Assembly (NCBI RefSeq): GCF_008974145.1
Contig: NZ_BJKP01000032.1
Span: 1-40,410, forward strand
Source of the DNA: Microcystis aeruginosa NIES-4325
Lineage (GTDB): Bacteria; Cyanobacteriota; Cyanobacteriia; Cyanobacteriales; Microcystaceae
Reading direction: 5' to 3'
Length of the DNA stretch: 40,410 nt
This document shows positions 1 through 40,410 of this stretch, one piece after another. Below the pieces are notes generated by a model that had not been told where the DNA came from, did no database searches, and was given only the letters and a program-made list of their open reading frames with translations. The stretch's first letter is position 1, and the number at the start of each line of letters is the position of its first letter. The position numbers and the translations under genes were made by a program.

Positions 1-242
1 GATTTTACCCAATTAATTACGGTCGTATGATGAACTCCCTTTAGCCTTTCTATCCCTCTAAATCCCATCCCATTAACCTAGGCAGTTAGGCATTCTCGCT
101 TCGTTTTTTCGTCATAGCCTTTCTGTTTTTCCTAGTTATCAATAAATTGACGGCCACAGGTTACACAAATAGGATTTTGTTTACCTTGTTTATTGATGCC
201 ATTTTTACGGATATGGGTAGATTTACATTCAGGGCATTGCAT
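1..242 (-). pseudogene. IS1-family-like transposase remnant, two in-frame stops, cut by window edge
   Basis: The minus strand from an ATG at 242 reads MQCPECKSTHIRKNG, then CVTCGRQFIDN, a zinc-ribbon (C-x2-C ... C-x2-C) typical of the InsA-like N-terminus of cyanobacterial IS1-type transposases. TAG at 134-132 stops the frame, but the same frame continues with EKQKGYDEKTKREC, meets a second TAG at 80-78, and then reads VNGMGFRGIERLKGV and HHTTVINWVK up to the window edge. That is the usual order in this family (zinc ribbon, then helix-turn-helix), so both TAGs probably replaced tyrosine codons. The minus-strand string GAGATGCTCCC at 324-314 faintly resembles an IS1 terminal repeat and could be the element end; this is only a guess. 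The catalytic domain lies outside the window. It is seen as a decayed insertion sequence rather than a gene. Confidence 0.8.
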
Positions 243-726
243 TTTGATTTCCTCCATTCATATCTCTATTATGCAACGCCCCTTTTTCATACACCTCAAC
301 CACCGTTCCCACCGGGAGCATCTCATTTATACAAGTGAGTAATTATACTTATCCCTAAAGCTGTTTTCTAGCAAGGCTTTCAAAATAGCTTGACATAAAA
401 ACCCGATTTAGGGGTTACAAAGGTGAGATTCTCCCGTTCCCACCTGTCCGCTTGGCAAGCTGGGGACAGCTTTATAATCTGGTTCAACTAAAGTCAATCG
501 GTACCGAGGGACGGAGTTAAGGATGGCAACCGTATCTAAGAGTTTGATGTCTTTCATTTGACTTCACTTGATAAAGGCAGAAATTAGGGGAGGGTTGGGA
601 TTAATTAAACTGATTTCCCAGATAGTTCGCAGTTGTTTCCCCCCCGTTCTGGTTAAGTATTTCACGATTCCATAAGCAAAAATTATCAGACAAAATCGAG
701 AAGAGCCATTAATTCTGTTGGGGTGA
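243..726. other. Intergenic region between the IS1-like remnant and ssb
   Basis: No convincing gene is seen. There is an imperfect stem-loop at 444-469 (CTGTCC-GCTTG pairing with CAAGC-tgg-GGACAG). On the minus strand the frame just past the ssb stop stays open from about 743 to 571 (reading for example GIVKYLTRTGGKQLRTIWE) without a clear start; it may be a gene fragment or chance. The first part (243 to about 325) is probably the upstream end of the insertion element. Confidence 0.4.
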
Positions 727-1242
727 TTAGAAAGGAATATCGTCTAAATTTTCCTCCACCGATGTGTCGCTAGGTTGCCAAGCGGAAGGATTAGAAAGTT
801 CATAGGATGCGTCGTATTCAAAGTCCCCGGTGGAGACGGGTGCAACGGGTTTTTCCACCTCGGTTTTATTCGATTTGTGGGTATTGATTGGTACGACTTT
901 TTCTGGAGTCGGGGCCGTCATTTCACCGCTACTCATGCTGCCGTCAAGATGATAGAGATGACTAATGACTAATTCGGCCCGTTTTTCCTTAAAACCTTCG
1001 GGACGATCGATCATCTGCATGGAGAGACGACCTTCCAAAATTACCCGATCGCCTTCATTATAATTCTGAGCGACTTCTGAGGCTAAATTTCCCCAAGCTA
1101 CGACCTTTAAATTAGCTGGGGTTGCCTCGGCACGATTGGGAGAAAACTCGACTAACATTTGAGCGTAGGGAGTTTGATTATCTTGGGTATAACGTAATTC
1201 GGGACGACGGACAATTTTAGCCATTAAAATGCAACTGTTCAT
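727..1242 (-). CDS. ssb: Single-stranded DNA-binding protein (SSB)
   Basis: This 171-residue protein should coat single-stranded DNA during replication, repair and recombination. The N-terminal OB-fold covers about residues 1-105 (MNSCILMAKIVRRPELRYT; later LKVVAWGNLASEV and GDRVILEGRL, the usual strand signatures). A low-complexity linker follows, and the protein ends in the acidic tip DDIPF, the conserved C-terminal hook by which bacterial SSBs bind partner proteins. The start MNSCIL is the one found in cyanobacterial SSBs. The gene diverges from the permease gene at 1328; a perfect palindrome lies between them. Length and tip look intact. Confidence 0.93.
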   Translation of the reverse strand: MNSCILMAKIVRRPELRYTQDNQTPYAQMLVEFSPNRAEATPANLKVVAWGNLASEVAQNYNEGDRVILEGRLSMQMIDRPEGFKEKRAELVISHLYHLDGSMSSGEMTAPTPEKVVPINTHKSNKTEVEKPVAPVSTGDFEYDASYELSNPSAWQPSDTSVEENLDDIPF

Positions 1243-1276
1243 GGTCGAAAATTAGTCTGAATTTTTCTAATAGCAC

Positions 1277-1299
1277 CATTGTACTGAAAAAGTACAATG
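1277..1299. promoter_or_regulatory. Perfect 9-bp inverted repeat between divergent ssb and permease genes
   Basis: CATTGTACT (1277-1285) and AGTACAATG (1291-1299) are perfect reverse complements separated by GAAAA. It sits 35 bp upstream of the ssb start and 29 bp upstream of the permease start, a natural operator position. The core is GTA-N9-TAC, one base longer than the NtcA consensus GTA-N8-TAC, and it does not fit the spacing of the cyanobacterial LexA box. It may bind an unknown regulator or form a hairpin in the ssb leader. Confidence 0.5.
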
Positions 1300-1327
1300 A
1301 TCACCACTGTGGAGGTTAGGGAATTTT

Positions 1328-2323
1328 ATGGGACTCTGGTTAAGAAAAAATCTCTTTAACACTTGGTACAACGTCATCTTAACCCTTGCGGGTCTATTTC
1401 TCAGCCTCTGGGGGGGCTTAAGCTTTCTCGATTGGGCGATAAATCGGGCAAAATGGGCTGTGGTGACGGAAAATCTCGGTTTATTTGTGGTCGGTCGTTA
1501 TCCGGAGCAGTCAATATGGCGAATTTGGCTTATTTTAACGATACTTGCGGCTTTATCGCTGTTTTCTTGGCAATTAACCCGGGGTCGCTTCCCCAATTGC
1601 CCCGCTTTTCTGCAACGCTGGTGGGGATTGATGTGGTTATTGACTTTACCTTTAATTGCTTGGTTACTATTGGGAGGCTTATTTTTAAAGACAATTCCCC
1701 TCGATGATCTCAGTGGTTTAATCTTAACTTTATTAGTAGCGATCGCCAGTATGATTTTATCTTTCCCCTTGGGGGTATTATTAGCCCTGGGGAGACAGAG
1801 TGAATTACCGGCAATTCGTTGGCTATCTATTGGCTATATCGAATTATTGCGCGGTTTACCTTTGTTGGGAATTTTATTCATGGCTCAGGTGATGTTACCC
1901 TTAATTTTACCCGCCGGAACCAGACCGGAACGGGTGATCAGAGCGATCGCCGGATTTACCCTTTTTGCGGCAGCCTATCTGGCCGAAAATGTCCGGGGTG
2001 GTTTACAAGGGATTCCCAAAGGTCAAATTGAAGCGGCCAAAGCTTTGGGTTTAAAACCGATTTTCGTTTTATTATTGATCGTTCTACCCCAAGCTTTAAA
2101 AGCGGTCATTCCCGCTATTGTTGGTCAATTTATCAGTTTATTTAAAGATACTTCCCTACTGGCGATCGTGGGACTGGTGGACCTCTTGGGTATGGCAGGA
2201 TCGGTTTTAGCTAATCCGAAATTTATCGGCGATTATCCAGAGGTTTATCTATTTTTGGCGTTTATTTACTGGATTTTCTGTTATTCTATGTCCCTAGCCA
2301 GTCGTAGGTTAGAACAGCGTTGA
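1328..2323 (+). CDS. Polar amino-acid ABC transporter permease (NatH/AapM/BztC-like)
   Basis: A 331-residue inner-membrane permease of the His/Glu/Gln/Arg/opine class that should form the channel half of an amino-acid importer. The N-terminal third has extra membrane segments around residues 15-40, 65-80 and 95-115, as in general L-amino-acid permeases of the AapM/BztC/NatH type. The core permease domain starts near residue 125, and the ATPase-coupling EAA loop (EAAKALGLKP) is at about 235-244. GGAGG 13 bp upstream supports the start. No binding protein, partner permease or ATPase gene is nearby, so this is an orphan component; in cyanobacteria such subunits are often scattered and share the BgtA ATPase. 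I see resemblance to natH but cannot separate it from close paralogues. Confidence 0.82.
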   Translation: MGLWLRKNLFNTWYNVILTLAGLFLSLWGGLSFLDWAINRAKWAVVTENLGLFVVGRYPEQSIWRIWLILTILAALSLFSWQLTRGRFPNCPAFLQRWWGLMWLLTLPLIAWLLLGGLFLKTIPLDDLSGLILTLLVAIASMILSFPLGVLLALGRQSELPAIRWLSIGYIELLRGLPLLGILFMAQVMLPLILPAGTRPERVIRAIAGFTLFAAAYLAENVRGGLQGIPKGQIEAAKALGLKPIFVLLLIVLPQALKAVIPAIVGQFISLFKDTSLLAIVGLVDLLGMAGSVLANPKFIGDYPEVYLFLAFIYWIFCYSMSLASRRLEQR

Positions 2324-2324
2324 T

Positions 2325-2454
2325 TGGGGTGTGGGGTGTGGGGTGTGGGGTGTGGGAAGCTTTTCAGTGATCAGTAAACAGTAAACAGTAATCAGTGAAC
2401 TGAAAACTCACATCTGATAACTGATAACTGATAACTGATAACTGATAACTGATA
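2325..2454. repeat. Tandem heptamer repeats (TGGGGTG and CTGATAA types)
   Basis: TGGGGTG is repeated about four and a half times at 2325-2356. A CAGT(A)AACAGT-rich stretch follows, then CTGATAA almost six times at 2414-2454. The middle section (cagtgatcagtaaacagtaa, then aactcacatctgata) recurs nearly unchanged at 15355-15400. These are short tandem repeats of the kind common in Microcystis intergenic DNA. Confidence 0.9.
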
Positions 2455-2546
2455 GATGGCTACCTGGCTTTTTGTCATAAATATTGATATGATTTAACAA
2501 TCAGCAGCAATTTATGGTAAATATATTTATTTAGGAGAGCGAGAAA

Positions 2547-2924
2547 ATGGCTGGATTCTTTGGCCTGTTTGGCAATAAGACGAAATACGTCGATGAACCG
2601 ATGGATATGAGCGCACCGGAACCGAAAGAGGCTTTTTACTTGGAACCCGATGACGCTAAAACTCTCGGTAATATCGACTTTATGCGGACACCGATCACGA
2701 TCCGACGTACTTTCCCGAAAACTGCCTCGAATAAAAAGGGTGGCGAATCGATTAAACAGATTTCTTCCATGGAAGTCAGCAAAGTCACCGATAACGGTAT
2801 TGTGGCAAAATCGGCCACTTCCGAGGCTAATAGTAAGGCTAACGCTGCTAATGATAACGTTCGTCGCGCTAACGATGACAATATCAATCCTTTCCTGAAA
2901 ATGGCCCGCGAAATCAAGAAATAG
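2547..2924 (+). CDS. Conserved small cyanobacterial protein of unknown function
   Basis: A 125-residue soluble, charged protein beginning MAGFFGLFGNKTKYVDEP. AGGAG lies 9 bases upstream of the ATG, so it is well placed for translation. No catalytic motif or membrane segment is seen. The N-terminal FFGLFG block could be a short amphipathic or docking element, the middle (EAFYLEPDDAKTLGNIDFM, then IRRTFPKT) looks conserved in style, and residues 90-115 are an Ala/Asn-rich low-complexity stretch before the end KMAREIKK. The organisation suggests a small adaptor or regulator, but this is a guess. The following hairpins could end its transcript or couple it to aroE. Codon use looks normal for the window. 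Confidence 0.75.
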   Translation: MAGFFGLFGNKTKYVDEPMDMSAPEPKEAFYLEPDDAKTLGNIDFMRTPITIRRTFPKTASNKKGGESIKQISSMEVSKVTDNGIVAKSATSEANSKANAANDNVRRANDDNINPFLKMAREIKK

Positions 2925-2930
2925 TATAGT

Positions 2931-2989
2931 AAGGTGAGCATTGGCCACCCTTGATATCAAACTTTGGTGGGGAAAGCCCACCTTTTTTT
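2931..2989 (+). terminator. Terminator or attenuator hairpins directly before aroE
   Basis: GGTGGG (2966-2971) pairs with CCCACC (2977-2982) over a 5-base loop, followed by seven T (2983-2989): a classic intrinsic terminator that ends exactly at the aroE ATG (2990). Upstream, GGTG (2933-2936) can pair with CACC (2946-2949), and CCACC (2945-2949) can alternatively pair with GGTGG (2966-2970), which would prevent the terminator. This 1:2, 2:3, 3:4 pairing pattern is that of an attenuator, although simple termination of the preceding gene is equally possible. Confidence 0.65.
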
Positions 2990-3850
2990 ATGACCATTAT
3001 TAACGGAAAAACCAAGTTATTAGGCGTAATCGGCGATCCTATCGGCCATACTCTTTCTCCCCCGATGCACAATGCCGCTATCGATGCCTTGGGGCTAAAT
3101 TATGTCTATCTTCCCCTCCCGATCGCCCCAGAAAATTTGGCAACTGCGATCGCTGGTTTGGCCGCCATCGATCTACAGGGTTTTAGCGTCACGATTCCCC
3201 ATAAATTAGCAATTATCCCCTTATTATCGCAAATTACCGATAAAGCAAGGCTAGTAGGCGCAGTTAATACCGTCTGGCGCACGGAAACTGGTTGGCAGGG
3301 AACGAATACCGATGTGGATGGCTTTCTCGCCCCCTTGAAATCCCTTGACAAAGATTGGAGTCAGGTGAATCCAGTTATTTTAGGTAATGGCGGCGCGGCC
3401 CGGGCGGTAGTGGTGGCTTGCGCCCAGTTGGGCTGTGGCAAAATTCATGTGGTAGGACGCAATCAAAGGAAATTAGACCCTTTTAAAGAAAGTTGGGCGA
3501 ATACAAGCCTCTATGACCTCGTAGAAGTGCATAGCTGGGACGAATTAGAAGGGCTGCTATCCACCACAGAACTCCTGATTAATTCTACCCCGATCGGAAT
3601 GTCTCCCCAGGGCGAACAATCCCCAGTAGAGTTAGAATTATTAGACCTTTTACCGCCATCGGCGATCGCCTACGATCTGATTTATAATCCCCGGCCGACC
3701 AAATTTCTGCGGTTGGCCCAGACTAGAGGGATAAGAATTATTGATGGGTTAGAAATGTTAGTTAATCAGGGAGCGATCGCACTAGAAATCTGGCTAGGTC
3801 AACCCGTCCCCGTCTCGGTCATGCGGGAAGCTTTGTTAAAACAATTCTAA
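2990..3850 (+). CDS. aroE: Shikimate dehydrogenase
   Basis: This enzyme reduces 3-dehydroshikimate to shikimate with NADPH in the aromatic amino-acid pathway in the cytosol. The 286-residue form from ATG 2990 (MTIINGKTKLLGVIGDPIGH) has the normal family length; a longer frame from a TTG at 2951 is rejected because it would run through the terminator hairpin. Visible motifs: SLSP-type substrate site (TLSPPMHN, residues 21-28), catalytic Lys72 in TIPHK, Asp108 in TNTD, and the NADP-binding glycine loop GNGGAARA (about 132-139). There is no room for a Shine-Dalgarno sequence apart from the hairpin itself, so expression may be leaderless or controlled by the upstream structure. Confidence 0.95.
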   Translation: MTIINGKTKLLGVIGDPIGHTLSPPMHNAAIDALGLNYVYLPLPIAPENLATAIAGLAAIDLQGFSVTIPHKLAIIPLLSQITDKARLVGAVNTVWRTETGWQGTNTDVDGFLAPLKSLDKDWSQVNPVILGNGGAARAVVVACAQLGCGKIHVVGRNQRKLDPFKESWANTSLYDLVEVHSWDELEGLLSTTELLINSTPIGMSPQGEQSPVELELLDLLPPSAIAYDLIYNPRPTKFLRLAQTRGIRIIDGLEMLVNQGAIALEIWLGQPVPVSVMREALLKQF

Positions 3851-3879
3851 ATGCTAAAATCCTATTTCTGGCTTTATTT

Positions 3880-4923
3880 ATGCCCCCTTCTAGCTCCTTT
3901 TGGAAAACTCTGAATAACTCGATTCTAGTGCGCTATCTCTTATTATTTGGCTGTGGCTGGAGTCTGATTATCTTAATTAACTATTTCTACGGGATGATCG
4001 CTATTTTTACCGGTTCAGCGATTCTGGCCGCCCTATTAAATTATCCTGTGGTTTGGTTATCCCGTTATCTACCGAGAGGACTAGCCATTGCTATTACCAC
4101 CCTAGCAGCTTTTATCCTCCTATTTGGATTAGTCACAGGCATAGGATTAGAAGCAGTTAATCAGGGGAGAGGACTACTGTTCAATCTTACCGATGCCCTG
4201 AGTGAAAAGGATTTTTTACCCTTTCAAGACTTTCTCGATCGATTAGATTTAAATAAAATGGTGGGAAGCTTACAAACTGGTTTAGCCACGGGTTTATCGA
4301 TCGTACAGGGAGTTTTTTCCAGCGTCTTTACCGGCGTTTTCGGGGCGGTGATCAGTGTTTATATGCTCATCGATGGTGATAAACTTTGGCGAGGTTTTTT
4401 GCAACTTCTCCCCCTAGCATATCGGGAGCGTTTTGCCAAGTCTTTTCGACAAAGTTTTCTGGGATTTATTCGCGGACAACTGTTGTTAATGCTCTTTTTA
4501 TCGGTGACGAGTTTCTTGAGTTTTTCCCTGTTAGGAATCAAATATGGGCTAATTTTAGCCGGTATTCTCGGTGTTATCGATGCTATCCCGGGTATCGGGG
4601 CAACCCTAGGCATTTTGTTGGTAACTATCTTGACTTTTACCTCCCAGGGACCCGCAATTGCCGTTAAAGCTTTTATTGTCTGTGTTGTCTTGGTACAAAT
4701 TCAAGATAATATTATTCGCCCTAAAGTTATGGGCAATGCCCTAGAATTAAACCCGGTAATTTTATTTTTATCCCTCTTTATCGGCGAAAGAATTGCGGGA
4801 TTATTAGGGGTTTTTCTCTCCATTCCTATCGCCGGAATGATTGCGATCTGGATCGGATCGAGTGAAGAAAAACCAATAACAGCTTTAGAGGAAAATCAGT
4901 TAGGAGAAAGTCAAGAGAATTAA
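3880..4923 (+). CDS. AI-2E/PerM family membrane transporter
   Basis: A 347-residue polytopic inner-membrane protein of the PerM (UPF0118, 'AI-2E family transporter') group. Seven to eight hydrophobic segments are seen, with the family's soluble helical stretch after the third (about residues 95-135, LTDALSEKDFLPFQDFLDRL). The conserved C-terminal block is present: GIIDAIPGIG-like (GVIDAIPGIGATLG) near 232-245 and DNIIRPKVMG near 275-284. Some family members export autoinducer-2 and others are Na+/H+ antiporters; the substrate here cannot be told. It follows aroE by 29 bp on the same strand and may be cotranscribed with it. Confidence 0.88.
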   Translation: MPPSSSFWKTLNNSILVRYLLLFGCGWSLIILINYFYGMIAIFTGSAILAALLNYPVVWLSRYLPRGLAIAITTLAAFILLFGLVTGIGLEAVNQGRGLLFNLTDALSEKDFLPFQDFLDRLDLNKMVGSLQTGLATGLSIVQGVFSSVFTGVFGAVISVYMLIDGDKLWRGFLQLLPLAYRERFAKSFRQSFLGFIRGQLLLMLFLSVTSFLSFSLLGIKYGLILAGILGVIDAIPGIGATLGILLVTILTFTSQGPAIAVKAFIVCVVLVQIQDNIIRPKVMGNALELNPVILFLSLFIGERIAGLLGVFLSIPIAGMIAIWIGSSEEKPITALEENQLGESQEN

Positions 4924-4990
4924 GAGCCGATCCCCGGTCTCTACTATACAATTAGAGAAATTTGTTATCGACAACAATCGATCGCTACCT

Positions 4991-5977
4991 ATGGAAAACC
5001 TAGATTTAAAGAAATCCTCGCCCCTCTTACTTATCTCACCGTTTTTTCTCTGGGGAACAGCGATGGTAGCGATGAAGGGTGTTATCCCCCACACCACCCC
5101 CCTATTTATGGCGGCAATTCGCCTTGTTCCCGCCGGAATGCTAGTTTTAATGGTAGCTTGGTTTTTAGGTCGTCCTCAGCCCAAAACCCTGCAAGCGTGG
5201 CTATGGATTGCCCTTTTTGCTCTCATGGATGGCACTCTTTTTCAAGGTTTTCTGGCATTGGGATTAAATCGCACTGGGGCGGGGTTAGGATCGGTAATTA
5301 TTGACTCCCAACCCCTAGCGGTGGCTTTAATGTCCAGTTGGCTGTTTAAAGAAGTTATCGGTGTCTGGGGATGGTTAGGATTGGGTTTAGGGATTGGGGG
5401 AATTAGTTTGATTGGCTTGCCCGATCAATGGTTTTATGACTTTTTTGGACAAAAAGCGGTAAACATTGACTTTAGCTGGCAGGAATTACTAAATAGCGGC
5501 GAAATGCTCATGCTTTTGGCTTCTATATCCATGGCGGTGGGAACAGTGTTAATCCGGTTTGTCTGTCGTCATGCGGATCCCGTCAGCGCCACGGGATGGC
5601 ACATGATTTTAGGGGGATTGCCGCTATTTTTAGCTTCAGGTTTCACCGAATCCCATCAATGGCAGAATATCGATTTAAATGGTTGGTTAGCTTTAAGTTA
5701 TGCCACGATTTTTGGTAGTGCGATCGCCTATGGAATATTCTTTTATTTAGCCGCCAAGGGCAATTTAACCAGTTTAAGTTCTTTAACTTTTTTAACTCCG
5801 GTTTTTGCCCTCACTTTCGGGAATTTGTTCCTCGGTGAGATGTTAAGTATATTGCAATGGGTGGGGGTATCTTTAACCCTTGTTAGTATTTATTTAATCA
5901 ATCAAAGGGAAAAAATCTCCCCACAAGTGCGGGCAATTTTTGCTAATCTTTCCTCACTTATACCCAAAAGCAACTAA
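4991..5977 (+). CDS. EamA/DMT family transporter
   Basis: A 328-residue drug/metabolite transporter-superfamily protein with about ten membrane helices arranged as two EamA repeats (about 10-150 and 170-310). The start FFLWGTAMVAMKGV and the motif near the end of each repeat (LFLGEMLSILQWVGVSLTLVSIYLI in the second half, seen at 279-303) are typical. Such proteins export metabolites or amino acids across the inner membrane; substrate unknown. Its last 24 bases overlap the end of the convergent methyltransferase gene. The N-terminal MENLDLKKSS is short and fits the ATG at 4991. Confidence 0.88.
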   Translation: MENLDLKKSSPLLLISPFFLWGTAMVAMKGVIPHTTPLFMAAIRLVPAGMLVLMVAWFLGRPQPKTLQAWLWIALFALMDGTLFQGFLALGLNRTGAGLGSVIIDSQPLAVALMSSWLFKEVIGVWGWLGLGLGIGGISLIGLPDQWFYDFFGQKAVNIDFSWQELLNSGEMLMLLASISMAVGTVLIRFVCRHADPVSATGWHMILGGLPLFLASGFTESHQWQNIDLNGWLALSYATIFGSAIAYGIFFYLAAKGNLTSLSSLTFLTPVFALTFGNLFLGEMLSILQWVGVSLTLVSIYLINQREKISPQVRAIFANLSSLIPKSN

Positions 5978-7183
5978 CTCAAATTCCGTCCGAATTACCT
6001 CAACTCTGGCAAAATTTGCTTCTTGTAATTTCTGGTTGAGATTTTGAGAAGTAAAACCAGTTTTGTGAGCCATATAGGGCATTCCGGGGACTTCTGTTCC
6101 CATGCCGTAAAACATCCATAAAGCGCGCACCGGACCACCGGGAGAAATATATAAAGGTTCATTTTCCATATCGCCTCTAGCGACAAATTCGGCGGCGGTT
6201 TGCATATCGGGAACCACAATCATTAAAAAGCCTTCAGGTTTAAGAATGCGTTTAAATTCCCCTAGGGCGATGGGAACTTCGTAATGATAAATATGTTCTA
6301 GATTATGACTAGAAAAAACCCCATCGACGGAGTTATCGGGAACGGCACTTAAATCGGTAATCGTTCCTAAAATATCGGGGTTAACAGCAGTATTGATATC
6401 GAGGCGAATTTCTTGCCAATTGCCATCGCGGAATAGTTGGGGTAAGGCTTCGGGATTATAGGGACCACAACCCACATTTAAAACCAGTTTTTTCGGGGAT
6501 TTTAGCGCTGTTATCCCCAGGGGAGCATTCCAAGCTAATAAACAAATATTTTTGAAACCAAGCAAACCGTGATTAGCGACTTGATCATCTAAAATTATCT
6601 GGGCTTGGGGATGGGTTTTAGTAAAATCTTTTATTGCCTGTTGGAGAGTAGGATGCTGACATTTATTGATGATAATTAAAGCGGAATCAGACCAGAAATT
6701 TTTGGCTAAAAGTAAGGAGATCAAGAGAGAGCGATAGTCTTCGGCGGCATCGTAGTAATAAACTCCCAGCTTTTCTTCACTGTTTAATTCTTCCAGATCA
6801 TCGAAAAAGTTTTCCGTTTCTTGATCGCTTAAAAATATCTGTTCTGATAGTTGAAAATCCTCCAAATCCTCAGATAATATAGTTAGTTTTTCTCCCGATG
6901 GATCGTATTTAAAAAAAGCTTCTACACCATAACCGTAGCGATCACTATTATGCCAGAAAGCGGCGACTAAACTACCGCGACGAAAACAACCCACCTGACA
7001 GTAAACCTCGTCCGGTTGCAGACAGTCAACGGCTAGATTGAGCAGGGGAAAAAGATTGCGATCGGGATAAGATGCGGTTTTTTGGCTTAAAAGGGTTAAT
7101 TGCTCGGAAATAGGCGACATTAGAGGCGATCCCCAATCCTGATACTGTTGGGGCAGTTTTTCTAAGAATTTCTGTAAATCCAT
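5954..7183 (-). CDS. Two-domain SAM-dependent methyltransferase
   Basis: A 409-residue protein in two parts. The C-terminal part (about 230-409) is a class I SAM methyltransferase: motif I LNVGCGPY (235-242), acidic LDIN at the end of strand 2, then DNSVDGVFSSHNLEH and FKRILKPEGFLMIVVPD, as in Methyltransf_11 proteins. The N-terminal part (about 55-220) also looks like a methyltransferase fold of the TylF/Methyltransf_24 kind: QVGCFRRGSLVAAF (63-76) resembles its glycine motif, and VYYYDAAEDYRS (141-152) its D-[GA]-x-H-S/Y segment, but with residues altered, so it may be inactive. Substrate unknown; comparable proteins in cyanobacteria often act on glycans or natural products. The 3' end overlaps the DMT gene by 24 bp, tail to tail. 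Confidence 0.8.
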   Translation of the reverse strand: MDLQKFLEKLPQQYQDWGSPLMSPISEQLTLLSQKTASYPDRNLFPLLNLAVDCLQPDEVYCQVGCFRRGSLVAAFWHNSDRYGYGVEAFFKYDPSGEKLTILSEDLEDFQLSEQIFLSDQETENFFDDLEELNSEEKLGVYYYDAAEDYRSLLISLLLAKNFWSDSALIIINKCQHPTLQQAIKDFTKTHPQAQIILDDQVANHGLLGFKNICLLAWNAPLGITALKSPKKLVLNVGCGPYNPEALPQLFRDGNWQEIRLDINTAVNPDILGTITDLSAVPDNSVDGVFSSHNLEHIYHYEVPIALGEFKRILKPEGFLMIVVPDMQTAAEFVARGDMENEPLYISPGGPVRALWMFYGMGTEVPGMPYMAHKTGFTSQNLNQKLQEANFARVEVIRTEFELVAFGYK

Positions 7184-7282
7184 ACCTTGCTTTTCCGAAA
7201 ACTATAATCCTTTTCCAATATCGTAAATCATCGTGCTTGTCATCAGGCACAGACTTAATTGTGGAAGAGTGCTAATCTGGTC

Positions 7283-7378
7283 TATAGCGGTTTTCACAGA
7301 AGTGAGTCCCGATTGAAACCCTGAAACGCCTATCTATCAAGGGATTTACCATACCTTACTAGACTGAAAACCGCTATA
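7283..7378. mobile_element. 96-bp MITE with 14-bp terminal inverted repeats (copy 1)
   Basis: TATAGCGGTTTTCA (7283-7296) and TGAAAACCGCTATA (7365-7378) are perfect inverted repeats bounding 96 bp with no coding capacity. Ends and length match the two elements at 16030 and 16500, although the interior differs. The TA at each end is probably the duplicated target, as in IS630/Tc1-mariner-type elements. Confidence 0.85.
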
Positions 7379-7412
7379 TTATCCCATTAGCACCAGTAGA
7401 GGAACCTCTGAT

Positions 7413-8270
7413 ATGCCCTGCAAATGCTTCCAGATCAAATTTTGGGGAGTACGGGGAAGTGTTCCCTGTCCTGGTTCGGAAACCGTTCGTTATGGTGGTA
7501 ATACTTCCTGCGTGGAGATGCAAGTCGCTGGAGAAAGATTAATCTTTGACGGTGGTACGGGGTTACGCGCCCTAGGACAGTCTTTGATGGCAGAAAGTCC
7601 AGCGAAAGCCTATTTATTTTTCACTCACTCCCATTGGGATCATATTCAGGGTTTTCCTTTTTTTATCCCCGCTTTTATCAGGGGCAATACTTTTAAAATA
7701 TATGGGGTTTCCTCTGCCAACGGGACAACCATAAAGCAAAGATTAGACGATCAGATGTCACATCCTAATTTTCCCGTGCCTTTGCAGACTATGGGATCCG
7801 ATTTAGAATTTTATAATCTAGAAATGGGCGAAACCCTCTACTGTGGGGATGTCAGCGTCGAAACCCGTCCTTTAAATCATCTGGGAGAAGCGGTGGGTTA
7901 TCGGGTAAATTGGCAGGATTTATCGGCAGCTTATATTACCGATACCGAACATTTTTCCGATCGCCTTGATGATAACGTTCTGGCTTTGGCCTGGCAAGCG
8001 GATGTCATGATTATTGATGCTACCTACACCGATGAGGAATACAACGATCCTAAGTATTCTAAGGTGGGTTGGGGTCATTCCACTTGGCAGCAGGCAGTCA
8101 AAATCGCTAAGACAGCGCAAGTTAAGCAGTTAGTTCTCTTTCATCACGATCCCGCCCATAATGATGATTTTCTCGATCTCATTGGGGAAGAGGCAAGAAA
8201 GATTTTCCCTGAAACTATTCTCGCTCAGGAAGGACTCTCGATCGAACTACAAATTCACCATCAGAAGTAG
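7413..8270 (+). CDS. MBL-fold metallo-hydrolase
   Basis: A 285-residue metallo-beta-lactamase-fold protein. The zinc-binding motif H-x-H-x-D-H is present as HSHWDH (72-77), with the preceding FDGGTGLRALG strand-turn (45-55), further ligands likely in PLNHLGE (about 149-155) and IDATYTDEEY (about 203-212), and HH near FHHDPAH (about 248-254). It resembles the PhnP/RNase Z-like branch in which such enzymes cleave phosphodiesters or cyclic nucleotides; the true substrate is not evident. GAGG about 14 bp upstream fits the ATG at 7413. The N-terminal CKC is unusual but within the family's variation. It stands alone between a MITE and an empty stretch. Confidence 0.85.
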   Translation: MPCKCFQIKFWGVRGSVPCPGSETVRYGGNTSCVEMQVAGERLIFDGGTGLRALGQSLMAESPAKAYLFFTHSHWDHIQGFPFFIPAFIRGNTFKIYGVSSANGTTIKQRLDDQMSHPNFPVPLQTMGSDLEFYNLEMGETLYCGDVSVETRPLNHLGEAVGYRVNWQDLSAAYITDTEHFSDRLDDNVLALAWQADVMIIDATYTDEEYNDPKYSKVGWGHSTWQQAVKIAKTAQVKQLVLFHHDPAHNDDFLDLIGEEARKIFPETILAQEGLSIELQIHHQK

Positions 8271-8563
8271 CTAGAAATTTATCCAAACCTAAATCAATCC
8301 CTAAGGGATGTCCTTGAAAGAGAACATTAGGGACATTGACCTTTTATGGCATTGAAAGCATCATAAAGTATCCGGATGCTCGCCTGACAATCTGGGCTTA
8401 TTTAATTTCAAAACCTTACTGCTTATCTTTATTCCCAGGTTATCCACACAGAATATCAAGTTGTATTAGTTGACTCCAGATGGTCGGTTTTATTTATTTG
8501 TCACCATTCATCTCTCTAACGGGAGTCCTCTTGCGACCTTAAGATAGATTTACCAGAAAATAC
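8271..8563. other. Intergenic region without a recognised gene
   Basis: About 290 bp between the hydrolase and the convergent cobM gene. Both strands carry many stops, and no hairpin with a T-run is obvious. It contains GACATTGACC and other strings that look like worn-down element sequence, but nothing I can name. Confidence 0.35.
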
Positions 8564-9352
8564 CTAAGGATGAGGACGGAAAAGATGGGAATGTTGCGGG
8601 TGATAAAGTTGCGATCGAGTTCCTCTAATCTGGTTTAAAGCGGGACTAATTAAATAAAGGGTAGTTCTAGTTAAATTTTCTCGATGGGTTAGTTGGGCCA
8701 TCTCTGACAGGGGGACAACCCAGATTTTTTCGTCGGGCCAACCGAGACGGAAACAAACGGCCACCTGTTGCTTTGGTGGGTAGTGTTGTAGAAGTTTTTC
8801 CTGGGCTTTGTCAATGTGACGGGCGGCTAAATATAGGCATAAACTAGCTTTATGGGCGGCTAAAGAGGCTAATTCTTCACTTTCTGGTATATGAGATGCT
8901 TTCCCTTCCACCCGGGTTAGAATAATTGTCTGGACTAATTCCGGAATCGTTAATTCTAGGGCTAATTTGGCCGCTAATCCTTGAAAGGCACTAATGCCGG
9001 GGATTAGCTGAAAGGGGATATCTGCTGCTGTCAAAAGATGAATTTGTTCTTGGATGGCACTATAGAGACTTAAATCCCCCGATTGCAGTCGCACCACCGC
9101 TAAACCCTGACGCACGCGATCAATCATTAAAGGGATAATTTCCTCCAGGGTGATGCTACTGGTGGGAATTAACTCGGCATCTTTACGGGTATCCTCAAGA
9201 ATCTGTTTGGGGACGAGGGAATCAGCAAAGAGGATAACATCGGCTTTTTGGAGAATTTTATAGGCTTTTACCGTCAATAATTCCGGATCTCCAGGGCCAG
9301 CACCAATAAAGTAAACGGCCGGGGGGAGAGGAGAGGAGTCAATTAAAGTCAT
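8564..9352 (-). CDS. cobM: Precorrin-4 / cobalt-precorrin-4 C11-methyltransferase
   Basis: This 262-residue SAM-dependent methyltransferase adds the C11 methyl group in the corrin ring of cobalamin (B12) synthesis. Family marks are the N-terminal glycine-rich loop VYFIGAGPGDPELLT (13-27), ILFADSLVP, VVRLQSGDLSLYSAI (about 86-100) with the GD-x-S pattern, and PGISAFQGLAA (about 118-128). Cyanobacteria use the cobalt-early route and the CbiF/CobM enzymes are homologous, so either name applies. The ATG at 9352 is embedded in the repeated string GGATTTAGTATGA (see repeats), so the gene's first bases touch a repeat end. A stand-alone gene here, with no other cobalamin genes in view. Confidence 0.9.
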   Translation of the reverse strand: MTLIDSSPLPPAVYFIGAGPGDPELLTVKAYKILQKADVILFADSLVPKQILEDTRKDAELIPTSSITLEEIIPLMIDRVRQGLAVVRLQSGDLSLYSAIQEQIHLLTAADIPFQLIPGISAFQGLAAKLALELTIPELVQTIILTRVEGKASHIPESEELASLAAHKASLCLYLAARHIDKAQEKLLQHYPPKQQVAVCFRLGWPDEKIWVVPLSEMAQLTHRENLTRTTLYLISPALNQIRGTRSQLYHPQHSHLFRPHP

Positions 9353-9511
9353 ACTAAATCCTGTTTAAAAGGGGTGTGGGGTGTGGGGTGTGGGGTGTGG
9401 GAATTATGAAGTGGGGAGAAGGGAGAAGGGAGAGGGGAGAGGGGAGAAGGGAGAATAAATAAAAACAATCTCCTGAATACTGAATCCTGTCTCCTGAATA
9501 CTGAATCCTAT
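9351..9511. repeat. Cluster of short tandem repeats upstream of dnaB
   Basis: In order: ATACTAAATCC (9351-9361), shared with 15308, 15399 and, reversed, 15488; TGGGGTG-type heptamers (9371-9401); GGAGAAG/GGAGAGG heptamers (about 9414-9454); and a 21-mer beginning CTCCTGAATACTGAATCC repeated twice at 9470-9490 and 9491-9511. The cluster separates cobM from dnaB and holds their divergent promoters, if any. Confidence 0.85.
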
Positions 9512-9586
9512 CATTAACCTGAACATTTGTATTTAATTAGGGTGAAACTGACTATAATTAATGATAAAGCACGGTCAGCATTGACA

Positions 9587-12205
9587 ATGATTAGCGATCA
9601 ATCCCTCCCCCCCCAAAATATTGAAGCGGAAGAATCTATCTTAGGTGGTATTTTACTAGACCCAAAAGCGTTAGGTAGAATCAGTGATTTTTTAATTCCA
9701 GAAGCTTTCTATGTGAAAACCCATCAAGATATTTATCGTGCGGCACTCGCTTTGCAAGGGAAGGGAAAACCGACGGATTTAATGACGGTTAGCAGTTGGT
9801 TACAGGATAATCATCTGTTGGAAGAAATCGGGGGAATGCCGCGATTGTTACAATTAATTGAGCGCACTGTCTCGGCCGCTAACATCGATCGCTATGCTGA
9901 ATTAGTGATGGATAAATATATGCGTCGTCAGTTAATTTCCACTGGGGGAGAAATTATCGAGTTAGCCAGGGATACGACGCTAGAATTAGAAAATGTTTTC
10001 GATGAATCGGAACAAAAGATTTTTCGTCTCACCCAAAAACGACCCCAAGAGGGTTTAATTTTTCTGGGGGATACTTTAATTGAAACTTTTAACGAAATTG
10101 AGAAAATGCAAGAGACGACCACTCTACCCGGTATCGAAACTCAATTTTATGATCTCGATGCGATGACCAGTGGTTTACAACCCTCGGATTTAGTTATTAT
10201 CGCAGGTAGGCCTTCCATGGGAAAAACTTCTTTTGCTCTTAATATTGCCTATAATATCGCTCAACAGAATTTACCTGTGGCTGTCTTTAGTTTGGAGATG
10301 TCCAAGGAACAATTAGCCCAACGTTTGTTATCGAATGAGGCTAAAATCGAAAGTAATCGGATTCGATCAGGCCGTTTGGGACAAAATGATTTAGAGAAGG
10401 TTCTTGGGGGACTAGAAAAGTTATTAAATTTGCCTATATATATCGATGACAGTGCTAATTTAAGTGTAATTCAAATGCGTTCCCAAGTGCGGCGTTTACA
10501 GACAGAAAAAAAGGGACAAATCGGATTAGTTTTAATCGATTATCTGCAATTAATGGAAGGAGGAGGTGATAATCGCGTTCAGGAACTTTCTAAAATTACC
10601 CGCAGTCTTAAGGGTTTAGCGAGAGAAATTCATGCTCCAGTAATTGCTCTTTCTCAGTTAAGTCGCGCTGTGGAATCTCGCAATAATAAAAGGCCGATGA
10701 TGTCCGATTTACGCGAGTCGGGATGTTTAGCAGGTGATAGTTTAGTTGAGTTAGCCGATCCTCGTGCTAAAGTGCCAATTTGTGAGTTAGTGAATTGCTC
10801 TAATTTTACGGTTTTTGCTCTTAATGAGGAAACAATGAAATTAGAAAAAGCACTGGTAACTAAGGTCTTTTCCACAGGATTTAAGCCAGTTTTTCGATTA
10901 ACAACTCGTTTAGGCCGCACGATTAGAGCTACAGCCAATCATCAATTTTTGACTGTTCACGGTTGGCAAAGATTAGATGAATTAAATATCGGTAATTATA
11001 TCGCTTTACCTCGCTTTTTACCTAGTTCGCAATTACAAACTATGAGTAATACTGAATTAGCCTTATTAGGTCATCTAATTGGTGATGGATGTACCTTACC
11101 ACGTCATAGTGTTCAATATACGACTAAAGAGTTAGATTTAGCCAATTTAGTTGCTTCTTTAGCGATACAAGTATTTGATAATCGAATTAATCCTCGAATT
11201 AGTCCTGAACATCAATGGTATCAGGTTTATTTAGCAGCGAATTATCCCTTAACTCATAATATTAAAAATCCTATTTCTCAATGGTTAGAACGTCTAGGAG
11301 TTTGGGGGTTACGTTCGTATGAAAAATTCATTCCTCCTCAAGTTTTTGAGCAAACTCAATCAGCAATAGCCTTATTTTTACGTCATCTTTGGAGTACCGA
11401 TGGTTCCCTTAAATTGGTTCAAGGAAAATCACCTCGTCCTATCGCTTATTATTCTAGCAGTAGCTTAAGATTAGCTCAGGATGTACAATCGCTTTTACTA
11501 AGAGTAGAAATTAATGGAAAGCTATCGAAACACTCACAAACAGGAAAAGGACGAGATCAATACCATGTTACAATAACAGGTAAATCAGACTTGAAGAAAT
11601 TTACTGAGATTATCGGTGCTGTTGGCAGCTATAAAACCCAGTCTTTACAAGAAATAACTACTTATCTTCAAAATCACCAAGCTAATCCTAATAAGGATAT
11701 CATTCCTAACGATATCTGGCGACTATATGCTGTACCCGCTATGGAACAAAGTGGTTTAACTACACGACAAATGCAAGCTGCACTTGGTAATCAATATTGT
11801 GGGACAAGTTTATACAAATCAAACTTAAGTCGAGAAAGAGCCAATAAATTAGGAGACATTCTTGAATGTTCCCAAATACAGCACTTAGCTGATAGTCATA
11901 TTTACTGGGATGAAGTTATGGCAATTCAAGCGGATGGAGAGACAGAAGTGTATGATTTAACAGTAGATAAATTGCATAACTTTATTGCCAATAATATCAT
12001 CGTCCATAATAGTATCGAACAGGATGCGGATTTAATTATGATGTTATACAGAGATGAATATTATAACCCCGACAGTCCCGATCGAGGTGTGGCTGAAGTA
12101 ATTATTACTAAACACCGTAACGGTCCTACTGGCACAATTAAGCTACTTTTTCAACCAGAATTTACCAAGTTTCTCAATCTTAAACAAAGTCGCTCTAATT
12201 ATTAA
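9587..12205 (+). CDS. dnaB: Replicative DNA helicase DnaB with an in-frame intein
   Basis: DnaB is the hexameric helicase that unwinds DNA at the replication fork. From the ATG at 9587 the precursor is 872 residues; I prefer this start to the TTG at 9527 because MISDQSLPPQNIEAEESILGG is the standard N-terminus. The N-terminal primase-interacting domain spans about 10-150; the RecA-like ATPase follows with Walker A GRPSMGKT (207-214), VFSLEMSKEQ and the Walker B region LVLIDYLQLM. After RESG (376-379) the reading frame enters a 429-residue intein and resumes with SIEQDADLIMMLYRDEYY at 809. The spliced helicase would be 443 residues, the normal DnaB size. The gene starts after a repeat cluster; a glycosyltransferase gene begins 1 base after its stop. 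Confidence 0.96.
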   Translation: MISDQSLPPQNIEAEESILGGILLDPKALGRISDFLIPEAFYVKTHQDIYRAALALQGKGKPTDLMTVSSWLQDNHLLEEIGGMPRLLQLIERTVSAANIDRYAELVMDKYMRRQLISTGGEIIELARDTTLELENVFDESEQKIFRLTQKRPQEGLIFLGDTLIETFNEIEKMQETTTLPGIETQFYDLDAMTSGLQPSDLVIIAGRPSMGKTSFALNIAYNIAQQNLPVAVFSLEMSKEQLAQRLLSNEAKIESNRIRSGRLGQNDLEKVLGGLEKLLNLPIYIDDSANLSVIQMRSQVRRLQTEKKGQIGLVLIDYLQLMEGGGDNRVQELSKITRSLKGLAREIHAPVIALSQLSRAVESRNNKRPMMSDLRESGCLAGDSLVELADPRAKVPICELVNCSNFTVFALNEETMKLEKALVTKVFSTGFKPVFRLTTRLGRTIRATANHQFLTVHGWQRLDELNIGNYIALPRFLPSSQLQTMSNTELALLGHLIGDGCTLPRHSVQYTTKELDLANLVASLAIQVFDNRINPRISPEHQWYQVYLAANYPLTHNIKNPISQWLERLGVWGLRSYEKFIPPQVFEQTQSAIALFLRHLWSTDGSLKLVQGKSPRPIAYYSSSSLRLAQDVQSLLLRVEINGKLSKHSQTGKGRDQYHVTITGKSDLKKFTEIIGAVGSYKTQSLQEITTYLQNHQANPNKDIIPNDIWRLYAVPAMEQSGLTTRQMQAALGNQYCGTSLYKSNLSRERANKLGDILECSQIQHLADSHIYWDEVMAIQADGETEVYDLTVDKLHNFIANNIIVHNSIEQDADLIMMLYRDEYYNPDSPDRGVAEVIITKHRNGPTGTIKLLFQPEFTKFLNLKQSRSNY
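10724..12010 (+). mobile_element. DnaB intein with LAGLIDADG homing endonuclease domain
   Basis: The intein runs from Cys380 (CLAGDSLVEL) to Asn808 (IANNIIVHN) of the precursor, followed by Ser+1. Splicing motifs are present: nucleophilic Cys1, block B RATANHQFLT with the TxxH-type His, block F YDLTVDKLHNFIA and the penultimate His-Asn. The middle carries two dodecapeptide-like blocks, LLGHLIGDGC and LFLRHLWSTDGS, with their acidic residues, so the endonuclease may still be active. It sits between RESG and SIEQ in the ATPase domain, the same site as the well-known Synechocystis DnaB intein. All key residues look intact, so splicing is expected. Confidence 0.95.
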
Positions 12206-12206
12206 A

Positions 12207-13784
12207 ATGAAAGCAACTATTAATTATAAAAACCCCAATTGGCTCTTAATACTTTTGGCAATTATCCTAACTCTCGGTGTGGTTTTTCGTTTTGCAAATA
12301 TCGATAAAAAAATCTATTGGCATGATGAATCCTACACCACCATTAGAACCACTGGTTATCAAGCAAATGAAATCGCTGATACTATCTTTCAAAATCGTCT
12401 TTTATCTACCACAGAATTAGGAAAATTTCAACAACTGAAACCCGAAAGTAATGTTTTTGATACAATAAAATCTCTCGCTAAAGAAGACCCTCAACACCCA
12501 CCTTTATACTTTATTATCTCTCGCTATTGGGAAAAACTATTCGGTTTTTCTCCCGTTTCTTCCCGCAGTTTAGCGATTGTTTTTAGTCTTCTATCCCTCC
12601 CATTGATTTACCATCTATCCCTAGAATTATTTACATCAAAGTTAACGGCAATTTTAGCAGTAATTTTATTAGCACTCTCTCCAGTTGATATAATATTTGC
12701 TCAAATGTCTCGTCAGTATAGTCTTTTGGTTCTATTAACGATATTCAGTCAATTAATGCTGTTAAAATGCCTCAAAAAAAGAACTCTTGTTAATTGGTAT
12801 TTATACACCTTATCTAATACTCTCGGACTCTACACCCATCTCTTTTTTATTCTCAACTTATTTGCTCAGGCAGCTTTTCTACTTTGGTATCTTGTTATGA
12901 AACCAGAGCGAAAAAATAACTTGATATTTTTCCTGTTATCTGGGTTAACAATGATGATTTTATATATACCCTGGTTACAGGTTTTTTTAACTAACTCACA
13001 AAGAGCCTTTAACTCCACCAGTTGGGCTGCCGTTAACTATCTCGATTGGGGATTGTTCAGTAAATTATGGATATTAACTTTTACTTCTCTATTTAGCGAC
13101 AGCGATTTTGGTTTTAATAACATCTTCACCTATATATATAGACTAATTTTTTTAATCTTAATTATCTATGCTTTTAAGCGACTTTATCGCTACAATAACC
13201 CCATAGCTTTTACTTTTATGATTACCTCAACCCTAGTACCTTTCCTAGCTTTAGTCATTCCCGATCTAATTTTGACCACCACTAGATCAACTGTCACCCG
13301 TTATCTAATTGCGACCTTTCCCACTATCTATATAACTGTAGCTTTTTTCCTGTCACAATTGCTTAATCAAGGTAAAATTTTAGGTAAAATTATCTTGACT
13401 TTTTTGTTAACTGCTAGTATAATATCGAACTTTAACAATGCTCTTTCCGAAACCAGTTGGGCAAAAGTTCCTAGTTATTGGAATGGCGAAGTTGCCAGAA
13501 AAATCAATGCTGTACCCAATGCCATTATTATCAGCGACGAAGGTAATGACTGGACTAACTTAGGTGATTTGCTTTCTCTTAATTATCGTCTTAATGCTGA
13601 TGTACAATACTTCCTGACTACCACTAACCCCGATACCGATAAGTTAAAAGAAGTCCTAGAAATTCCCCAGGTCAACTTCTTTCTTTTTCGTCCTTCCAAT
13701 CGGTTATTACTAGCCCTAGATCAATTCGATATTCGTCTTGATTATTTCTATCCTCAAGGTCAATTGTCGCGAGTCAGGAAATAG
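12207..13784 (+). CDS. GT39-like membrane glycosyltransferase
   Basis: A 525-residue integral membrane protein of the GT-C type (dolichyl-phosphate-mannose-protein mannosyltransferase/ArnT-like, PMT_2). A first helix (13-30) is followed by a large loop with WHDESYTT (about 38-45), where the acidic pair is the place of the catalytic Asp/Glu in this fold. About ten further helices follow, then a soluble tail (about 435-525). Such enzymes transfer sugars from polyprenyl-phosphate carriers to protein, lipid or glycan at the outer face of the inner membrane; the acceptor is unknown. It starts 1 base after the dnaB stop, so it may be read through from dnaB, though it also could have its own promoter within dnaB. 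A+T content appears higher than in the neighbours. Confidence 0.8.
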   Translation: MKATINYKNPNWLLILLAIILTLGVVFRFANIDKKIYWHDESYTTIRTTGYQANEIADTIFQNRLLSTTELGKFQQLKPESNVFDTIKSLAKEDPQHPPLYFIISRYWEKLFGFSPVSSRSLAIVFSLLSLPLIYHLSLELFTSKLTAILAVILLALSPVDIIFAQMSRQYSLLVLLTIFSQLMLLKCLKKRTLVNWYLYTLSNTLGLYTHLFFILNLFAQAAFLLWYLVMKPERKNNLIFFLLSGLTMMILYIPWLQVFLTNSQRAFNSTSWAAVNYLDWGLFSKLWILTFTSLFSDSDFGFNNIFTYIYRLIFLILIIYAFKRLYRYNNPIAFTFMITSTLVPFLALVIPDLILTTTRSTVTRYLIATFPTIYITVAFFLSQLLNQGKILGKIILTFLLTASIISNFNNALSETSWAKVPSYWNGEVARKINAVPNAIIISDEGNDWTNLGDLLSLNYRLNADVQYFLTTTNPDTDKLKEVLEIPQVNFFLFRPSNRLLLALDQFDIRLDYFYPQGQLSRVRK

Positions 13785-13966
13785 GCAAATATTTAAGTAG
13801 TAGGACAAAATTAACCTCTTGCTTAGGATAGGCACTCATGCAAGAGATGGTTAGATATGTCTAATTAATTGTGTCTAGCTATATATTTTTGGTGAATCTA
13901 GCCTGAAATATTTGAGCAAAGCTGGTATTATAACCAGTTAAAACCGTTAATCGTCACCTTAAAGAA

Positions 13967-15283
13967 ATGACTTTTCTAATTCCGACTAGCGTTTGGCGGC
14001 AAATTCTTAAAAAGCTCCCTATACTACTATTCTTAGCATCTTTTCTAATAGTCGTATTCTTAGGCTATTTTTCTGCCGCTTTCTCTCAAAGTCGAGATCC
14101 TGATATCCGCGGTGTTTGGATCACCACCAACGATACTGCGATGCTGATGGACAGGGATAAACGACAACAGGCGATCGAGCAATTAGTTAATCTTAATTTT
14201 AATGCTATCTATCCCGTGGTCTGGAACTCCGGTTATGCTCTCTATCCCAGTGCGATCGCCCAACGGGAAGGAATACAGCCTTTTGTGCCTACGGGAGCGC
14301 AGGGACAAGATATCTTGGCAGAATTGGTGGAACAAACCCGTGGCAGGGGATTATTGGTCATTCCTTGGTTTGAATTCGGATTTATGGCTCCTCCCACCTC
14401 AGAATTAGCCTTAAAACATCAGGACTGGTTAACCCAAAAACGTGACGGGGGGACCACTTGGGTGGGGGCAGCCGGTGAGGTGGTGTGGTTGAATCCTTTC
14501 CGTCCCGAAGTGCAGAATTTTCTGCGGGAGTTAGTCTTGGAAGTAGTGGGACAATACGATATTAACGGCATCCAATTCGACGATCATCTGAGTTTACCAA
14601 ACGAATTCGGCTATGATCCCTATACTATCGCTCTTTATCAACAGGAAACCGAAAAAACGCCCCCAGCTAACCCCCGGGATCCCGAATGGACAAAATGGCG
14701 GGCCGATAAAATCACTGCTTTTCTGGCTAATCTCAAAGAATCAATTCAGGCAATTAAACCGAATATACTGCTTTCGATCGCCCCTAATCCCTACGAATTC
14801 GCCTATAATGGTCATCTACAGGATTGGCTCGGTTGGGTGCGGCAAGGATTAGTCGATGAGTTAATCGTACAGGTTTATCGTCCCGATCTGCCCAGTTTTC
14901 TCAAACAATTAGAGCGTCCCGAAATTCAGGAAACCCAGCAAACTATCCCCACCGGTGTGGGAGTTTTAACCGGTTTACGCAATCGACCGATTGCCCTACA
15001 CTTTATTGAAGAAAAGGTATTGGCTGCTCGTCAACGGGGTTTAGGGGTGATTTTCTTCTTTTATGAAAGTCTCTGGCAGCAAGCTTTGGAACCTCCAGAA
15101 ACCAGAAAAGCGGCAATTCAAGCGATGTTTTCGCAACCCATCACTCCCCGTCTTCCCGTGCTGGAAAATATTCCTTTGATTAGTACACCTGAACCTATTG
15201 ACCAGCCAGAACTAACCCCCACACCTCCCCCCTTAGCGCCGGACGGGATCGAAATTCCTGTAATTCCCCCTCCGGGTAGTTAA
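13967..15283 (+). CDS. GHL10-type glycoside hydrolase-like protein (DUF187), membrane-anchored or secreted
   Basis: A 438-residue protein with an N-terminal hydrophobic segment (about 18-42, ending SAAFSQS) that is a signal peptide or membrane anchor. The main domain (about 45-385) is a TIM-barrel-like glycosidase of the 'family 10 glycosylhydrolase' (GHL10) group: DIRGVWITTNDTAML at the first strand, NFNAIYPVVWNSGYALYPS, IPWFEFGFM, and GIQFDDHLSLP, in which the Asp pair is at the expected catalytic strand end. The C-terminus is proline-rich (PELTPTPPPLAPDG) and probably extends into the periplasm or cell wall. The likely substrate is a cell-surface polysaccharide or peptidoglycan, which cannot be settled here. 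Intact, with 182 bp upstream that include a CTCTTGC/GCAAGAG inverted repeat (13816-13846). Confidence 0.85.
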   Translation: MTFLIPTSVWRQILKKLPILLFLASFLIVVFLGYFSAAFSQSRDPDIRGVWITTNDTAMLMDRDKRQQAIEQLVNLNFNAIYPVVWNSGYALYPSAIAQREGIQPFVPTGAQGQDILAELVEQTRGRGLLVIPWFEFGFMAPPTSELALKHQDWLTQKRDGGTTWVGAAGEVVWLNPFRPEVQNFLRELVLEVVGQYDINGIQFDDHLSLPNEFGYDPYTIALYQQETEKTPPANPRDPEWTKWRADKITAFLANLKESIQAIKPNILLSIAPNPYEFAYNGHLQDWLGWVRQGLVDELIVQVYRPDLPSFLKQLERPEIQETQQTIPTGVGVLTGLRNRPIALHFIEEKVLAARQRGLGVIFFFYESLWQQALEPPETRKAAIQAMFSQPITPRLPVLENIPLISTPEPIDQPELTPTPPPLAPDGIEIPVIPPPGS

Positions 15284-15354
15284 TAGCAATTTTTGCCCAT
15301 CAAAATTATACTAAATCCTGTGTAAAAGGTATAGGAGAGTGGCGGTTTTTTTTC

Positions 15355-15398
15355 AGTGATCAGTAAACAGTAAACAGTGAAATAAAAACTCACATCTG
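15355..15398. repeat. Dispersed repeat, second copy of the 2365 sequence
   Basis: Cagtgatcagtaaacagtaa followed by aactcacatctgata nearly duplicates 2365-2416. It abuts an ATACTAAATCC-ended element and lies in a 270-bp gap with no gene. Confidence 0.8.
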
Positions 15399-15498
15399 AT
15401 ACTAAATCCTGTTATTAAAAACTGATTATTTATTTCCCCTTTTGCCTGTTGCCTTTTGCCTCTCCTCATAACTAGCCTGTACTCAACGGATTTAGTAT
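15399..15498. mobile_element. 100-bp inverted-repeat element with ATACTAAATCC ends
   Basis: ATACTAAATCC (15399-15409) and GGATTTAGTAT (15488-15498) are perfect 11-bp inverted repeats bounding exactly 100 bp without a gene. The same end appears alone at 15308-15318 and at 9351-9361, so this looks like a second MITE family or the worn ends of an insertion sequence. Confidence 0.65.
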
Positions 15499-15553
15499 GA
15501 TTAAATGCTGACAGCTAAAAAGCTTGTCAAGATTGCAGAGAAGCAGCATTTAT

Positions 15554-16419
15554 TCAGAGTAAATCTTTCAGTCCTACGGTGATATAATTTTGATTTTGAT
15601 TGGTATTTTTGATAAACTTAACAACGATTTTATCTCGTTCTTCTAATAGGGTTTCTAGGGTTAATAAATTTGATGTTGTAGATTGAGAGAGAATTTTATA
15701 TAAGGTACTCTCCCCCCGATTATAGTCTGGCTCATTTTCCTTGGCAATATCACTATCTTTAATTTCGTTGCGATTATAAAAAATGATTCCTCTGAAATGC
15801 ACACATATTTCTGTATCTTGATAGTTTTTCTGGGGATTAGCATGATTATTGAGAGTCAGAAGCATATAGATTCTATTCATCCCGCTTTGAAATTTACCAG
15901 CAATCTGCTTTAATGTGCTTTCTTTGTCTTTTTTTGCCTGTAGGGATGCTTTGAGTTCAACTAAACAAATTTGCAGATGATAATTGAGAATTTTACCCCC
16001 ATCATCGACTTTTCTCTGTAAAACTAATATATAGCGTTTCTGATTCACAAGAGGTACATTTACGATTATGAACAGCTTAATCAGCAAAGATTTAACTGTA
16101 CCGCACAGATGCGAGAACCGCTATAGCTTTTTCAGGGGTTTTGCCAAAAGCAGAGATACCGGGTAACTTTTCTTCTTCTTTTTCTTCTAAATTGATAACC
16201 CAGATTTTATCTACTTCTGTAGATATATTTTTGTCATTTTTAGACGATAACTGTAAGTGATTAATAACTACTTTCTTTAAATCGCTCTTATTTGTTTCTT
16301 GAATTTCAATATACGCATCCTGACTAAGGCAGATTTCTTCAATAAAACCCGATTTTTCTAAAGCTTGATGAAACTTTTGTCTAAGGAAAAAAATTTTTTT
16401 TTGAGTTAGACTTACTCAT
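15554..16419 (-). pseudogene. Broken PD-(D/E)xK-like protein, partner of the upstream ATPase
   Basis: From the ATG at 16419, which overlaps the reconstructed ATPase stop by 8 bases (ATGAGTAA), the frame reads MSKSNSKK, shifts at an A9T7 run (plus-strand 16387-16402), continues RQKFHQALEKSGFIEEICL and LPGISAFGKTPEKA, and is then interrupted by a 96-bp MITE (16030-16125). Removing 94 bp (element plus one TA) joins GKTPEKAI to LVLQRKVDDGG in frame, and removing one base of the homopolymer repairs the rest. The result is a 256-residue protein. D107-D108 followed by VELK (122-125) resembles the D...ExK core of PD-(D/E)xK nucleases; this is inference. The open 177-codon frame from 16087 has a false N-terminus made from MITE sequence. 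Confidence 0.7.
16030..16125. mobile_element. 96-bp MITE (copy 2), inserted in the nuclease-like gene
   Basis: Ends are TATAGCGTTTCT and AGAACCGCTATA, inverted repeats with one mismatch. It aligns without gaps to copy 3 at 16500 with 19 differences in 96 bases (about 80% identity). Deleting it together with one TA target copy restores the interrupted reading frame, which fixes its borders. Confidence 0.88.
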
Positions 16420-17969
16420 TCTCTGTTAAATAGATATGGTTGGTTAAAATTTCTCCAGATTTCTGCACGGAGTTGATAACTTCTTTAAAGTTACGAAAAT
16501 ATAGCGTTTCTTGTTAGTCAGAGGTACATCATCGATGTTGAAAATTTTAATCAGCAAAGGTTTAAGTGTGCCACACAGATGTGAGAACCGCTATAAACAC
16601 CATATTGACTGGTTCCATAATCAATAATTTTATCACCCGTGAAAAAGTAAACCCCTAAGTCTTCTTTAGCAATTTAAATTTCTGGATTTAAATTTTTTAA
16701 TTGATTATCCTCAATGATTTTTGTGACATCAACATCATAACTTTTTAGGGTATGAAGATAAACATAATTGTTGAGAATATCAGTTAAAATCGGGCTATGG
16801 GTGGTGATCAAAACCCGATTATCATGCTCGGTGACAAATTGAACTAAAATATCCATTAAGCGAATTTGATTTTCGGGATGCAAATTAACCTCTGGTTCAT
16901 CTATCATTAAAAAATTGTATTTTTCCCTTGCCCAATATTTGAGATAAAGATACAAGATAGTCAACTGATTGACTGAAGATGAAGCTAGATACATGGGTAA
17001 ATCTTTGCTTTCATCGAATTTAAAAGAAAATTGAATAGGTGCGATCAATTCTAGACTAGAAATCGTGATTTCTCCTCCCATTAATCCGCTCATCTTTTCA
17101 ATCAGAGAATTATAAACTGAATTAATTTTTTTCTTGGTATTGAGAGAATAAAGCGACTCAATCACTTTATTCATTGGTTCTGTATAAGACCTTTTGGGTA
17201 ATTGTTCCCGAAGACGTTTGAATATATTTTTATTAGTATCACCATCATCATCAATATTTTCTATTAATTCTAAAAATAGACGGTTAGACTCAATTCTCTT
17301 ATTTCTTTCTATCTCATAAATGTACTGGTAGAAAACAGGAAAAAAGCTACGACTAGCGGGGATAAAAAAAGTATCTTCTGTCTGAGACAAAAGCACTGTT
17401 ATTACTGACGAAATAATTACTGATTCCTTGGATGGTTTAGCTCTCTCAAAAAAGTCTCTGGGTATTTTATCAAATACTTTCTCAGGGATATTATTCTCTT
17501 TTATATTTATTGTTAGGCTACCTTTGCGCTTGCTAATCTGTAAATACTCCAGATCATTGTCAACAACAAAGGTTAATCTGAAGCTTTTATCTTTAAATTC
17601 TTTAATATCCGCTTGAAAAATTAATTTATTGGAACTAATAATCGTTTCTTTAATACTGGCATCAAGATTATAAGTATTAACAACTTCTTTTTCAATAAAT
17701 CGGCTAAATTTATTGAGAATCTCATTGATTAGTTCTTGATTGATAGTAATTTTTTTAATAGGTTTTTTAGAGTCAATTACTAAAGAATCAATTTGGTTAT
17801 TTTCGGAAAACTTTCTAATATTGTCATGATTAAAAATTGTCCATAAAAGCTGAGAAACTAGGGTTTTGCCACTATTGTTGTAGCCAATAAAAGTATAAAA
17901 CTTCTTGGTTAAATCTATAGCTTGATTATTATTTCTAATTGATCCCAAATTCTTGATCAGTAGTTCCAT
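16412..17969 (-). pseudogene. Broken AAA15/OLD-like ABC-type ATPase
   Basis: The ATG at 17969 (MELLIKNLGSIRNN) is chosen over 17987. Walker A is GYNNSGKT (29-36), the signature-like region YLASSSVNQLTILYLYL lies shortly before Walker B FLMIDEPEVNLHP (353-365), and the H-loop is LITTHSP (388-394). This is the domain order of AAA15/AAA21 overcoming-lysogenization-defect-type ATPases, common in anti-phage and toxin systems. The frame stops at TAA 16676-16674, but the same frame continues IAKEDLGVYFFTGDKIIDYG, then is cut by a 96-bp MITE (16500-16595). Excising 94 bp joins SQYGVY to FRNFKEVINS and ends LTENE at 16412, giving exactly 488 codons. The gene starts 52 bp downstream of alaS on the same strand, after a hairpin. 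The TAA and the MITE make it a pseudogene; without them it would be about 487 residues. Confidence 0.8.
16500..16595. mobile_element. 96-bp MITE (copy 3), inserted in the ATPase gene
   Basis: Ends are TATAGCGTTTCT and AGAACCGCTATA. It differs from copy 2 at 19 of 96 positions. Removing it with one TA leaves GGT-GTT-TAT-TTT-CGT in frame with the ATPase, so the target site was TA and the insertion is 94 bp net. It is not a multiple of three and shifts the frame. Confidence 0.88.
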
Positions 17970-18006
17970 ATTATTTTTACCAATCACACCGAGAGGATAA
18001 CTAACT

Positions 18007-18039
18007 TTTTAAAGGTGGACAAAATGCCCACCTTTAAAA
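18007..18039. terminator. Hairpin directly behind alaS
   Basis: TTTTAAAGGTGG (18007-18018) pairs perfectly with CCACCTTTAAAA (18028-18039) over 9 bases. It touches the alaS stop codon (18040-18042) and lies upstream of the ATPase. The following U-run is weak, so termination would be partial. Confidence 0.65.
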
Positions 18040-20664
18040 CTATTGTAAACTGCTAGTTAACTGACTTTTGGCCTTAGCTAAAGCTTCGCTTAACTTACTA
18101 GCATCCCGTCCCCCAGCTTGAGCTAAATTGGGACGACCACCACCACCACCGGCGCAGATTTGAGCGATCGCACTGATAAATTTACCCGCTTGTAAACCCT
18201 TATCTTTAATCACCCGGGAACTAAAAGCGGCCACTAAACTCACTTTATCAGCTGCGGGAGTCGAGGCCAAAACCACTGCCCCTTCCCCTAATTTTTGCTG
18301 TAGTCTTTCGGCTGCGGCCATCAAAGCATGAGCATCAATATCGCCCAAAGAAGCGACTAATAGCTTAAATTCGCCGATAGATTCAGCTTGAGATAGCAAA
18401 GCATCTGATTTATTTAGTGCTAACTCCTGTTTAACCGCTTCTAACTGCTTTTGTGTCCCCTTTAACTCCGATTGTAGGGCCGTAATGCGATCGGGAATTT
18501 CCAGAGGTTTGACCTTAAAGCGATCGCACAGATCCCGCACCACCTGATCCCGTTCATTCAGGTATGCTAACACGGCAGGGCCGGCCACCGCTTCGATGCG
18601 ACGAATTCCCGCAGCGATTCCCGTCTCAGAGATGATTTTAAATAAACCGATCTCGGCGGTATTTTTAACGTGAGTTCCCCCGCATAATTCCATAGAAACG
18701 CTAGGAATATCGATAACTCGCACTTCTGAGCCGTATTTCTCGCCAAACATGGCAATAGCTCCCTTTTGCTTCGCTTCTTCCAATCCCATCACCGCTATCT
18801 CGGTGTCATGCGCTTCGGCAATCCAAGTGTTAATCTGTTCTTCCACCTGTTGTAATTCAGAGCTAGTCAGGGGACGAGGACAGTTAAAATCAAAACGGAG
18901 GCGATCAAAACTGACGAGGGAACCCGCTTGGGAAATCCCAGCATCGACAAGCTTTTTCAAGGCCGATTGTAGCAGATGGGTGGCGGTATGATTAGCTTGG
19001 GCGCGACGACGACAGGAGCGATCGATCTGAGCATTAATTGTATCGCCGGTGGTGACAATTCCCCGCTCAATCCCACCAAAATGGATAAAAATCCCCGATT
19101 CTTTCTGCACATCCTCAACGCGGATAAGCAGATTCTCGCCGGTTAAATAACCCTTATCACCGATTTGTCCACCCGATTCGGCATAAAAAGGGGTTCGATC
19201 GAGAACTACCTGCACCTCAGTGCCTGCTGCGGCCAATTCCACCGTTTTACCAGCGACTAAAACCGCCGTTACTGTTGCGGTTGCTTGCAAATCCGTATAA
19301 CCGAGAAATTCCGTCGGGTGAATATGTTCCGCCAGCTTATCTAAACTACCCTGTACCGTCAAATCTATGGTTTCTTGGGCGGCTTTCGATCTTTGCTGCT
19401 GTTTTTTCATTTCCTGCTCGAAACCCGCCGTATCGACGCTTAAACCCTGCTCCTCGGCGATTTCTTGAGTGAGTTCCAGGGGGAAGCCATAGGTATCATA
19501 AAGGGTAAAGGCATCAACTCCCGAAATCTGGCTTTTTTCTTTTTCTAGAATCGATTCGAGCAGTTTTTCGCCTCTTTCTAGGGTTTCTAAAAATCTCGCT
19601 TCCTCTCGCTCTAATTCTGCCTTGATCACCCTTTCTCGTTCCCGAACATTGCCATAGACGGACTCGGAAAGAGCGATCGCAACTTCCGCCACTTTGCTGA
19701 TAAATTGACCTTCAATACCGATTAAACGCCCGTGCCGTACTACTCTCCGAATCAGACGACGCAGGACGTAACCCCTGTCAGTATTCGATGCTGAGATACC
19801 ATCCGCTATCATGTGTACTACCGAGCGCACATGATCACCGATGACTTTTAGGGAAACTTTCGTTTTTTCGTCCGCTTTCTGGTAGTCTATGGCTGCTAAC
19901 CGGGCTGCTTCGGCGACAATCGGGAAAATTAGGTCAGTTTCGTAGTTATTGGCGACTTTTTGCAGGATTTGCGCCATCCGTTCCAAACCCATCCCCGTAT
20001 CGATATTTTTATTCGCTAGGGGTGTCAGATTGCCGTCTGCGTCGCGGTTATACTGCATGAAGACGAGGTTATAAAACTCGATAAAACGGCTATCATCCTC
20101 TAAATCGATGGTTTTATCCCCTAATTCCGGGTGAAAATCGTAGTAAATTTCCGAACAGGGACCACAGGGACCCGTGGGACCTGATACCCAAAAGTTATCC
20201 GCTTCGCCCATTTTTTGGATACGATGGGCAGGAATACCGATTTTATCGCGCCAGATAGCGAAAGCTTCCTCATCTTCCCTAAAGACACTAACTACTAATC
20301 TTTCGGGGGGAAGGTTAAAAACTTCTGTGGACAATTCCCAGGCCCAGGCGATCGCTTGTTCTTTAAAATAATCACCAAAGCTAAAATTGCCCAACATCTC
20401 AAAAAAAGTATGATGTCTGGCAGTCCGGCCGACATTTTCGATATCGTTGGTGCGAATACATTTTTGGGAAGTGGTAGCGCGGGGAAATTCTGGGATCTTT
20501 TGCCCTAAGAAAATCGGCTTAAAAGGGAGCATTCCCGCAATAGTCAGCAAAACGGTGGGATCTTCTGGGACTAGGGAGGCACTAGGGAGAATTTTATGGT
20601 TTCTGGCCGCAAAAAAGTCTAAAAATCGCTGGCGAATCTCGCTTCCGCTTAGGTGGTTACTCAT
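18040..20664 (-). CDS. alaS: Alanyl-tRNA synthetase
   Basis: The 874-residue enzyme charges tRNA-Ala, and its length is normal for the family. The class II catalytic domain starts with [18 protein letters not shown] and contains FKPIFLGQ and [17 protein letters not shown] (motif 2 region), then [19 protein letters not shown] and [16 protein letters not shown] (tRNA recognition). The editing domain has [13 protein letters not shown], where the HxxxH zinc/editing motif lies, and a downstream MELCGGTHV. The C-terminal C-Ala/DHHA1 domain ends with the glycine-rich [17 protein letters not shown]. All parts look complete. It is followed closely by the decayed ATPase island. Confidence 0.97.
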
Positions 20665-20735
20665 AGAAGATGTCAGTTAGTCAGAAAATGCCTATTTTAT
20701 CCATTGTGGCATTTTTGCGTTTTAACTCTCCACCT

Positions 20736-21578
20736 TTACTCTCGCGCCGCTTGTCGGACTTGTTCTAAGTCTAAATCCAAAGCTTGAGCGATTTGTTCCA
20801 CACTTAAACCCAAAGCAAGCAAACGGGGAATAGATTCCAGTTTTCCTTCCTGTCGTCCTTCCTGTCGTCCTTCCTGTCGTCCTTCCTGTTTAGTTGCTTC
20901 CTTCCATTCCTGATAGGTTTGAGATAAGGTCATAAACACCTCTCTATCTTCAGTTTCTAGGATGTTATTTATTTCCATAGTAACCCGCCAACTAATCAAT
21001 AATTCCAGTACATTTTCCCGAAAAGCATTACCTTGAGGTAATTCTAACAATTCTCGCACCGCTTGGTTTTGAGTTTTTCCCCGTCCTAATAATCTTATCC
21101 AGAGAGTCTCAGCAGTCACAGGCAATTGATTAATAGCGATAATCGCCGTTCGATAAAGCGAGGGAAGAAAATACACTCCTTTCGGCCAATCCTGGTCTAA
21201 TTTTGCCCCAAATCCTTCTAAAATAGTGATACCAGCCGAAGGGGATAAAATCCACAAACGAGGGGCATTGTCTTCATTGTAGCTCTGATTTTCTCGTTTA
21301 GCTTGTCTTTGTAGTTCGGCTAAAATGGTCAAAAGTTTCGCTAGACAATTACGAATCTCGCTACGATTGGGAGGATTGCGATAGGGTTCAATCAGGACAG
21401 TATTAAGGACAATTCTGCCTAATAATCCCAGATAATCGGGGTTTGGTTCGGGATTGGGGGAAAAAAATACATCTATCTGTCGAGTTTCATCGCTGACTTC
21501 TTTGCTGATTTCGACGATTCCCAGGGGAGAAAGTAATTGTTCAAGGTAATTTTTGGCAAATTGGTCATGGGGTTTCAT
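20736..21578 (-). CDS. Rpn/PD-(D/E)XK transposase-like family protein with QEGR repeats
   Basis: A 280-residue protein of the type annotated in cyanobacteria as Rpn-family or DUF4351-like 'putative transposase/nuclease'. The start MKPHDQFAKNYLEQLLSP and QIDVFFSPNPEPN (about 34-46, with Asp as the likely first acidic residue of a PD-(D/E)xK fold) fit that group; the second acidic/lysine pair is not clear, so activity is uncertain. Near the C-terminus the sequence KQEGRQEGRQEGRQEGK (about 230-246) comes from a 12-bp DNA repeat, and it ends in a short helix with LGLSVEQIAQALDLDLEQVRQA. Such repeats vary in copy number between strains in this family. It is a multi-copy paralogue type; function unknown. 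Confidence 0.7.
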   Translation of the reverse strand: MKPHDQFAKNYLEQLLSPLGIVEISKEVSDETRQIDVFFSPNPEPNPDYLGLLGRIVLNTVLIEPYRNPPNRSEIRNCLAKLLTILAELQRQAKRENQSYNEDNAPRLWILSPSAGITILEGFGAKLDQDWPKGVYFLPSLYRTAIIAINQLPVTAETLWIRLLGRGKTQNQAVRELLELPQGNAFRENVLELLISWRVTMEINNILETEDREVFMTLSQTYQEWKEATKQEGRQEGRQEGRQEGKLESIPRLLALGLSVEQIAQALDLDLEQVRQAARE

Positions 21579-21620
21579 GGACTGAGCAGTTAATCGATAA
21601 TTCTCAATTGTATAGTTATT

Positions 21621-21647
21621 AAAAAAGTGGGTTTAAATAACCCACTT
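21621..21647 (-). terminator. Intrinsic terminator of the DUF2949 gene
   Basis: On the minus strand AAGTGGGTT (21647-21639) pairs with AACCCACTT (21633-21625), loop ATTTA, followed by a run of T (21626-21621). It lies downstream of the DUF2949 stop at 21755 and upstream of the Rpn-like gene. Confidence 0.75.
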
Positions 21648-21754
21648 CTAAAGTGATGATTGGTAGTTTTTAGGATAGGAATTTTCAAATTGTGCCAGAA
21701 ACTATGGGCAGCCATGGCAATTATTCTCCTTGTCAATAGTGAGCAATTGTAAGA

Positions 21755-21949
21755 TTAGACTACCTCTTCGAGAAAATCATAAATTTTGTCTAATTGTTCT
21801 AAGGTAACTAAACCGTACTGCCAGAGAATCATCGGTAAATGAATTTTATCAGATTGGATCGATCGCTCGGCCATAGCGATCGATTCTTGGGGAAGGGACA
21901 ATTCCTCTTGTAGAAATTGTCGGAATTGGGAATAGGCAATCGTGGACAT
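21755..21949 (-). CDS. DUF2949 family small protein
   Basis: A 64-residue cyanobacterial protein of unknown function. From the ATG at 21949 it reads MSTIAYSQFRQFLQEELSLP, and later LPMILWQYGLVTLEQLDKI, a very characteristic block of the DUF2949 family. I choose this start over the longer frame at 22015 because homologues begin here; GAGG is about 14 bases upstream. It is helical and soluble with no membrane segment. It ends in an intrinsic terminator. Nothing in the neighbourhood tells its job. Confidence 0.8.
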   Translation of the reverse strand: MSTIAYSQFRQFLQEELSLPQESIAMAERSIQSDKIHLPMILWQYGLVTLEQLDKIYDFLEEVV

Positions 21950-22316
21950 AGGGGTATTTTTTTCCTCAATAGTATATCTCGTAATTTCAATAAAACACCA
22001 CCTGATCGGTTTCAAGGACAGTTAGTCCTGCGACCATTTTTTCTGTATCTAAGCTATCTAGATGATAGAGAGTGCTTTCCTAAAAATCGCTGGCTCTCTT
22101 AAGATAGTCCCGTTATATCCAGTATAATTTTGTCTCTGTTTAATCTATAGCAAGGGGAAAGATTATTCAATCTATCACTTGACAGACTATAAAAATCTTA
22201 ATCGATATTGTTATATTTTAAACAGTATAAATGCGTAATAGCTTATAACAGCCATACTTATTATATTTCCAGACAAGGGACACTTTCCATAAGAAAGTTA
22301 ACACCATTTTCAAAAA
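21950..22316. other. Intergenic region, AT-rich, no gene seen
   Basis: About 370 bp between two minus-strand genes. It includes TTGACA (about 22178-22183) and AT-rich DNA, which may carry a promoter on either strand, but no -10 element at the right spacing is convincing. No tRNA or repeat recognised. Confidence 0.4.
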
Positions 22317-22838
22317 TTAAGGTCTTGAGATAGACTCAATCTTAATTTTATCTCCTGCTTTCACTCCTAATTCTTTGGCTCGACCCCCAGCTAGTTCGAT
22401 CACTTGATTAACCATGGTGTTTGGCCCATAGACAGGACAAGGATCCACAGCACAAGGAGGGACATTGAGCAAAACTGCTTTTACTATACCATCTTTTAGA
22501 AAAATCATGTCTAGAGGAATCGAGACATTTTTCATCCAAAACCGGGCCATCAGAGGTTGTGCAAAGGGAAATAGCATACCACGATTTTTCTCCAAAGACA
22601 AGCGATACATTAAACCCTTGGCCTGTTGTTCCTGGGTTTGAGCCACTTCTAACTCAATCATCTCACCATTAATATCTGCTTTGGCCGTGATCGGTAATAT
22701 TTGCCCTTGATTCTCAGTCGTAATCTGAGCCATCGAACTATTATTACCATTGAGATTAGTCGATTGACAACTCAGCAGCAACAAACCTAAAAATAGTATT
22801 AACTTGATCTTGAGCATAAATGATTTTTTACCAGTCAT
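22317..22838 (-). CDS. DUF192 lipoprotein
   Basis: A 173-residue envelope lipoprotein. From the ATG at 22838 it begins MTGKKSFMLKIKLILFLGLL and has the lipobox LLSC, so Cys is probably lipid-modified and the protein anchored in a membrane. A short spacer follows, then the DUF192 domain (about 50-172): TQEQQAKGLMYRLSL, ARFWMKNVSIPLDMIFL, and VIELAGGRAKELGVKAGDKI, the conserved order of this family. The function is unknown; structural homologues bind carbohydrate- or cation-like ligands, but none can be assigned. The TTG at 22844 is an alternative start. It stands alone. Confidence 0.85.
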   Translation of the reverse strand: MTGKKSFMLKIKLILFLGLLLLSCQSTNLNGNNSSMAQITTENQGQILPITAKADINGEMIELEVAQTQEQQAKGLMYRLSLEKNRGMLFPFAQPLMARFWMKNVSIPLDMIFLKDGIVKAVLLNVPPCAVDPCPVYGPNTMVNQVIELAGGRAKELGVKAGDKIKIESISRP

Positions 22839-23131
22839 CACCAATAGTTATCAATACTTAATTTTCCCAGTATAAGTGGAGAATTAAGCAGATAAGACAC
22901 TAACACAAAGTGGCTACGGCAAATATAAAGATAGTATTAAAAATATCTAGCATGGGGGTGAGCATCCTTCCTTGAGGATTGCTAGAACATATATACTAAG
23001 AAAGTTATCAAAGTTATTGGCCGATTTTCCCCGTCAATTTTCCCCCAGTCTGGCAGCAGTCGATCGCCTTCGTAGGTTAAAATACCACTTAATCTATATG
23101 ATCGATTATTGTAGGCTCAGGAGCAATCACC

Positions 23132-23245
23132 ATGACCGCAGAAAGTATGTTATTTAATGGGCCGATCGTGGCGATCGTTCTCGTCCTCGTCGGATTAGCT
23201 TGGGGTTTTCTCCTCCTCAAAATCCAAGGTGGAGAAGCGGAATAG
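23132..23245 (+). CDS. petM: Cytochrome b6-f complex subunit VII (PetM)
   Basis: A 37-residue single-helix subunit of the cytochrome b6f complex in the thylakoid membrane. It reads [20 protein letters not shown] then [17 protein letters not shown], which matches the PetM pattern with the hydrophobic segment at residues 9-29. AGGAG (23118-23124 region) precedes the ATG. It is too short for ordinary ORF lists and is antisense-shadowed by a longer spurious frame. A 13-bp-arm hairpin follows it. PetM is small and loosely bound, and may matter for electron-transfer regulation. Confidence 0.93.
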
Positions 23246-23256
23246 CTTGTTTTTCG

Positions 23257-23296
23257 GTTCATGGTTACTTTATTAGTAACCATGAACTACTTTTTC
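23257..23296 (+). terminator. Intrinsic terminator after petM
   Basis: GTTCATGGTTACT (23257-23269) and AGTAACCATGAAC (23275-23287) are perfect 13-bp arms over TTATT, followed by a T-rich tail (tacttttt). It separates petM from psb28. Confidence 0.82.
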
Positions 23297-23350
23297 CTCG
23301 TCAAAAGTAATTAAGAGAAAATCAATAACTAAAATTTTATAGCTATACCT

Positions 23351-23710
23351 ATGACCACTCCCACGATCGAGTTTTTTGTCGGTTTATCAGAAGAATTAAG
23401 CGGTGTTAGTCTCCGCAAAAATAAAAATACCGGGATTCGCAATGTCCTGATGACTTTTAAAACCCTGAAAGCGATCGAACGTTTCCAAAGTTTCACCACC
23501 CGCACCTACGGCGATCTCCGTCTCACCGATGAGGAAGGAGTGATTACAGTTATTCCCAACTCAACCAAGTTTATTTTTGGAGGAGATGAAGGAGATGAAA
23601 TTCAACGGGTAGAATGTGGTTTTGAAATCACCGATGAACACTGGGAGCGTTTTATGCGCTTTATGAATCGTTACGCGGCAGCTAACGGGATGGGGTATCA
23701 GGATAAGTGA
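23351..23710 (+). CDS. psb28: Photosystem II assembly protein Psb28
   Basis: A 119-residue soluble protein that associates with PSII assembly intermediates at the cytoplasmic side of the thylakoid. It starts MTTPTIEFFVGLSEE and contains NTGIRNVLMTFKTLKAIER and LTDEEGVITVIPNSTKFIFGG, the conserved strands of Psb28, then RVECGFEITDEHWERFMRFM. Full family length. It is downstream of petM and its terminator, so it should have its own promoter in the roughly 50 bases before the ATG; the A/T-rich stretch there is compatible but not decisive. Confidence 0.95.
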   Translation: MTTPTIEFFVGLSEELSGVSLRKNKNTGIRNVLMTFKTLKAIERFQSFTTRTYGDLRLTDEEGVITVIPNSTKFIFGGDEGDEIQRVECGFEITDEHWERFMRFMNRYAAANGMGYQDK

Positions 23711-23723
23711 AAAGACAGGACTG

Positions 23724-23835
23724 GGGTGATGGGGTGTGGGGTAATGGGGGAATTGGTAGATAGGGTGATGGGGAGATAGGGTGATGGGGAAATTTCAACT
23801 AAAACCCTAAAACCCTAAAACCCCAACTCTCAACT
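23724..23835. repeat. Low-complexity tandem repeats between psb28 and the epimerase gene
   Basis: GGTGATGGGG/GTGTGGGG variants (about 23724-23790) are followed by AAAACCCT repeated about three times (about 23800-23824). It is another instance of the heptamer-type repeat family seen at 2325, 9371 and 32349. Confidence 0.8.
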
Positions 23836-23892
23836 TCTGAATTCTGATAGTTAAAAACCAGCTAAAATAAGGATAAATTTAGTCAAGAAACC

Positions 23893-24816
23893 ATGAAAAT
23901 AGCGATTACTGGGGCGACGGGATTTGTGGGCAGTCGATTAGTGGTCAAACTCCATGATCGCGGCGATGACATCCTAATTTTGACGCGCAATCCCGATAAA
24001 GCCCAGAGAATTTACCCAAAGTCAATCTATCCTAAGATAGAGATTATCCCCTATATCGCCACAGAATCGGGGGATTGGCAAAAAAAGATTTCTGGATGTG
24101 ATGCGGTGATTAATCTAGCCGGAGAACCGATTTCGGAACGCTGGACTGGTGAAGCAAAACGAGCAATCGTCGCTAGTCGGCAAATCGGCACCGAGAAAAT
24201 TGTCGAGGCGATCGCACTTGCTGCCCAGAAACCGAAAGTTTTAATTAACTCCTCGGCGATCGGTTACTATGGAACCAGTGAAACCGCTAGTTTTGACGAA
24301 AACAGCCCTCCCGGGGGCGATTTTCTGGCAGATGTCTGTAAAAAGTGGGAAACAGCCGCCCAAAAAGTGAAAGATTGCGGCACTCGTTTAGTCATTCTTC
24401 GCACGGGTATTGTTTTAGGCAATGGGGGTGCTTTAGGGAAAATGATCCCACCCTTCAAACTTTTTGCCGGCGGACCGATTGGCAGCGGTCGTCAGTGGTT
24501 TTCTTGGATTCATCGGGATGATTTAATTAATTTAATTATCTATTGTCTCGATCGCCCTGAAATTAGCGGCACTTTCAACGCTACTGCACCCAATCCCGTG
24601 CGGATGAAAGAATTCTGTCAGATATTAGGGGAAGTAATGAAGCGTCCTTCTTGGTTGCCAGTGCCAGATTTTGCCCTGGAAATTCTCTTGGGAGAAGGAG
24701 CCAAAATCGTCCTAGAAGGTCAAGAAGTGCTGCCAAAAGCCACCCAAGCGATCGGTTTTGACTATCGTTATCCTAATCTAGAAGCGGCCTTAGAGGAAAT
24801 TGTCCCGAAAATGTAG
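23893..24816 (+). CDS. TIGR01777 family NAD(P)-binding epimerase-like protein (SulA-like)
   Basis: A 307-residue short-chain dehydrogenase/epimerase-fold protein. The Rossmann start [17 protein letters not shown] has the GxxGFxG loop (7-13). [15 protein letters not shown] (about 72-86) and YYG-containing [12 protein letters not shown] (about 116-127) carry the Tyr of the active site, and the TIGR01777 marks [16 protein letters not shown] and FNATAPNPV are present. Members of this group are often annotated as cell-division inhibitor SulA-like or as nucleoside-sugar epimerases; the cyanobacterial and plastid ones are thought to act near thylakoids or the division site. No specific substrate can be claimed. 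Full length. Confidence 0.88.
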
Positions 24817-24852
24817 AAATCTGATACAATAGCCGGACCTAGTGTTCTCAAT

Positions 24853-25578
24853 CTATTTTTCACTCCAGACGGGATGGGAGAATAAAGAGGCAGCCACTCT
24901 CACCCCGCGCAGTTGATTTAACAGGGGTAAATGGCCCACGGGAGCACTTAAATCCCAGATAAATTCTTGGGGGTATTTTGTCCAATTATTGCCATTTTTC
25001 CAACCAATTTTCGGCCAGAGTTTCGGGAAATCTTGACCCACACCGATCCATAATTTGCGCTGCACCGACCAACCGAATTTTCCTTCTGAATGAACTAACC
25101 AAAGATGATCAATAGTCTGAATGTCAACCTTGGGAAAAGCTTCTACTTCCGTAAAATAGACCCATTTCCTCTGTATTGCTCCTTCTCCTGCTAATTCACA
25201 GAGTTTTTGACGGGTGAGACTATCGGCAGTTTGAAAATCCTGTTTAGCCAATAATTCCTGTAAAAGTCGATAATCGATACCTTTAGCACTATCTAGGGGA
25301 ACAATACCCGTGGGGAAATAATTAGCTAAAAATTCCTTGCTCTGAGTGCTATTATCTTGATAGAGCAATTGATAAGCCTTACCTGTCACCAGATTAACAG
25401 GAGTGGGGCGCTGGGCTAATAAAAAATCTCTCAATACGGTTAGGCCACCTTCTCCCTCCCCGGCTAATCGTGTCAGGATCTGTAATTGATTTTTCGGCGA
25501 CTCGGTGGCTAATTGACTCATCTTACGGGTAATATCCTCGCTCTGTTCTTCTACTAACACGCCATTCTGGTCAGTCAT
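24853..25578 (-). CDS. gun4: GUN4, tetrapyrrole regulator of Mg-chelatase
   Basis: A 241-residue protein that binds Mg-protoporphyrin/protoporphyrin and activates Mg-chelatase in chlorophyll synthesis. The C-terminal GUN4 domain begins near residue 95 with SAKGIDYRLLQELLAKQDFQ and contains RKWVYFTEVEAFPKVDIQTID, the greasy-palm region, then SEGKFGWSVQRKLWIG. The N-terminal helical domain (about 1-85) is that of cyanobacterial GUN4. The length is close to that of the Synechocystis protein. It diverges from lysA with 228 bp between. Confidence 0.93.
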   Translation of the reverse strand: MTDQNGVLVEEQSEDITRKMSQLATESPKNQLQILTRLAGEGEGGLTVLRDFLLAQRPTPVNLVTGKAYQLLYQDNSTQSKEFLANYFPTGIVPLDSAKGIDYRLLQELLAKQDFQTADSLTRQKLCELAGEGAIQRKWVYFTEVEAFPKVDIQTIDHLWLVHSEGKFGWSVQRKLWIGVGQDFPKLWPKIGWKNGNNWTKYPQEFIWDLSAPVGHLPLLNQLRGVRVAASLFSHPVWSEK

Positions 25579-25806
25579 ATCATCACTTTTAAGACCACTC
25601 CTTCAATACTATTACCACTATTTCGGGGTCGCTGCTCGATTTTTTCCTGACAAAAAAGGGATTTTTAGCGGGTGGTTGATCGTACACTGAAAGAGAGAAC
25701 TACTTTGGTTATCTAGATCACCGACGGTCAAATTTCCCTTAACTGAATCGGGGATGCGCGGAGATTGTAACAAAAATTATCGATTGCTTGACAAAAAACA
25801 CCGATT

Positions 25807-27210
25807 ATGCTATCAACCGAACCTAAAATCAGCAATTCCGGACAAAAATATTTAGCCTATCAAGATTGTCTATCCCCGAATCAAACCCTGTTACCCCTGA
25901 CGGCCAAGGTTAATAACCGCGATTGCCTAGAAATCGGTGGTTGTGATGTGACCACCCTAGTGGAACGTTTCGGTTCACCCTTGTATATTGTCGATGAAGT
26001 CACCCTCCGCACTGCCTGTCGTCAATACCTGCAAGGTTTCCAGACTCATTATCCCGGAGAATCTAGGGTAATTTATGCCTCGAAAGCGTGGAATTGCCTG
26101 GCCGTATCGGCCGTGGTCGCTAGGGAGGGATTAGGTTTTGATGTGGTGTCGGCCGGAGAAATTCACACGGTGTTAACCGCTTTAGACCAGATCAAGAAAA
26201 CCGATGTGCCGATATACTTTCATGGTAATAACAAATCGATCGCCGAGTTAGAATATGCGATCGAGCATAACTGCATTATTATCGTTGATAACTGGCTAGA
26301 GTTAGAAAATCTGGTTAAATTAGGCGAAAATCGTCCTGATACCCCTATTCCGATCCTGTTGCGGTTAACCCCCGGCATCGAGTGCCACACCCACGAATAT
26401 ATTCGCACGGGTCACTTAGACAGTAAATTTGGTTTTGACCCCCATCAAATCGAATCGGTATTTGACTATGTTTTAGCTCATCCGGTGCTGAATTGTCTGG
26501 GTTTACACGCTCACATCGGTTCCCAGATTTTTGAACGTCAACCCCACCAAGACTTAGCCGCTGTGTTGGCAGATTGGTTTAAATTAGGTTTAGAAAGGGG
26601 TTTACCCCTACAGCAATTAAACGTCGGTGGTGGTTTAGGAATTCGCTACCTCGAAAGTGATGACCCCCCAAGTATCGAGGAGTGGGTGCAAGCGGTGTCC
26701 TTAGCAGTAGCTAAAGCTTGTCAGGAAAGAGGTATCGCTTATCCGCTGCTTATTGCCGAACCGGGACGCTCTCTGATTGCCACCGCTTGCGTCACGGCCT
26801 ACACAGTGGGTAATCGCAAAGAAATCCCCGAAATCCGCACCTATATCGCCGTTGATGGCGGAATGTCCGATAATCCCCGACCGATTACCTATCAATCGGT
26901 TTACCGGGCCGTAATCGCCAATAAAATGAGTCAAGAATGTCAGGAAGTGGTGACAATAGCTGGAAAACACTGTGAATCCGGCGATATTCTAATTAAGGAT
27001 ATTACGCTACCGAAAACCAACCCGGGGGATATTTTAGTGGTTTTAGCCACAGGAGCCTATAACTACAGTATGGCTTCTAATTACAACCGCTTACCCCGTC
27101 CGGCGGCGGTAATTGTCCAAAATGGAGAAGCTAATCTGATTCTTGAACGGGAAAATCTGGCGGATCTGCTGCGTCAAGACCGCCTACCCACTCGACTCTC
27201 CTTAATATAA
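25807..27210 (+). CDS. lysA: Diaminopimelate decarboxylase
   Basis: A PLP enzyme that makes L-lysine from meso-diaminopimelate, the last lysine step, drawing on the same precursor as peptidoglycan. The PLP lysine is in VIYASKAWNC (Lys93), followed by HFHG-like FHGNNKS, HAHIGSQIF, the glycine loop GGGLGIRY and AEPGRSL; near the C-terminus CESGD (about 395) and GAYNYSMASNYN complete the site. The N-terminus has an extra of about 25 residues compared with short forms, including ILSTEPKISNS-like residues; this may be natural. It is 22 bp before cdaA and likely forms an operon. Confidence 0.95.
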   Translation: MLSTEPKISNSGQKYLAYQDCLSPNQTLLPLTAKVNNRDCLEIGGCDVTTLVERFGSPLYIVDEVTLRTACRQYLQGFQTHYPGESRVIYASKAWNCLAVSAVVAREGLGFDVVSAGEIHTVLTALDQIKKTDVPIYFHGNNKSIAELEYAIEHNCIIIVDNWLELENLVKLGENRPDTPIPILLRLTPGIECHTHEYIRTGHLDSKFGFDPHQIESVFDYVLAHPVLNCLGLHAHIGSQIFERQPHQDLAAVLADWFKLGLERGLPLQQLNVGGGLGIRYLESDDPPSIEEWVQAVSLAVAKACQERGIAYPLLIAEPGRSLIATACVTAYTVGNRKEIPEIRTYIAVDGGMSDNPRPITYQSVYRAVIANKMSQECQEVVTIAGKHCESGDILIKDITLPKTNPGDILVVLATGAYNYSMASNYNRLPRPAAVIVQNGEANLILERENLADLLRQDRLPTRLSLI

Positions 27211-27232
27211 ACCTCATCGCTATTGTCCCCCC

Positions 27233-28153
27233 ATGTCGGGTTTTTTTCTGGACCCTCGCCGGTTATTGTCCTGGATTCTCAGCCATGGTCTGTCAGTCCT
27301 AGACTTTGGGTTAGTTCTCCTGCTTACCTATATGCTGCTGCTAATTATCGGCGAGCGGCGTACCTTTTGGATGGTGCGAGGACTAATCTATTTAATGCTG
27401 GCCTCGGTGATTAGCGATGCCCTAGGATTGCGGTTGCTGGGGTTAGTCCTAGAAAAATTGATTTTGGGGGCAGCCGTGGCCATCGCTGTGATTTTTCAGT
27501 CGGAATTCCGCCGTTTTTTAGAATTATTGGGCAAAGGTCAAGTGTGGGAATTATTTCGGAAAAGTTCCCCCACTCCCAAAACTGATAATGTCATTGATGA
27601 GTTAGTGGACGCGGTGAAGGATCTATCTCAAAATCGCACCGGTGCGCTGATGGTATTAGAAACCAGTGGCAATCTCGATACCAAGGTGTTTGTCAATCCG
27701 GGGGTGACGCTAAATGGTCAAGTATCTAAGGAATTAATTCAAACTATTTTTCAAACTAAAACCTTACTACACGATGGGGCCGTATTTATTCGGGGCGATC
27801 GAGTGGTGGCCGCTGGTGTTATTCTACCCCTATCGGAGCGCAGTACCTCTAGGCAATTAGGCACCCGTCATCGGGCGGCCATGGGCATTACCGAAAGGCT
27901 AGATAATTGTATCTGTATTGTGGTTTCTGAGGAAACTGGCTCGATTTCCCTCGCGTCGGGGGGTAATTTGGATCGGCCTTTAACCAGTAGTAAACTAAAA
28001 GAGCTTCTCGAAGCGAAGTTTTCTCCGTCGGGAGAGGGGGAAGTGGTCGCACCGAGTTGGGGACGTTTAGGGCGTACAATTGGCTTAAAAGGTCGTCTAA
28101 TCTTAGAAAAATTCTCCCGTTCGCCCAGAGCAACCCCCAAAGATAGAAAATGA
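27233..28153 (+). CDS. cdaA: Diadenylate cyclase CdaA (c-di-AMP synthase)
   Basis: It makes cyclic di-AMP from two ATP at the cytoplasmic side of the inner membrane. Three membrane segments (about 10-35, 40-55, 65-85) precede a coiled linker, and the DAC domain holds DGA (181-183, in [12 protein letters not shown]) and R-H-R (212-214, in [12 protein letters not shown]), the two catalytic/nucleotide motifs. A 306-residue length is normal for cyanobacterial CdaA (about 270-330). Its stop overlaps the uppS ATG by 4 bases (ATGA 28150-28153). The order lysA-cdaA-uppS ties c-di-AMP to cell-wall synthesis, as in many cyanobacteria. Confidence 0.95.
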
Positions 28154-28899
28154 CTGTTAAACCGAGCTTGTCACCAGAATTACCTACGGATTTAGATAAA
28201 AACCGTTTACCTCAGCACGTCGCAGTGATTATGGATGGGAACGGTCGTTGGGCGAAAAATCGTGGTTTGCCGCGGATTATGGGCCATCAACGGGGAGTAG
28301 ATGCACTCAAAGACTTGCTGCGCTGTTGTCGTGACTGGGGAATTCCCGCTCTAACCGCTTATGCTTTTTCGACGGAAAATTGGGGTCGTCCTCTGGAGGA
28401 AGTAGAGTTTTTAATGACTCTATTCGAGCGGGTTTTGCGGCGGGAATTAGAAGAAATGATGCAGGAAAATGTCAAAATTCGCTTTATTGGTAATTTATCG
28501 GCCTTGCCAGAGTCTTTAAGACGGGAAATTGCTAAATCTCAAGCAGAAACTAGCAAAAATTCTGGTATTCAATTTACGGTGGCTACTAATTATGGTGGCC
28601 GAGAGGAGATCGTGCAAGCTTGTCAGGCGATCGCTCGTCAGGTGCAACAGGGTTTAGTCTCCCCAGAAGCGATCGATGAATCTCTCTTTGAACAGTATCT
28701 TTATACTGCCGGGATTCCTAACCCAGACCTGTTAATTCGCAGTAGTGGGGAAATGCGAATTAGTAATTTTTTACTCTGGCAAATGGCCTACGCAGAAATC
28801 TATGTTACTGACACCCTCTGGCCCGATTTCGATCGAGTGCAATTTCACCGCGCTTTAAAAGATTATCAGGGTCGTCATCGTCGTTTTGGCAAATTATAA
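28150..28899 (+). CDS. uppS: Isoprenyl transferase (undecaprenyl diphosphate synthase)
   Basis: A 249-residue cis-prenyltransferase that elongates farnesyl diphosphate with isopentenyl diphosphate to the lipid carrier of cell-wall sugars. Catalytic Asp29 lies in [14 protein letters not shown], followed by [23 protein letters not shown], and the C-terminal [29 protein letters not shown], as in the family. The end RHRRFGKL is standard. Translation may be coupled to cdaA through the ATGA overlap. A perfect GGCTGCAGCC palindrome follows at 28901-28910 but lacks a U-run. Confidence 0.96.
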
Positions 28900-29030
28900 G
28901 GGCTGCAGCCTAAATTGATCAAAATAGCCACTGTCAGGCAATTATCAGTGTGTTTTGTGGGTGGTATTAGCAGTTCGTACCCCTCTGTGCCATTACTTTT
29001 GAAAAATGGTATGACTACAAAAGTTTGAGT

Positions 29031-29125
29031 GGGTGCATTTCAGTGAAAGCAAAAATACTGAGTCTGGAAAGCTGACAATAGCTAAAATCCTTATCTGTCT
29101 GAATTTACAAATGTGAAATGCACCC
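29031..29125. repeat. Possible MITE with 12-bp inverted repeats GGGTGCATTTCA
   Basis: GGGTGCATTTCA (29031-29042) and TGAAATGCACCC (29114-29125) are perfect inverted repeats 95 bp apart end to end, without coding content. The size resembles the 96-bp elements, but the ends differ. A second hairpin, CCCCCTT-AAA-AAGGGGG, is at 29151-29167. The whole 28922-29170 block is bracketed by an 11-bp direct repeat TAAATTGATCA (28911-28921 and 29171-29181). Confidence 0.6.
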
Positions 29126-29196
29126 CAGATCAAGTTTTATCCCTCGGCATCCCCCTTAAAAAGGGGGACTTAAATTGATCATTCGATGTGTAATTT

Positions 29197-29604
29197 TCAC
29201 CCGCAAGAATTCGTATAACTTACTCGTTTAAAACTACAGTTTTTTTCGGGTAAACGACAATAATGACATTCCGAGGGGTGGGGTTGCCGAGGGGGAAAAT
29301 CGGGACGGGGAAGAGAGGAGAGAACTTGATGAAAATAAGTAATAAAATCTCGATCGATCCGTTGATTAGGTATATCGATAATTCGATCGGGATAAATCAA
29401 ACGTCCGTGGGGAATTTGAACTTTGCAGAGGGATTTTGTTTCCGGTGCGTGAGGGAGTAGAAGCATATAGAGGAGGATTTGGTAAAGATGGGAGGTTTTT
29501 TTCCCTCCATTTTTACAGTCCTCCACCACTACCCAATTATCCTTAATTGGGAGGATATCAGGACGACCAGCAATACAGATAGAATAGGTTTTTCCTTTGA
29601 CTTT
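29197..29604 (-). pseudogene. 5'-truncated PD-(D/E)xK nuclease family gene (Cas4-like cysteine motif)
   Basis: The frame is open from 29604 to 29197 but lacks a natural start. It reads GKTYSICIAGRPDILPIKD then VVVEDCKNGG, giving the D...(D/E)xK pattern, with Lys in a helix-linked KTSHLYQILLYMLL segment; the C-terminal ECHYC and KNCSF cysteines resemble the iron-sulfur ligands of Cas4/Dna2-like nucleases. The upstream part, where such proteins have about 100 more residues, is missing; sequence changes at about 29605, where a TGA occurs. The GTG at 29529 is a possible internal start only. A frame on the other strand overlaps its 5' part. Not linked to a CRISPR array here. Confidence 0.65.
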
Positions 29605-29641
29605 TCACCAAAAAAATATTTGACCGAAGCTTATAGCAGTT

Positions 29642-30126
29642 ATGATAGAACAACTTTTGAAAAATCCTATAGATTTTGCTGGTATTGCGCTAAACCGATG
29701 ACCTATCTCGAATTTTATAAAGCGTGGCACGGTCAAACTGAAAACAATATTCCCGAAGAACTGCAATCGCAAAACTTGAACTATATCATCGAAACAATTA
29801 AAACAAATCACCCCAATGTTCGCACTATTGATATTAAAACAATAAACGAAGAGACTAACCTCGATCACCTGGCCAAAGGTATTGGTAATCGTATCTTGAC
29901 AAAATTAATTTCTCCGATTAATGATATCTATGATTTAGAATGGTGTCTCAAGACCGAAACCCCAAATCTTCCCCTGATTTTTTATGGTGATGATCTCAGG
30001 GATTCTTTGCTGCAGCTTTGCCAACTTATCGGTGAATTTGCTTCTATTGCCATAATCACAGATAAACCTATCGAACAGCCAATACAAGGATTTTTACCCA
30101 ATCAAATTAACCTCGAAAATGCCTGA
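29642..30126 (+). CDS. Unknown protein, possibly frameshifted near its start
   Basis: Two pieces overlap by ATGA: a 19-codon frame from 29642 (MIEQLLKNPIDFAGIALNR, stop TGA at 29699-29701) and a 142-residue frame from ATG 29698 (MTYLEFYKAWHG, then IPEELQSQNLNYIIETIKT, and NLPLIFYGDDLRDSLLQLC). The short piece looks like the missing N-terminus, so a single-base change may have split one protein of about 160 residues. The sequence resembles cyanobacterial small effector-associated or signalling proteins, but I do not recognise a domain. The longer frame from 29479 uses antisense codons of the neighbouring nuclease remnant and is not accepted. A weak terminator is not seen; msrB follows. Confidence 0.55.
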
Positions 30127-30242
30127 CAAACTTGGCTAGAAAAAATGGTAAAATAAATTATTGATCCGAAAAATTTACCTAAGCATCATTCTCAGGTTAG
30201 ACTAAAAGGGAAAAATTAATCATAATCGCAGTTATCCTAACT

Positions 30243-30641
30243 ATGGTAGAAAAAGTTCGTAAAACCGAGGCGGAATGGCAGGCCCAGCTAACTCCCGAAC
30301 AGTTCCAAGTTACTCGCAAAAAGGGAACAGAACGGGCTTTTACGGGTAAATATCACGATAATAAGGAAAAAGGTATTTACAAATGTGTCTGCTGTGGTAC
30401 GGAGTTATTCACTTCTGATAGCAAGTATGATTCGGGTACTGGTTGGCCGAGTTTCTGGACTGCTGCTAACGAGACTAATATTAAGTACGAACGAGATATT
30501 AGTTTTTTCATGGTGCGGACAGAGATTGTTTGTGCCACTTGTGATGCACATCTTGGTCACGTTTTTAATGATGGTCCACCCCCAACGGGAAAACGCTATT
30601 GTCTCAATTCTGCCGCTTTGCAGTTTGAAAAAAATCCCTAA
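30243..30641 (+). CDS. msrB: Peptide-methionine (R)-S-oxide reductase
   Basis: A 132-residue enzyme that repairs R-methionine sulfoxide with thioredoxin. Two zinc-binding CxxC pairs are present, KCVCCGTE (about 46-53) and [14 protein letters not shown] (about 95-108), with the substrate motif SGTGWPSFW between them and the active-site Cys in RYCLNSAAL near 117-125. Normal length. It is followed by a strong intrinsic terminator shared with the convergent apc operon. The promoter lies in the 117 bp after the unknown gene. Confidence 0.96.
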
Positions 30642-30644
30642 AGC

Positions 30645-30675
30645 AAAAAGAGGTCTTTCCAGACCTCTTTTTTTT
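30645..30675. terminator. Bidirectional terminator between msrB and apcC
   Basis: AAAAAGAGGTCT (30645-30656) pairs with AGACCTCTTTTT (30661-30672), loop TTCC, with T-runs on both strands. It can end both msrB and the convergent apcABC transcript. Confidence 0.9.
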
Positions 30676-30694
30676 AACTTCTAGTGGCAGCCAA

Positions 30695-30898
30695 TTACAG
30701 TAAACCTGTATTAGTCCCCGGTTTGCCAGTAGCTAACTGCACTTTGACAATTTTGCCGCCCATTTTCATGATGCGTTGTTGCTCACGAAACCAATTATCG
30801 TAGGGAACGAGTTTGGTAAAATAGGTATTTTGTAATTCCCGTTGTGTCCGAATGCGGCTTTGGCTAGGAACACAAGCGGTGATTTTGAACATCCGCAT
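30695..30898 (-). CDS. apcC: Phycobilisome 7.8-kDa core linker ApcC
   Basis: A 67-residue linker that organises allophycocyanin trimers in the core. It reads MRMFKITACVPSQSRIRTQR and GGKIVKVQLATGKPG, the conserved CpcD/ApcC linker fold. The gene is the third of the apcA-apcB-apcC operon, 190 bp after apcB; that gap contains a stem around TCGG...CCGA (about 31050-31065), which may lower read-through, as linker is needed in smaller amounts. Ends at the bidirectional terminator. Confidence 0.96.
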   Translation of the reverse strand: MRMFKITACVPSQSRIRTQRELQNTYFTKLVPYDNWFREQQRIMKMGGKIVKVQLATGKPGTNTGLL

Positions 30899-31088
30899 GG
30901 ATTGAATTCTCCTAATCGCTGAAAAACTTGTCGCTCAAACTAACGAAGGCTTTTTCCTAAAATAACAAAGGTCGGGAGTCAAGGATCAATACTAGCTCGT
31001 CAAAACCTATCTTGGACAGATTCAGCCTTTAAAGACCTAGCACTCATCCTCGGCTTCCCGAACCCTATTTTGTCCGAGTTCGTTACTT

Positions 31089-31574
31089 CTAGCTTAAGCC
31101 AGAGCTAATGTAGTCGAAGTAAATCCCCATTTCTTTACCCGCATCAGCACCAACTAAACTAGCGGTGACTTCTTTCATCGCTTGGATAGCTTGAACGGTG
31201 GAGGAGATGGGTACACCTAAAGAGTTGTAGGTTTCTTTCAGGCCGTTGAGAACGCGCTCGTCGAGGATAGAAGGATCTCCAGCTAACATAGCGTAGGTAG
31301 CATAACGGAGATAGTAGTCGAGGTCACGGATACAAGCGGCGTAACGACGGGTGGTGTACATATTACCACCGGGACGGGTTACGTCAGAGTATAACAGGGA
31401 CTTAGCTACAGCTTCTTTAACGATACCGGCAGCGTTGGCGCTAATGACACTAGCGGCGCGCACGCGCAGTTCACCGGTGGCGAAGTAGCCTTTCAGTTTG
31501 CCGAGAGCAGCAGCGTCAAGGTATTTGCCTTGAACGTCAGCAGAGTTGATAACAGAAGTAATTGCGTCTTGCAT
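31089..31574 (-). CDS. apcB: Allophycocyanin beta subunit ApcB
   Basis: A 161-residue biliprotein of the phycobilisome core. The phycocyanobilin-binding Cys81 lies in [12 protein letters not shown], and Asn71 (GGNMY) is the site that is methylated in beta subunits. It begins [20 protein letters not shown]. It follows apcA by 79 bp in the operon. Normal length. Confidence 0.97.
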
Positions 31575-31653
31575 GGTGGTTCTTCCTTGGGTTTTGCTTA
31601 ATCTTAAGAGGTTTACGGGGGGTGTGTCTAGAATGATTCACAAAGGAATTATT

Positions 31654-32139
31654 CTACGACATAGAGCCGATCACGTAATCGAAGTAGGAAGAAGCTTCAG
31701 AAGCATCGTCAGAAGACATAAGACCAGTAGCAACTTCTTTCATTTCTCGAACGCTTTGAGCTACGGCACCGATGTCGGTTCCTAAAGATTTGTACATTTC
31801 ACGCACACCGACTAAACCGATTTCTTCAATCGGGGTGACATCACCAGCAACTACTCCGTAGGTGATTAAACGCAGGTAGTAGTCCATGTCACGCAGACAG
31901 GTAGCGGTCATTTCTTCGCCGTAAGCGTTGCCACCGGGGGAAACGATGTCAGGACGTTTTTGGAATAAGCGATCGCCAGCTTGTTTGACGATGGTTTCGC
32001 GAGCGCCGGTCAGGGTTTCAGCGATGCGTAAACGAGCGGCACCACTGCCAACGAAGGCTTTAATTCTGTCTAGTTCGCCGGGGCTGAGGTAACGAGCTTC
32101 AGCATCAGCATTCACGATCGATTTCGTGACGATACTCAT
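31654..32139 (-). CDS. apcA: Allophycocyanin alpha subunit ApcA
   Basis: A 161-residue biliprotein that pairs with ApcB in the core of the phycobilisome. The bilin-binding Cys81 is in [12 protein letters not shown]. It starts [20 protein letters not shown], as in the family. Strong GGGAGGA precedes the ATG by about 8 bases. It is the first gene of apcABC and has a 290-bp upstream region where the promoter must lie. Confidence 0.97.
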
Positions 32140-32163
32140 TGATGGATTCCTCCCAACTAAGTG

Positions 32164-32182
32164 AGATTAATAAACTTAATCT
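32164..32182. promoter_or_regulatory. Perfect 7-bp inverted repeat in the apcA leader
   Basis: AGATTAA (32164-32170) and TTAATCT (32176-32182) flank TAAAC, about 24 bp upstream of the apcA start. It may be an operator or an mRNA hairpin next to the strong ribosome-binding site. No promoter elements could be fixed. Confidence 0.4.
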
Positions 32183-32348
32183 GACATTTTATAGCAGTTG
32201 TGGTCACTACGCTCAAGTTATCTCGTTTCCGCCTCAGCGTCTCAAGACTCCCCTAGCCTAGCGACCTAACGCAATTATTTTGCGGCATCTGGTTCACCTT
32301 CTCACTATTTTCTTAATACTTTTTAACATTTGCCCGAAGAAGGGAGCA

Positions 32349-32422
32349 CCGGAGTGGGGAAGTGGGGTGTGGGGAGAATAAATGAAATAGTCTCCTGACT
32401 CCTCTCTCCTGACTCCTCTCTC
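32349..32422. repeat. Short repeats upstream of apcA / downstream of ruvA
   Basis: GGGGAAGTGGGGTGTGGGGAG is followed by CTCCTGACTCCTCT repeated about twice (32389-32416). This is the same heptamer/oligomer repeat type as at 9371-9511. Confidence 0.75.
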
Positions 32423-32427
32423 CTGAT

Positions 32428-33057
32428 TTACCCTAACCAATTAATTGCCCCTTTAATCCAGTCTTCTGGCTGAGTATTTTTACTAAATAAAGCATCTTGA
32501 CTGAGGACTGCTATGGCTCGATCGATCTCCTCTTGGCTGTATCCTAAAGCTAAAAGGGTCATCTGCACATCTTCGAGGATGTCCGCTGCCGGCAGTATTG
32601 CCGTGGTTGTCGTCGTCGCTTCTTTTAGCTGTCGCCATGCTGCCAATTTAGTTTTTAACTCTAAAGCGATTCTTTCTGCTGTTTTTAAGCCGACTCCGGG
32701 GGTTTTGCTCAAAATTTTGGTATTTCCTGTCACTATCGCCACCACAAGTTCCTCAATCCCCAAGGTATCGATTAAAGCTAGGGCTAATTGCGCCCCAACC
32801 CCATTGACGGAAAGCAGTTGACGAAACAGATCTCGCTCTGGGGCGGTGCCGAAACCGTACAATAAAGGCTGGTCTTCGCGAAGGAGTAGGTGAGTAAAAA
32901 TCTGACAACTATCATTGTTATTGTTGCCGATGTCTAGGGCTAATCGTGAGGGAATTTGGATTTCGTAACCGATCTGGTTTACGTCTAAAATTAAGATCAG
33001 TCGGTTATTGGGGGTTTTGATCACCTCGATCGCTTGTCCCCGTAAATAATTAATCAT
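32428..33057 (-). CDS. ruvA: Holliday junction helicase subunit RuvA
   Basis: A 209-residue subunit of the RuvAB branch-migration complex. The ATG at 33057 (MINYLRGQAIEVIK) is chosen; the longer frame from 33096 adds MLWFGYFRGRIKS, which is not typical. The OB-fold covers about 1-65, the helix-hairpin-helix motifs are in LLSVNGVGAQLALALI and LSKTPGVGLKTAERIALEL, and the C-terminal mobile domain (about 155-209) contains EDVQMTLLALGYSQEEID. Normal length. It diverges from the site-2 protease gene. Confidence 0.95.
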   Translation of the reverse strand: MINYLRGQAIEVIKTPNNRLILILDVNQIGYEIQIPSRLALDIGNNNNDSCQIFTHLLLREDQPLLYGFGTAPERDLFRQLLSVNGVGAQLALALIDTLGIEELVVAIVTGNTKILSKTPGVGLKTAERIALELKTKLAAWRQLKEATTTTTAILPAADILEDVQMTLLALGYSQEEIDRAIAVLSQDALFSKNTQPEDWIKGAINWLG

Positions 33058-33228
33058 TGATTTAATTCTCCCACGAAAATAACCGAACCACAGCAATGAC
33101 GGTTTTTACTCCCTGAAGGAATGCCAGGGAGATTTTCATTTTTGTTACAATTATTAACAGAAGTGAATGGCGTAATTGATAACCTAATCTTCTTGGCGTT
33201 AGTCCCCCATAATTGGAGAAGATACAAA

Positions 33229-34350
33229 ATGAATGGCAACATTAGAGTCGGGAATCTCTTTGGAATTCCCTTTTATATTAATCCTTCTTGGTTCTTTGTT
33301 CTGGGGTTAATTACCTTAACCTATGGGGGAGATTTAAGTCAGTTTCCCCAGTTAACGGGAATCATGCCCTGGCTCTTAGGATTTTTTGCCGCTATCCTCC
33401 TATTTGCCTCCGTGGTTGCCCACGAATTAGGCCATAGTTTTGTTGCTATCGCCCAAGGTATTGAAGTCAAATCAATTACCCTCTTTTTATTCGGTGGTTT
33501 GGCAACTCTTGGCAGAGAATCGAAAACTCCCCTAGAAGCGTTTCTAGTAGCAATTGCCGGCCCTTTAGTTAGTTTACTGCTCTTCGGTATCTTCCTAATT
33601 GTTGGTCTCAATATTAGTTTAAGCGCGCCCCTGGCGGCGATTCTTTCTCTCCTGGCCTATATCAACCTCGCCCTAGGGTTATTTAACCTGATACCCGGTT
33701 TACCTTTAGATGGTGGTAATATCCTTAAAGCCGTCGTTTGGCAAGTAACTGGTAATCCCAATAAAGGGGTTTTATTCGCTAGTCGTTTCGGTCAATTTTT
33801 TGGTTGGTTAGCGATTGTCATAGGTGCGCTATCAATTCTCGGAATCAGTCAATTTGGTAGTTTTTGGACGCTATTAATTGGCATTTTCCTCCTACAAAAT
33901 GCTGGCTTTTCCGCCCAATCAGCTAAGGTTCAAGATTTCCTAAGTCGCTACAGTGCTAAAGATGTTATCTCTCCTAATAGTCCTGTAGTTCCGATTAATT
34001 TAACCCTGCGCGAGTTTGCTAATAATTATGTTATCGGTAAACAACAATGGTCTAAATTCCTAGTTACCGATAGCGAAGGTAAACTATTAGGAGTGATTAA
34101 TGTAGAGGACCTGAAAACGATTCCCACTTCCCAATGGACAGAGGTAAATATCGGTCGGTTATTACACACTAGCGAAAGTCTTAAACTGGTTTTGTCTCAT
34201 ACTTCCCTCCTAGATGTGGTAAAAATTTTGGAAGGAGAAAATTTATCTCAAGTGACAGTGGTAGAAGAAAACGGCACAGTTTTGGGGTTAATTGAGAAAG
34301 CTTCTATCCTTACTTTTCTCGCCCAAGAAACCCAAAGTCAAACCACTTAA
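33229..34350 (+). CDS. Site-2 protease family membrane metalloprotease with CBS domains
   Basis: A 373-residue M50 intramembrane protease. The zinc motif is HELGH (65-69), with the Asp ligand in LPLDGGNIL (about 163-171) between membrane helices. The C-terminal part (about 240-373) has two CBS-type repeats (SAKDVISPNSPVVPINLTL; ...FLVTDSEGKLLGVIN), which usually sense nucleotides. The ATG at 33229 with GGAG upstream is preferred over 33121, where the start lies in a hairpin. Such proteins may process membrane-bound regulators or transporter precursors in cyanobacteria; the substrate is unknown. It diverges from ruvA. Confidence 0.9.
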   Translation: MNGNIRVGNLFGIPFYINPSWFFVLGLITLTYGGDLSQFPQLTGIMPWLLGFFAAILLFASVVAHELGHSFVAIAQGIEVKSITLFLFGGLATLGRESKTPLEAFLVAIAGPLVSLLLFGIFLIVGLNISLSAPLAAILSLLAYINLALGLFNLIPGLPLDGGNILKAVVWQVTGNPNKGVLFASRFGQFFGWLAIVIGALSILGISQFGSFWTLLIGIFLLQNAGFSAQSAKVQDFLSRYSAKDVISPNSPVVPINLTLREFANNYVIGKQQWSKFLVTDSEGKLLGVINVEDLKTIPTSQWTEVNIGRLLHTSESLKLVLSHTSLLDVVKILEGENLSQVTVVEENGTVLGLIEKASILTFLAQETQSQTT

Positions 34351-34400
34351 TCAGTTATCAGTTATCAGTTATCAGTGAGCAGTTATCAGTTATCAGTTAG
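34351..34400. repeat. CAGTTAT tandem heptamers
   Basis: TCAGTTA/CAGTTAT is repeated about six times immediately after the site-2 protease stop; the same heptamer reappears at 39252-39270. Confidence 0.88.
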
Positions 34401-34427
34401 GTAAATGTAATTCTCACCTCAATATTG

Positions 34428-34646
34428 ATGAATCAGTCTAATCGCTATCTGCTAGGATTTATCCTTGTTGTCGCCGCTTATATAACTTTAATTGCTCCAG
34501 AAGTTAATAACCATATACAAGCAATGCTCGGAGGATCATCATCAAATTTACAAGCAAACAGATATTCTGAATTTCTTAGTCTTGTAATTAATGGGAGTAT
34601 TTTATATCTTATATACAAATGGTTTTCAGGAAAGTATAATTTATGA
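34428..34646 (+). CDS. Small membrane protein, unknown
   Basis: A 72-residue frame from the ATG at 34428 with two hydrophobic segments (about 6-22 and 50-66) joined by a soluble AMLGGSSSNLQANRYSEF loop, and a basic end SGKYNL. A leading TTG codon also fits. It is AT-rich and follows a repeat, so it may be a genuine but recently spread gene or a chance frame. No family recognised. Confidence 0.5.
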   Translation: MNQSNRYLLGFILVVAAYITLIAPEVNNHIQAMLGGSSSNLQANRYSEFLSLVINGSILYLIYKWFSGKYNL

Positions 34647-34697
34647 GTTATCAGTGTTAAGGTTCCGACTCGCATAATTTTGTTTAGTATCTCCTGA

Positions 34698-35846
34698 CTA
34701 TACTGACTGTCGCATTGCTTGCCACAATTGCTCGTATTCTTGCTCGGTTGCTGGGGATAAGGGGTCTAAAAAATCGCTTTTTTTGATCGCTTCTGGATTG
34801 ACAAGTAAAGGATTATTTCTAATATCTGGGGAAATTTGATCGGGATTTTCAGTGAGAATTAGGGGGGATAATCCGGAGGTAAATAAAGAAATTTTATTAG
34901 CGGATTCTGGTTGCCAACAAAAATCAATCCATTGCTGGACAAGAGAATTAGGAGTAGTTAAAACTGGTTTTACCCACACATCTGACCAGAGAGAAGTACC
35001 GGATTTGGGGACAACAACTTTAATTTTATTATAGCGATCGCTCACTGGTAGAATATCATTAGACCAACCCACAGACAGCCAGACATCACCGAGTATCAGG
35101 GGTTGTAAGTAATGTTGAGAACTATAAAATCTTACCTGTTTCTGTAAAGCGAATAGCTGGTCTTTTAGTGCCGTCACTTGTTTTAAATTACTAGAATTAT
35201 AAGAATAACCCAATTTTTTTAGGGTTAAACCGATGACTTCGCGACGATTATCAATTAGGGCAATTTTACCAGTTAATTCTGGTCGCCATAGATCAGACCA
35301 ATCCTGTGGTCGCCAGTCAAATTGAGCGAATTTTTCCTCATTATAGGCAATTACTGTCATTCCCCAACGGTAGGGCGCACCCCAGACTTTCCCCTCTGTT
35401 TGCAGTTGTCCTTGGCCATTGCGAGTCATGTTTTCTTGCCAACGGGGGGGCAGTTTTGACCAATTAGAGAGTTGAGAAGTATCTAGAGGTTGAATTAAAC
35501 CGTTAGTAATCGCTTTTCCTAGCCAAGCATCCCCTAGGGTGACTAAATTACCCATAGCCTGGTTTTGTTCCCTAAAAGGGATAGGAATCGGAAATTGTGA
35601 GGCTGGTTGATCCTGATTTTTTAACCATTTTTCCAACAATTTTAATAGCTCTTTCAGCTGCCTTTCCGACTGAAAATTGACTTTTTTTTCGGCAATAGTT
35701 TTCCGAAAATCTGTTAGTAATCGCGGCGGAATCGAACCGGAGAGGAGAAAAATGCTCGGCTCGCCGCTTCCGGAAGCGCAGCCACTTAAACCCCCCGCTA
35801 AGGCGATTGTACCTAATCCTTGCAAAAAAGAACGTCTGTTTAACAT
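34698..35846 (-). CDS. Periplasmic solute-binding lipoprotein (PotD/spermidine-putrescine-like)
   Basis: A 382-residue extracellular solute-binding protein. The N-terminus MLNRRSFLQGLG has a twin-arginine signature and a lipobox LSGC, then the mature chain. The two-lobe type 2 binding-protein fold is suggested by GNLVTLGDAWLGKAI and WGAPYRWGMTVIAYNEEKF (about 150-170), WSDLWRPELTGKIALID, and LGDVWLSVGWSND. The family includes polyamine and other cation or sugar binders; substrate unknown. No ABC permease or ATPase genes are adjacent, so it is an orphan. Confidence 0.85.
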   Translation of the reverse strand: MLNRRSFLQGLGTIALAGGLSGCASGSGEPSIFLLSGSIPPRLLTDFRKTIAEKKVNFQSERQLKELLKLLEKWLKNQDQPASQFPIPIPFREQNQAMGNLVTLGDAWLGKAITNGLIQPLDTSQLSNWSKLPPRWQENMTRNGQGQLQTEGKVWGAPYRWGMTVIAYNEEKFAQFDWRPQDWSDLWRPELTGKIALIDNRREVIGLTLKKLGYSYNSSNLKQVTALKDQLFALQKQVRFYSSQHYLQPLILGDVWLSVGWSNDILPVSDRYNKIKVVVPKSGTSLWSDVWVKPVLTTPNSLVQQWIDFCWQPESANKISLFTSGLSPLILTENPDQISPDIRNNPLLVNPEAIKKSDFLDPLSPATEQEYEQLWQAMRQSV

Positions 35847-36085
35847 ATCGCCCGCCGATTCTCAACTTTAACAGTAATAATTGCCAGTTTCTAGCCTTGA
35901 ATTATTATAGGACGATTTTTAACGGTAAATTTGACCTCAAGCGCTGGCTGGGAATATTGGTACAATCAAGGGGCAATAACCCAGTTTAAGCGGGTTCCGG
36001 TGGACTGAAGGTCATTTTTGTTAAAAAAGTTATTTCTCTGGGTGTTATGATTAATTTTGAGGCAATACGGAGAATTTTTTGAGCT

Positions 36086-36688
36086 ATGACCCCTGAATTA
36101 ATCACTTTCGGTCGGTATCTCGCGGGTGAATTTGAAAATCAACGGCAAGCGCAAGCAGAACCAGTGTGGTACGTTCACCTGCGCTTATGGTTGCGTCCGT
36201 TGCCTTTATTTCGGGAAGACAGCATCGCGCTTTTTGCCGAACAGGCCAGTATAATCAATTTAGACCAACCCTACCGACCGCGACTGTGGCGATTAACGCG
36301 CTCGGAATCGGCAGGGTTAGAGGTTAGGCATTATATGTTTAATGACCTAAAATCCGTGCAAGGTGCGGGGAAAAATACCGATATTTTGCGAAAAATTAGC
36401 TTAGAAGACCTAACTTTCCTGCCTACTTGCACTTTAGCGGTCAAAGTCCATACCCTCGCTGATAATCAATACCAGTTTATCGCCCAACCGCAACCGGAAC
36501 AGCGCTGTCAATTCACCTATGAGGGGACAACCTATCAGGTGTCTTTAGGTTTCGAGGTGACGAGTCATAGCCTAAAAACCTACGATAAAGGCCTAGATCC
36601 CAGCACAGGTAAGGGAATTTGGGGCGCTCTGCTCGGTCCCTATCAATACGAGAAAAAACGGGATTTTTCAGCAGAATTGGAGGTTTGA
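36086..36688 (+). CDS. cpcT: CpcT/CpeT family phycobiliprotein chromophore lyase
   Basis: A 200-residue lyase that attaches phycocyanobilin to Cys-153 of the phycocyanin beta subunit. It reads MTPELITFGRYLAGEFENQRQA, then WYVHLRLWLRPLPLF and LFAEQASIINLDQPYRPRL, and Y-containing YDKGLDPSTGKGIWGALLGPYQY near the end, as in CpcT. The preceding leader is AT-rich. It is about 4 kb from apcABC and on the opposite strand. Full length. Confidence 0.9.
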   Translation: MTPELITFGRYLAGEFENQRQAQAEPVWYVHLRLWLRPLPLFREDSIALFAEQASIINLDQPYRPRLWRLTRSESAGLEVRHYMFNDLKSVQGAGKNTDILRKISLEDLTFLPTCTLAVKVHTLADNQYQFIAQPQPEQRCQFTYEGTTYQVSLGFEVTSHSLKTYDKGLDPSTGKGIWGALLGPYQYEKKRDFSAELEV

Positions 36689-36699
36689 TGAAGATTGCA

Positions 36700-36873
36700 T
36701 CACATTAGGTCAAAATGACGGCAGATAACACCGCAAACAGCCGCTAAAGCGGTAATTCCTAAAGCTGTACCGATGTCTTGTCCTTGATTGACGGCAAAAG
36801 AAGTGACGATTCCCGCACCTAAACCAGCTGTGATTGCCGCTCCGAGAAAATCTTTATCTGAGTTTTTATACAT
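36700..36873 (-). CDS. Small hydrophobic protein, unknown
   Basis: From the ATG at 36873 it is 57 residues: MYKNSDKDFLGAAITAGLGA, then VTSFAVNQGQDIGTALGITA, then a cysteine-containing end CGVICRHFDLM. It could be a membrane micro-protein. A longer non-ATG frame begins at 36960. Whether it is expressed is uncertain. It is convergent with cpcT, 12 bp from its end. Confidence 0.5.
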   Translation of the reverse strand: MYKNSDKDFLGAAITAGLGAGIVTSFAVNQGQDIGTALGITALAAVCGVICRHFDLM

Positions 36874-37026
36874 AGAGATAAGGCCAAATTTCGACAAAAT
36901 CGTGTTTTTTACCTTATCATCCTCTTTTGAGCAACTAATCACTAGGAGGCGGAATTGCAATTAAGCTTTAGATTTAGCCACGTTTCTTAACATTAAGTCG
37001 GGTCAGATATATAGAGGGTAAAATCG

Positions 37027-37395
37027 ATGAAATTAGCTAAAATCTCTTTTTATGGCTTTTTAACGCTGATTATCTCCCTTTTGCTAATACTGAGTTTTGT
37101 TAATGCCAGCCAGGCACAATCGGATACGGCGGTAAGATCGGAGTTAATTAGTCTCCGCAATCGAGTCGAGCGCCTTGAAAGTCAGGTCCGAGGAATAACC
37201 GTCCGCGGGGAAAATGCCGATCAGATTCCCCAACGGCGATCGGGAACGGGTATAGTCAATGGGGAAGTAGTCGGGGAAACTGACCCACTGTTCCAGCGTT
37301 TAGCCACTTTAGTAATTGAATTAAAGGAAGATTTAAAAAAGCTAGAGCAACGGGTGCAAATCTTAGAAAAAGAAACCGTTAGCCAGAAATGGTAG
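37027..37395 (+). CDS. Secreted coiled-coil protein, unknown
   Basis: A 122-residue protein with a signal peptide (about 1-31, ending NASQAQ) and two heptad-like coiled-coil segments (LRNRVERLESQVRG, 43-56; LATLVIELKEDLKKLEQRVQ, 91-110). It should be in the periplasm or lumen as an oligomer. It precedes a sodium:solute symporter by 44 bp on the same strand, so the two may be cotranscribed. No named family recognised. Confidence 0.7.
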   Translation: MKLAKISFYGFLTLIISLLLILSFVNASQAQSDTAVRSELISLRNRVERLESQVRGITVRGENADQIPQRRSGTGIVNGEVVGETDPLFQRLATLVIELKEDLKKLEQRVQILEKETVSQKW

Positions 37396-37439
37396 TCAAT
37401 TGATGCTATAACGATCGAAAGTTAAATTGATCTGAAACT

Positions 37440-39251
37440 ATGCAGTTAATTGATTATGTAATTGTGCTGCTGTATCTGGCAGCAACCCTAATAATCGGGA
37501 TTATAGCCGAGAAAAAAGCTTCTCAAGGTCTAGAATCCTACTTTTTAGGTAATCGCAATTTGCCTTGGTGGATGTTAGGGGTGTCGGGAATGGCAGCTAA
37601 CACCGATTTAGCGGGAACTATGGTCATTTCTGCCCTAATTTACGCCGTCGGACCCAAAGGACTATTTATCGAAATCCGCGGCGGTGTTGTCCTAATTATG
37701 GCCTTTCTCATGGCTTTTATGGGCAAATGGAATCGCCGCGCCCAAGTTATGACCATGGCGGAATGGATGAAATTTCGCTTTGGAACTGGAAAACAGGGTA
37801 ATTTTGCCCGAATTATTAGCGCTGTCGCCACTCTCTTATTCTCTATCGGTGCGATGAGTTATTTCTCCGTTGCGGGAGGGAAATTTTTAGGGCAGTTTTT
37901 GGGTATGGATGATCGTCTTGCTTCGGTGATATTAATTCTTTTAACGTTAATTTATACGGTGGCCAGTGGTTTTTATGGTGGGGTAATTACCGATTTATTT
38001 CAAGGGTTTCTGATTTTTGTGGCGGTAATTTATGTATCGGCAGTGGCCTTTTTTACTGTTAATCTGCCCGATAGTTTCACGGTAGCAATTCCGGGGGCAA
38101 CGGAGCCAAAAACTTGGAATTTAAGCGACTGGGCTAGTATTTTTCCCTCCCTGACTTTGGATTTACCCGGAGATTATGCCATCTTTAATTTGTTTGGTGG
38201 GGTGATTTTCTTTTATTTAGTTAAAACCATCATCGAAGGTTGCAGCGGCAGCGGTGGTTATATGTTACAACGATACCTAGCCGCCAAAAGCGATCGAGAT
38301 GCCGGTTTATTATCTTTATTCTGGATTGTTCTGCTTTCTTTCCGTTGGCCCCTAGTCACAGCTTTTGCGGTTTTAGGTATTCACTACGGTTTAACTAAAG
38401 GTGCGATTACGGATCCGGAAAGAATTCTGGCCACGGTGATTACTCAATACATTCCTGTGGGGATGAAAGGGTTATTAATTGCTGCTTTTTTAGCGGCAGC
38501 TATGTCCACTTTTAACGCAGTTATTAACGCTAGTGCTGCCTATTGGGTAAAAGATATATATCAAGCTTTTTTGAAACCGAACGCGGGGGAACAGGAGTTA
38601 GTTTTTCAAGGTCGTTTAGCCTCGGTTTTTGTGGTAGTAATTGGCTTAGTTTTGAGTTTTAATATCCAAAATGTCAATGATATTTGGGGTTGGTTAACCA
38701 CGGGATTAGGGGTAGGATTGGCAGTTCCTCTCCTATTACGTTGGTATTGGTGGCGCTTTAATGGTTATGGTTTTGCCGTGGGAACTTTAGCGGGAATGAT
38801 TGCGGCTATTGCCTCACAAGCGATAATTTTACCTTTCTTTCGTCACAGTCAATATCAGGAACTTATTCTCTTTCTTGTGCCGAGTTTGTTCGCTTTAGCT
38901 GGCTGTATTATCGCTACTTTGTTAACTCCTCCCACCGATAGTTTAGTTATGGAAAATTTCTATAATGTTACCAGACCTTTTGGTTTTTGGGGGGAAGTCC
39001 GTCAAAGTGTTAAACCTAACCTACAGGCAAAGATTAAAGCGGAAAATCAACGGGATATCATCGCAGCTTTTCTTACTGTTCCTTGGCAATTAGTCCTGTT
39101 TATGATGGGGATTGTTTTAATCATCAAGCAGTGGCAAAGTTTTAAGATTTTGGCTTTGGTTTTTCTTTTGCTTTCTATCGGTCTCTATTTTACTTGGTAT
39201 CGACATTTATCTAAGGAAATTACTGTCACTAAAGACCGAGATTTAGGTTAG
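37440..39251 (+). CDS. Sodium:solute symporter (SSS family)
   Basis: A 603-residue transporter with about thirteen membrane helices. The first helix LIDYVIVLLYLAATLIIGI is the standard SSS start; GYMLQRYLAAKSDRDA (about 278-293) and LIAAFLAAAMSTFNAVINAS (about 342-361), with the Na+-site Ser/Thr, are conserved. The C-terminal part holds extra helices. Substrate unknown (candidates: sugars, amino acids, urea-like compounds). It may form a unit with the coiled-coil protein upstream. Confidence 0.88.
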   Translation: MQLIDYVIVLLYLAATLIIGIIAEKKASQGLESYFLGNRNLPWWMLGVSGMAANTDLAGTMVISALIYAVGPKGLFIEIRGGVVLIMAFLMAFMGKWNRRAQVMTMAEWMKFRFGTGKQGNFARIISAVATLLFSIGAMSYFSVAGGKFLGQFLGMDDRLASVILILLTLIYTVASGFYGGVITDLFQGFLIFVAVIYVSAVAFFTVNLPDSFTVAIPGATEPKTWNLSDWASIFPSLTLDLPGDYAIFNLFGGVIFFYLVKTIIEGCSGSGGYMLQRYLAAKSDRDAGLLSLFWIVLLSFRWPLVTAFAVLGIHYGLTKGAITDPERILATVITQYIPVGMKGLLIAAFLAAAMSTFNAVINASAAYWVKDIYQAFLKPNAGEQELVFQGRLASVFVVVIGLVLSFNIQNVNDIWGWLTTGLGVGLAVPLLLRWYWWRFNGYGFAVGTLAGMIAAIASQAIILPFFRHSQYQELILFLVPSLFALAGCIIATLLTPPTDSLVMENFYNVTRPFGFWGEVRQSVKPNLQAKIKAENQRDIIAAFLTVPWQLVLFMMGIVLIIKQWQSFKILALVFLLLSIGLYFTWYRHLSKEITVTKDRDLG

Positions 39252-39576
39252 GCAGTTATCAGTTATCAGTTTACTGTCTTCCCACTTCCCAATTCATAAT
39301 TCCCTCACCGCTCAAGGAATTAGAAGTTTCACAGCATAATTAGGAGTGATCCCTTGACTTTTGCGGTGCCTTTGGTTATGATTTTATTATAATGGGATTG
39401 TTGTGTTTATGTATAAGTGCTTAGATTTCTATTATTAGTAAAGTCTTTTAAAAAAATTGTCCCAAAATATGCAAAAAAAAGCAAGCGAAATTTTGCCGTC
39501 AATTGTTAAGTTTTGTTAACAAAAATAGCAAGAGCGGCAAGGAATTTATATCCCTTACCGTTGACTTTGGCCAGAC
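39252..39576. other. Intergenic region between the symporter and cynS
   Basis: It starts with a CAGTTAT repeat (39252-39270), then AT-rich DNA including TATAAT at 39388-39393, but no matching -35 element at 16-18 bp, and GTTAAGTTTTGTTAAC near 39508-39523. No gene is seen. The stop of cynS is at its right end. Confidence 0.4.
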
Positions 39577-40014
39577 TCACCACTTCTTATAGGGTAAAAA
39601 CTTACCCGACATGGTAATTTTAACGCGATCGCCTTTAGGGTCTTCCTGCTTATCCACGTCGAGGGTAAAATCGATCGCACTCATAATACCATCGCCGAAT
39701 TTTTCATGAATCACCGATTTTAGGGGCATTCCATACACCTGCATGATTTCATAGAAACGATAGATCAGAGGGTCGGTGGGGACAACCGGACCCAATCCCT
39801 TGACAGGATACTCGGTTAAGGATGGGATGATTTCGGTTCCCAGTCCCAAAGCTGCCACAATTTTCGTTGCTTCCTCTGGGGAGGCGCTCGCTTGCCGGTA
39901 AAAAACAGCGGCAATCCACACCTCATCTCGTCCTAGAATCGCTTCTAGGTCAGCGAAACTCAGGCCTTTTTCCTTTTTCGCTTCCAATAGTTTTGCGGTA
40001 ATTTCGGGTATCAT
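39577..40014 (-). CDS. cynS: Cyanate hydratase (cyanase)
   Basis: A 145-residue enzyme that converts cyanate with bicarbonate to ammonia and CO2. The catalytic residues Arg86, Glu89 and Ser112 are spaced as in the E. coli enzyme (R96, E99, S122): IYRFYEIM and DGIMSAIDF. The N-terminal helix-turn-helix-like domain (about 1-75) is intact. In cyanobacteria cyanase can be nitrogen-regulated, but no NtcA site could be confirmed here. It diverges from psbA. Confidence 0.95.
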
Positions 40015-40113
40015 TGCTTATTTTTGCAGAATTTGTCTGCTTCTAGTTTACCTGAACATCAATTATATAAGTAAAAGTTATGACATTGATAAAAAAACAT
40101 TTCTTAAACCCCC

Positions 40114-40142
40114 TTTACATAACTATAAAAAAACGATAGTAT
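40114..40142 (+). promoter_or_regulatory. psbA promoter
   Basis: TTTACA (40114-40119) and TAGTAT (40137-40142) are separated by 17 bp, a sigma-70-like core resembling the known psbA2 promoter. The AT-rich leader that follows ends with ATTATCCAACC just before the ATG. Confidence 0.7.
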
Positions 40143-40199
40143 TAACTCATGTCAAACAAAGAACCTTGACAATTCAATACATACAGAAATTATCCAACC

Positions 40200-40410
40200 A
40201 TGACCACCACTCTACAACAGCGCGAGAGCGCTTCCCTGTGGGAGCAGTTCTGCCAGTGGATCACCAGCACCAACAACCGTCTTTATGTCGGCTGGTTCGG
40301 TGTCATCATGATCCCCACCCTGCTCACCGCCACCACCTGCTTCATCATCGCCTTTATCGCCGCTCCTCCCGTAGACATCGACGGTATTCGCGAGCCTGTA
40401 GCCGGTTCCC
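40200..40410 (+). CDS. psbA: Photosystem II D1 protein, N-terminal part (cut by window edge)
   Basis: D1 is a reaction-centre subunit of PSII in the thylakoid membrane. From the ATG at 40200 the first 70 codons read [40 protein letters not shown] and so on to GIREPVAGS, and the first helix begins near residue 30. The codon use is more GC-rich and biased than in neighbouring genes, as expected for a very highly expressed gene. The remaining about 290 residues lie outside the window. Confidence 0.97.

Follow-up and report, generated by a model that had tools for sequence, protein, structure and literature searches.

Organization of the locus

The window, by which we mean the whole stretch of 40,410 nucleotides from Microcystis aeruginosa NIES-4325 that was analysed, has two overlapping minus-strand genes at 15554-17969, one for an OLD/ABC-type ATPase and the other for a partner protein. 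Both genes are broken. The ATPase gene (16412-17969, minus strand) is of the PD-T4-4_A-like kind; its ATG lies at 17969 and its last stop at 16412, and an in-frame GTG is found upstream at 17987. The readable part of this ORF covers 16674-17969, or extends to 17987 if the upstream GTG is used. The partner gene (15554-16419, minus strand), a candidate PD-(D/E)xK nuclease of the PD-T4-4_B type, runs from an ATG at 16419 to a stop at 15554, and its readable homologous part is 15554-16031. The two genes share 8 bases, ATGAGTAA, at 16412-16419 on the minus strand, which contain the stop of the ATPase and the start of the partner. The same overlap is found in the intact relatives L009 and L015. An initial annotation of this DNA had described a decayed two-gene operon with this 8-base overlap, and our analysis agrees with it on both points.

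Upstream of the ATPase is alaS (alanyl-tRNA synthetase; 18040-20664, minus strand), a conserved flank that was matched in all 12 Microcystis genomes of our genus survey, and the opposite flank of the pair is a GHL10 glycosyl-hydrolase-like gene (13967-15283, plus strand). A terminator-like hairpin of 15 pairs separates alaS from the ATPase gene (18007-18039, minus strand), and similar sequence was seen by eye in four relatives. Simple read-through from alaS into the ATPase is therefore less likely. Promoter-like matches were not enriched when compared with shuffled sequences (11 against a mean of 12.8), and terminator-like matches were hardly above them (2 against 1.6).

Some other features of the region were recorded. 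The DnaB replicative helicase gene at 9527-12205 (plus strand) has an in-frame intein with a LAGLIDADG domain. Its ORF encodes 892 aa in the window and in L010, compared with 456 and 458 aa in L009 and L011, and the intein seems to come and go between genomes. In L011 (5468-9832) the DnaB, PMT_2-like and GHL10 genes are flipped relative to the pair when compared with the window, which we read as a local inversion. Short arrays of 7-bp tandem repeats exist at 2325-2454, 9371-9455 and 34350-34399 of the window, with one 21-bp array within the first.

Lesions and inserted elements

From the ATG at 17969 the ATPase frame is open for 431 codons, after which an in-frame TAA at 16674-16676 (minus strand) closes it. 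Further along, the 3' part of the gene is interrupted by a MITE copy at 16502-16593 with TA on each side (16500-16501 and 16594-16595). In the partner gene, the frame changes at or near an A/T homopolymer run just behind the start (16387-16402, minus strand), and a second MITE copy lies at 16032-16123, again with TA on each side (16030-16031 and 16124-16125). Each element is 92 bp long and, together with the TA duplication, adds 94 bp net relative to relatives without it. These are the 94-bp units, one in each gene, that the initial annotation had proposed to remove. Its rebuilt lengths of 488 codons for the ATPase and 257 codons plus one extra base for the partner follow arithmetically, but the TAA at 16674-16676 had been missed.

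The element in the ATPase gene and that in the partner gene are about 80% alike, and each has a more similar copy elsewhere in the genome (99% and 97%). Each is thus nearer to another genomic copy than to its mate, and so the two look like separate insertions. When the window's own genome was searched with the region, at least 43 further matches were found, all of them on the two elements. This count is a lower bound with the self-match excluded (44 in total), since 40 of 130 candidates were scored. The elements are therefore not chance repeats. All eight aligned copies, two from the window and six from elsewhere, start with TATAGCG and finish with CGCTATA. A short inverted repeat together with a TA duplication is seen in MITEs mobilised by IS630/mariner-type transposases, and by their sequence the elements form a multi-copy MITE family with these two features.

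The window was compared with 13 loci from relatives. One of them (L151) is without the pair, leaving 12, several of which represent one genome fetched twice. Counting these duplicates, the element in the ATPase gene is missing from all 12 comparable loci, and the site of the partner-gene element is empty in 9 of 9 comparable loci out of the 12. The copy of the pair in M. aeruginosa NIES-4325 is pseudogenised, with a stop and a MITE in the ATPase and a frameshift and a MITE in the partner. Given these four lesions, the strain is not expected to make either protein in full length.

The ATPase

The Walker A (GYNNSGKT), Walker B (MIDEPEVNLHP) and H-loop (ITTHSP) motifs quoted in the initial annotation are all read in the sequence, within an AAA_15/OLD-like protein. 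The assignment to this type was confirmed with Pfam, where AAA_15 matches at 2e-22, above the family cut-off, and AAA_21 at 3.8e-15. In the PADLOC library the best model for the ATPase piece of the window is PD-T4-4_A (2.9e-35), followed in the ranking by the AriA, PDC-M47A, GajA, PtuA and OLD models. An intact copy matches PD-T4-4_A (PDLC04033) over residues 1-477 of 491 and profile positions 1-450 of 460 with an E-value of 2.6e-36, and all 11 cyanobacterial ATPases match it at E <= 1e-10, the best at 2.1e-36.

A FastTree phylogeny of 62 ATPases was built and midpoint-rooted, with viral-contig ATPases of up to 420 residues and exact duplicates left out. The 11 cyanobacterial ATPases form one clade with a support of 1.0. 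They belong to a joint group of 32 (support 0.75), together with 19 ATPases that have PD-T4-4_B-like or PDC-M47B-like partners and 2 with another partner type, where the partner-type labels of the viral ATPases were assigned by eye. This group stands apart from the ATPases with other kinds of partner. Among distant relatives, 39 records had a match, and five named ones were examined, located on four plasmids and in one Vibrio phage. Each of the five has a downstream partner of 184-210 aa, for which the best model is PD-T4-4_B in four and PDC-M47B in one. Contigs of phage or prophage origin likewise carry relatives of the class.

On viral contigs (L103-L144), ATPases of this broad class also occur with several other partner types. 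One of these types bears a SPDALF...FIEFKEG pattern, like PD-(D/E)xK, and three of the other-type partners that were tested gave no Pfam match. On another viral contig (L067, 7057-10278, minus strand) a class pair has beside it a 1073-aa protein which, by eye, resembles an NTPase of the NACHT type whose N-terminal stretch is nuclease-like.

The partner protein

The partner gave no credible match in Pfam, PADLOC or NCBIfam. In particular, the PADLOC PD-T4-4_B models matched none of 12 cyanobacterial partners at E-values of up to 10, a range in which the HMMER filters drop most matches above about 0.1. The 12 aligned partners are 230-253 aa long. Invariant in all of them are E39, E42, K49-K50, W74, E79, E93, E120-L-K122 and K141-F142. 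The E...D...(D/E)xK active-site pattern may correspond to E42, E93 and E120-L-K122, with E where D is usual, and the Q that follows, at position 137, is present in 3 of 12. The initial annotation had taken D-D...VELK as a possible PD-(D/E)xK core. A PD-(D/E)xK-like pattern is indeed there, but D104-D105 lie within a loop of the Microcystis rows only (3 of 12 aligned partners) and do not form an active site shared across the partners.

A profile comparison was performed with hhalign, in which the 12 cyanobacterial partners were aligned with 18 class members. The score is 36.5 (P 6.1e-5, probability 65%) over 116 columns, which take in the E-E/K-K and (E/D)xK blocks, ordered alike on both sides. 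Among the controls, 20 column shuffles scored 9.4-17.2, the reversed alignment 15.4, and two other partner types 13.2 and 16.0. One other partner type scored 29.0 against the class profile, and so the distant likeness is not unique within the set. The 18 class members are not independent of one another, as L065 and L101 are apparently the same phage protein and L088, L089 and L090 are close kin; the near-duplicates L087, L091 and L092 were left out of the profile. Compared with the five named class partners alone, the partner profile was not significant (probability 1.7%). In the hhalign alignment E93 is one position off the D of the class, and the Q of the class is not kept. In addition, 16 viral-contig loci, near-duplicates included, have a partner with the look of the class by eye.

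Fold searches returned no confident fold for the partner, and no well-supported non-nuclease fold either. The low-confidence model includes a helix, three strands, a helix and a strand, which is the element order of the PD-(D/E)xK core. The profile comparison ties the partner to the PD-T4-4_B class, and we infer that it is a candidate PD-(D/E)xK nuclease.

Distribution of the pair and its sites

A profile of six Microcystis partners found matches in 15 of 386 sampled cyanobacterial genomes: 5 Microcystis genomes, the window's included, and 10 genomes from two other families of the same order. In all ten of the latter an ATPase homologue lies immediately upstream on the same strand, although it is cut by the contig end in two and the partner is broken in one. 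A family-wide search found the partner in 13 of 217 genomes, with the ATPase adjacent in 12; the exception is a 48-codon remnant. Pooling both searches gives 14 distinct non-Microcystis genomes, of which 13 have the partner, a presumed nuclease, beside the ATPase. Homologues of the two proteins are adjacent as a rule, and the paired relatives bear out the ATPase-plus-effector layout of a defence module that had been proposed from the window alone. In the other family, 7 loci reach far enough upstream to be compared, and in 6 of them the pair follows one aminotransferase gene, with one further gene in between in two of the six. The aminotransferase family was assigned directly for L054 and, for the rest, from sequence likeness judged by eye.

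Within Microcystis we surveyed 12 genomes, including that of the window (G000). Both frames are full length in four (G003, G004, G009 and G010). In another four (G005, G006, G007 and G011) the ATPase is full length and the partner is either missing or damaged (split, truncated or frameshifted); G006 is cut near a contig end, which makes its state uncertain. The ATPase is broken in two (G000 and G008), and the pair is absent from the remaining two (G001 and G002). Altogether, 6 of the 12 genomes have a pair that is broken, truncated or reduced by about half.

The site in Microcystis is fixed, behind alaS. In G001 and G002 similarity to the pair ends about 20 codons into the ATPase gene, and other genes occupy the site: BrnT toxin and BrnA antitoxin genes in G001 (L166, 2294-2843), and BrnA-like, PIN-domain and IS605 OrfB/TnpB genes in G002 (L151, 8396-10972), where the BrnA-like label reflects likeness to the G001 protein by eye. 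Judging from these replacements, the position behind alaS appears to be a small exchange site. The ten neighbouring proteins of the window that were tested include no defence genes and show no defence island. A GUN4 protein at 24853-25578 (minus strand) matches PADLOC PD-T4-6 at 5e-32 through its GUN4 domain, which is likely a false defence call in cyanobacteria.

Selection was evaluated by pairwise dN/dS (NG86). For the ATPase, the ratios are 0.19-0.42 in Microcystis (10 pairs from 5 copies, one of them beside a split partner), where they are rough owing to small distances, and 0.17-0.34 in the other family (10 pairs, 5 copies). For the partner, they are 0.59-1.10 in Microcystis (6 pairs, 4 copies; again rough because of the small distances) and 0.26-0.65 in the other family (10 pairs, 5 copies). 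The ATPase is clearly under purifying selection. The partner evolves faster than the ATPase in both groups, and in Microcystis, as far as the rough ratios go, it is almost without constraint.

Interpretation

The locus is probably a pseudogenised copy belonging to a divergent cyanobacterial branch of the phage-defence class that joins an ABC ATPase to a PD-(D/E)xK nuclease, as in PD-T4-4, WonAB and the OLD-ABC ATPase plus novel REase operon. By analogy with these systems, the intact pair would have a nuclease chemistry, a role in defence and an abortive mechanism. The ATPase would dimerise on ATP, and the dimer would bind and hold the partner nuclease. On sensing infection, it would release or switch on the nuclease, which would then cut nucleic acid and halt phage growth at the cell's own expense (abortive infection). 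For WonAB, the outcome is reported to be translation arrest, perhaps through tRNA or rRNA cutting (PMC12137116).

It is unlikely that the two genes are instead a toxin-antitoxin-like addiction pair, with the partner as toxin and an ATPase that does no more than keep it in check and does not sense phage. The overlap of the genes would suit such a pair, as would the toxin-antitoxin genes that two Microcystis without it hold at the same site (L166 in G001, L151 in G002) and the four genomes with a full-length ATPase and a damaged or missing partner, which look as if the toxin had been lost first. However, the ATPase is the better constrained of the two in Microcystis (0.19-0.42 against 0.59-1.10), yet an antitoxin without its toxin should decay. 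Also, in the WonAB study WonB is toxic only with active WonA and simple sequestration is excluded (PMC12137116).

A second alternative, which we regard as quite unlikely, is that the partner is no nuclease but serves an SMC/OLD-like ATPase as an accessory or sensor subunit, so that the E-L-K motif and the weak profile link are coincidental. In its favour, no family model fits the partner credibly and no fold was obtained with confidence, the catalytic D is replaced by a glutamate one position off, and the Q of the class is not kept. Nevertheless, the profile score is about twice that of the top shuffled control with the EE/KK and (E/D)xK blocks in order, the low-confidence model still has the helix, three strands, helix and strand, and WonB and PD-T4-4_B are described as predicted PD-(D/E)xK nucleases in PMC12137116. 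We consider it very improbable that the genes have no part in defence and are a housekeeping pair, built on a DNA-repair or nucleoprotein ATPase and passed on vertically beside core genes. The fixed places beside alaS and, at 6 of 7 loci of the other family, behind the aminotransferase gene would agree with this, as would the ten tested neighbours free of defence genes. Against it, the pair is patchy (15 of 386 sampled cyanobacterial genomes, 13 of 217 in one family), it is absent from 2 of the 12 Microcystis genomes and damaged or reduced by about half in 6, and class relatives occur on plasmids and in contigs of phage or prophage.

We return to the reading as a branch of the ATPase-nuclease defence class. 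Tentatively, and with doubt outweighing belief, cyanobacteria may own a branch of ATPase-nuclease immunity in which the nuclease has been remodelled, with Glu for the active-site Asp and 20-70 more residues than in the five named members, and which resides at fixed sites behind housekeeping genes and not on mobile elements. If this is true, the frequent loss and near-neutral divergence of the nuclease in Microcystis would mean that a costly abortive-infection effector has been repeatedly discarded. Phages exert an ecologically important pressure on bloom-forming cyanobacteria, and the pair is a candidate defence module of which the PADLOC library recognises one of two genes; because the nuclease escapes its models, the branch would not be counted there as a complete system. 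The class is under experimental study (WonAB), and the cyanobacterial branch offers a natural contrast, with the same ATPase and a strongly diverged nuclease. The window itself shows clearly how MITEs and point damage have taken a candidate defence operon apart, which is an ordinary fate for such a pair. As a pseudogene of an already known kind, the single locus is of moderate interest.

Comparison with known systems

PD-T4-4, an E. coli system that acts against T4, takes its name from the phage with which it was selected (Vassallo et al. 2022, PMC9519451), and a review lists its domains as AAA_15 and PD-(D/E)xK (PMC10952713). The cyanobacterial ATPase is of the same family, with a match along almost the whole protein (2.6e-36), and the gene order, A then B, is the same. 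The partner is linked to PD-T4-4_B by profile comparison only: it escapes every PD-T4-4_B model, and at 230-253 aa it is longer than the partners of the five named class members (184-210 aa). The cyanobacterial pair is also found beside core chromosomal genes, whereas PD-T4-4 is described as part of an integrative element.

WonAB, compared here by description only, pairs an OLD-ABC ATPase with a downstream protein predicted to be a PD-(D/E)xK nuclease, in which a lysine is essential, and its authors relate it to PD-T4-4. According to their report (PMC12137116), defence requires both WonA and WonB. When overproduced, WonB that has its active-site lysine is toxic, but only alongside active WonA, and simple sequestration of WonB was tested and excluded. 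DNA stays intact while translation stops. The architecture would be that of the cyanobacterial pair, but WonB is a protein of 16.1 kDa and the cyanobacterial partner has 230-253 aa. The OLD-ABC ATPase plus novel REase operon, from a survey cited there, is described with this architecture too, and homologues are reported in 0.96% of bacterial genomes. The initial annotation had expected intact homologues to be candidate undescribed pairs; intact adjacent ones do exist, but PD-T4-4, WonAB and this operon are already in print.

For PDC-M47, a candidate system of PADLOC, all 11 cyanobacterial ATPases are recognised by the model PDC-M47A (best 3.1e-26), and one cyanobacterial plasmid pair (L066) is a clear PDC-M47, but PDC-M47B fails to match the cyanobacterial partner here. 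PARIS (AriA/AriB), Gabija, Septu and OLD share similarity in the ATPase domain (AriA 2.6e-27), which is weaker than the PD-T4-4_A match, and the partner matches no AriB, GajB or PtuB model. While the class itself is already known, the cyanobacterial branch looks distinct enough in its nuclease to count as a variant of it.
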